Below are positions 1 through 41,757 of a stretch of 41,757 bases of DNA, one piece after another. The stretch lies in IMG/VR virus record IMGVR_UViG_3300044644_000340, positions 1 through 41,757 of that record. One strand, given 5' to 3'. A program made the position numbers and the translations under genes. The notes beneath the pieces were generated by a model. That model searched no databases, was not told where the DNA came from, and was given only the letters and a program-made list of their open reading frames with translations. Numbering within the stretch: the first letter of the stretch is position 1; each line of letters begins with the position of its first letter. This DNA is from a virus.

Positions 1-581
1 GTGTTGTGTCCAATTTGAACTCCATATACTTTTGCATCAGGCCAAGCTAATTGTAAACCTCTACTTAATGTACCAGAACTCATTACACTCCAAACTTCTT
101 TTGGTGTAAATGGTAGCTTTCTTGCCGTTTCTACGATTGTGTTTAGAATGATTGGGTCATCAAATCCGAATGGAACTAATTTAATCTTATCCCATCCATG
201 TCCTTGTCTATCTTTTGCCTTTCGATTTAAGTTAGTTAGGTATCCCATAGGAACTTCGTTGATTTCTGCACCCACCATTTCTGCTTCTAATGTAAGTTCG
301 GTTCTTTTACCTTGTGGAACATACACAATTGCTTTCTTTCCTAAATCTCTGCAAGCGTATGCTAATGCAACTTGTCCGTATCCTTGTCTGGGGGATGCGT
401 AAATCCATTGTTCTACCTGTGGATACGCCAACATATATGAATATGCGAATCTGCGTTTACTACCGCCAGGTAAAAGGTCATCTCTTACAACCTTTATACC
501 TGCGATAGTTTGAACTACGATAGGTGGTAAATTCACCTCATAGTTATATCTTTCTAAATGAAAATCTAAATGTTTATACAT
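1..581 (-). CDS. PLP-dependent enzyme, fold type II (ACC deaminase / cysteine desulfhydrase-like), partial
   Basis: The reading frame opens at an ATG at 581 and runs off the left edge, giving about 193 residues. It reads like the N-terminal part of a tryptophan-synthase-beta-fold PLP enzyme. It has VVRDDLLPGGSKRR (Lys42 is the candidate Schiff-base lysine), then an ASPRQGYGQVALAYACRDLG segment in the place of the substrate-loop/SNHTRQVA region, and later SSGTLSRGL, which resembles the glycine-rich phosphate-binding loop. ACC deaminase and D-cysteine desulfhydrase are the closest families I can name; the substrate is not predictable. It is the last gene seen in the nrd-thioredoxin group and has its own promoter candidate directly upstream. 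The C-terminal half lies outside the window. Family placement is from motifs only. Confidence 0.65.
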   Translation of the reverse strand, partial: MYKHLDFHLERYNYEVNLPPIVVQTIAGIKVVRDDLLPGGSKRRFAYSYMLAYPQVEQWIYASPRQGYGQVALAYACRDLGKKAIVYVPQGKRTELTLEAEMVGAEINEVPMGYLTNLNRKAKDRQGHGWDKIKLVPFGFDDPIILNTIVETARKLPFTPKEVWSVMSSGTLSRGLQLAWPDAKVYGVQIGHN

Positions 582-584
582 AAC

Positions 585-616
585 CAAATTTACGAAAAAA
601 AATCCAATAAAACAAG
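585..616 (-). promoter_or_regulatory. Bacteroidota-type promoter candidate for the PLP-enzyme gene
   Basis: On the minus strand CTTG (616-613) is followed, 20 bases after TTG, by TAAATTTG (592-585), which fits the TAnnTTTG -7 element. The spacing is the same as in the gp32 and polymerase promoters of this window. The -7 element ends only three bases before the ATG, so the transcript would be leaderless or nearly so. Confidence 0.45.
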
Positions 617-617
617 T

Positions 618-884
618 CTATTGCGATATTTGTTCGTTTATTAAATTAACATAAGCAAGTTTGGATTGAACGCCTACAAATCTACCTACTTCTTTACCAT
701 TTTTTTCTATGATAACAGTTGGTACTGAACGAATTGAGTATTTAGTAGCTTCAGTATATGCTTCATCTACATCATAATCTTCAAATTTTACATTTGAAAA
801 TTGAGTTTTAACTTCGTTAATTATTGGTGCTAATACTTTGCATGGTCCACACCAAGATGCACTAAATTTCTTTACTGTTAACAT
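618..884 (-). CDS. Thioredoxin
   Basis: This is an 88-residue single-domain thioredoxin. It has the canonical WCGPC active site (Cys12, Cys15) after a short first strand, a DYDVDE segment after the second helix, and the cis-proline loop SVPTVII. It is shorter than typical bacterial thioredoxins (about 105 residues) and lacks the N-terminal extension. It sits just downstream of nrdB-nrdA, so the natural inference is a phage reductant for ribonucleotide reductase, reducing the C-terminal Cys pair of NrdA. Its start overlaps the preceding small gene by 23 bases, which suggests translational coupling. The upstream sequence is A/T-rich with no Shine-Dalgarno motif. Confidence 0.93.
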   Translation of the reverse strand: MLTVKKFSASWCGPCKVLAPIINEVKTQFSNVKFEDYDVDEAYTEATKYSIRSVPTVIIEKNGKEVGRFVGVQSKLAYVNLINEQISQ

Positions 885-1053
885 ATTTTTTATTTTTTGA
901 GTTTCCCTTTAATTTTTCAATTAATTTAAATTTTCTAACTTGCTTCAATTTTCTGTCTAATGGATTCTCATTTTCTTCAACTCTATTTAACTTTTTTTCT
1001 AATTGAAGTAGTTTTTTAGCTACCTTTGCTTTGTCAATCTTGTTTTCACTCAT
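862..1053 (-). CDS. Small charged coiled-coil protein of unknown function
   Basis: A 63-residue product very rich in Lys and Glu, with heptad-like leucines (KKLLQLEKKLNRVEENENPLDRKLKQVRKFKLIEKL), predicted to be almost entirely helical. There is no signal peptide or membrane segment. It lies between nrdA (18 bases upstream) and thioredoxin (23-base overlap), and this tight packing is the main reason to believe it is translated. I do not recognise a family. It may only serve coupling of thioredoxin translation. Confidence 0.6.
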   Translation of the reverse strand: MSENKIDKAKVAKKLLQLEKKLNRVEENENPLDRKLKQVRKFKLIEKLKGNSKNKKYVNSKEI

Positions 1054-1071
1054 AATCTTGTTTTTTAATTT

Positions 1072-2853
1072 TTATCCTTCACAACTTACACATTCGGCAT
1101 CCATTGCTCTTGCTGCAATATCACCTCTTAAAACTGATTCTGTTCTCATGTAATATAATGTTTTTACTCCTTGTTTCCAAGCTTCCATGTGGATTTGATT
1201 AATCCACTTTGGTTCTGCGGTTGCAGGGAATGCTAAATTTAATGAAACTGCTTGGTCAATGTATTGTTGTCTTACACCAGCTTGTCTTACTAAATCTAAC
1301 TGATTAATTTCTTTGAATGTTTTGAACACATCTTTAACTGAACTACATCTATGTGCTCTTTCATCAATCGATACTTCTTTACATTCAACTAACTTACCAT
1401 CTGAAAAACAATATTCATCCAAAAAGTCCAAATCTTGTACTGAACCACCATCTGCTAAAATCTTATCCCATACTTCTTTGGTGTTTTTACCGATTTTCTT
1501 TAAAACTTTTTCTAACTCTGGGTTCTTACGAATGAATGTTCCTTTTGCAGTTTGTTCGGTAAATACGTTAGCTGCCCAAGGTTCAATACCACTACTTACA
1601 TTACCACTCAATTTAGAGTTTGATACCGTAGGTGCTACTGCTCTCAAGTGAGTATTTCTGAATCCACTCTCTTTACACCATAGAGGTTCACCATATTCAG
1701 ATGCCAAATCTCTACTTGCTCTTTCAGATTCAATCTTCATTTGAGAGAAAATCTTACGAGTTTCAAATTGAGCCTGTAATCCTTCAAATGGCAATCCTTT
1801 TTGTTGTAAGTAAGTGTGCCATCCTAATACACCCAATCCCAATGCTCTACCTCTTTCTGCCGAACGAACTGAATTCTCAAATCCTTTCATATTCTTTGCT
1901 CTCTGAATGAACTCTTCTAATACACCATCCAAAAAGATAGTAGCAGTATATATCAAGTCGGTATCTTTCCATTCATCGTATTTAGCTAAATTCAATGATG
2001 ATAAACAACAAACAAATGAGTGTTGCTCATCGGTATGTAAAACGATTTCAGAACAAATGTTAGTCATGTGGACCTTCAATCCGTTCTTCTTATACATTTC
2101 AGGATTTGCTTTGTTTACATTTCCTTTATACATAATGTAAGGTTCACCAGTTGCTTTTCGTTTCTGAAGTAATTTACCCCATTTTCTACGAGCATCCGAA
2201 TCTCCTTCTTCCAACTTCTTCATAAATCTATCACTAACTACAACACATTGATGTAAGTTAAGTGATTGACGATTAACATCACCTTTAGGTTCTCTAATCT
2301 CTAAAAAATCTTCAAAGTCTTTGTGTTCAATTTTAATGTTCACCGATGCTGCTCCTCTTCGTACTGAACCTTGATTTGTTGCAAGGATAGTTGAATCATA
2401 GATTTTGGCAAATGGAACAATACCATCCGATGTTCCATTACCAGTAATTTTACTACCAGCAGGTCTAATCATATTGATACCAATACCAACACCACCACCA
2501 TGCTTTGCCAACAACATCAATTCTAAATTCTTTGAACCGATTTCAAAAATACTATCACCCACATCAATACCAAAACAAGAGATTGGTAATCCCCTATCTG
2601 TACCTGTGTTTGATAATACTGGTGTTGCTAAACACAACCAACCTTTCCAAATGTAATCAAAGAACTTTGTTGCCAATTGTGGTTTATCCAATCGTTTAGC
2701 AACTGCCGTAGCAACTCTCCAATATGCATCTTTTGGTTTTTCTCCTGATTGTAAATATGTTTTGGATATAGTTTTTACATATATCTCATTATTTCCCCAC
2801 GAAGGAAAGTCAACATCAACTTCCCATCCGTATTCTTCTCCAAAATTTTTCAT
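1072..2853 (-). CDS. nrdA: Ribonucleoside-diphosphate reductase, large (alpha) subunit, class I
   Basis: 593 residues. Visible active-site elements: PISCFG (Cys93, first redox cysteine), TNICSEI (Asn265, Cys267 thiyl-radical cysteine, Glu269), CLSSLNL (Cys283, partner redox cysteine), TLYYMRTES (the Tyr-Tyr radical-transfer pair) and a C-terminal CVSC pair (Cys588, Cys591) for re-reduction by thioredoxin. The protein starts only about 75 residues before the ATPVLSNTG segment, so the N-terminal ATP-cone of cellular NrdA is absent. By analogy this implies no dATP shut-off. It is transcribed after nrdB with an 8-base gap. It reduces NDPs to dNDPs for phage DNA synthesis. Confidence 0.96.
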   Translation of the reverse strand: MKNFGEEYGWEVDVDFPSWGNNEIYVKTISKTYLQSGEKPKDAYWRVATAVAKRLDKPQLATKFFDYIWKGWLCLATPVLSNTGTDRGLPISCFGIDVGDSIFEIGSKNLELMLLAKHGGGVGIGINMIRPAGSKITGNGTSDGIVPFAKIYDSTILATNQGSVRRGAASVNIKIEHKDFEDFLEIREPKGDVNRQSLNLHQCVVVSDRFMKKLEEGDSDARRKWGKLLQKRKATGEPYIMYKGNVNKANPEMYKKNGLKVHMTNICSEIVLHTDEQHSFVCCLSSLNLAKYDEWKDTDLIYTATIFLDGVLEEFIQRAKNMKGFENSVRSAERGRALGLGVLGWHTYLQQKGLPFEGLQAQFETRKIFSQMKIESERASRDLASEYGEPLWCKESGFRNTHLRAVAPTVSNSKLSGNVSSGIEPWAANVFTEQTAKGTFIRKNPELEKVLKKIGKNTKEVWDKILADGGSVQDLDFLDEYCFSDGKLVECKEVSIDERAHRCSSVKDVFKTFKEINQLDLVRQAGVRQQYIDQAVSLNLAFPATAEPKWINQIHMEAWKQGVKTLYYMRTESVLRGDIAARAMDAECVSCEG

Positions 2854-2861
2854 AATCTTTT

Positions 2862-3875
2862 TTAAAATATATTATCCCAATTTTCACCTTCACCAGCTTT
2901 ACTATAATCGGTAGGTCTCATAGCGAAGAAATCCGTATGAGTTACACCACCTGTAAGATGGTAAAACCAATCTAATTCAGATGCTTTCTTTTCGTTAAAC
3001 TCAAAATAGTCATCTCCACCTTTAATTGGGTTATATCCTAATTCTACTAACTTTTCATTAACTCTTTTTGTAATAAATTCCTTCAGGTCATCTTTTTTAA
3101 GATTCTCCAAATCACCCATTTCAAAAATCTTATCAATAAATTTGTGTTCTAAATCTCTAATGATTTCAGCTGCTTCATAAATTGCAGGTTTTGCTTCTTC
3201 TAACAATTCAGGAAACTCATCACACATGTGCCTAAATAATTGGCAACCCATCTTTGAGTGAAGTGATTCATCTCTTACACTCCACTTCATTTGCTGGCCA
3301 ATTCCTTTCAATAGATTTCTCATTTGGAAAGAATATAGGACAGCAAATGAGGAGTATAGAGCTACACCCTCTGCAAATGCAGAAAATATTGCCAATGAAC
3401 GTGCTACCTCAACTCTTGCTTTATGATTAGTATCCAAATCTTTTGGAGTCCAATCTGCAGTAGTGTTGGTTAGTAATTCAAATCTCTCCTTCATTGTTTC
3501 ATCATGTAAGAAACCTGCGAAATCATCTAATCCTAATGTTTCATTTAGGTAAGAATACGCAACTGAATGTATTGTTTCTTGTGAACCAAATGCCATTGCC
3601 ATTTGTCTAATCTCATGCTTTGGAAACCATTTGGTAACCATACCTGTCCAATAATCGGATACCGCACATTCGGTTTGAGCAAATCCTAAAAGTATGTTTC
3701 CTACTAAATGCTTTTCTTCAGGTGTTAAATTTTCATTCCAATCTTTTACGTCCATCTGCATAGGAATTTCAGTATGCAACCAAAATGCTTGCATCTGCTT
3801 TAACCAGCCTTCATTGTAATAATCAGGATATTCAAATGGTTTATATGGAATTCTTTCTGTAAATAATTTGCTCAT
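2862..3875 (-). CDS. nrdB: Ribonucleoside-diphosphate reductase, small (beta) subunit
   Basis: 337-residue ferritin-like radical-generating subunit. Metal ligands can be placed by spacing to E. coli NrdB: Glu100 and His103 in QETIHSVAY, Glu169 in FAEGVALY, Glu203 and His206 in RDESLH, and the radical-site Tyr107. The position matching E. coli Asp84 (31 residues before Glu100) is Glu69 here. Glu at this ligand is known in class Ic and, as I recall, class Id proteins, so the metal centre may not be a standard di-iron tyrosyl one. There is no ATP-cone. It is the first gene of the nrdB-nrdA-small-thioredoxin group. The 88 bases upstream, after the helicase stop, hold no clear promoter. Confidence 0.95.
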   Translation of the reverse strand: MSKLFTERIPYKPFEYPDYYNEGWLKQMQAFWLHTEIPMQMDVKDWNENLTPEEKHLVGNILLGFAQTECAVSDYWTGMVTKWFPKHEIRQMAMAFGSQETIHSVAYSYLNETLGLDDFAGFLHDETMKERFELLTNTTADWTPKDLDTNHKARVEVARSLAIFSAFAEGVALYSSFAVLYSFQMRNLLKGIGQQMKWSVRDESLHSKMGCQLFRHMCDEFPELLEEAKPAIYEAAEIIRDLEHKFIDKIFEMGDLENLKKDDLKEFITKRVNEKLVELGYNPIKGGDDYFEFNEKKASELDWFYHLTGGVTHTDFFAMRPTDYSKAGEGENWDNIF

Positions 3876-3963
3876 ATTTTTAATTTATTTATGTTTTTAA
3901 TTGTAGGTATAACTATGAAGTAAAGTCGGAAATTCCGATTTTTCTTTAGAAAACTTTATACAA

Positions 3964-5322
3964 TTATCCCATATTTTCCACATACTTTTTGTGTAATAAT
4001 TTTTTCTCCAAACCTTCACCATTTTTGCTATCTTTTGTAGAAGCCATACCATCAATAGATGTTGCTGCGAACACATCCATAATACCATGAAACGTATCAA
4101 TCTTTGCTGGAAAGGTCATTCCATCAGGTCCAAATCGATTTTTAACGATATGAATACGACCTGTGTTTGATAACTTATCCTTTGTTTTTCTACTAACACT
4201 CATAATGAAATCAGCAGTTTGAACTTTCTTGTACGAATCTCCAACCGAATCGGCTTGAATAACTTCGTGGTCAATTGCTGCTCTATTAGTCTGTGTTGCA
4301 GTCCATACTGGTATCTGTGCTTCACCACTCAATCCTCGCAACTCCTCATAGATTCCACCCAACTCCGCATACAATCCATCTCTATTACTATTGCCAGATT
4401 TTAATAAATCCGCATAATCAATAATAATTAATTTAGGATTGAACCCAACTTGTCTTACTTTTTCAATATGAGCTGCAATTGTTTTTGCAGATGCGAATTG
4501 TGGTGGATAATATTTAATACGAACTCTACCTGGAATCTTTTTAATTTTGCGGATAATTTCATCTTTCCTATCCTTATGTTCGGATGTTTGGATACCAGTA
4601 AGAATTGTAGTATATCTCTGTCCTACATAACTTTCTGATAACTCCAAAGTATAATGTAATACATCAATACCCTTTTCTAATGCAGAACACGCTATTTTAG
4701 ATAAGAACCAACTTTTACCAATACCGGAGGGAGCCATTACAACACCCAATTCACCAGGCCCCAAACCACCATCCATTAGTTCATCAACAACATCCCATCC
4801 AGTTGGACACGAATCTCGTTTAACATCTTCCATAATGGATTCAAAGTTTTCAATGTAATCTAATCCTAAATCAGATTCTACACCCACCTTTGATGCTGCC
4901 ATCATCGTATCTATAATCTTATCGTAGTTTCCTGCTTTGAGTAAATCTACCGATTTTAGAAGGGCATCTTTTACTTTTTGGTTTTTACAAAAAGTTAAAT
5001 ATTCTTTTTTAACATAAGGTAAATCTTCGGAACCAACTTGTAAATAAACATTTTTAAGTTGGTCAACTACGGTTTGTTTTAAACCTTTATCATCTATAGA
5101 ACTTACTTTGATTTTGAACACCTCCATTGTAGGAGTTGCTCTAAATTCATTAAAGTAATCTAATAGAGAATTTATAATCCATTGATTTGCCTGTGATTCA
5201 AAGAATGTAGGTTTAGTGATTTCGTTTACCTGTTCAAGAAACTTAACATCTGTTATAAGAGAAGCAACAACTTTAGATTGATACGATTGTCCATATTTTA
5301 CCAATGTATCTACTGCTTCCAT
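3964..5322 (-). CDS. Replicative DNA helicase, DnaB / T4 gp41-like
   Basis: 452 residues with an N-terminal helical domain (about 1-150) and a RecA-fold motor domain. Walker A is APSGIGKS (197-204) and Walker B is LIIIDYADLL (Asp302). TATQTNRAA is the H3-like sensor segment, and a SVSRKTKDK segment is the likely arginine-finger region. This is the 5'-3' hexameric helicase type that unwinds DNA at the phage fork. A matching primase is not in the window. The start ATG overlaps the stop of the preceding 70-residue gene as TAATG, indicating coupled translation. The family call is firm. T4-type versus bacterial DnaB-type cannot be settled here. Confidence 0.93.
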   Translation of the reverse strand: MEAVDTLVKYGQSYQSKVVASLITDVKFLEQVNEITKPTFFESQANQWIINSLLDYFNEFRATPTMEVFKIKVSSIDDKGLKQTVVDQLKNVYLQVGSEDLPYVKKEYLTFCKNQKVKDALLKSVDLLKAGNYDKIIDTMMAASKVGVESDLGLDYIENFESIMEDVKRDSCPTGWDVVDELMDGGLGPGELGVVMAPSGIGKSWFLSKIACSALEKGIDVLHYTLELSESYVGQRYTTILTGIQTSEHKDRKDEIIRKIKKIPGRVRIKYYPPQFASAKTIAAHIEKVRQVGFNPKLIIIDYADLLKSGNSNRDGLYAELGGIYEELRGLSGEAQIPVWTATQTNRAAIDHEVIQADSVGDSYKKVQTADFIMSVSRKTKDKLSNTGRIHIVKNRFGPDGMTFPAKIDTFHGIMDVFAATSIDGMASTKDSKNGEGLEKKLLHKKYVENMG

Positions 5323-5534
5323 TATTTTTTACGTTTCTTTCTTGCTAATTTTTTTTCTTCAATCGATAATTCCAACACCGTTTCCGATACTTCAACTACT
5401 TTTTGTACTGGTTTACGAAGTGCTTTCCACTCCGATTTGGGTACGAAAACCCAACCATATTGAAATACTTTTAAATCTGCTTCTTCTTCTTTTACTCTGC
5501 GGATTTCTCCATCTTTACTTTTGATACACTTCAT
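5322..5534 (-). CDS. Small basic protein of unknown function upstream of the helicase
   Basis: 70 residues. The central YGWVFVPKSEWKALRK segment looks like a small beta/helix module, and the C-terminus is strongly basic (EEKKLARKKRKK). Its stop codon overlaps the helicase ATG (TAATG), and it lies 23 bases downstream of GroES, so it is clearly part of the replication operon. I do not recognise the family. The basic tail and location would fit a nucleic-acid-binding or helicase-accessory role, but that is inference only. Confidence 0.7.
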   Translation of the reverse strand: MKCIKSKDGEIRRVKEEEADLKVFQYGWVFVPKSEWKALRKPVQKVVEVSETVLELSIEEKKLARKKRKK

Positions 5535-5557
5535 CTGTTCCGTGTTTAAATTTAAAA

Positions 5558-5863
5558 TTATTTAACTACCATTAAAATTTCTGATTCTCTTAATAGAATA
5601 TATTTGTTACCACCTACTTTGATTTCTTGTCCTTGATGGTACGGAGGGAGGATTACTTCATCACCTACTTCAACACTCATTGGAATTAATGTTCCACTCT
5701 GTGTGTAAATACCAGGTCCTACCGATTCTACTTTTGCTCTTTTTACATCTTCACTTCGTACTGAATCAGGTATAATAATACCACCTGCAGTTTGTGAAAC
5801 TTCTGGTTCTAATTCTGTTAGAAGAACTCTATCTCCTAACGGTTTTACTAATTTGTTTGACAT
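5558..5863 (-). CDS. groES: GroES-like co-chaperonin
   Basis: 101 residues matching Cpn10. It opens with VKPLGDRVLL and has a mobile-loop segment TAGGIIIPDSV (the GroEL-binding IIIP tripeptide region). The VESVGPG, VGDEVILPP and NKYILLRESEILMVV strands follow. Unlike T4 gp31, which is highly diverged, this is recognisably a bacterial-type GroES. By analogy with T4 gp31 it would cap the host GroEL chamber to fold phage proteins. It sits between the 5'-nuclease (4 bases) and the small gene before the helicase. No GroEL is visible in the window. Confidence 0.95.
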   Translation of the reverse strand: MSNKLVKPLGDRVLLTELEPEVSQTAGGIIIPDSVRSEDVKRAKVESVGPGIYTQSGTLIPMSVEVGDEVILPPYHQGQEIKVGGNKYILLRESEILMVVK

Positions 5864-5867
5864 TTTT

Positions 5868-6926
5868 TTAAAATTTTGCTATGTGAGAAAATGTGGATTG
5901 TAACCAGTCCGTAACATTTGGAAACGAATCCAATATACGAGCTTTCAATCCTACTTTTAAAAATTCTTGCTTACTAAACTTTGGTACTGATTCTTCAAAT
6001 CTATCTATAATTTTCATTCGAAGATTACCACTAAATGTTGGTTCAGAAAGTTGAAACAATTTACGATTTCTTTTTAAGATTTCCAAATTATTTTCAAACA
6101 ATTCATGCCCCTTTACTTTTTTTGGTTGAGTTTTAATATACTCTAACATAGAATCGGTAGTATGAACTTCCTCATCTGCTAATATTGGAAATGCTTTAAG
6201 AATTGTTTTTAATCCTAATCCTGTAATACCCTCTACATTATCAGATTTATCACCATCAATTATTCTAAAATTAATAAAATTGTGTGGGTGAATACCAAAC
6301 TCCTCAATAACTTCTGGAATATTGTATATTTTCTTTTTAGATGGTGAATACACACTCACATCTTTATTTACCAATTGAATGAAGTCCTTATCGGAACTCA
6401 TTATCACAACTTTTTCGTTTTCTTTTTTTAATTGAGTAGCAATGTACGCCATTACATCATCCGCTTCAATTCCATCATATATCATAATAGTGACAGGTAG
6501 AACTGAAAGTAGTTCACCTAATGCCGTCATTTGACGTTTCATTGATGCACTTTCTTCTTCAGGTGTCATTTGAATAGATGCGGCACGATTCAATCTCATT
6601 TTGATTTTATTCTTGCCTCTTTCCGATTTGTATCCGGAATATATTTCTTTCCTACTATTCGAACCACCTTTACCATCAAATACGATTACAACTCTGGTAG
6701 GATTGATTGTTCGGATGGCATAGCCGATACTTTTTAAAGTACCGACTATTCCTCCAATATGGTCACCATTCTCATTAAGATTAGGTGCAGTTGACCAGGA
6801 ACGAATGAAGGTATTAAGACCATCAATAACTAATGTTTTAGAGTTACGATGTAAATCTCCAAAATCATTATGTTCCCTATCTATTTGTTTTAGTATATCT
6901 AAATACTTTTTGTTAATCTGACTCAT
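5868..6926 (-). CDS. 5'-3' exonuclease / RNase H of the FEN family
   Basis: 352 residues with a PIN-like nuclease domain followed by a helix-hairpin-helix region. Acidic metal ligands are visible in order: Asp35 (LVIDGLNTF), Asp84 (VVIVFDGKGG), Glu153/Asp155/Asp156 (GIEADDVMAYI), Asp178/Asp180 (MSSDKDF), and Asp223 onward (IIDGDKSDN), followed by the GITGLGLKTILK motif. The role expected from T4 rnh and the PolI 5'-nuclease domain is removal of RNA primers and flaps. The polymerase in this window has no 5'-nuclease domain, so this protein would supply it in trans. Its start overlaps the end of the RecA-like gene by 14 bases. Confidence 0.93.
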   Translation of the reverse strand: MSQINKKYLDILKQIDREHNDFGDLHRNSKTLVIDGLNTFIRSWSTAPNLNENGDHIGGIVGTLKSIGYAIRTINPTRVVIVFDGKGGSNSRKEIYSGYKSERGKNKIKMRLNRAASIQMTPEEESASMKRQMTALGELLSVLPVTIMIYDGIEADDVMAYIATQLKKENEKVVIMSSDKDFIQLVNKDVSVYSPSKKKIYNIPEVIEEFGIHPHNFINFRIIDGDKSDNVEGITGLGLKTILKAFPILADEEVHTTDSMLEYIKTQPKKVKGHELFENNLEILKRNRKLFQLSEPTFSGNLRMKIIDRFEESVPKFSKQEFLKVGLKARILDSFPNVTDWLQSTFSHIAKF

Positions 6927-8016
6927 TTCCTTCGTCCGTTGTTATTTCAACTTCATCCGATGATGCTGCTTTGTATAATAAAATTGTTGCTTCACAAATC
7001 CTACGATAGATTTGGTCTTTAAGTTCTTCGTTTTCTAATAATTTAGCGAAGTCCTTTGATTGAAATTTCATAATTTCACCTGTATCAATATCAGTGTATT
7101 CATACCATGCTCCACCTTGCTTTAGAAGTTTAGCATCTTTCATAACTGCTAACCAACCTCCGAAATTATCAATACCTCTATCAAAGAAGATATCGAAATC
7201 CGCGTGTCTCAAAGGAGGACCCATTCGGTTTTTAATAACCTGTGTTCTAACTTTGATACCTACGATTCTATCACCTTGTTTCAATTGCCCCATATTCTTC
7301 AATCTCAATCTAACAGATGCGTGGAATGCAAGTGCTTTACCACCCGATGTTGTCCACGGGTCTCCGAACATTGCGTTCATCTTCTGTCTTAATTGATTTG
7401 TGAATACTAATGCAATAGATTGTCTACCAATCATATTGGTAATCTTTCTCATTGCTTTGGAGATAATAATTGCCTTATCGGTTGCGTAACCATCTTTACC
7501 ATAATCGGCTTCTAACTCCTTATGTGTTGATGCTGCTGCTACTGAATCCACAACGATTGTTACCAATCTATCCTTATCACCTTTACGAACTTGCTCAATA
7601 ATTGTTTCACATGCTTCAAAAATACCTTCAACAGTATCAACTGAAACATATAGGAGTTTTGAGATATCTACTCCAATTGCTTCTAAAAATTCTCTACTAA
7701 CTGCGGTTTCGGTATCAATCAGAACTGCAACACCACCTTTACGTTGTGTTTCAGCTAATAAATGGGCAGAGAGCAGAGATTTTCCACTCTGCTCTAAACC
7801 CGTTATTTCTGTTATTCTACCAACTGGCAATCCACCATAAGGTCTGTTTGAGATTGCAACATCCAACATAGCGTTTCCGGTAGATACCCAATCCTTTACA
7901 TTGGTAGGAGCATCACCACCCTCATCTGTTAGAAAGTAAGCAATCTTACCATCCTTATTTTGTTTGTTTAGAGAATCGGCAAGTAAACTTGCTAAATCTT
8001 CTTCTCTTTTTGCCAT
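6913..8016 (-). CDS. uvsX: RecA/UvsX-like recombinase
   Basis: 367 residues. Walker A is GLEQSGKS (73-80). The catalytic-Glu strand reads VLIDTETAV, Walker B is LVTIVVDSVAA, and TNQLRQKMNAMFGDPWTTSGGKALAFHASVR spans the loop and L2-type DNA-binding region (compare RecA NQIR and GGxALKFYAS). The acidic C-terminal tail (EVEITTDEGNESD) is typical of RecA. It is expected to do strand exchange for recombination-dependent replication and repair with the gp32-like SSB encoded immediately upstream (12-base gap). The sequence looks closer to bacterial RecA than to T4 UvsX in its L2 region. The symbol reflects role and context. Confidence 0.93.
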   Translation of the reverse strand: MAKREEDLASLLADSLNKQNKDGKIAYFLTDEGGDAPTNVKDWVSTGNAMLDVAISNRPYGGLPVGRITEITGLEQSGKSLLSAHLLAETQRKGGVAVLIDTETAVSREFLEAIGVDISKLLYVSVDTVEGIFEACETIIEQVRKGDKDRLVTIVVDSVAAASTHKELEADYGKDGYATDKAIIISKAMRKITNMIGRQSIALVFTNQLRQKMNAMFGDPWTTSGGKALAFHASVRLRLKNMGQLKQGDRIVGIKVRTQVIKNRMGPPLRHADFDIFFDRGIDNFGGWLAVMKDAKLLKQGGAWYEYTDIDTGEIMKFQSKDFAKLLENEELKDQIYRRICEATILLYKAASSDEVEITTDEGNESD

Positions 8017-8028
8017 TTATAACTAATT

Positions 8029-8889
8029 TTAGTTGTTAAATAAATCATCGAATGCCGATGCTACATCTTCTTTAAGAGGAGATGCTTTTTGTGTAGATGC
8101 CTTTGGTTCTTCATCATCCCAAGGTAACCCACCACTTTCTTGAGTACCACCCATATCAGTAGATACAGTTGATTGTTTAGGTTGAACTTTTGCCGATGCC
8201 AATTCCTCATTAATTGGGTTTCCACTACCATTAGATGGAGCAGATGGGTTTAACCAATTTTCCAATACACCCTTCAATTCATCGTAAGATAATTCAGAAT
8301 ATAGTTCTGTAATCTCTTTTTGTGCGTTCAATAATTCAGTTACTGCCTGTGCGTCATCCAAAATTTTAGATACGGCAGGTTTAACTCTGATTGTAGTTGT
8401 TGGGTATGCTGCATTTGATTCTTCAGCTGATACTACTTCTAATACAATATCACGTCCTGTGTGTGGGTCTGTAATATCACCATAATCAGGGTCAGCAATA
8501 TATCCTAAAATATCTTGATATACTGTTTTACCAAATCCCCAAAATTTAACTCCTTCACTTTCTTTACCTCTTACGATAACTGGTGCGAATGTTCTCAATT
8601 TTGGTTCCATTTTTTTCCCGGCCTTCCAGTCATCAGTGTCTCCTGTACGCTTTAGCTTTTCAGCAAACTCTACGATAGGGTCAGGTCTTCCAAATGAAAT
8701 TGGAGATAGATACGTTTTGTTGTTAATATTGTAGTGAAAATACAATTCAATGAAAGGATTATCCTTATTGAATTTGTAAGGTACTAAACGGATTTGAGAT
8801 TTTCCGTTTGCTGGCTTCCAAATGGAATCAGACTTCTTTGTGTTGTTTTGAAGAGAGCTAAATCTCTTGAGTGCTAATGAAATGTCCAT
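8029..8889 (-). CDS. 32: gp32-like single-stranded DNA-binding protein
   Basis: 286 residues. The core (about 25-190) has the T4 gp32-type arrangement: IWKPANGKSQIRLVPY, an aromatic-rich FIELYFHYNI strand, GRPDPIVEFAEKL, then FWGFGKTVYQDIL. A Pro/Ser/Gln-rich linker follows, ending in an acidic tail (GLPWDDEEP and EDVASAFDDLFNN) like the partner-binding tail of gp32. The protein contains no cysteine, so the zinc-binding subdomain of T4 gp32 is absent. It is encoded directly upstream of the RecA-like gene. It has its own promoter candidate and a structured, repeat-containing leader that suggests autogenous control. Confidence 0.88.
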   Translation of the reverse strand: MDISLALKRFSSLQNNTKKSDSIWKPANGKSQIRLVPYKFNKDNPFIELYFHYNINNKTYLSPISFGRPDPIVEFAEKLKRTGDTDDWKAGKKMEPKLRTFAPVIVRGKESEGVKFWGFGKTVYQDILGYIADPDYGDITDPHTGRDIVLEVVSAEESNAAYPTTTIRVKPAVSKILDDAQAVTELLNAQKEITELYSELSYDELKGVLENWLNPSAPSNGSGNPINEELASAKVQPKQSTVSTDMGGTQESGGLPWDDEEPKASTQKASPLKEDVASAFDDLFNN

Positions 8890-8971
8890 TGCTTTTTAAG
8901 TTTTAAGTGTTAATAAATTGTTTTAAGTTTGAAGGTTTTATCGCGATTTCCTTATATCTAAATATAACCTT
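8890..8971 (-). promoter_or_regulatory. gp32 mRNA leader: hairpin plus ACTTAAAA repeats (candidate autogenous operator)
   Basis: On the sense (minus) strand, the leader contains a perfect 6-bp hairpin, TTATAT-loop-ATATAA (8952-8967). An overlapping AAGGTT/AACCTT helix (8966-8971 with 8932-8937) is an alternative pairing that could form a compound fold. Next to the ATG is an unstructured stretch with three ACTTAAAA copies (complements at 8921-8928, 8901-8908, 8894-8901). T4 gene 32 is known to be autoregulated by a 5' pseudoknot followed by UUAAA-type repeats. The resemblance is in arrangement, and regulation here is inferred. Confidence 0.45.
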
Positions 8972-8982
8972 TTTACTTTTCT

Positions 8983-9011
8983 TGTAACAAATATACAATA
9001 AATTTGTTACA
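8983..9011. repeat. Inverted repeat over the gp32 promoter (operator candidate)
   Basis: TGTAACAAAT (8983-8992) and ATTTGTTACA (9002-9011) are perfect 10-bp inverted arms separated by 9 bases. One arm overlaps the TATATTTG -7 element and the other lies in the promoter spacer. No T-run follows on the minus strand, so it is not a standard terminator for the DUF1599-like gene. A dimeric repressor site is the simplest reading. Confidence 0.5.
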
Positions 9012-9018
9012 TTTCCAA
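8988..9018 (-). promoter_or_regulatory. Bacteroidota-type promoter candidate for the gp32-recA operon
   Basis: The minus strand reads AACTTGG, 19 bases, then TATATTTG (8995-8988). This fits the Bacteroidota -33 TTG/-7 TAnnTTTG pattern, and both elements and the spacing are identical to the polymerase promoter at 13730-13760. It would give a leader of about 90 bases before the gp32 start. Confidence 0.55.
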
Positions 9019-9021
9019 GTT

Positions 9022-9378
9022 TTATTTTGCCCACTTCCCTCTACTCACTAATTGAGAAATTACGGAGTAAACTGCTAGGTCTTGATAGGTATCTTCGATA
9101 GTTTCAGACACTTCATCGGGATGTCCTAATACTACCAATTGCTTTAATCTGTTGATTTTATCGTTCTTTCTGAACCATAGGCCATTCAATGATAATTTAA
9201 CATCTTCTTTAGTTTGAAGTGATGTACCTACTGAAATATTACCCGGTCCGTAGTTTCTTTGTTTTTTACAAAAAGTAGTATACATTTCATCCAGAATATT
9301 TTTAAATTCAAAAGTCATTTCTGGATAAGTTTCTTCACAATATTCGACTGCGGATTGTTCTTTTTTGGTATCTAACAT
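9022..9378 (-). CDS. DUF1599-like (nucleotide modification associated domain 1) protein
   Basis: 118 residues. The pattern FKNILDEMYTTFCKKQRNYG, then GLWFRKNDKINRLKQL, then SETIEDTYQDLAVYSVI matches my recollection of DUF1599 (Nmad1), a helical domain common in phages and named for its association with nucleotide-modification genes. Acidic and basic residues (Glu in DEM, Asp in NDK, Asp in EDTYQDLA) are the conserved ones. The biochemical role is not established. It starts 7 bases inside the preceding gene and lies just before the gp32 promoter. Family call from pattern memory only. Confidence 0.65.
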   Translation of the reverse strand: MLDTKKEQSAVEYCEETYPEMTFEFKNILDEMYTTFCKKQRNYGPGNISVGTSLQTKEDVKLSLNGLWFRKNDKINRLKQLVVLGHPDEVSETIEDTYQDLAVYSVISQLVSRGKWAK

Positions 9379-9698
9379 AACTTATTTTTTAAAAGTTTTT
9401 TATTTATTTTATTTTTTAATTTGATTCCTAAAGCACACATTTCATACTCCTCATATTCTACGAGGGTTTCGATGTTTTCATCTAATAAATTTATGAATTC
9501 TTTACTATCAATTGAAAGTGTAATAACAATCGAATGTTTGATTATTACATGCGCAAAATCAACGCGAGATTTATTGTTTCGAATTCCAAATGAAATTGAA
9601 TCAATAATTGCTTTAGACATTTCCATTCTATAAGTTTGGAAAACATCTACAGGGTCTTGAACGTAAATTTGAATAGGTTTGAATCTATTTCTTTTCAT
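9372..9698 (-). CDS. Conserved-looking hypothetical protein
   Basis: 108 residues, predicted alpha/beta. It has MEMSKAIIDSISFGIRNNKSRVDFAHVI followed by a hydrophobic strand (IVITLSIDSKEFINLLDENIETLVEYEEYEMCALG) and a basic C-terminus. There is no signal peptide or membrane segment. It overlaps the next gene by 7 bases (start-stop coupling) and forms a small-gene group between the 133-residue and DUF1599-like genes. I do not recognise a named family and infer no function. Confidence 0.7.
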   Translation of the reverse strand: MKRNRFKPIQIYVQDPVDVFQTYRMEMSKAIIDSISFGIRNNKSRVDFAHVIIKHSIVITLSIDSKEFINLLDENIETLVEYEEYEMCALGIKLKNKINKKLLKNKLC

Positions 9699-9727
9699 AC
9701 TACTAATATATGAAAAAAAAATCAGAA

Positions 9728-10129
9728 TTACAACTCCTCTGTATTAAAACTTTTAAAAACTTTTGTAGGAATTTTTTTATATCCAATTGAAGATGTTGTA
9801 ATAATACAATTTTTAAATTCATCCCAATCAATCATATACGAACTATCCAATATCCCACCCGTCTTTGATTTAACTACTTCATTGAGTGCGTTGATGGTGT
9901 ATATTGTATTTGACTGTTTTTTTCTATGAACTAAAATTGTTTTCCAATCGGATGGTATTGCAGAAGAACCTTTTTTAACATTGAATGTAATGTATAGTTC
10001 TCCCTCATTTATTTTATTTTCTAATACAAATACGTTTGGGTTTGTAAGTATATACTGATTTAGAACAAATTCTAACGATTTATCTAACTCTTCTTTTATG
10101 GTAAAAAGACATAATAACTGTGTATTCAT
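9728..10129 (-). CDS. Hypothetical protein of a T4-like phage type
   Basis: 133 residues with an alternating alpha/beta pattern: MNTQLLCLFTIKEELDKSLEFVL at the N-terminus, then ELYITFNV, TILVHRKKQSNTIYTINALNEVV, and DWDEFKNCIITT near the end. The HRKK...NTIYTINALN segment is one I associate with uncharacterised small proteins of marine T4-like phages, but no function is known to me. An ATATTTATC variant of the late-type element lies 25 bases upstream of the start. It is not overlapped by its neighbours. Confidence 0.7.
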   Translation of the reverse strand: MNTQLLCLFTIKEELDKSLEFVLNQYILTNPNVFVLENKINEGELYITFNVKKGSSAIPSDWKTILVHRKKQSNTIYTINALNEVVKSKTGGILDSSYMIDWDEFKNCIITTSSIGYKKIPTKVFKSFNTEEL

Positions 10130-10154
10130 CTATCTTTGCTTTATTAACTTTACC

Positions 10155-10163
10155 GATAAATAT
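10155..10163 (-). promoter_or_regulatory. Late-type promoter element (variant ATATTTATC)
   Basis: The sense strand reads ATATTTATCGG, 25 bases before the 133-residue gene. It has one difference from the ATATTTATA element found before structural genes. Confidence 0.3.
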
Positions 10164-10186
10164 AAAATTACAAACGAAAAGTGATT

Positions 10187-12418
10187 TTATTTACGACTTT
10201 TCCTAGAATCCACTTTAGAAGCAATACATTGACTCAATCCATCTCCTAATTTTTTCTCAACTTTTTTACTTTCACCGGAAGTTCTCCAGCTATCTTCTAC
10301 CAATGAAACATTCCCATTTGGATTTGTAATTTCAATATATCCAGTAGTTGCATTTATTTTACACTTCTTTAATAGATGTTGATTCAATTGGTCTCTTCCT
10401 TCTTTTGAGTTAATATCTCCTTCAAATCCACTTAACTCCGCTAAACATCCTCTAAAATCTTCAGGTCTACTTCCTCTGATACCAGTCACTGCCGATAAAT
10501 TTTTATCGAAGTTTTCAACCATTAAATCAAAGTGCATTGAATGCATTGCAGTTGCTATGTATGCCGATGTGTGAGGACCATTATTTCCATCCTTATCTGG
10601 AAATCCTTTTTCTCTATCAGCTTTAGAAATTTCATTTACCATATCACGATGCACTGCTCCAACTAAATCTTTTTCATCATTTTTATTTTTAACTGCCAAC
10701 GCAATTGATTCTGAATTAAAATCTATATCAGGATATTTTTGTTTCGTTTTTGTTTCTTGTGCAAATTCACCAACTTTTGTGAGAATTTTACCAAATTTTT
10801 TATAAGAAACTTTTTTACCCCTTGCCTCCTCTGATTTCATATATTGTTGAGCAGCTTGTAATAATTCCATATTATTTTTAGGCTTTACATTATTTTGTTG
10901 CATCCATTTATTGAATTCTGGTTGTTCTTTTAAAGCATCCATATATGGTTGCATTTCTTCGATTTCGCTAATTTTAACAAAATTTTCATCAATTTTCATA
11001 GATGCAAACGCTCTATTAGTAGCCTGTTTTCCATCTGCACATTTATCAATGCCATCTTTTGCAAAAGTTACTACTGCTTCGGATACTTCTGGACCAAACT
11101 GTTTTATGATACTAGCTAACATATATTCTGGAGTTGTATTTGCCCACATATCTTTCAAATCATTTTGTTTTTTATTTGTAATGTGTAAGATAGTAGTTCT
11201 TCCATTTTTATCTTTACCAATTGCCATAGTATCATGGAATCCTAATTTATCAAATGCTACGATTTCCCTTTCGTAATGTTCAACATCTTCTGCATTTCCA
11301 GATTTTTTTGCTTCTTCCAATTTATCTTGTAAGTGTGTCCGAATTGATGCATCTGCTCCACCAGCTTTTGGATTAGATTGAATTATATGATACGGTTGTG
11401 ATGTATCAATATTACTACCATTTTCAATCTCGTATAAAGTAGCGTGTGCACCATCAAATTCAGCATCGGCCCAGTCTCTGAACGCCTTTTCTTTTTTGGC
11501 TTCATCAGGTTGATTAAAACCTTTAGTACCTTTATTATACCAAAGGGAGTTAGGATTGGCTTTTAATCTTTCTAACTCCAAATCACCATATACTTTTCTT
11601 TCTGCTAAATATTGTACTGCCTCTTCTGCTGAAACTCCCAATTGTTCTGAAATCGCTTTAACTTTTCTAGCATTTGCTTTTGAGTTTGCAAGAATATTTT
11701 TCTTTTCTACTTCAATTGCTTCTTTATTAGTTTCTTTAAATTTAGAATACCCGTCTCCTTTTAAATCATTTGCAGCACGTGTCAATGCCGATTCACCGTA
11801 TGATGCAACCGAACCACCTGCTCCCGCAATACCTTTATCTCTCAATGCATTTACCTCATCTGATGCTTTAACAAGTTCTGAAAAATCTCCTTTGTTTAAA
11901 GATTGTGTAATTTCTTCTTGACGAGGTGTTAATTTTCCAGGTTCAGATTTTGGTTTCGAAGATTTAGTTGGTTTTTTTGATTTTTGTTGTGCGTTCTTTT
12001 CAGCACTACTAACACCAATATCTGCTTTTGGTGCAGTTTGTGGTGTATCTGCTTTTGGAGATGGTGTTGATGTATCTTGTGTAGGTAATTCACCACCATT
12101 ACTCGCTTTCGCTTTCTCTATTTCAGCAGGAGTTGGTTTAACGTGTTTATCTGGATTAAATGTTTTAACGGTGTAAACATTACCGGAATCTTTACCTTTT
12201 ACAACTTCATCTTCTTTGATAACTCGTTTCGATTTTGAGGTGTATTCCTTTATATACTTAAATACAACAGATGCTCTATCTACGAGTTGTTGAGCAGAAT
12301 CAATATTTCTTTCTCTTAAAAGTTTTACTAATATTTGTTTATGAGATTCCTTTGTTAAGTCAACAATTCCTACCTTAACTGATAAATCATCTAATGCTTC
12401 TTCAAAATCTGGATACAT
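10187..12418 (-). CDS. Large protein of unknown function (possible virion-associated protein)
   Basis: 743 residues. An N-terminal helical segment (1-65) is followed by a Lys/Pro/Ser/Thr-rich low-complexity linker (about 85-165) and a long mostly helical and charged region. A more globular part lies around 300-450 (HIIQSNPKAGGADASIRTHL, KLGFHDTMAIGKDKNGRTTILHITNKK) and at 590-700 (GPHTSAYIATAMHSMHFDLMVENFD). No catalytic motif is recognised. A late-type element 24 bases upstream groups it with structural genes, although it lies among replication genes. This makes an internal or injected virion protein possible. That is inference, and I cannot name a family. Confidence 0.75.
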   Translation of the reverse strand: MYPDFEEALDDLSVKVGIVDLTKESHKQILVKLLRERNIDSAQQLVDRASVVFKYIKEYTSKSKRVIKEDEVVKGKDSGNVYTVKTFNPDKHVKPTPAEIEKAKASNGGELPTQDTSTPSPKADTPQTAPKADIGVSSAEKNAQQKSKKPTKSSKPKSEPGKLTPRQEEITQSLNKGDFSELVKASDEVNALRDKGIAGAGGSVASYGESALTRAANDLKGDGYSKFKETNKEAIEVEKKNILANSKANARKVKAISEQLGVSAEEAVQYLAERKVYGDLELERLKANPNSLWYNKGTKGFNQPDEAKKEKAFRDWADAEFDGAHATLYEIENGSNIDTSQPYHIIQSNPKAGGADASIRTHLQDKLEEAKKSGNAEDVEHYEREIVAFDKLGFHDTMAIGKDKNGRTTILHITNKKQNDLKDMWANTTPEYMLASIIKQFGPEVSEAVVTFAKDGIDKCADGKQATNRAFASMKIDENFVKISEIEEMQPYMDALKEQPEFNKWMQQNNVKPKNNMELLQAAQQYMKSEEARGKKVSYKKFGKILTKVGEFAQETKTKQKYPDIDFNSESIALAVKNKNDEKDLVGAVHRDMVNEISKADREKGFPDKDGNNGPHTSAYIATAMHSMHFDLMVENFDKNLSAVTGIRGSRPEDFRGCLAELSGFEGDINSKEGRDQLNQHLLKKCKINATTGYIEITNPNGNVSLVEDSWRTSGESKKVEKKLGDGLSQCIASKVDSRKSRK

Positions 12419-12442
12419 ATTTTATTTGTGTTTCTGTATATC

Positions 12443-12452
12443 TTATAAATAT
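12443..12452 (-). promoter_or_regulatory. Late-type promoter element (ATATTTATA)
   Basis: The sense strand reads TATATATTTATAAG, ending 24 bases before the 743-residue gene. It is the same 9-mer as before the tail genes. Confidence 0.45.
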
Positions 12453-12457
12453 ATAAA

Positions 12458-13723
12458 TTATCCTAAATGAACCAAATTATTGTAACTGGTTCCTTCATCA
12501 ATTCGAACGGGAAACCCACCCTTTTCCATAATGGTCGGTAAAAGTTTTAAAATCCCTTCCCTCTCCATCGGATGTGTATCTATGAGAAACGCATCATAAG
12601 TGTATAGAATCAATTTCGATTTCATCCCACTCATTTGGTTTAGGATATCACTCATCTTTTTATAGTTCACTTCCGTTTCGAGGGCTTGTAGGAGATAATT
12701 AAATACCTTTTGTTCAGTCCCTCCTTCTATTTTAGTGAAATGAATTTCCCTTCCGTATAGGGGTGTTTTCAGAACTCCGGAGATTACGAACTTTTGGTAA
12801 ACCTCTTTGATGTATTTATCAACGGTTTGATAAAATGGTATCTCCCTTGCGAACGAATCCAACCCCCCATAGAGATACTTAAAGGTTAGAGCCTTTGCCG
12901 TTTCGTAATCCGTTCCATAAAGATTGGCAAGGTGTTGGTGAGCAGTTTCTCCTTTTGGAAATTCATACCCTACGATTTTCGCAATCAAACGGATGTGATA
13001 CGATTCATAATCAAATTGAAGGAGAGTACCCCCATCAAAACGGCTAACAAAACAATCTCTACTACCATCGGATTTGTTAAGAGCAGAGTAATTTACATTA
13101 AGGTGTCTATTGGATGGTCTACCCGTAGTTGTGTATGGATTGTATTTGGTATACACTTTACCCTCATATATGTGATTGGGAGAGAAGCTAAATCTATCAA
13201 TAAATTTTTCCTCTTCGACTTTCACCCCAGCCCCCTCCATCCTCCCTAACTCTTTTATAGAATCTGAATATATACGATACCAACTCTGTCGATTTTGTAT
13301 ATCAGGGATTGATTTTAAGAGTTCGTACCACTTCATTAGTGGGATACAATCATTCAACTCATTATAATCGGACCTATACCCCTTAAAAAGAGTTTCTGCC
13401 CATTCAGAGAAATTAAATGGTTTACCATATTCTTCGAAGTAAACCCATTCATAATCCAACCCGTCTGATTGAATATATCGGTTTCCTAAAACAAGAGTAT
13501 TTTCGTTACAAAGTTTATGTATTGGAAAAATTGGTAAGGTTGAAGCATCAACATGATTGAAATTTATTATACCATCATCGGTTTCAGTTCGATAATACAC
13601 AAATGATAGGTGTGTACCAAATTCGTGTGCTTTGGGTGAACCCCACACTGGTATCAATAATCTAATGTTTGGATTAGATTGGACAAAAAAATGTAGGGTA
13701 TCCCTATTTTCTATTAAGTTCAT
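12458..13723 (-). CDS. Compact divergent family A DNA polymerase (polymerase domain only)
   Basis: 421 residues. The palm and fingers motifs of PolI can be aligned. TTTGRPSNRHLNVNY (about 198-212) matches the TGRLSS...PNLQ region. Motif A is QFDYESYHIR (Asp238). Motif B is TAKALTFKYLYGG (Lys277, Phe281, Tyr285, Gly286), and motif C is YTYDAFLID (Asp377). The two metal-binding aspartates are kept. The PolI Glu710 equivalent is His243, the HD of motif C is YD, and its Glu is Ala378. The first 185 residues show no DxE exonuclease motif, and there is no 5'-nuclease domain. T4 uses a family B enzyme, so this is a replacement. It lies downstream of the PhyH gene with its own promoter. Confidence 0.85.
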   Translation of the reverse strand: MNLIENRDTLHFFVQSNPNIRLLIPVWGSPKAHEFGTHLSFVYYRTETDDGIINFNHVDASTLPIFPIHKLCNENTLVLGNRYIQSDGLDYEWVYFEEYGKPFNFSEWAETLFKGYRSDYNELNDCIPLMKWYELLKSIPDIQNRQSWYRIYSDSIKELGRMEGAGVKVEEEKFIDRFSFSPNHIYEGKVYTKYNPYTTTGRPSNRHLNVNYSALNKSDGSRDCFVSRFDGGTLLQFDYESYHIRLIAKIVGYEFPKGETAHQHLANLYGTDYETAKALTFKYLYGGLDSFAREIPFYQTVDKYIKEVYQKFVISGVLKTPLYGREIHFTKIEGGTEQKVFNYLLQALETEVNYKKMSDILNQMSGMKSKLILYTYDAFLIDTHPMEREGILKLLPTIMEKGGFPVRIDEGTSYNNLVHLG

Positions 13724-13729
13724 ACCCTA

Positions 13730-13760
13730 CAAATATATAAAATTTATTTCAATAATCCAA
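13730..13760 (-). promoter_or_regulatory. Bacteroidota-type promoter candidate for the DNA polymerase
   Basis: The minus strand reads AACTTGG, 19 bases, then TATATTTG (13737-13730), followed by six bases and the ATG. The spacing and both elements equal those of the gp32 promoter. The very short leader implies a leaderless-type transcript. Confidence 0.55.
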
Positions 13761-13761
13761 G

Positions 13762-14541
13762 TTATTCTCCCCAATGGTTTTTACGAAGTTCATATACATC
13801 GATTGGCTCACGTTTCATGTGATTACCTTGATTAAAGTATGCTCCTTTTTTTAGATATCCACCCAAAAAGTTTCGTCTAAATCTATTTGATTTATTTGGT
13901 TCTGAACCATGAATTGTGTGTGAATGAAGTAAAACAACTTCTCCTTTACGAAGGTATCCTTCTACTTTTCTAAAATCATGTCCTTCTGGCATAACACACG
14001 GCTTACCTCTTTCGTTTCTCCAAAACTTTGGATTACTCTTTGCTCTTTCCTCATCAATTTCAATAGGTAAGACTGGTAATCTATGTGAACCTTCATAATT
14101 CCATACTGCACCATTTTCTGGATCGTGATTATCTAACGCTAAAGCAGTATTGATAATTTCGTTATGTTTGCAACCTGTATAGAATCCATTTTGATGTTGG
14201 TCTCTACCCAATTGTCCTGGTGGTTTGAAATATGCCCAAGTTTGTAAGCCTATCAACTCTCCCTCCATCAAAAACTCCATTGCTTCAATCAACTTTGGAT
14301 GGACAAATAATTTTTCTAATTTTGATGATAATTTGTGTGGATATGCAAATGGGTCCCATTCTCCCCATTCTTCACCATTATCTTTAGTAGTCAATGACCG
14401 TTCTTGACGTAATTTTTCTAATTCATTATTAATTTCATCACATTCTTCCTCTGTAAGGAGTTGTAATACGGTCCAACCTCGATATCTCCAATCGAAGGTC
14501 ATTTGTTGAATTTCTTCTTGTGTAAGATGTTTAAATGCCAT
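13762..14541 (-). CDS. Phytanoyl-CoA dioxygenase (PhyH) family Fe(II)/2-oxoglutarate oxygenase
   Basis: 259 residues with the PhyH layout. An N-terminal GWTVLQLLTEEECDEIN helix precedes a double-stranded beta-helix carrying GRDQHQNGFYTG, then ALALDNHDPENGAVWNYEGSHR, and HSHTIHGSEPNKSNRFRRNF (His211 with a downstream Arg that would bind 2-oxoglutarate). In the iron-binding HxD motif the acidic residue is Asn118 (His116-Gln-Asn), read from CAT CAA AAT, so the facial triad is altered. The substrate is unknown; small molecules, protein or DNA bases are all possible. It lies between baseplate genes and the polymerase, with a late-type element upstream. Confidence 0.88.
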   Translation of the reverse strand: MAFKHLTQEEIQQMTFDWRYRGWTVLQLLTEEECDEINNELEKLRQERSLTTKDNGEEWGEWDPFAYPHKLSSKLEKLFVHPKLIEAMEFLMEGELIGLQTWAYFKPPGQLGRDQHQNGFYTGCKHNEIINTALALDNHDPENGAVWNYEGSHRLPVLPIEIDEERAKSNPKFWRNERGKPCVMPEGHDFRKVEGYLRKGEVVLLHSHTIHGSEPNKSNRFRRNFLGGYLKKGAYFNQGNHMKREPIDVYELRKNHWGE

Positions 14542-14571
14542 AACTATTAATTTGTTCTTTAAGTAAATATA

Positions 14572-14581
14572 CTATAAATAT
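14572..14581 (-). promoter_or_regulatory. Late-type promoter element (ATATTTATA)
   Basis: The sense strand reads AAATATTTATAGTA, ending 30 bases before the PhyH-family gene start. Confidence 0.4.
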
Positions 14582-14608
14582 TTTTTATTTCCAAATTTTT
14601 AAATAATT

Positions 14609-14986
14609 TTATGATTTGTAAAATTGTGTTACATTTGGTAAATACAATCCTATATTTTTTAATGTAGTAGATGCAATAAACAAAGATGCTTTATTTGAAT
14701 CAATGATTCCCTTATCGGTAATATCACCTTTTTCATTATAAACTGCATTCAATGGTCCTGATATTCTCCATCTAACTATTTCAACATTCCAATTTGGATT
14801 TTCATTTAATTTTTGAAATGTGTTTAACGAAATTTCATAAACAAATCCGTTTACATCGTTTGCTTTTTGAGCAAAGTATCTATCTATACTCCCAATAGCG
14901 TAATCATCTTCAGTTGGAGATGGTACAATCGTACTAGGAATCGATAGTGAATAAAATGTTTTATTTTTAATTAAATCTTTATACAT
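14609..14986 (-). CDS. Hypothetical protein at the end of the baseplate cluster
   Basis: 125 residues from the ATG at 14986, which lies one base after the stop of the upstream hub-like gene (TAATATG) and so looks coupled. An in-frame ATG at 15010 inside that gene would add 8 residues. The sequence has beta-rich segments (FVYEISLNTFQKL, WNVEIVRWRISGPLN, ASLFIASTTLKNIGLYLPNVTQFY) and no catalytic motif, signal or membrane segment. Location suggests a baseplate or hub accessory protein. No family is recognised. Confidence 0.7.
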   Translation of the reverse strand: MYKDLIKNKTFYSLSIPSTIVPSPTEDDYAIGSIDRYFAQKANDVNGFVYEISLNTFQKLNENPNWNVEIVRWRISGPLNAVYNEKGDITDKGIIDSNKASLFIASTTLKNIGLYLPNVTQFYKS

Positions 14987-14987
14987 A

Positions 14988-17243
14988 TTAATTGTTTTCT
15001 TTAACTTCAATTCTATACCCAGCTACAATTGTAGTTTTCCAACCATTTTCATCTAATCCATGTTTTACATTTGTAATTTGAAAATATCCATTTCTATTGT
15101 ATATTTCAGGAACACCATCAATGAGAAAATATTCTCCAGCACTCAATCCAGCAATTCCATCGATTGCGAGAGTTATTTCTAAAAATGTTAGAGCAGTAGT
15201 TCCTTTTGGTTGCTTTCCTATTGTAGATTGTATTAAACTGGCATCAGTGTAAATTAAATTATTACCAGAAGTTTTACTATCTTTATTTGATTTGAATTTG
15301 ACAAAATTTTGAGTCAAAACTTCATTCATATTTGTTTTTTCCTTTTCACCGTCTCCTTCTTTATCTTGCTCTGTTACACTTCCTGAAGGGTTTAGAATTT
15401 TATTCCATTCTTCTGCTTCTTCAACTAATTTAATTTCAAGAGCATTTATTGAATAATACCCATCTGCATTTTTTGTTCTGTAATTATTAGCCTGTTTATA
15501 TGCTCTAGTTGTATTTGTTTCTTTTTCTTCAGTTTTATCTTTGTTAGCACTATCTATGGCAAGTTGTGTTGAATATAATGCCTGTGATTGCGCTAATGCA
15601 TCCAATTCCATATCAAACTGAAATTCTTTTACGATAGAACCCTTTGCACCTATTTTAAATCTATATTTTTCATCGGATGATGTTGATGTAGATGTTGATG
15701 TAGATGTTGATACTGATGTTTTTAATTTTCTATCAATTATAGTATTAGTTGAAGAAGCGGATGGAAAATCATCAGGTTTGCCAATTTCTAATTTACATAA
15801 ACCAAACATAAATTCATTAATCACACCTATTAATCCATTTACAATATCAGCTTGTGCGTATGCTTGTGAATAAATTCGTGCAAATGTATCCCATTTAAAA
15901 AATACATTTAATAAATTTCCACTATTGGATGATAATGAAACAGTTTCAGATGGGTCAAATTTACTCGTTAATGTTGTATTTGTAGCTGTTTTTTGATTTG
16001 AAATATTAAAACTATATCCATTTATAGGTGAATCTACCGATTCATCTTCTTTAATTATTATTTTTTCTTTGTTATTAGTGTCAGTTACTACTTTTATAGA
16101 TGGTAATTGTCCTGGTAGTATAAAATCACGTGTGGTTGATATAATAAGTGGTGATGAACTTATTGGTATAATATCCTTACCATCTAATGTGTAAGCTGCC
16201 TGTAAATTATTTTCAGATTGTTTATATACTACTATATTATTTAATATTTTCATTAACAGTCTAAATGAAACATATAGGTCTTTACTAAATTTAGTATCTT
16301 CCTGCTTTTCGTTTATAACACCCCAGTTAAAAAATTCATTCTTATCATCTTCTTCTTTTATTATGTTTGCAAGTTCTGGTACATTCATATCCGCCGCTAC
16401 TTTATTTACCCAAGATTGAAATGGTTTTACTTTGGTATCGTTAGAACCCTTGTCTGCTTTTGTGCTTGAATTTGCCTGTTTTACAGGCATCCATAATTGC
16501 AATTCATTTCCTGCGGATACTTCTAACATTATATCGTATGTACCATCTTCGGTGGGACTAAATGTATAATTAGTAACCATTCCAGCCATATAATCATACT
16601 CATAATTAGTATCTTGTATGGTTTGTAAATATGCTTGTTTTGCTTTTATATATGCGTTTTCTTTATGAGAAAATATATTTAGATAAGCATTTACATAATC
16701 ATTAAAATTCTTTTTTGCAAATAATTTAGAACCTATTATGTATTTATTAGTTTTATTTTTAATATCAGTGTTCCATCCCCATTCTATTACAACTTTAGTA
16801 GCAGGTCTTAAAAAAAACAATTCAAACATTTCCAATTGCTTTAAACTAAATACTTTTATTTGTAATTGTGCAGTCTTTAATGTATTATTATTACCATCAG
16901 TATCCAACTCCATTGATGTTATAATTGGAGTAGATATTCTTCTATTTGTTTCATCTACAACTTCTATTGGTTTTCCATTTAAGTCATAACCAACAATTGT
17001 TTTGCCAGTTTGGTATAGATTTTTTATATCAGTAGTATTTGCAACCACACATCCACAAAAAGCATTTATATAATCTTTCTGTTTTATTATCTGTTCGGCT
17101 GATTTTCCGTTGTTTGTTACTACGGTAGCAGAACTCAACATGATAAATGGTGATAGAGAATTTACATAACTAATATCATTTTCTCTTTCTGTTAATTTTT
17201 TTACTATACCCGGTTTTAAAGGGGCTAAAAATGGAAATCCCAT
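14988..17243 (-). CDS. Baseplate hub-like protein
   Basis: 751 residues. The middle of the N-terminal half has TAQLQIKVFSLKQLEMFELFFLRPATKVVIEWGWNT (about 144-180), a pattern typical of tail hub proteins (gp27/gpD-like), followed by YDYMAGMVTNYTFSPTEDGTYDIMLEV. A Ser/Thr repeat tract lies near residue 518. The C-terminus has SAGEYFLIDGVPEIYNRNGYFQITNVKHGLDENGWKTTIVAGYRI, again resembling hub or gpD-type ends. Context (downstream of the gpX/LysM-like and tube-linked baseplate genes) agrees. Whether it includes a gp5-type spike or lysozyme was not seen, and no lysozyme motif is present. Confidence 0.75.
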   Translation of the reverse strand: MGFPFLAPLKPGIVKKLTERENDISYVNSLSPFIMLSSATVVTNNGKSAEQIIKQKDYINAFCGCVVANTTDIKNLYQTGKTIVGYDLNGKPIEVVDETNRRISTPIITSMELDTDGNNNTLKTAQLQIKVFSLKQLEMFELFFLRPATKVVIEWGWNTDIKNKTNKYIIGSKLFAKKNFNDYVNAYLNIFSHKENAYIKAKQAYLQTIQDTNYEYDYMAGMVTNYTFSPTEDGTYDIMLEVSAGNELQLWMPVKQANSSTKADKGSNDTKVKPFQSWVNKVAADMNVPELANIIKEEDDKNEFFNWGVINEKQEDTKFSKDLYVSFRLLMKILNNIVVYKQSENNLQAAYTLDGKDIIPISSSPLIISTTRDFILPGQLPSIKVVTDTNNKEKIIIKEDESVDSPINGYSFNISNQKTATNTTLTSKFDPSETVSLSSNSGNLLNVFFKWDTFARIYSQAYAQADIVNGLIGVINEFMFGLCKLEIGKPDDFPSASSTNTIIDRKLKTSVSTSTSTSTSTSSDEKYRFKIGAKGSIVKEFQFDMELDALAQSQALYSTQLAIDSANKDKTEEKETNTTRAYKQANNYRTKNADGYYSINALEIKLVEEAEEWNKILNPSGSVTEQDKEGDGEKEKTNMNEVLTQNFVKFKSNKDSKTSGNNLIYTDASLIQSTIGKQPKGTTALTFLEITLAIDGIAGLSAGEYFLIDGVPEIYNRNGYFQITNVKHGLDENGWKTTIVAGYRIEVKENN

Positions 17244-17247
17244 AACT

Positions 17248-17550
17248 TTATTTATTTATTTTTTCTAAATCACTTAATACCGTAGATATATTACCTGGAA
17301 TTCTTAATTGAGTTCCTGGATTAATAAAAAACGATGCTTCATTTAGATTGTTTGCAACTGCTATTACCCACCACAATGCTTTATCTCCAAAATATTTAGA
17401 AGCGAGTATATCCAATCTATCAGATGCTTCTGAAATAATATAAAAATCATTATCAGACGGTTTTATTTTCGGATATATAGTACTACTTATATACTGTTTT
17501 TTAGTATCTTTAGTTGATAAGGTTTTGGAATACAAATATCTACTTGCCAT
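17248..17550 (-). CDS. LysM-like baseplate protein (gp53 / tail protein X type)
   Basis: 100 residues. The C-terminal half DRLDILASKYFGDKALWWVIAVANNL...PGTQLRIP matches the short LysM-like module of contractile-tail proteins such as T4 gp53 and gpX-type proteins, which link the hub or wedge to the tail axis. The gene's ATG overlaps the upstream gene's stop as TAATG, and the hub-like gene starts 4 bases after its end. This tight order (tube-linked baseplate protein, LysM, hub) is usual in contractile systems. Confidence 0.82.
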   Translation of the reverse strand: MASRYLYSKTLSTKDTKKQYISSTIYPKIKPSDNDFYIISEASDRLDILASKYFGDKALWWVIAVANNLNEASFFINPGTQLRIPGNISTVLSDLEKINK

Positions 17551-18923
17551 TATTCTTTTGTTTCGTTTATTTTGCTTGCATTGGGACTTCCATCAAAATT
17601 ATATTTGTATTTAGTAATACCACCTGCAGTGGTTTCGGTTTTATGATTTTCAATAATTTTCATACCAATTTGTACATCTATTACAGATGGATATAAGGTA
17701 TTGGCAAGATTTGATAAAAGACCGCTGAATGCAGTACTTCCAGACGTACCACCATTAGGGTTACTATTAGGCCATACGGTATTGTCATCTATTTCAAATG
17801 ATAAACTTTCTATATACCCATATACATTTTTATACATATCACCAATTGTTAAGTAAATTAAATTTGGAGAAAATGCGTATTGTGATGTTTGAGTATCTCC
17901 TCCGTATTTCATTTCTGAAATTTCTTCATAAGGAAATGCCAATGATTTAAGATAATTTACCTTTTTTATCATTACACCTTTTTCTTTAACGGTTGTGTAA
18001 TATAATTTTAAAGTAAATTGTAAAGTGCGTTCCACTCCCAAATATCTATTCACTTTAAATGGTGAACCTAAATATCTAAAATTTGTCCATTCTGGACTTA
18101 TATTTTCAGATAATCCTGTTACAGCTCCTGCAAATGGAATTATTGATTTGTTTCCTTCTTTTCTGAATAATACCCAAATTTGATTTACATCTCTATGATT
18201 CAGTATATCAGTAGTTAATTTTGATTCATCATCATATTTTTCCGTTTGGTTGATAAAATTATTTGCACCATCCCATCCAGCTTTTTCAACTGGATTTCTC
18301 TCTTCGGTTTTAACTTCTATTGAAAATAAATCAGTAATGGTTTTATCTCCTACTGTAGTGTTGTTGTAAATTTGTTTATACTTTGAAAATTTTGTATCTT
18401 CTCCCATAGTTTTACCTCCCAGTTGAGTTCTTCCAAATTGGGGTGCAAATCCTTGAGGTTTTCCATTATTTCCTTTTAATTTTGTTGCTAATTTTTTTAA
18501 ATCTTTTGCTGAACCAAATTTGTTTAATCCTTGTTGTACCACTAAAGCTGCAGCGGATGCAGGAGATTGTCCATCCAATAATCTCTTAATAATTGAATTG
18601 GGTGCAGGTGTATCTTTTACATAATATGCTCTATCAGCATCTACTGCGTTTCTTAATTGAGCTTGAGTTAATGCAATGAGTGTTAATGGTTTCGCAAAAG
18701 GAGCTTCACTTCTGAATATAGTATCTGATGGTCTATTTGCAAACCCACCTAAAGCACCTCCAACTTGATTTCCAATTGCATCTGCTACCTTACTAGGAGA
18801 TGATGTTAATAATGCGGCACTACGGGCTACATCAATAAATCCTTTACTTTCAATTCGGATTTCTCCTAATTTTCCATAAAGGTCTTTTTTCTGTGATTTG
18901 AAAAGGTCTCTAATTTGTGCCAT
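17550..18923 (-). CDS. Baseplate / tail-tube-associated protein (gp48/gp54-like candidate)
   Basis: 457 residues. The N-terminal 170 residues are Ala/Gly/Lys-rich and probably flexible. The C-terminal half contains beta-rich sequence typical of tube-fold baseplate proteins: FRYLGSPFKVNRYLGVERTLQFTLKLYYTT, YAFSPNLIYLTIGDMYKNVYGYIESLSFEIDD and YPSVIDVQIGMKIIENH. The statement about polarity and connection at the base of the tube (as for T4 gp48 and gp54) is inference from fold-like pattern and position, after the tape measure and before the LysM gene. A late-type element lies 17 bases upstream. Confidence 0.6.
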   Translation of the reverse strand: MAQIRDLFKSQKKDLYGKLGEIRIESKGFIDVARSAALLTSSPSKVADAIGNQVGGALGGFANRPSDTIFRSEAPFAKPLTLIALTQAQLRNAVDADRAYYVKDTPAPNSIIKRLLDGQSPASAAALVVQQGLNKFGSAKDLKKLATKLKGNNGKPQGFAPQFGRTQLGGKTMGEDTKFSKYKQIYNNTTVGDKTITDLFSIEVKTEERNPVEKAGWDGANNFINQTEKYDDESKLTTDILNHRDVNQIWVLFRKEGNKSIIPFAGAVTGLSENISPEWTNFRYLGSPFKVNRYLGVERTLQFTLKLYYTTVKEKGVMIKKVNYLKSLAFPYEEISEMKYGGDTQTSQYAFSPNLIYLTIGDMYKNVYGYIESLSFEIDDNTVWPNSNPNGGTSGSTAFSGLLSNLANTLYPSVIDVQIGMKIIENHKTETTAGGITKYKYNFDGSPNASKINETKE

Positions 18924-18940
18924 CTATAGTTCCGTATTTA

Positions 18941-18950
18941 CTATAAATAT
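18941..18950 (-). promoter_or_regulatory. Late-type promoter element (ATATTTATA)
   Basis: The sense strand reads GAGATATTTATAGTA, ending 17 bases before the 457-residue baseplate gene. Confidence 0.5.
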
Positions 18951-18975
18951 CTCTAATGTAAATTTATAGGAATTA

Positions 18976-21900
18976 TTAAGTTCTAGCTACTCCGTAAGTC
19001 TTGTTATTAATATCAAATAGTTTTTTGCTCAAAACTTTACCATCCAATGAAAATTCTTTGCCCGCAGCAGTAGTGGTTGCCCATGCTATTTCTTCTAATA
19101 ATGCAGCACTAGCTCCAAGTAACGCTACCATTTTGCTTTGTGCATTTCCAGTATATGTCATCTCTTTCTCCATTGCAGCTTGGTGTGCAGCGGATTCTTT
19201 TGCTACTTTGGTATTCGCAGTGGTAGCCACTACAACTTCTTTATTAGCTTCTACTGCTGCTGCTTTTTGTTGTTCAACTGCTACTGATTTTTGAACAAGA
19301 CCTTTTTCCTCGGCCATTTTTTCTAATGGTGTACCCTTAACTGCCTCACTTATATCCGGTAAATCCATTTTACCCAACCCTAGTTGCTCTCCTATCCAAG
19401 AATCAGCTATACCATTCCAAAATGTTGCAAATGCAAAATGAAGCATTGTGAATGCATCTTTAAATGGAGAAAATATACCAGATAGCATATCCAAAAATCC
19501 GTTTGACAACGTATCCCACGCTCCTTGAAAATCTCCACTTAACAATTGACCAAATGCACCTACTATATCAAATAAAAATCCAAATATAGAAAGTAAAGCA
19601 GTGAAAGGTTGCATTAATGTAGTACCAACATATTCGGCCATCATTGAGAATATAGACCCCAGTCCTTCATCAAATCCAATTGATTTTAAAAAATTATCCA
19701 CATTCTCAATTACAGGCCTGAACGCATCACCTATGGCAGAAAATTTCTCACCAACACTATCCCACAATTTGCCAAAGTTTTCAGATACACCTGGTGCGTA
19801 ATCATTTATCCATCCACCCAACGTATCTCCCAAAAATCCACCAACCATCATACCCAATGGTCCACCAAATGCAGCTCCCAATGCTGCTCCACCTGCTGCT
19901 AATCCACCTTGTAAAAGAGCAGCACCGGCTGCTTCACCCGTTGAACCACCTTCTTCTTTTTTCTCCATAAAAGCCATACCACCAGAAAGTAATCCACCTG
20001 CTGCGCTACCACCTACTTTGGCCACCTTTGACATTGGACCTGTCAAACTTTTCATAATTCCACCACCTCCGGCGCCGCCAGTTCCACCTCCACCTGGCAT
20101 CATCTTTTTAAAAATATCCGGTAAAAAGTTACCAAGCATTCCTCCAAGACCCGCAGCTATTGCTCCACCTAAATTTTCGCTAAACATTCTTTCTATATCC
20201 AATTGAGCCAAATCGGTTAGATATTGCTTATATGCATCAGAACTTTTAAGAGTAACATCTTTTATTGCAGATAAAGCAGCATCTTGAACTGCTTTTTGTC
20301 CAGAAATCAGTGCTTCTTGAGTTGCCAATGCAGCTGCTGAATTTTGTTTTAATGCTAAAAAGGCCTCATTCGATGCTTTGGCACTTTTTTCTTCCAACGT
20401 ACCCACTGTTCCAACTCCTTCTTGGAATCCAGGAGTTGCTATTTTTTTTAATGTATTTAAATCCATTCCACCAGTTGCTTGTTGCAATTGTTGTTGTTGG
20501 AACATATTCATTTGGGAAGGGTCTAATCCTTGAGCCCGTAATGATTCCAATGCACCTTCGGTATCACCACTTGCAAATTTAGCTCTAACTTGAGATAAAT
20601 CTACATTCTTACCCAACATCGCTGATAAACTCATTTCGGCTTTGATACTATCTTTATAGTTCAACACCATATCTTGCCCAGCTTTAGCTACTTCATTGAA
20701 ACTAACACCTAATGATTTTGCATAAACTACTTGTCTAGCTAATGCGTTACCACTTTGTATTTGATAACTTAATGCCATTTCAGATGCAGATGCAACTTCA
20801 TTCATTATATCACCAACATTTAATCCAGCCTGGTCTGCCATTGCTCTAGTACCTTCCGCCATATTTAATGCAGTACCAGCCGATACTCCATCTAATAATT
20901 TAAATGCCTGTTGTACGTTTGCAAGATTATCAACCGATATACCACTTCTTTCAGAAAATATAGCCATATCGGCTGCTAATTTTGTAGAACCACTACCAGA
21001 TTTCGATGCTGCAGCGGTAGCGGTTGCAATTGTTTCCGCTGATATTCCTGCTAATTGTAATTGAGATGCAGCGTATCCTACACTACCCAATCCTTTACCA
21101 AAAAGTGCGGTTTTTGATGCTGCGTTAAATTGAGCAGCCATACTTTGTAATTGGAAGCCAAAATCCGAAGCGGCTTGTTCTGCGGCAAATGCTAATTCAT
21201 TTTGAGCTGTAGCTACAGCAAATGCACCATCAATTTGAGCTTGTTTTACATCATTTGCTGATTTAACACTAGCTTTGGTTCCAGCCCCAAAATAATCATA
21301 CGCCAATTTTCCAGCTGCTGCTCCTAATGCAGCCAATGCTGCTTTACCCAATTTACCCTCATTAACAATCCCTCCTAACGCATTACTAAATTCTTTAGCC
21401 AACGGAATACCACTACTTCCTAATTGGTCTATTGCTCCATTCATAGTATCTAATGCTGCGGTACTTCTTTCTGCAGCGTTTACAAAGGATTCCACTTCCG
21501 CCCTACCCTCTATAAATGTCTTTACCAAATCTTTACCCGCTTGAGTACTGGTATCTATTGCAGATAATAGGTCATCAAATGATTTTACAGATTGTTTTAC
21601 TATCTCATTATATTCTTGTTGTGATATTCTACCATTTTGTAAATTACTAGCTGCAGTTGCTATTGAAGTATTCATTTCAGCGTATGCTTTACCCGCTGCA
21701 TCGATATGTTTTAGTTGTCTATCATCAAACGTACCTGATTCAACTGCAGCTGCTACACTTCTTAATGTATTTTTTGCAGCATCTAATTTAGTATTAAATG
21801 TGTTTTGTAAAGCGGAATTGTTTTGGAGTGTATTTCCGATACTAGATAATGTATCATCTATGGAATCAAAATTTGTTAAATTCTCCTTTGTTAGTTTTTT

Positions 21901-22101
21901 GAGAGAATTTAAAACAGCCAACTCTTCACGATTTGCTCGGAGAATTAATTCGTGCTGCGCTATTCTACTTTCTAAATTTGTCCTTTCTTCTCCAGACGCA
22001 GTAGCGGCAGCTCTATTCATTTCGAGAATACGAGCATTAACGAGTTCGATTTCTCGAAGTAACGCTAATCTATCCTGTTGGTCCTGATTGGGTGTTGACA
22101 T
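18976..22101 (-). CDS. Tail tape measure protein
   Basis: 1041 residues, the longest product here. The N-terminal 350 residues are helical and Ala/Gln/Glu-rich, with coiled-coil character. The middle has GISVDNLANVQQAFKLLDGVSAGTALNMAEGTRAMADQAGL, typical of tape measures. A Gly-rich and hydrophobic stretch at about 645-850 (MPGGGGTGGAGGGG, GGPLGMMVGGFLGDTLGG, FTALLSIFGFLFDIVGAFGQLL) could become membrane-active on ejection. It follows the tail-assembly chaperone genes and precedes the baseplate genes, the standard position. Its length would set tail length by the usual ruler rule. No peptidase or lysozyme domain was seen. Confidence 0.92.
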   Translation of the reverse strand: MSTPNQDQQDRLALLREIELVNARILEMNRAAATASGEERTNLESRIAQHELILRANREELAVLNSLKKLTKENLTNFDSIDDTLSSIGNTLQNNSALQNTFNTKLDAAKNTLRSVAAAVESGTFDDRQLKHIDAAGKAYAEMNTSIATAASNLQNGRISQQEYNEIVKQSVKSFDDLLSAIDTSTQAGKDLVKTFIEGRAEVESFVNAAERSTAALDTMNGAIDQLGSSGIPLAKEFSNALGGIVNEGKLGKAALAALGAAAGKLAYDYFGAGTKASVKSANDVKQAQIDGAFAVATAQNELAFAAEQAASDFGFQLQSMAAQFNAASKTALFGKGLGSVGYAASQLQLAGISAETIATATAAASKSGSGSTKLAADMAIFSERSGISVDNLANVQQAFKLLDGVSAGTALNMAEGTRAMADQAGLNVGDIMNEVASASEMALSYQIQSGNALARQVVYAKSLGVSFNEVAKAGQDMVLNYKDSIKAEMSLSAMLGKNVDLSQVRAKFASGDTEGALESLRAQGLDPSQMNMFQQQQLQQATGGMDLNTLKKIATPGFQEGVGTVGTLEEKSAKASNEAFLALKQNSAAALATQEALISGQKAVQDAALSAIKDVTLKSSDAYKQYLTDLAQLDIERMFSENLGGAIAAGLGGMLGNFLPDIFKKMMPGGGGTGGAGGGGIMKSLTGPMSKVAKVGGSAAGGLLSGGMAFMEKKEEGGSTGEAAGAALLQGGLAAGGAALGAAFGGPLGMMVGGFLGDTLGGWINDYAPGVSENFGKLWDSVGEKFSAIGDAFRPVIENVDNFLKSIGFDEGLGSIFSMMAEYVGTTLMQPFTALLSIFGFLFDIVGAFGQLLSGDFQGAWDTLSNGFLDMLSGIFSPFKDAFTMLHFAFATFWNGIADSWIGEQLGLGKMDLPDISEAVKGTPLEKMAEEKGLVQKSVAVEQQKAAAVEANKEVVVATTANTKVAKESAAHQAAMEKEMTYTGNAQSKMVALLGASAALLEEIAWATTTAAGKEFSLDGKVLSKKLFDINNKTYGVART

Positions 22102-22113
22102 TTAATATATAAA

Positions 22114-22371
22114 TTACTTTATACCGTATTTTTTTTGAAAATCATCAAGATGTTTAGTATCTCCTCCTCCATACTTCATCATCATGTGCCTATTCCAATC
22201 AGTACTTTTAGAAATTTTATCATCATAATCTTTCCAAATATCCGCAAGTTCTGGACTTTTATCTCTTAATGATGATAACCACTCACTTTCTTTTCCATCG
22301 GATTTAGCTCGAAAAAAACTTTTGAAAAATCCCATTAAACCGGCTTCTGTTATTTTTATTTTTTTAGACAT
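22114..22371 (-). CDS. Small hypothetical protein between chaperone and tape measure genes
   Basis: 85 residues, charged and helical: KITEAGLMGFFKSFFRAKSDGKESEW, then LADIWKDYDDKISKSTDWNRHMMMKYGGG and a Lys-rich end. The amphipathic GLMGFFKSFF segment is the only hydrophobic part. It has its own late-type element 22 bases upstream and ends 12 bases before the tape measure start. I do not recognise a family; a tail-assembly role is plausible from position only. Confidence 0.7.
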   Translation of the reverse strand: MSKKIKITEAGLMGFFKSFFRAKSDGKESEWLSSLRDKSPELADIWKDYDDKISKSTDWNRHMMMKYGGGDTKHLDDFQKKYGIK

Positions 22372-22393
22372 GATAGTTCTATTATTTATTCTT

Positions 22394-22403
22394 ATATAAA
22401 TAT
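22394..22403 (-). promoter_or_regulatory. Late-type promoter element (ATATTTATA)
   Basis: The sense strand reads GATATTTATATAAG, ending 22 bases before the 85-residue gene and touching the stop codon of the frameshift-dependent frame. Confidence 0.45.
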
Positions 22404-22630
22404 CATCTTCTTCTTATTTTAGAAGAATTATTTGATTGAGATTTACTTGTAGCTTTATTCATTGCTTCACTTTCACTTTCTTTTGCTTTCAATAATTCTC
22501 TCCAATAGAACTCCCGTAATTTAATGGGCATAAAATATACATCATGCCAATTAAATCCACCATTAGCATAATAAACCATTTGAAATAGTTTTTGATGTAA
22601 TACTATGGAATAATTACTCGGAAGGGTAAA
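22403..22630 (-). CDS. Frameshift-dependent C-terminal part of the tail-assembly chaperone
   Basis: This frame lies +1 (equivalently -2) to the 276-residue gene and overlaps its end. It reads TLPSNYSIVLHQKLFQMVYYANGGFNWHDVYFMPIKLREFYWRELLKAKESE and ends in a Ser/Lys/Arg-rich tail. The GGFNWHDVYFMPIKLREFY part resembles the conserved small downstream product of T4-like gp26/gp51-region chaperones, and the resemblance extends upstream of the only internal ATG (22579). The only start codon further upstream is a TTG at 22696 deep inside the other gene. A fusion made by ribosomal slippage at the T-run 22634-22628 therefore seems likelier than independent translation, but a 58-residue product from 22579 is the alternative. 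Confidence 0.6.
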   Translation of the reverse strand, partial: FTLPSNYSIVLHQKLFQMVYYANGGFNWHDVYFMPIKLREFYWRELLKAKESESEAMNKATSKSQSNNSSKIRRR

Positions 22631-23444
22631 AAAAGTCGACCCCGAATGGGATACGAAGAACCTCCTTTTCTCCTGTAAAAGGTGATTCGTAATCAAATTT
22701 TAAATCTAAATCTGGACTAATTTTACCAATCTCTTTTCTCAATGTTTTGGAATCTCCTGCTAATAATCTATTTGTAACAAAGTTACTAATATATCCTAAA
22801 TCCCTATTACCATCTACTTCTGTAATAATTCTTCTGTATCTGGATGTGATTTCATTACTTCCCTTTGTAGTTTTTTGTAAAGCTTCTATATCTTTATTTA
22901 TTGCAAGTTCATCACCATGTGTTAATAATCTAAACTTTATAGGAGTTTTAGAAATAGGTAACGTATAATCATATTCATTATGTCTTGATAGTAAACTTTC
23001 GTCAATTTCTTTGATTTGAATTTTTAATAAATCTACTACTACCTTTACAGGTTCATTTTCGTTAGGGTCATTAATTGTAACTTCATATTCAGGTCCGAAC
23101 GCTAACACTCTGGATGATATCAAAATAGCATTTTTATCACCTATTAATAAATCATGTACATTTACTCCAGGTTCAACTACTACTGATTCTAAAAGTTTAT
23201 CTAAATGTATTCCTTTTTTAACTAAATTAGGAGAAGTAAGGATATCCTCTTCCTTTGCCGTCATTAATTTAATCGTAATTTCTCCTTTAGCCAATGGGGA
23301 TGATTCTGGATAACACAATCCTTTAGATGGTAAACTGATAACCTCCGTTGGGAATGGATAATTTTTTTGCTCATGAGAAGGCGTTGCACCTAATCCTCTA
23401 GTAACCTGTTGTTCTACGTTTTGTTGTTCCATAAATAATAACAT
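22614..23444 (-). CDS. Tail-assembly chaperone / gp26-type baseplate hub protein
   Basis: 276 residues. The N-terminal third has FPTEVISLPSKGLCYPESSPLAKGEITIKLMTAKEEDILTSPNLVKKGIHLDKLLESVV and then DLLIGDKNAILISSRVLAFGPEYEV, a pattern I know from the gp26-type baseplate protein of T4-like phages. The second half has IKFRLLTHGDELAINKDIEAL. Its position, after the tube and before the tape measure with an overlapping out-of-frame ORF at its 3' end, is that of a tail-assembly chaperone. The ATG at 23444 is preceded by AAACAAA and is preferred over ATG 23432, which would remove MLLF. A terminator separates it from the tube gene. Confidence 0.82.
   Translation of the reverse strand: MLLFMEQQNVEQQVTRGLGATPSHEQKNYPFPTEVISLPSKGLCYPESSPLAKGEITIKLMTAKEEDILTSPNLVKKGIHLDKLLESVVVEPGVNVHDLLIGDKNAILISSRVLAFGPEYEVTINDPNENEPVKVVVDLLKIQIKEIDESLLSRHNEYDYTLPISKTPIKFRLLTHGDELAINKDIEALQKTTKGSNEITSRYRRIITEVDGNRDLGYISNFVTNRLLAGDSKTLRKEIGKISPDLDLKFDYESPFTGEKEVLRIPFGVDFFYPSE
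22628..22634 (-). other. Seven-T slippery run, candidate +1/-2 frameshift site
   Basis: In the chaperone frame the sense strand reads GAC TTT TTT TAC, six codons before the stop. A tRNA-Phe in the P site can re-pair perfectly with TTT after a +1 or a -2 move, and both lead into the downstream frame. A purine-rich SD-like AGGAGAAAAGGAGG lies 26 bases upstream, unusual in a window otherwise without SD motifs. Confidence 0.5.
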
Positions 23445-23472
23445 TTTGTTTAATTATAAGTATATATAAAAC

Positions 23473-23505
23473 AAAAAAATGGAATGTATTTCTACACTCC
23501 ATTTT
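23473..23505 (-). terminator. Intrinsic terminator after the tail tube gene
   Basis: The sense-strand hairpin is AAAATGGAGTGTA, loop GAAA, TACATTCCATTTT, followed by a run of T. All 13 pairs form in RNA when one G-U wobble is allowed. That wobble pairs only in the minus-strand RNA, which fits the gene direction. It separates the abundant tube product from the chaperone gene. Confidence 0.82.
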
Positions 23506-23532
23506 AGTTATTTTAAAGTTTACAATTAAAGA

Positions 23533-24021
23533 TTAGTATTCAAGAATTGCGTAATCATAAGTTAAAGTTAATTCTATCGATAGTGGGTCGTTTGAAGCCC
23601 AATCCAATTCACCAAAGTTTGCCGAAGTAATGAATGCTCCTTTAAGAGTCCATTGTTCTACTTTATCACCAACTGGACCTAATAAGAAGAAATTGATATC
23701 TTTCTTATAAAAAGCTGCATACCCATCTCTACCTGTCAATGATTCATGTGAACTTCTAACCCACTCCATAACTTGTTGTGCTCCAGATGGAACAATTGGG
23801 TCATAAAGAGATATAGTTATATCATCCCAAGTTGATTTTCCCTTTATCTTACGCTTTACGTTGATATGGTCTAATTCAACTATTTCCGAAGTAAATGTTG
23901 GTCTACTTGCAGTTTTGATGATGTATGATTCAATACCATTGATTTCCATAATAAATCTATTCCCCAATTTGGGTTCAAAATTTCTGTAGAACATCTTGTC
24001 AAACTCTAATATTTCTGGCAT
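23533..24021 (-). CDS. 19: Tail tube protein (T4 gp19-like)
   Basis: 162 residues, the usual length for gp19-type tube proteins. Typical features are the N-terminal EPKLGNRFIMEINGIESYIIKTASRPTF, then a long central loop (VKRKIKGKSTWDDITISLYDPIVPSGAQQVMEWVR), followed by WTLKGAFITSANFGELDWASNDPLSIELTLTYDYAILEY, the common C-terminal strands. It would polymerise as hexameric rings inside the sheath. It is encoded 48 bases after the sheath with its own late-type element and is followed by a strong terminator, as expected for a highly made subunit. Confidence 0.93.
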   Translation of the reverse strand: MPEILEFDKMFYRNFEPKLGNRFIMEINGIESYIIKTASRPTFTSEIVELDHINVKRKIKGKSTWDDITISLYDPIVPSGAQQVMEWVRSSHESLTGRDGYAAFYKKDINFFLLGPVGDKVEQWTLKGAFITSANFGELDWASNDPLSIELTLTYDYAILEY

Positions 24022-24047
24022 TTGTGTATATATTTAATGTTTATTAC

Positions 24048-24057
24048 TTATAAATAT
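24048..24057 (-). promoter_or_regulatory. Late-type promoter element (ATATTTATA)
   Basis: The sense strand reads CAATATTTATAAGTA, ending 26 bases before the tail tube start. Confidence 0.5.
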
Positions 24058-24069
24058 TGTTTTTTAAAA

Positions 24070-26304
24070 TTATCCGCTAAAACTTGCTCCAGTTGGTAAA
24101 ATGTTGAAATCAATTTGAATGAATTCAGCAGTTTTAGTTGGTTGTAAGAAGATAGCTCCTGCTAATATGTTTCTATCAATCACATCAGGTGTGTTGTTAG
24201 TATCATCCATTACAACTCTGAATGCGTAAAGTCCTTGTCTTTGTTGGATACTATCCAAATATGGATTAACGATGTTTAAGAATCGATTTCTAGTTTCAGA
24301 AGTATTTTGTTCAAACACTAAATATCTAGATGAAGATGCAATAAACTTTCTAACAGTCAACAACAATCTTCTTACGTTGATTCTATCCAATGCAGATGGT
24401 CTATCTTGCAATGTTTTTTGTCCGAATACTACGATACCTTGTCCAGGGAACTGAACGATTGGGTTTACTTTGTTTTCGTATAGTTCATCCTTTTCAGATT
24501 GTGTTAATCTGTTCAACAAACTAACTGCTCCTACTAAACCACCTCTATTCAAACCTGCTGGTGCGAACCATTCTGCTGCTACTCTATCGTTTGCTGCGAA
24601 TACGCCAGGTAATAATACTGATGGTGGGATTGTGATTAGTTTGTTTGTATTAACATCAATAGTCTTAACCCAAGGATAGTAAGTTGCTACCATATTTGAA
24701 TCAATTGCCGAAGCTTGAGCGGTTGCTAATGAAATTGAATCATTATACGCAGTTGTATCTAAAATGTAGAAACAATCATTTCGTTGTTCAACCATATCCA
24801 ATACTGAAGTTGCTACTGATGGGTGTAATCTTCTAATAACACCAGGAGTTACTACCATATTGATATCAAACTCGTCAACATTTGATAATGCTGCGATATG
24901 TTTAGCGTATGCTACAGAACCACTAGCAGTTACCGTTGATAAATTAAATCCTTGTGAATTACCTGCCAAAATATCTGCTCCAGTCAATATTGGAGTTGCA
25001 GGGTTCATACCATCAAATCCTTCTTGGAATGCTACAACGAATTGTGCTAAAGAAGAACCTACTGATAATGTACCACCATTTGCCACATCTAATCCAAATA
25101 CAGAGTTAGAACCTACACCTGCTCCTGTCGGAATTGGCTTTAAGTAAATTACGTTATCAGTATTGTTATCCAAATCTATACCACCATATTGTGCTACTGA
25201 TGAAGTTAGGAATGATACAGATGGAATCAATGCTCCAACTGCTGCTGATGCAGATACTGGCAAAGTATATGCTGCGTGTCCGAATGGTACTGCTTGTACA
25301 GGAGCGGATGTGTTTAAGTTTGCAACTCTAACATATTTTGAGTTATTTACCCAATCACCGCTTTCAGTAATTTTACCTAATTCATCAATTGATAATTTTC
25401 TATCACCAATTACTCTACTGATATAGTTAGGAGAATTTGGGTCTAAATTTACATTAGAATAAGTTTCTAATACTACTTTCTTTTTATTTGTATCAGCAAA
25501 CTCTCTCACAACTACAGTAAATGTACCATAATCAGTACCGCTTACCGAACCTGCTGCTTTAATATTAGTGATACCAATTTTAACTTTAGTATTTGCTGCG
25601 TTTCCAGCACCAATTGTTTCGAATTGGAATAAGTTATATCTATCACCAGAGATTAATTGAGAGTTAATCATTGGTGTTAATGCTTCTTGTGCATCGAATG
25701 TAAAGAGTTGGTCACCCAATACGGTTACTGAAGAAGATGCACTGGAATTAAATGTTATAGATGAGTTTTTGAAAAATCCATACACATAAGGGTCTTTAGA
25801 ACCAAATGCAGATGTTCCAAATACTGCCTCAATATCGTTTGTATCGGTTACATCCAAAGAAGCAGATACGTTTAATCCACTACCTCTTAATACGAAATCA
25901 CCTGCTCCTGCATTAGAAGAAGTTAATTGTGCGTCTGCAAAACCTCCGTTTGCACTTCCTGATGTATTGAATAGAATACCTAATGATGCTGATACTGCTC
26001 CTGAAGTTGCGGTTAACAATAATGGAGCGGTTTCGGTATATCCACCAACACCCCCAACTCTACAAATTGTAGCAGTTCCTGCTTCTCTTAAATAATTTTG
26101 TACTGCTAATGGAGTGAGGTATGTACCATCTGCTACTCCAAATAGTCTTTCAAATTCTGCTTGTGAATTTACGATTGTAGGTACTAATGGTCCTTCTTTA
26201 AAAGGTCCAATAAATGCTGCACCAATATCTGCTACCCCTTGTTGTAAGAATGAAAGGTCGTTTTCTTTAGTAAATACACCTGGTGATACTATTTTGTCTG
26301 CCAT
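24070..26304 (-). CDS. 18: Contractile tail sheath protein (T4 gp18-like)
   Basis: 744 residues. The start MADKIVSPGVFTKENDLSFLQQGVADIGAAFIGPFKEGP is the standard sheath N-terminus. The C-terminal third has PPSVLLPGVFAANDRVAAEWFAPAGLNRGGL, then FGQKTLQDRPSALDRINVRRLLLTVRKFI, and RFLNIVNPYLDSIQQRQGLYAFRVVMDDTNNTPDVIDRNILAGAIFLQPTKTAEFIQIDFNI, the conserved sheath core. The middle 400 residues are Ser/Ala/Thr-rich and variable, corresponding to the surface domains. It is directly followed by the tube gene and preceded by a Hint-containing fibre gene. Confidence 0.96.
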   Translation of the reverse strand: MADKIVSPGVFTKENDLSFLQQGVADIGAAFIGPFKEGPLVPTIVNSQAEFERLFGVADGTYLTPLAVQNYLREAGTATICRVGGVGGYTETAPLLLTATSGAVSASLGILFNTSGSANGGFADAQLTSSNAGAGDFVLRGSGLNVSASLDVTDTNDIEAVFGTSAFGSKDPYVYGFFKNSSITFNSSASSSVTVLGDQLFTFDAQEALTPMINSQLISGDRYNLFQFETIGAGNAANTKVKIGITNIKAAGSVSGTDYGTFTVVVREFADTNKKKVVLETYSNVNLDPNSPNYISRVIGDRKLSIDELGKITESGDWVNNSKYVRVANLNTSAPVQAVPFGHAAYTLPVSASAAVGALIPSVSFLTSSVAQYGGIDLDNNTDNVIYLKPIPTGAGVGSNSVFGLDVANGGTLSVGSSLAQFVVAFQEGFDGMNPATPILTGADILAGNSQGFNLSTVTASGSVAYAKHIAALSNVDEFDINMVVTPGVIRRLHPSVATSVLDMVEQRNDCFYILDTTAYNDSISLATAQASAIDSNMVATYYPWVKTIDVNTNKLITIPPSVLLPGVFAANDRVAAEWFAPAGLNRGGLVGAVSLLNRLTQSEKDELYENKVNPIVQFPGQGIVVFGQKTLQDRPSALDRINVRRLLLTVRKFIASSSRYLVFEQNTSETRNRFLNIVNPYLDSIQQRQGLYAFRVVMDDTNNTPDVIDRNILAGAIFLQPTKTAEFIQIDFNILPTGASFSG

Positions 26305-26337
26305 TTTATATGCTAATTTAAAATTTTTATTATCTTA

Positions 26338-26347
26338 ATATAAATAT
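26338..26347 (-). promoter_or_regulatory. Late-type promoter element (ATATTTATA)
   Basis: The sense strand reads TTAATATTTATATTAAG, ending 33 bases before the sheath start. Confidence 0.45.
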
Positions 26348-26374
26348 TAAAATTATTTTCAAAACAACAAATTA

Positions 26375-28102
26375 CTATTTGTATGTTGGAGAAAAATAAT
26401 CATATACTTGTCCTACCGATGTTGCGTTTTGCAATGTGTTGTAGAATAATACAGGTCCGATTTGTCCATTCCAGAATGTTGTTCTACCACTATTACATCC
26501 AATTGTTAAGAAGTTAGTAGATGATGGTGCCGTAAATGCTGATGCAGTAAATGTTCCTACTGAAGTTTTATCTACATAAACTGTCACCGTTCCCGATGGT
26601 TGGAATGTTGCAGAAATCATATACCATACGTTTGATGATAATGATGTTGTTAATTGTGCACTATTTCCTAATGTACTACCATAGAATTTTACTCTATTCA
26701 AAGTAGAACTATCAGATGATTCAATTGCTAAACCATAAAATCCAGCGTAATCAAAAATATGTCGTGATGCTACACCCAATGTTGTTGTAGGTCTAACCCA
26801 TACGTGAATTGTACCAGTATTAGTATTGAATTGAGAATACCCCCCATTGATGTTGGTAGTAGTATCTTTGTACCAAAATTGGTTTGTACCATTTCCTGCG
26901 AAATATTTATCTTTTCTTGTTGCTCCGTTATTATATGATGGGTTATCACCAGTAATACCAGCTGCGTTTGCAACACCCGCAGGTCTAACACCCGTATTAT
27001 ATCCACTTAAATCTAACCAATCCGTTGTAACAGTTCCGTTTGTAGATGATGCTTTGGATGGGTCTAAATATAATCTTAATCCAGCAGCTGGAATTGGTGG
27101 TTGTGTAGTAGTTCCTTTGTTATGAGATACAATACCGTTTGCTAAATAAACGTCAGCATTTTCCACATTAAGTGTTACAATTTCAACATCTTCAATTATT
27201 ACCTCAATATCAGTAATTTCTATTTCATTTAAACCTGTCACTGAATCGTATGTTACTACTAAATCACCTGGTAATACATCTTCAACATTTTTGAAACGAT
27301 ATTTTTCAATTTCACTATCCCAAACCCAAAGAGGGTGAGTTCCAGTTGATTTGATTAAACCATTGTTTAAATCATAATATCCACTTGCAAAGTTAAAGAC
27401 AATATCTGCTACATTTACTTCTTGATATGAGCCAGATTGATTTTCTAACATATAGAATCTCCAATCAACTTGGTCTGATTCTGAATCCTGGTCTTCATCA
27501 GGTAAACCATCTGGTACCCATGCTTTAATAGTATCACCCACCGAAAGGTCTTCTACATTTACAATAGTTCCATCCGCTTTAGTTATTTTTGTTCCAAATA
27601 ATAAACAGAAATCAGGTTGGTTAATTGTGTTGTACACATCTACCGCGTATAATGTTTTTGTAGATGTTGAATTATAGCCAGTTGCTGCTAAATTATAACC
27701 ATCTTCATACTTCATAGATAATACAGAAGATGCTTCTGAATATGTTGATTGAGCGATTGATGCAGGAGTTATTGGAAATGATGGAGATGCACCTAAAGTG
27801 GGTGAACCTACTGTAAAGTTTCCATTATTAAATGTTACTGAATAGTTTGCTGCTACGTTACCAACTTTAGTACCATGCAGTGTACCCGCAGTTCCAAATG
27901 AAAATGTTGCCGCTTCTTCTGTACTTTCTACAATGTAAGTGAAAGTTGGTAAATTTGGGGTTACAGAATCTATTGCAAATGCGGTAAATGAACTATTAGA
28001 TGTTCCTCCAGATAGCCCACCAATGGAAACTGCTTGAGATGTTCGGGCTGACCCGCTAACTGCTCTATATAAATTTCCTAATGATAAATTAGTTCTTGGC
28101 AT
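26375..28102 (-). CDS. Fibre/adhesin with internal Hint (intein-like) domain and LamG-like C-terminus
   Basis: 575 residues in three parts. Residues 1-165 are a Ser/Gly/Thr-rich beta region. Residues 166-328 are a Hint domain: Cys166 with CLLFGTKI, VEDLSVGD, block-B TGTHPLW (His256), VLPGDLV and the closing NGIVSHN (His327-Asn328). Lys329 follows the Asn instead of Cys/Ser/Thr. Residues 340-575 resemble a concanavalin/LamG fold (GLRLYLDPSKAS, WLDLSGYN, GTIHVWVRP, WYMISATFQPSGTVTVYVD, WNGQIGPVLFYN). In bacterial intein-like domains such a layout causes cleavage or splicing; here autoprocessing of a virion adhesin is the inference. It is encoded immediately before the sheath gene. Confidence 0.85.
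   Translation of the reverse strand: MPRTNLSLGNLYRAVSGSARTSQAVSIGGLSGGTSNSSFTAFAIDSVTPNLPTFTYIVESTEEAATFSFGTAGTLHGTKVGNVAANYSVTFNNGNFTVGSPTLGASPSFPITPASIAQSTYSEASSVLSMKYEDGYNLAATGYNSTSTKTLYAVDVYNTINQPDFCLLFGTKITKADGTIVNVEDLSVGDTIKAWVPDGLPDEDQDSESDQVDWRFYMLENQSGSYQEVNVADIVFNFASGYYDLNNGLIKSTGTHPLWVWDSEIEKYRFKNVEDVLPGDLVVTYDSVTGLNEIEITDIEVIIEDVEIVTLNVENADVYLANGIVSHNKGTTTQPPIPAAGLRLYLDPSKASSTNGTVTTDWLDLSGYNTGVRPAGVANAAGITGDNPSYNNGATRKDKYFAGNGTNQFWYKDTTTNINGGYSQFNTNTGTIHVWVRPTTTLGVASRHIFDYAGFYGLAIESSDSSTLNRVKFYGSTLGNSAQLTTSLSSNVWYMISATFQPSGTVTVYVDKTSVGTFTASAFTAPSSTNFLTIGCNSGRTTFWNGQIGPVLFYNTLQNATSVGQVYDYFSPTYK
27119..27607 (-). other. Hint / bacterial intein-like domain inside the fibre gene
   Basis: Encodes residues 166-328 of the fibre. 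It contains the N-terminal Cys, the TxxH of block B and the C-terminal His-Asn, all needed for N-S acyl shift and Asn cyclisation in inteins. No homing endonuclease insert is present. The +1 residue is Lys, as in A-type BIL domains that favour cleavage. Confidence 0.82.
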
Positions 28103-28113
28103 ATTCGTATGTA

Positions 28114-29112
28114 TTATTCTCCGTTATAAATATCTAAAAGTTTTTCTTTCCATACTTCTTTGTTTGAAAAGTGTTTTATCATCCAACTTTTAAGTTTTTG
28201 GAATTCTGTTTTACGGGTTTCGTAACTATCCTCACAAATTATTTGGTAGGTTTTTTTAAATGTTTCCGCATTATTCGCTTTGTATTTGTAATCAAGTGGA
28301 ACATGCCAATCTTCATGTAATATGGGAAGTTTACCCCAATCCACTGCCTCAAATATACCATATCCGAAGGGTTCGTGCTCAAAACAAGAATGAGAGATTC
28401 CCCAATCAAGTTCATAGAACCTTTCTTTAAATTTATAATCAAATTTGTAAACTTTGGATTTTTCGAATTTGAATCCATATTTCTTTTTATAGTATTTGTT
28501 GAATGTTTCTGAATTTGTAGAAATAAATCCACCTAACCCATTCATATATTCAACATTCTTTCTACCTTCTACTCTAGCGGCGTATCCTATCTCAATAGAT
28601 TCTGAAAGCTCTTTATTTTGTTTAAATTTATAAACATTTGGGATGTGATATAAATTTTCTGTTTTATATGGAAAATGATATAACCCTACCCAAACTTTAT
28701 TTTTAATTTTATTAATTAATTCGCTTTCATATTCCCAATTACCATACCAATGTAAATATTCATCTTTTTCCATTTGTGCCAATAAAGACACTTTTGTTAA
28801 ATTATGGAAAATAATTGAATCAATCTTTTCCAAATTTTGATGAATAGCTCTAGTTGGGGTATAATGACCATGAAGAATATGTATCCGTCTTGCACCTTCT
28901 AAATGTTTTATAATTTCATCTTCAGATGTTTCCCAAATGTGGTCAATATCAATTGGAAATTCTTCATAGTTGTTAGGTCTATGTCTATGGAAAAGAAGAA
29001 GTGGCTTCACTTCTAAATGAGGAGCCACTTCTTTTATCCATTCGGTTACCCACATATCAGCACCGCTATTGAACCAAGGACCTCCAGCGGTGGTGTAGTA
29101 AACATCATACAT
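28114..29112 (-). CDS. GT-B glycosyltransferase (GT4-like)
   Basis: 332 residues. The C-terminal domain carries IEIGYAARVEGRKNVEYM (176-190, sugar-nucleotide phosphate-binding Arg and Lys region) and EPFGYGIFEA (247-256), the E-x7-E motif of retaining GT4-type enzymes, followed by VDWGKLPILHED. The N-terminal domain has HILHGHYTP. It is slightly short for GT4. It sits between fibre genes and overlaps a late-type element for the next gene at its 3' end. The acceptor is unknown; fibre Ser/Thr residues, phage DNA or host surface sugar are candidates. There is no signal peptide. Confidence 0.82.
   Translation of the reverse strand: MYDVYYTTAGGPWFNSGADMWVTEWIKEVAPHLEVKPLLLFHRHRPNNYEEFPIDIDHIWETSEDEIIKHLEGARRIHILHGHYTPTRAIHQNLEKIDSIIFHNLTKVSLLAQMEKDEYLHWYGNWEYESELINKIKNKVWVGLYHFPYKTENLYHIPNVYKFKQNKELSESIEIGYAARVEGRKNVEYMNGLGGFISTNSETFNKYYKKKYGFKFEKSKVYKFDYKFKERFYELDWGISHSCFEHEPFGYGIFEAVDWGKLPILHEDWHVPLDYKYKANNAETFKKTYQIICEDSYETRKTEFQKLKSWMIKHFSNKEVWKEKLLDIYNGE
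28124..28133 (-). promoter_or_regulatory. Late-type promoter element (ATATTTATA) inside the glycosyltransferase 3' end
   Basis: The sense strand reads TAGATATTTATAACGG, ending 21 bases before the Hint-fibre start. It lies within the coding sequence for DIYNGE, so it is not just spacer AT-richness. Confidence 0.5.
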
Positions 29113-29115
29113 TAA

Positions 29116-31566
29116 TTATAAACCTTTATTATTTGTACAATTATTTAAATCTATTCTTAATTGCTCTATTTGTAATTGTTGTTCTTTAATACCTTCGATT
29201 AGTAATGCTACTAACTTATCGTATTTAACTGCCTTAAATCCACTCTCTCTTGTCTGAACTAATTGAGGTAATACTGCTTCAATTTCTTGTGCGATTACAC
29301 CCACATCGTTTCCTTCATATCCGTGCTCAACTTTGTTTTCTTCTTTCCAATCGTATGTGTTACCACTAATCTTTCTGATTTTGTCGATTGCGTTTTCAAT
29401 TGGTTTGATGTTTTCTTTGAAACGAATATCAGAAGATGAAAATGCAACGATATCATTTGCTGCATCAATTCTACCTGCAGTTCCAGTTGCAGCCATTCCT
29501 ATACCTAAAGAGTTAAATCTTACGTTATCAGATGTTGCAACTGCTTGTCCGATTGAGATAGTTACTGCTCCAGTTGCTCCACTTACCGTTACACCTGTAC
29601 CTGCAACATTTGAAGTTACACCTGTGTTTGCAATTGTTACTCCAGTAGAACCATTATACGATGTTCCACTTAATCCCGTACCAATTGTTAAGGTTGCTAA
29701 ATTAGAACCTAAAGCGATACCTGAAATTGTATTATTTGTTAATCCAATTGTTGGAGTTGCACCTTCACCACTATTATTAGAAAGAGTAATGTTAGTTCCT
29801 GCTACTAATGATGCTACATAGTTACCAGATGTTCTAGTCCCTAATGCAATATCACCCGTTGTAGATGCTACGTTAATTTGTCCAGAACCTGAAACAACCG
29901 TATTTGCATCTAATTGAGTTTTTACACCCGTTGCAAATCCAGTAGTTGAACCTGCGGTAATTTGTGATGAACCAGATACTAAATTTGGAATAGTAATATC
30001 AGCAGAACCATTAAATGAAGTTCCGTTTATTGTTCTTGCAGTTGCTAATGTAGTTGCGGTTGATGCGTTACCTGTTAATGCTCCCGTAAATCCAGTTGAA
30101 CTAACCGAAGTTAAACCTGCTATTGTTGTTGCAGTTCCACCTAATGCAATTGCAGTTGAACCAACTGTCACTGTATTAGTAGTGATTGAAGAACCTACTA
30201 CCTGTGAAGAACCACTTATAACCGTTTCTGCATTTAATCTTGTCTTAATTGTAGTATTAATAGAAGATGTAAATGTTTCTAAATTAGATGTTTCAACTTC
30301 TAATGCAGTTAATCTTGTAATTGCACTTCCACTTGCAGTTGATAATTGGTCTAATCTACTTGTTTGTGTAGTATTAGTTGTATCATTTGAACCAGTATAT
30401 GTATTTAAAGAACTCAATATACCAATTACTTGCGAAGAACCACTTACTACACCATTTGTTGCATTTATTGCTCCATTAAACGATGTTGCAGTTGATGCTC
30501 CTATTGTTGTAAGTGAACCACTTATTTGAACTGAACCTGTAAATGAATGTGTATCATTCCCCGCATCACCAAATCGGTTAGAACCGCTACTAAATACAAC
30601 ACTTGCCGTTTGATTAACAGTTGTTAAATTTATAATAGTTAAATCTGTAATACTAGTTCCACTTAATTGTGAAGAACCACTAATAGTTCCCGTTGGTAAT
30701 AATGGAGTAACTTGTGCTGCTCCACTTACTATTCCTGCTGGTATAGAACTAATACTCGCGTATGCAATTTGTGATGAACCGGAAACAACTGTATTTGAAT
30801 CCAATTGAGTTTTAATCGTTGTATTAATCGAAGATGTAAATGATTCTAAATTAGCAGTTTCAATTAATAAACTTGCAGTTGTTGTGTTTAAGTTTGCTAC
30901 TGAAACTGTATTTGCAGATGCAGTTAAAATCAATGAACCAGAAATAGTTGCTAATGCAGTATTTTGAGTTAATTGAGATGATGTAAATGCATTAAATGAA
31001 GATGTTTCTGCATAATTACTAGTTGAACCAACAGATGATGATTGTGCAACTGTTTGAGTTACTACACCAGTATTATCCACAAATGCAATTGATGCAGTTG
31101 TAATTTGTACATTACCAATTTGAATACCACCACCTGCTACTGCATTAATTGTTGTTACTACTTGATTATTTGCAGGATTAACCATTTTGATTGAACCTGT
31201 TGAGATATATAAATCTCTCCAAAATTTAGTAGCAGAACCTAAATCAAATGCGTTTGTAGTTTGTGGAATAAGAGATGAACTCAAAGATGCTACAACATTT
31301 ACAGTATCAGATGATGCATCACCAATTGTGATAGCTCCACCTAATGTTAAATTACCTGCAATATTTGCGTTTCCGGTAATATCTAACCCTGAACCTGAAA
31401 TTGCTCCGAAATTTCCAGTACTACCTGTACCAGATGAACCTAATATAATGTCTCCGTTTGGACCACCAATTAATAAAGTTCCTAATGTTGTGTTTACATA
31501 CGGTTCTCCGAATGCTAACGAACCTGATTGTTGTGCGGTTGTCCCACGTCTAAATTTAAGTGCCAT
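29116..31566 (-). CDS. Tail fibre with S74 intramolecular chaperone/peptidase end
   Basis: 816 residues. The N-terminal MALKFRRGTTAQQSGSLAFGEPYVN is an RRG...GE anchor-like motif shared with other fibres here. A long Ser/Thr/Gly-rich stalk with SGSSQ and TSS repeats follows. The last 105 residues are a peptidase S74 domain: SDIRFKENI (Ser712 and Lys717 as the cleavage dyad), NTYDWKEE, DVGVIAQEIEAVLPQLV and a terminal coiled coil. S74 domains trimerise fibres and then cleave themselves off. It shares long DNA stretches with the 513-residue gene downstream of the next fibre. The glycosyltransferase starts 3 bases after its stop. Confidence 0.9.
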   Translation of the reverse strand: MALKFRRGTTAQQSGSLAFGEPYVNTTLGTLLIGGPNGDIILGSSGTGSTGNFGAISGSGLDITGNANIAGNLTLGGAITIGDASSDTVNVVASLSSSLIPQTTNAFDLGSATKFWRDLYISTGSIKMVNPANNQVVTTINAVAGGGIQIGNVQITTASIAFVDNTGVVTQTVAQSSSVGSTSNYAETSSFNAFTSSQLTQNTALATISGSLILTASANTVSVANLNTTTASLLIETANLESFTSSINTTIKTQLDSNTVVSGSSQIAYASISSIPAGIVSGAAQVTPLLPTGTISGSSQLSGTSITDLTIINLTTVNQTASVVFSSGSNRFGDAGNDTHSFTGSVQISGSLTTIGASTATSFNGAINATNGVVSGSSQVIGILSSLNTYTGSNDTTNTTQTSRLDQLSTASGSAITRLTALEVETSNLETFTSSINTTIKTRLNAETVISGSSQVVGSSITTNTVTVGSTAIALGGTATTIAGLTSVSSTGFTGALTGNASTATTLATARTINGTSFNGSADITIPNLVSGSSQITAGSTTGFATGVKTQLDANTVVSGSGQINVASTTGDIALGTRTSGNYVASLVAGTNITLSNNSGEGATPTIGLTNNTISGIALGSNLATLTIGTGLSGTSYNGSTGVTIANTGVTSNVAGTGVTVSGATGAVTISIGQAVATSDNVRFNSLGIGMAATGTAGRIDAANDIVAFSSSDIRFKENIKPIENAIDKIRKISGNTYDWKEENKVEHGYEGNDVGVIAQEIEAVLPQLVQTRESGFKAVKYDKLVALLIEGIKEQQLQIEQLRIDLNNCTNNKGL

Positions 31567-31606
31567 CTAGTTTACCTTTTTTTTAGTACGATTAATTATG
31601 TTATGT

Positions 31607-31616
31607 GTATAAATAT
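31607..31616 (-). promoter_or_regulatory. Late-type promoter element (ATATTTATA)
   Basis: The sense strand reads AAATATTTATACACA, ending 40 bases before the 816-residue fibre. Confidence 0.4.
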
Positions 31617-33158
31617 TTATTTATTTTCCAAACTATTAACTCTTGCTGATAATTCTTTTATCGCTTCGATTAATAGTGGAATTATTTTTTCATATTGAAC
31701 TGCTTTATATCCGTTATCTCTATTTGTTACAATTTGTGGAAGGATTTCTTCAATTTCTTGTGCTATTACTCCAACATCATTTCCTTTATGAGAATGTATT
31801 TCTTCATATCCTTCTTTCCAATTGTATGTGTTACCACTAATTGATTCAACTTTTTCCAATGCGTTTTGGATTGGTTGGATATTTTCTTTTAATCTAATAT
31901 CGGATGAGTAAAATGCAGTAATATCACCCGTTGCTCTAATTTCACCAGCCGTTGTTGATGCGGTGGTTCCAATCCCCAATGAATTGAATTGTGGATTCGC
32001 ATCTGTTTTTATACTTTGTGCCAATGTCAATGTTACATCTGCACTTTCCAATCCAGAACCCGCAGCAGTTAAACCATTGGTAGTATTACCTGCAATAGTT
32101 TGAACATAATTACCAGATGTTCTAGTCCCTAATGCAATATCACCCGTTGTAGATGCAACATTAATTTGTGCCGAACCAGATACTACACCATCTGCATTTA
32201 ATTTAGTTTTAACTCTAGCATCGGTATAATATAAATTAGTACCTTCAGATAAGTTAGTTGTACTAAATCCACTTAATGAAATTTGAGAAGAACCAGATAC
32301 TACCGTATTTGAATTTAATTGAGTTTTTACATCGGTTGCAAAGTTTGTAGTAGAACCTGCGGTTATTTGAGATGAACCAGAAATTACACCATCAGCATCC
32401 AACTTTGATTTAATAGTTGTATTAATTGAAGATGTAAATGATTCCAAATTAGCCGTTTCAATCAATAAACTTGCAGTTGCGGAGTTTAAATTAGTTATAG
32501 ATACTCCTTGTGAGTCATTTGTAGTTTTAGCTGCTGATGCTGAACTAATTAATGAACCAGTAATAGTTGCTAATGCGGTGTCGTAAGCAGTAAATCCGGT
32601 AGTTGATTGTAAAGTTACTTGTGATGACCCACTTACTAACCCACTTCCACCTAATATTTGAGATGAACCAGAGATTACTCCGTTAGTTGCGTTTATTGTA
32701 CCATTGAATGATGTTGCAGTTGATGCACCTATTGTATTAATTGAACCACTTATTTGAACTGAACCTGTAAATTCATGGTTATCATTACTAAAATCACCAA
32801 ATTTATTAGAACCACTACTAAATAAAACACTTGCGGTTTGATTAACAGTTGTTAAATTTATAATAGTTAAATCTGTAATAGTAGTTCCACTTAATTGAGA
32901 TGAACCAGAAACTACACCAGATGGAAGGTTTGAACTAACACTTCCTATTTGTAGTTGAGTCCAACCATTTTCATTTCCTACATTTACAGTATCGGTTAAT
33001 ACCCAAACTGTATTACTATCTTGCTGAAAAACTATTAACCCCTCATATACATTAGCAGATGATAAAGCGTAACGGGCAGTCTGGTCCGCTAATGTTATTC
33101 TAGCATCAACGGGTTCGTTGTTAGTTATGTTAAATCCACCAGGTAATATAATTGCCAT
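31617..33158 (-). CDS. Tail fibre with S74 end, distinct N-terminus
   Basis: 513 residues. The N-terminus (LPGGFNITNNEPVDARITLADQTARYALSSANVYEGLIVFQQDSNTVWVL) differs from the RRG-type anchors and probably attaches to a different partner. The stalk contains SGSSQ modules and one AKTTNDSQGVSITNLNS unit shared with the 850-residue fibre. The C-terminal 95 residues form an S74 domain (SDIRLKENI, Ser419 and Lys424; DVGVIAQEIEEILPQIV), very similar to that of the 816-residue fibre. This suggests duplication or recombination. It starts 15 bases after the 1003-residue gene ends. Confidence 0.9.
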   Translation of the reverse strand: MAIILPGGFNITNNEPVDARITLADQTARYALSSANVYEGLIVFQQDSNTVWVLTDTVNVGNENGWTQLQIGSVSSNLPSGVVSGSSQLSGTTITDLTIINLTTVNQTASVLFSSGSNKFGDFSNDNHEFTGSVQISGSINTIGASTATSFNGTINATNGVISGSSQILGGSGLVSGSSQVTLQSTTGFTAYDTALATITGSLISSASAAKTTNDSQGVSITNLNSATASLLIETANLESFTSSINTTIKSKLDADGVISGSSQITAGSTTNFATDVKTQLNSNTVVSGSSQISLSGFSTTNLSEGTNLYYTDARVKTKLNADGVVSGSAQINVASTTGDIALGTRTSGNYVQTIAGNTTNGLTAAGSGLESADVTLTLAQSIKTDANPQFNSLGIGTTASTTAGEIRATGDITAFYSSDIRLKENIQPIQNALEKVESISGNTYNWKEGYEEIHSHKGNDVGVIAQEIEEILPQIVTNRDNGYKAVQYEKIIPLLIEAIKELSARVNSLENK

Positions 33159-33173
33159 TTCTTATTTTTTATT

Positions 33174-36100
33174 TTATGTTAATGTATATGTTATACTACT
33201 TCCAGCACCACCTGCTTGCAAAGTATTTATTTTATAAACTTTATATTGTCCAACTGTTGTTACACTAAATTGTCCTAATACACCAAATCCGCTTGTAGTA
33301 ATGTTTGACAAATTCGATAGTGAACTATTAAATACTATATAATGGTATTTATCTCCAGTCCAACTAATTGTTACCGATTGTCCACTTGCAGTTGTTGTTC
33401 CTTTTACAATAGTACCAATAGTACCACCCAATGTAGTATCCCATGCTCCAATGTTTTCCAATTCTCCTGCAGTAAATGATTCTGCGGTACTTGCACCATA
33501 TCTTAAACTTCTAATTTTTGTATATGTAGTAGTTGCCGTAGATGTGGTTGTTAAATCTGGTATATTATCACCAATTGGAGATTCATAGTTTGCAGTTGCC
33601 GTTATACTAATTGAAGTAGACCCCGTTGCAGAACCTGTCACAAAGTATGGTGTACTAACATTTGTTGTAGTATTTACCAAATTCCAACCCAATGAAGGAT
33701 TTGCAGATGATGATGTAAATGTGATACTACCAGTTGCACCTTGTTCGATTTGATTTGATGAAGCTCCTAATTGAACCGTTACCGTTGGTGATATAGTAGG
33801 AGATGCTGGATTTGATTTTGAAATTGTTCCAGTAGCCGTAGTAGAAGTTTTATATAAAGTACCATCTAATGGAGAACTTGCAGTATATTCCAATCTATAT
33901 GTGTGTGAACCAGATGTTGTTGCGTTATATGATAATGATGTTCCACTACCAACTTCAGTTAATAAGGTAGAACCTTCGTATAAAGATGCACTTACTAATG
34001 TATATCCTTGATTACTCCAAGTACCATTTACAATATATGCATCATTTACATTATTAAATCTATCAACTAAAAATCCACTTAAAGATGTTGCTATTGATGT
34101 TGGTATTGCCGGAGTTCCGAATATAAATTTTAAAGTTCCATTTATAAATGTTACCGCTACATTACTATCAAAATCTGCCACTTCAATTCCAGTTAATTGT
34201 TCTATACTATTTGTTACATAATTAATATATCCAGATGCCGATGCTAAACCCGCTATGGAAGCAGATACGGATTCACTAAATGATGATGTAAATGATTCCA
34301 AATTATCAATTGAAATTTGAGCAGATGCAGTAAATTGATTTAATTTAGTAAATTCTGCTGCTAAACCTGCTCCTATCGAAATAGATGCAGTATATTCCAA
34401 ATCATCTAATCTAACTTCTGTTGAAGTTGTGTATGAATTTAAAGATGCTGTAAATTGGTGAATCGAACCAGTTACCTGTGCTAATGTAGTAAATCTTCCT
34501 TCTAAACTACCTGTTTCCGTTTCTAATGATAGTAATCTACCATTTGCAGAAGATGTAAATGTATTCAAACTTCCAGTCGAAGTTTCAATTAAATCTAATC
34601 TGCCATTTGCGGAGGATGTAAATGTATTCAAACTTCCAGTCGAAGTTTCAATTAAATTTAATCTAGTATTTGCAGAAGATGTAAATGTATTCAAACTTCC
34701 AGTCGAAGTTTCAATTAAATCTAACCTACCTAAAGTTGAAGAACTAAAAGTATTTAAACTTCCAGTCGAAGTTTCTAATAATTCTAATCTAGTATTTGCA
34801 GAAGATGTAAATGTATTTAAACTTCCAGTGGATGTTTCTAATAATCCTAATCTAGTATTAGTAGATTGTGAAAATACGTTTAAATCTGTTAGTTGTAAAG
34901 ATGATGATATAACACTATCTCCACCTGCTAAAAGAATTGTTGATTCAGAACCACTTACACCTGCTATCCATTTATCAGTTGTTGAATTCCATAATAATGA
35001 ACCAGATGATAATGTGCCTGTTGCATCTTTTGTGTAAATACCGGAAAGTGTTTGTGAACCACCATAATTTAATTCAATAATATTATCTCCAATATTAAGA
35101 GTTGTTGAATCGATTTGAGTAGTCGTTCCTTTTACAGTTAAATTACCATTAATTGTTATATCAGCACCACTTGCAGTAATTGCGGTTTTTAAAGATGATG
35201 TATATGAGTTTAATTCTGCTATTGATGTTTTAACACTAGCAGAAGTTATTTCCAAATTATCCAATCTACCATCTTGTATTGGAAGTGAACCTGAAAATGA
35301 ACCTGTGAATCCAGATAATCCAATCACTGAACCAGTTACCGTAAGATTTTCATCTATCCTTAAACTTGAAAGTAATAATCGAGTGTCTTGATGGATATAT
35401 ACGTTTTTATTTGCAAAACTTTGAACACTTAATATTGGATAAGGTACTGTATCTTCTTCATAATCAATATAAGCACCTGCAAAATCTGCTTTTAATTTTA
35501 TTGCAATATCATCATTATATAAATCATTATTATGTCTTAATTCTAAAATAGCATTTCCATCATTTGGAGCAGTTATGTTATGAGTAAAAGTTAAAGAACT
35601 TGTTAATTGCCCACTTCCAGTTAAAATACTAAATTCACCATCAACGATATTTAAAGAACCAGTTACAATTTGATTGCCTCTAAAATTATTACTTCCAGTT
35701 GTTGCATAAGAACCAGTTAATGAATTCAATGGTCCTAATATTCCAATTATTTGCGATGAACCACTTACTACTCCTTGTGGTAAAGATGCTGCTATTTGGG
35801 ATGAGCCTGATATAACACCATTTGTTGCAGCTATTGCACCACTTATAGATGTTCCATATACATTTCTCCAAGGTGCGGAAATTGTACCAACATCAATTGC
35901 TCCATTTGGAACTAAATTAGTATTAAATTGACCTAAAGCAGAAATATTATCAGCGGAAGCATTACCTAAATAGATATTTCCACCAACTCTTACATCACCA
36001 GAAGCGGATATATTACCAACTAAATTAATATCACCATACGATGGTACGTTTAATGGTAATAATGTAATTGGGTTATTTGAACCACTACCAAATTGAATAG

Positions 36101-36185
36101 AACCACTCCCCTTATGTAAATATAACTCACCATCCGTTATGGATATGTTTGTATCACCTCTTCTTATTTGAAATATAGCTGCCAT
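33174..36185 (-). CDS. Long tail fibre with 21-residue repeats
   Basis: 1003 residues. The N-terminal MAAIFQIRRGDTNISITDGELYLHKG is anchor-like. A mixed beta/coil stalk follows, including the FNGNLTVKGTTTQIDSTTLNIGDNIIELNYGG type module also seen in the 850-residue fibre. A 21-residue repeat (TSTGSLNTFTSSANxRLxLIE) is present in about five copies at 438-546, and a C-terminal region of about 330 residues has Ig-like Ser/Thr-rich strands (TVTVQLGASSNQIEQGATGSITFTSS). There is no S74 domain. It is likely a trimeric host-contact fibre. Confidence 0.85.
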   Translation of the reverse strand: MAAIFQIRRGDTNISITDGELYLHKGSGSIQFGSGSNNPITLLPLNVPSYGDINLVGNISASGDVRVGGNIYLGNASADNISALGQFNTNLVPNGAIDVGTISAPWRNVYGTSISGAIAATNGVISGSSQIAASLPQGVVSGSSQIIGILGPLNSLTGSYATTGSNNFRGNQIVTGSLNIVDGEFSILTGSGQLTSSLTFTHNITAPNDGNAILELRHNNDLYNDDIAIKLKADFAGAYIDYEEDTVPYPILSVQSFANKNVYIHQDTRLLLSSLRIDENLTVTGSVIGLSGFTGSFSGSLPIQDGRLDNLEITSASVKTSIAELNSYTSSLKTAITASGADITINGNLTVKGTTTQIDSTTLNIGDNIIELNYGGSQTLSGIYTKDATGTLSSGSLLWNSTTDKWIAGVSGSESTILLAGGDSVISSSLQLTDLNVFSQSTNTRLGLLETSTGSLNTFTSSANTRLELLETSTGSLNTFSSSTLGRLDLIETSTGSLNTFTSSANTRLNLIETSTGSLNTFTSSANGRLDLIETSTGSLNTFTSSANGRLLSLETETGSLEGRFTTLAQVTGSIHQFTASLNSYTTSTEVRLDDLEYTASISIGAGLAAEFTKLNQFTASAQISIDNLESFTSSFSESVSASIAGLASASGYINYVTNSIEQLTGIEVADFDSNVAVTFINGTLKFIFGTPAIPTSIATSLSGFLVDRFNNVNDAYIVNGTWSNQGYTLVSASLYEGSTLLTEVGSGTSLSYNATTSGSHTYRLEYTASSPLDGTLYKTSTTATGTISKSNPASPTISPTVTVQLGASSNQIEQGATGSITFTSSSANPSLGWNLVNTTTNVSTPYFVTGSATGSTSISITATANYESPIGDNIPDLTTTSTATTTYTKIRSLRYGASTAESFTAGELENIGAWDTTLGGTIGTIVKGTTTASGQSVTISWTGDKYHYIVFNSSLSNLSNITTSGFGVLGQFSVTTVGQYKVYKINTLQAGGAGSSITYTLT
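34546..34880 (-). repeat. 63-bp tandem repeats in the long fibre gene
   Basis: Copies of gtattcaaacttccagtcga begin at 34561, 34624, 34687, with close variants at 34750 and 34813, a strict 63-base period. Each encodes 21 residues, exactly three heptads, fitting a trimeric coiled coil. Near-identity at DNA level points to recent expansion. Confidence 0.88.
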
Positions 36186-36204
36186 TTATTGTTATTTCTG
36201 TTTT

Positions 36205-36214
36205 GTATAAATAT
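36205..36214 (-). promoter_or_regulatory. Late-type promoter element (ATATTTATA)
   Basis: The sense strand reads AAGATATTTATACAAAA, ending 19 bases before the 1003-residue fibre. Confidence 0.5.
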
Positions 36215-36215
36215 C

Positions 36216-37016
36216 TTAAATATTAAAATCTAAATCACCTGATTCTGAAATATATTTTGCCAAGTGCATATAGTTTGCAGTTATACTACCTGTTGTTACA
36301 TTTATAGCAGATGAACTAACTGATAAATGAGTATTTCCGTTTACTAAAACATCAAAAGAACCAGTTCTAGCAATTGCTTGTGTATTTCCTGTACTATCCT
36401 CTATAAAGTTTACAGTTCCTGCTGCTTCTGGGTCTAAATTAAAATCAAATGTATTTGGGCCAGGCGCTACTCCTACTTCTGTTCCATTTACTAATAAGGA
36501 ACCACTTACGGAAACTGAACCTGTAAATGAATGTATATCATCGGATGTATCTCCAAATTTAGTTGAACCACTTTGAAAAATTATAGATGATGAAATTACA
36601 CTAATATTAAATTGTCGTGCATTTACTTCACCTAATACGGTTAAATTGTTTGTTATGGTTTGGGAACCACTTAATATTAAACTTCCACTTAATAATGCGG
36701 AACTACCAGTGATATCACCACTTATGTCGATATCACCTGCTCCTATAATATCATTTGTTACATATAAATCTCTAGTAATATTGGCATCTTGTGTTACTAC
36801 TAATTCTCCAAAGGAACCAGTTTTTGTTAGAGTTATTGAACCTGTTGTAGTTGAATTCGTTACTACAATTCCTTCAACAGAATCTAAATTTCCCGAACGC
36901 TTAATAAACAACTTACCATCGTAAGTATTTATTGCTATTTCACCAACATTTAATGAGCCCGTATCGGGTACTTTTCCAGGTAGCGATGAACGCTTTAGTA
37001 TAATACTTTGTGCCAT
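36216..37016 (-). CDS. Fibre protein with KRS...GEIAINTYDGKLF anchor
   Basis: 266 residues. The N-terminus (IILKRSSLPGKVPDTGSLNVGEIAINTYDGKLFIKRSG) is the widespread phage fibre/tropism-determinant N-terminal pattern that attaches to the virion. Serine- and glycine-rich strands follow (GSITLTKTGSFGELVVTQDANITRDLYVTNDIIGAGDIDISGDI), then a short C-terminal domain ending HLAKYISESGDLDFNI. It is a clear paralogue of the 212-residue gene upstream over the first 110 residues. A terminator and a weak late-type element precede it. Confidence 0.82.
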   Translation of the reverse strand: MAQSIILKRSSLPGKVPDTGSLNVGEIAINTYDGKLFIKRSGNLDSVEGIVVTNSTTTGSITLTKTGSFGELVVTQDANITRDLYVTNDIIGAGDIDISGDITGSSALLSGSLILSGSQTITNNLTVLGEVNARQFNISVISSSIIFQSGSTKFGDTSDDIHSFTGSVSVSGSLLVNGTEVGVAPGPNTFDFNLDPEAAGTVNFIEDSTGNTQAIARTGSFDVLVNGNTHLSVSSSAINVTTGSITANYMHLAKYISESGDLDFNI

Positions 37017-37025
37017 ATATATGGT

Positions 37026-37035
37026 CTATAAATTT
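37026..37035 (-). promoter_or_regulatory. Weak late-type element (AAATTTATA)
   Basis: The sense strand reads AAATTTATAGACC, 9 bases before the 266-residue fibre and directly after a terminator. It has one mismatch to ATATTTATA. Confidence 0.3.
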
Positions 37036-37049
37036 TTAAGTTGTGTAAC

Positions 37050-37080
37050 AAAAAAAAGGTACTATATGTATAGTACCTTT
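37050..37080 (-). terminator. Intrinsic terminator after the 212-residue fibre gene
   Basis: The sense strand has AAAGGTACTA, loop TACATA, TAGTACCTTT, with the right arm running into a T tract of at least seven. It lies between the 212- and 266-residue fibre genes. Confidence 0.88.
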
Positions 37081-37107
37081 ATAAATATATAATATTTTTA
37101 TAATTGT

Positions 37108-37746
37108 TTAAAATTCTCCCGCATCTGAACCAGATTCTAAAGCTGCTAATCTATTAGCTACTGAACCACTAAATGCTAATACATCTCCAATTCCGTAAAG
37201 TGAACCACTAAACCCATTTGTAGTTGTAAAAGTTCCTCTTACCTGTTCGTTGTATCTGAATTCAACTGCCGATGGAGTAGTTGCTACTTTGTAAAGAGAA
37301 CCACTACCTTGTATATATCCGATTGTACCTGCGAATGGTTCTGAATTGAAATCAAAATCATCAGGTCTCATTGATGCGGTGATTCCAGTTAATGCACCAC
37401 CATTACCTATGAATACGGATGCCGATACAATAGATGCAGATACTGCTCCTGCTATATCAATATCACCATTTCCAACGATATCTCTAGTTACATATAAATC
37501 TTGTCCAACATTTGCATCAAATGTGATACTAGCTTCTCCAAATGAACCCGTTCCTGTCAATGTTATTGAACCAGTGGTAATCGAATTGGTAGTAACTAAT
37601 GTTTCAATTGATTGTGAAGAACCAGATTTATGTAAATAAACCTTACCATCATATACGTTTATACCTAACTCACCTACTAATAGAGAGCCAGTATCAGGAA
37701 CTTTTCCTGATGTCAGCGACCGTTTTTGTAATATTTTTTGAGCCAT
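37108..37746 (-). CDS. Fibre protein, paralogue of the 266-residue fibre
   Basis: 212 residues. The N-terminus ILQKRSLTSGKVPDTGSLLVGELGINVYDGKVYLHKSG and the GSITLTGTGSFGEASITFDANVGQDLYVTRDIVGNGDIDIAGAV segment align with the 266-residue protein. The C-terminal half (DDFDFNSEPFAGTIGYIQGSGSLYKV) is related but shorter, ending in a possible coiled coil (VANRLAALESGS). It is flanked by intrinsic terminators on both sides, so it forms a separate transcription unit. A short fibre or decoration role is inferred. Confidence 0.82.
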   Translation of the reverse strand: MAQKILQKRSLTSGKVPDTGSLLVGELGINVYDGKVYLHKSGSSQSIETLVTTNSITTGSITLTGTGSFGEASITFDANVGQDLYVTRDIVGNGDIDIAGAVSASIVSASVFIGNGGALTGITASMRPDDFDFNSEPFAGTIGYIQGSGSLYKVATTPSAVEFRYNEQVRGTFTTTNGFSGSLYGIGDVLAFSGSVANRLAALESGSDAGEF

Positions 37747-37779
37747 TATATTTGATGTTTTTTGTCCATTAATAATTTT

Positions 37780-37805
37780 AAAAAACCCCCCTCATTAGGA
37801 GGGGG
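37780..37805 (-). terminator. Intrinsic terminator after the 850-residue fibre gene
   Basis: The sense strand has CCCCCTC, a 5-base loop, GAGGGGG, then six T. It is a GC-only run of pairs in an AT-rich genome, 8 bases after the fibre stop. Confidence 0.9.
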
Positions 37806-37813
37806 ATTATTAT

Positions 37814-40366
37814 TTAGAATGAACCACCATCAACTACGTTACTCATTACAAAATCAGTACCATCCCATTGTAGTAAATCTCCAGCTACACTTGCGGTCGG
37901 AACTAAATCCAAATTACCATTTGTGTTTCGGAATGCTACTCTTTTAGAACTTCCTGCTGCCGAACCTAAATTAAAGGATGAGGTAACCGCAGGTGCGATT
38001 AATGCTACTGATGAAGTAAATGCGGTTGTTGAATGTTGATATATGAAATTTGCACCTGCTCCTGCTACTTCGAATCCTGAACCATCTGCGGTTGCCGATG
38101 AAGTTGAACCACTTGCTAATGTTATTAATTTATCTTCAACTATTAATGTTGCGGTATTTAATGTTACGGTGTTACCTTGTACCACCAAATCACCACCTAC
38201 TACTACATCACCAGTCGTTGTTACTTTTGCAAATGTTACGTTATTAGAAGTACCTACGCCTTGTATTGTACCTGCACCTTCTAATGTAGTTAATCTACTT
38301 GCAGCATTTGATGCTGATAATATTAATGAACCACTAACTACACCAATTTCAGTAAATCTTTGCTCTGCAGATGCAGTAAATGCGTTTAAAGCATTTGTAG
38401 AAGTATTAGAAGAGGTATAACTATTCAATGCATCAATAGATGTTTGTTGTGATGCCGATGAACTATTTAACGCCGTAACAGAAGTGTTTACACTAGCACT
38501 AAATGAGTTTAAGTTTGTTATAGATACACCTTGTGAGTCATTTGTTGTTTTAGCTGCTGATGCAGATAATATCAACGAACCACTAACTACACCAATTTCA
38601 GTTAACCTCGTATCAACACTTCCAGTATAGTTTCCTAATGTACCATTTTGAGTTAATTGTGAACCACTAAATGAATTTAAATTTGTGATTGAAACTCCTT
38701 GTGAGTCATTTGTAGTTTTAGCAGTTGATGCTGATGCAATTAAACTTCCACTAACTACACCAATTTCAGTTAATCTTGTATCAACTGAAGCAGTGTAAGT
38801 TGCTAATGTACCATTTTGAGTTAATTGTGAACCACTAAAAGAGTTTAAGTTTGTGATAGAAACTCCTTGCGAGTCATTTGTAGTTTTAGCTGCTGAAGCA
38901 GATAATATTAATGAACCACTTACAACTCCAATTTCAGTAAATCTAGTTTCAGCTGAAGAACTGAATGATTCGATGTTCGATAATCTAACTAATGCAGAAG
39001 AACTAAAAGAGTTTAAGTTTGTTATTGAAATTCCAGCTCCGCTTCCCACCGATGCACTTAAAGCTGAAATTGAAGATGAAATAGAACCACTAAAATCACC
39101 AAATCCAGTTGTATTGGAAATAGTAATTTGTGCAGATGATGTAACAACATTATCACCTTCTGCTCTTAATAATTTAGATTCAGCTCCTACTGCTCCTGCT
39201 TTCCAGTAATCATTTGTAGAATCCCAAAGTAAAGAACCACTTGCCGTATTAGGTGCAGTTGGGTCTTTAACTAATAAACCACCATTTGCTGCTCCAGTAC
39301 CATTTAATTCGATGATGTTATCACCAATTTGTACGGTTGTAGAATTTACAGTAGTTTGAGTACCAGAAACGGTAAAATTACCGGCTATTGTTACATTTTG
39401 TCCATCAACTGTAATTGCAGACTTTAATGAAGATGAATATGTATTTAATTCTGCAATCGAAGTATTTACACTCGCAGAAGTTGTATTTAAATTTGTAATA
39501 CTTACACCTTGTGAATCGTTTGTAGTTTTAGCAGTTGATGCTGATGCAATTAATGAACCACTAACTACGCCGATTTCAGTTAATTGAGTTAATACTGAAG
39601 AACTAAATGAGTTTATGTTTGTTATTGAAACACCCTGCGAATCGTTTGTAGTTTTTGCTGTCGATGCTGATGCTATTAAACTTCCACTTACAACTCCAAT
39701 TTCAGTAAATCTTATATCAGCTGAAGAAGTGTGTGATTCAATATTTGTTAATCTAACTAATGCAGAAGAACTAAATGAGTTTAAGTTTGTTATCGAAACT
39801 CCTTGTGAATCATTTGTTGTTTTAGCAGTTGATGCCGATGCTATTAAGCTACCACTAACAACTCCAATTTCAGTAAATCGTGTATCAACCGAACCAGTAT
39901 AAGTTGCTAATGTAGCGTTTTGTGTTAATTGTGAACCACTAAAAGTATTTAATGCGGCTACAGATGTACCAATTGAACCACCTCCAATTGATGCAGATAA
40001 TGCACTTATTGATGAAGAAACTGATGCACTAAAGTTACTAATGTTACCTGTTAAATCAGGAATATCATTGGCTCCTTCACCCAACAAATATAAAGTAGAA
40101 CTACCACTTGCATAGTAAGGAACACCTTTTACTAATCCGTTGTAAGTTCCGGCAGCAAATGTATTTGGAGCCGCGTTACCTACTAGAAATCTATTTACCG
40201 CTTGCACCTGTCCATTTTCTGGAACTGCGAATACAATAGATGCTCCATTAGTTACCGATAAGTTCGATGAGCCAGAAGCAATTACCAATTCACCTTTTTG
40301 AAGTGATGAGGTTACGGCGGATAGGGCTTCTAAACTACCGCGTCTGTGTTTAATTATTTGTGCCAT
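37814..40366 (-). CDS. Long tail fibre with 56-residue repeat modules
   Basis: 850 residues. The N-terminal AQIIKHRRGSLEALSAVTSSLQKGELVIASGSS is anchor-like. The stalk (about 135-680) repeats EIGVVSGSLIxSASxAKTTNDSQGVSITNLNSFSGSQLTQNGTLxxYTxSVDTRLT; the AKTTNDSQGVSITN core occurs six times. An IAGNFTVSGTQTTVNSTTVQIGDNIIELNGTG module is shared with the 1003-residue fibre and occurs near the middle, with a second VQGNTVTLNTATLIVEDKLITLASG version near the end. There is no S74 domain. The intrinsic terminator right after it suggests a strong, separate unit. Confidence 0.86.
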   Translation of the reverse strand: MAQIIKHRRGSLEALSAVTSSLQKGELVIASGSSNLSVTNGASIVFAVPENGQVQAVNRFLVGNAAPNTFAAGTYNGLVKGVPYYASGSSTLYLLGEGANDIPDLTGNISNFSASVSSSISALSASIGGGSIGTSVAALNTFSGSQLTQNATLATYTGSVDTRFTEIGVVSGSLIASASTAKTTNDSQGVSITNLNSFSSSALVRLTNIESHTSSADIRFTEIGVVSGSLIASASTAKTTNDSQGVSITNINSFSSSVLTQLTEIGVVSGSLIASASTAKTTNDSQGVSITNLNTTSASVNTSIAELNTYSSSLKSAITVDGQNVTIAGNFTVSGTQTTVNSTTVQIGDNIIELNGTGAANGGLLVKDPTAPNTASGSLLWDSTNDYWKAGAVGAESKLLRAEGDNVVTSSAQITISNTTGFGDFSGSISSSISALSASVGSGAGISITNLNSFSSSALVRLSNIESFSSSAETRFTEIGVVSGSLILSASAAKTTNDSQGVSITNLNSFSGSQLTQNGTLATYTASVDTRLTEIGVVSGSLIASASTAKTTNDSQGVSITNLNSFSGSQLTQNGTLGNYTGSVDTRLTEIGVVSGSLILSASAAKTTNDSQGVSITNLNSFSASVNTSVTALNSSSASQQTSIDALNSYTSSNTSTNALNAFTASAEQRFTEIGVVSGSLILSASNAASRLTTLEGAGTIQGVGTSNNVTFAKVTTTGDVVVGGDLVVQGNTVTLNTATLIVEDKLITLASGSTSSATADGSGFEVAGAGANFIYQHSTTAFTSSVALIAPAVTSSFNLGSAAGSSKRVAFRNTNGNLDLVPTASVAGDLLQWDGTDFVMSNVVDGGSF
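38330..39960 (-). repeat. 168-bp-period repeats in the 850-residue fibre gene
   Basis: The phrase ctacaccaatttcagt recurs at about 38580 and 38748, and a close variant at about 38916, giving a 168-base period (56 residues, eight heptads). Less regular copies lie at about 38332, 39555, 39690 and 39855. One unit of the same family occurs in the 513-residue fibre. Confidence 0.8.
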
Positions 40367-40410
40367 ATTGCGTTGGTTAATCTTTTTTGGTTTTAGTTAC
40401 GATTATACTT

Positions 40411-40420
40411 TAATAAATAT
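40411..40420 (-). promoter_or_regulatory. Late-type promoter element (variant ATATTTATT)
   Basis: The sense strand reads ACATATTTATTAAAG, ending 44 bases before the 850-residue fibre. It has one mismatch. Confidence 0.3.
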
Positions 40421-40465
40421 GTTTTTTTTTACGAATAGTACGTTTGGTATATTATATTTATTTTT

Positions 40466-40981
40466 TTACCATTCACCCATATCGATGTTAATATTTGATT
40501 GTGATAATGTTAACTCCGCATCAGTTGCAAATCCATTATCCAATGAAGAACTGAATGATTCTAAATTAGTTAATCTGGTATTTACTGATGAACTTAATAT
40601 TGTTATAGAATATAAACTTCCACTCAATGTAGTTGCTATTGATGAACTTATTGATGATGATATTAAAACTTGCGATGCTGATAAAGAAGAACTTATTACT
40701 GCTACTTCTATATCCGTTGCTATATCACTATATCCAATTGTTCCACTAATGTATATTTGAGATGAACCCGATACAACCCCAGCTGGTAAAGTTGCTCCTA
40801 CATTATTTGTTATAATATTTATAATAGATTGTGATAACGATGATTCCAATGATTGAGATACTGCGTTATTTACTGCTTCGGCAAAACTACCACCAGATTG
40901 ACTAATGGCATTACCAGCGGTTACCGCTGCTGCTAATTCTGTACTACCTTCTATTTGTTTTAATCTTATTAAGTTTGCCAT
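40466..40981 (-). CDS. Small fibre-like protein
   Basis: 171 residues. N-terminal ANLIRLKQIEGSTELAAAVTAGNAISQSGGSFAEAV is Ala-rich and helical. A Ser/Ile-rich region follows with VVSGSSQIYISG, ISSSLSASQVLISSSISSSIATTL and LTNLESFSSSLDN, the stalk vocabulary of the larger fibres. It has no receptor-like C-terminal domain and may be a truncated fibre, an adaptor or a spacer. A late-type element ends only 3 bases before the ATG. Confidence 0.75.
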   Translation of the reverse strand: MANLIRLKQIEGSTELAAAVTAGNAISQSGGSFAEAVNNAVSQSLESSLSQSIINIITNNVGATLPAGVVSGSSQIYISGTIGYSDIATDIEVAVISSSLSASQVLISSSISSSIATTLSGSLYSITILSSSVNTRLTNLESFSSSLDNGFATDAELTLSQSNINIDMGEW

Positions 40982-40984
40982 ATC

Positions 40985-40994
40985 CTATAAATAT
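40985..40994 (-). promoter_or_regulatory. Late-type promoter element (ATATTTATA) abutting a start codon
   Basis: The sense strand reads AAGATATTTATAGGATATG, only three bases between the element and ATG. If it is a -10 element the mRNA of the 171-residue gene would be leaderless. Confidence 0.45.
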
Positions 40995-41003
40995 CTTTTA
41001 TTC

Positions 41004-41690
41004 TTATAATCCGTAAGTCGGTTTTATTGCATTATAATTTTGTGTTATTTCCTCAATTGATAATTTTCTATTATACAAATAAAGATTTGCAACATGTCCA
41101 AAAGGTTGAGCAACAATATCATTATTACCCACTCCCCAATGTGTGTTTCCACCCGAACCCTCATTGATTGTACTTCCCACTTGTGAATCATTTATGTAGA
41201 ATGTTTGAGATGAATTATCCCCAACTACTGTATATTGAGTCCAAATACCCACCGAAGATGAGACATCATATCCTGAACTTACGAATGCTGTTGCCCAATA
41301 TCCTAATGTACTTGTTCCATTAGGAATAGTAATTGGTGTTATTTTACGAGTACCTTTTGTGTAAAGTAATGTTCTAAATCCTGAATTATTATTTATCAAT
41401 CTTGCCCAAGTAATATAGGTATATCCCGTTGTTGGTAAAGTTGGACCTGTTCCGTTTACATCAACTCTATTATTTCCAGTTGTGCAATCAAAACATTTTA
41501 TTCCACTTAATGTAGTAAATGTAGCACCAATCAATGTATGGTTATACGAATTAGTTAAATCATAAACAGTTGTTCCACTACCAGGATAACTTGTTGAATT
41601 ATTTGCATCCAATTGAAGTAATAATCCATCCGTAACCAACATATATGGATTTGGTGTAATTGTATATCCATTTTGAAATATTATTGGCAT
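41004..41690 (-). CDS. LamG/concanavalin-like adhesin
   Basis: 228 residues. After a short N-terminus (MPIIFQNGYTITPNPYMLVTDG) the sequence GLLLQLDANNSTSYPGSGTTVYDLTNSYNHTLIG, then YTYITWARL, WTQYTVVGDNSSQTFYINDSQVGS and HVANLYLYNRKLSIEEITQNYNAIKPTYG follow the LamG-like lectin pattern that ends the Hint fibre too. A sugar-binding receptor contact is plausible. It is not preceded by a recognised fibre stalk, so it may be a tip protein or an independent adhesin. There is no signal peptide. Confidence 0.78.
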   Translation of the reverse strand: MPIIFQNGYTITPNPYMLVTDGLLLQLDANNSTSYPGSGTTVYDLTNSYNHTLIGATFTTLSGIKCFDCTTGNNRVDVNGTGPTLPTTGYTYITWARLINNNSGFRTLLYTKGTRKITPITIPNGTSTLGYWATAFVSSGYDVSSSVGIWTQYTVVGDNSSQTFYINDSQVGSTINEGSGGNTHWGVGNNDIVAQPFGHVANLYLYNRKLSIEEITQNYNAIKPTYGL

Positions 41691-41693
41691 AAC

Positions 41694-41757
41694 TTATGAT
41701 AGTTTTATATATCCGTAATTAATTGTTTGGGTTGTCCCACTATTATTTGTGATACCA
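41694..41757 (-). CDS. C-terminal end of an upstream gene (partial)
   Basis: One frame stays open from the right edge to a TAA at 41696-41694 and reads GITNNSGTTQTINYGYIKLS. It ends three bases before the next ATG. The Asn/Thr/Gly-rich beta-like sequence suits another fibre or adhesin, but only 20 residues are visible. Confidence 0.5.
   Translation of the reverse strand, partial: GITNNSGTTQTINYGYIKLS

Follow-up and report, generated by a model that had tools for sequence, protein, structure and literature searches.

The leader of the ssb gene in the window (the whole stretch of 41,757 nucleotides analysed here) is, judged by sequence comparison, a conserved RNA element in related phages. We consider it probable that this leader acts as an autogenous translational operator for the gp32-family single-stranded-DNA-binding protein (SSB), following the scheme of T4 gene 32. 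Well over a hundred related phages share both a folded element and the UUAAA repeats that accompany it, and these comparative data carry most of what follows.

Results

The SSB gene and its leader

The gene behind the leader encodes a protein of 286 residues that matches Pfam PF08804 (E 2e-15, 57.8 bits at a cut-off of 26.8) and phrog_224 (E 8.5e-14), and its family profile reaches the core of T4 gp32 (1gpc) with E 1.5e-5. The predicted fold, with a mean pLDDT of 67.8 and a core mostly at 75-89, has 1gpc as its top Foldseek match (E 7e-9, prob 1.00), its best PDB matches being T4 gp32 and RB69 gp32. By sequence and predicted fold, the SSB of the window is a member of the gp32 family, in agreement with the original prediction. 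T4 gp32 has a zinc-binding His/Cys site. The window SSB contains no cysteine in its 286 residues, so that this zinc site is missing, and none is conserved across the family alignment; the site is a feature of T4 which the PF08804 model does not demand. The C-terminal FDDLF motif is almost invariant in the family.

All genes in this part of the window lie on the minus strand, ssb being the first of a series that continues with recA/uvsX, a 5'-3' exonuclease, groES, a dnaB-type helicase and nrdB. The leader (8890-8971) lies directly 5' of the ssb ATG at 8889, and 132 nt separate this ATG from the upstream gene. The features, including those that rest on the comparisons below, are as follows.

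8029-8889, minus strand: gp32-family SSB gene, 286 aa (PF08804, phrog_224, profile and Foldseek matches)
8890-8931, minus strand: unstructured UUAAA-repeat stretch ending at the ATG (UUAAA, G and unpaired statistics against other genes)
8932-8937, minus strand: AACCUU, the 3' strand of the loop pairing S2, with loop AAGG or upstream AAGGUU as partner
8945-8958, minus strand: hairpin S1, in the window only GAU (8958-8956) with AUC (8947-8945) (covariance model match, covariation)
8950-8953, minus strand: AAGG inside the S1 loop, the 5' strand of S2 (clade-specific complementarity to the 3' segment)
8958-8965, minus strand: AUAUUUAG, a variant of the phage promoter box ATATTTATA (box upstream of S1 in relatives)
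8966-8971, minus strand: AAGGUU, upstream copy, pairing with AACCUU (8932-8937) in the nested minimum-energy fold
8988-8995, minus strand: TATATTTG, a Bacteroidota-type -7 box (TAHHTTTG) by sequence and consensus, kept in clade A leaders
9015-9018, minus strand: TTGG, a possible -33 element by its sequence

The elements from which an operator had been predicted are all there: a hairpin with a perfect 6-bp stem, UUAUAU(8967-8962)-UUAG-AUAUAA(8957-8952), the overlapping alternative helices AAGGUU(8971-8966)/AACCUU(8937-8932) and AAGG(8953-8950)/CCUU(8935-8932), and three copies of ACTTAAAA (8928-8921, 8908-8901 and 8901-8894), followed by AGCA and then the ATG. Likewise, no Shine-Dalgarno sequence precedes the ssb ATG in the window leader, as had been stated. 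The leader holds no intrinsic terminator, an Rfam scan of 8000-10000 gave chance matches below threshold only, and a comparison of the leader DNA with known phages returned host-type promoter matches and chance matches only.

Folding of 8887-8985, proposed as a check, gave a structure modestly above chance (z -2.0, 9/200 shuffles), and a scan of the single sequence for pseudoknots with a simple descriptor did no better than dinucleotide shuffles and was therefore dropped as evidence. Hence, the case rests on comparison. The computed minimum fold of the window leader, as in clade A, is nested and runs via AAGGUU/AACCUU, and S1 comprises only 3 bp in the window.

The leader in related phages

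Scans of IMG/VR with four SSB queries yielded about 300 loci with 146 distinct leaders. From the window's clade (clade A), 33 leaders were used to build a covariance model, whose single match in the 41.8-kb window is the ssb leader at 8975-8925 (71.5 bits, E 3.6e-14). In 343 kb around related ssb genes it found 50 matches with E < 1e-6, one per source and all of them ssb leaders. For a second model, built from other clades, all matches with E < 1e-4 were ssb leaders as well. Since sequences used in building a model match it by construction, the informative result is that strong matches occur nowhere else, which indicates that the element belongs to the ssb gene. It is positioned about 43-70 nt before the ATG.

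The conservation expected of an operator extends over the related leaders but did not show in gp32 leaders further away, for which cyanophages, Flavobacterium immuto, Lysinibacillus and Bacillus phages, Microcystis phage Mel-JY01 and two MAG contigs were inspected; leaders of SSBs of 34-55% identity are without it, and the element hence does not span all gp32 phages. Furthermore, leaders of the L064/L079 type have no hairpin, and L054 lacks the loop AGG. Two gp32-type SSB genes (L310 and L311) lie on MAG contigs labelled Euryarchaeota and Nitrosopelagicus, which are probably binned phage contigs.

Covariation in homologous leaders, another check proposed, supports S1 in clade A and in clades B-D. 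In clades B-D the stem takes such different forms as GCGAGU/ACUCGU, GGUGU/ACACC, AAGUGU/ACACUU and GGAUGU/GCAUCU. When six S1 pairs and a two-pair loop contact were scored in 19 distinct leaders of these clades, 95.4% of cells were paired, 20 cells were doubly changed (4.9 in shuffles) and covariation amounted to 0.486, compared with 0.177 after shuffling and at most 0.114 with the partners slid. The S1 stems of clade A are AU-rich (GAUAU/AUAUC, CUAUAU/AUAUAG, GUAAUA/UAUUGC), and their covariation (0.214, against 0.136 shuffled and at most 0.113 slid) is weaker than in the other clades but real; as the MAFFT alignment used for clade A is not structure-aware, the S1 counts there are conservative.

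The loop of S1 is complementary to the sequence that directly follows the hairpin on its 3' side, in letters that vary by clade: AGG(U)/(A)CCU, GAG/CUC (L051), AGAUU/AAUCU, UGGUU/AACCA, ACAG(U)/(A)CUGU, AGUUU/AAACU and AG/CU. When loops and 3' segments were compared between own and swapped clades, only 6 of 5040 clade permutations were equal or better. On an SSB tree obtained by a quick method, the S2 types require about 12 changes, the minimum possible being 8, with complementarity mostly kept, and AGG/CC turns into AAG/CU between near tree neighbours such as L110 and L269. Because the types were labelled manually by their 3' segments, a few of which (AAACUU) look like the generic repeats, the count of independent events is an approximation. 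S2 is short, 2-5 bp, and only 2 bp (GG/CC) in clades B and C. Altogether, S1 with its clade-specific loop-to-3' pairing is a sequence pattern that fits a small H-type pseudoknot with a short S2, and we infer that S1 and S2 form simultaneously.

Of the helices visible in the window alone, the perfect 6-bp hairpin named in the original prediction did not hold up as a conserved structure: 14 of 33 close relatives retain only 3-5 of its six pairs, with uncompensated losses, and its 5' arm overlaps the promoter-like box. Equally rejected was the outer helix AAGGUU/AACCUU. Folding of clade A leaders yields it as the minimum, but it has no compensatory support, and its pairing G is lost in L007, L018, L037 and L056, leaders that keep the loop AGG. 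As a separate observation, the segment 8940-8947 (AUCGCGAU) is palindromic in relatives too despite changes of its letters (GUAGCUAC, AUAGCUAU, AUUGCAAU); S1 may have an alternative partner in the second half of this segment, which may instead be a dimer contact.

The repeat tract

In the window, the folded element ends at -43 and is followed by an open UUAAA tract of 42 nt and the ATG, the last 45 nt of the leader containing three UUAAA and a single G. The 45 nt that precede the ATG contain 2.75 UUAAA on average in ssb leaders; the value is 0.49 for 108 other genes at these loci and 0.58 for composition-matched shuffles. Their G content is 3.3% versus 10.8% for the other genes, and their mean predicted unpaired probability 0.64 versus 0.45. 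Since the window's count of three is equalled within the window by one other gene (5322-5534), the strength of the repeat signal lies in the family.

Promoters around the leader

In Flavobacterium johnsoniae, the -7 box (TAHHTTTG) is separated from the transcription start by 4-5 nt (PMC6847099). With this spacing, the box TATATTTG places the expected start at about 8982-8983, which gives a leader mRNA of about 94 nt. A perfect 10-bp palindrome, TGTAACAAAT/ATTTGTTACA (8983-9011), lies over the TATATTTG box and thus overlaps the promoter; it was seen in full form in the window and the identical relative L001, is probably absent from the mRNA, and is possibly a repressor site, or chance. The promoter style and the starts without Shine-Dalgarno sequences suggest that the host is apparently a Bacteroidota bacterium of the kind that does without them; some marine relatives have AAGGAG-like sequences ahead of the ATG.

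The box ATATTTATA is present in 11 sense copies in the window (minus strand, 12452 to 40994), each 13-72 nt before a gene, and in one antisense copy, compared with 1.5 in shuffles. Read in sense orientation, it includes the T4 late box TATAAATA as its reverse complement, and it is apparently the phage's own (late) promoter. As a copy or variant stands immediately 5' of S1 in most ssb leaders, ssb probably has two promoters, one early and one specific to the phage. Gene 32 of T4 is likewise transcribed from several promoters. Five leaders of the marine clade C (L122, L124, L126, L150 and L155) have a terminator-like hairpin, e.g. AGACCC..GGGTTTTTT, between the early promoter and ATATTTATA, possibly an attenuator. 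In many leaders of clade D (L085, L286 and relatives), complementary letters stand on either side of the box, CGGTGT upstream and ACACCG downstream.

Discussion

With this in place, a mechanism can be proposed. The nucleation site would be a small folded RNA, the hairpin S1 with its loop paired to the adjacent 3' segment. Surplus SSB, free of single-stranded DNA, would bind this folded element first and then polymerise cooperatively over the open UUAAA repeats, past the start codon, whereupon bound SSB would block access of the ribosome and translation of ssb would fall. That SSB is the ligand, and that its binding represses translation, we infer from the gp32 precedent: in T4, a 5' pseudoknot of ~28 nt serves gp32 for nucleation, and from there the protein extends across the initiation site along more than 40 nt of UUAAA/UAAA RNA (PMC535899, PMC3014915), and repression of gene 32 requires both the pseudoknot and the repeat stretch (PMC535899). 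Together with this precedent, membership of the SSB in the gp32 family, the restriction of the element to ssb, the covariation of S1, the clade-wise complementarity of S2 and the UUAAA spacer argue for the operator. Several findings weaken it, namely the 3-bp S1 and the nested minimum in the window, the pseudoknot scan that did not exceed shuffles, the 2-bp S2 of clades B and C, the deviating leaders L054 and L064/L079, the lack of cysteines in the SSB and the SSBs of 34-55% identity without the element; moreover, the UUAAA repeats would also suit plain A-rich initiation in Bacteroidota (PMC6847099).

This last point leads to another account, unlikely in our view, in which a stabilising 5' hairpin and an A-rich translation enhancer merely make ssb mRNA long-lived and highly translated in hosts that do without Shine-Dalgarno sequences, with no feedback by SSB. 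In Bacteroidota, A residues at -3, -6 and -12/-13 and a lack of structure promote initiation (PMC6847099), and the hairpin would lie near the expected 5' end of the transcript from either promoter. An enhancer of this kind, however, leaves unexplained why UUAAA exceeds the expectation from base composition (2.75 vs 0.58 in shuffles) and why the layout is missing at neighbouring genes of the same phages, and a plain stabilising hairpin has no need of a loop-to-3' complementarity that is kept through the changes between clades.

A translational operator with a different ligand, such as a phage repressor resembling RegA, an RNA-binding protein of the host or an enzyme that processes transcripts, would account for the same RNA features, and none of the computed results singles out a ligand. 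T4 RegA binds unstructured AU-rich start sites, and selection with RB69 RegA led to UAA triplets (a study cited in PMC3014915). We give this possibility little credence, because the element is restricted to ssb, whereas RegA acts on many genes, and because the known precedent for the layout is the gp32 family.

The SSB-bound operator could also be a two-state device sorted by transcript class. AACCUU can pair alternatively with the upstream AAGGUU or with the identical letters in the hairpin loop, and as the upstream AAGGUU lies 5' of the phage box, it is present solely in transcripts that start at the early promoter. Such early mRNA would then be nested and translated without hindrance, and for mRNA started at the phage promoter the loop-to-3' fold would be the sole option, with repression by SSB; we regard this elaboration as a long shot. 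Finally, conservation of promoter architecture at the DNA level, i.e. the early box TATATTTG followed by the phage box ATATTTATA and its initially transcribed region, fits the genome-wide promoter-like behaviour of ATATTTATA (11 sense copies, all just before genes), its place directly upstream of S1 in most leaders and the overlap of the box with the 5' arm of the hairpin first predicted, but is very improbable, as S1 and S2 are located on the 3' side of the box and show the covariation of paired RNA, and other ATATTTATA promoters in the window have no downstream element.

The T4-type gene 32 pseudoknot has been described as possibly the sole viral pseudoknot in translational autoregulation, and a study of diverse T4 relatives has been called for, RB49 being without the pseudoknot (PMC3014915). 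A covarying element of T4-like layout in a large family of uncultured phages, apparently on Bacteroidota that do without Shine-Dalgarno sequences, would mean that the scheme either predates the T-even phages by far or had more than one origin. Well over 100 natural leader variants are also at hand to dissect by what means a non-specific SSB picks out the mRNA that encodes it.

Comparison with known operators

The T4/T2 gene 32 operator shares with the present leaders a gp32-family gene, a folded element ending ~40 nt before the ATG and a G-poor UUAAA/UAAA stretch that reaches the start codon (T4 leader read directly; PMC535899); counted in the same way, the T4 leader has three UUAAA and four UAAA. 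It differs in that its leader shows no sequence match to the present leaders, and in that the window leader is without a Shine-Dalgarno sequence and the window SSB without zinc ligands. The loop of the T4/T2 pseudoknot (GGU..) pairs with a segment 5' of the hairpin, whereas the loop partner lies 3' of it here. The predicted likeness to T4 stands as to a covarying folded element and an open UUAAA tract, and not as to strand order or sequence. Given these differences and the distant leaders that lack the element, we describe the leader as one that would work like that of T4 rather than as its proven homologue.

Among other known systems, the gene 32 leader of RB49, which precedes a T4-type gp32 gene, is reportedly without a pseudoknot (PMC535899, PMC3014915), so that the scheme is not universal. 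The operators of gene 43 (DNA polymerase) in T4 and RB69 consist of a hairpin alone, with no pseudoknot evident, and serve a different protein, yet there too a replication protein represses its own mRNA via a hairpin near the start (PMC3014915). The leader region of RB69 gene 32 is ~70% identical to that of T4 (PMC535899), a similarity that the present leaders do not show; it is alike in being a diverged operator of similar structure, for which autogenous repression has been shown by experiment (PMC535899).
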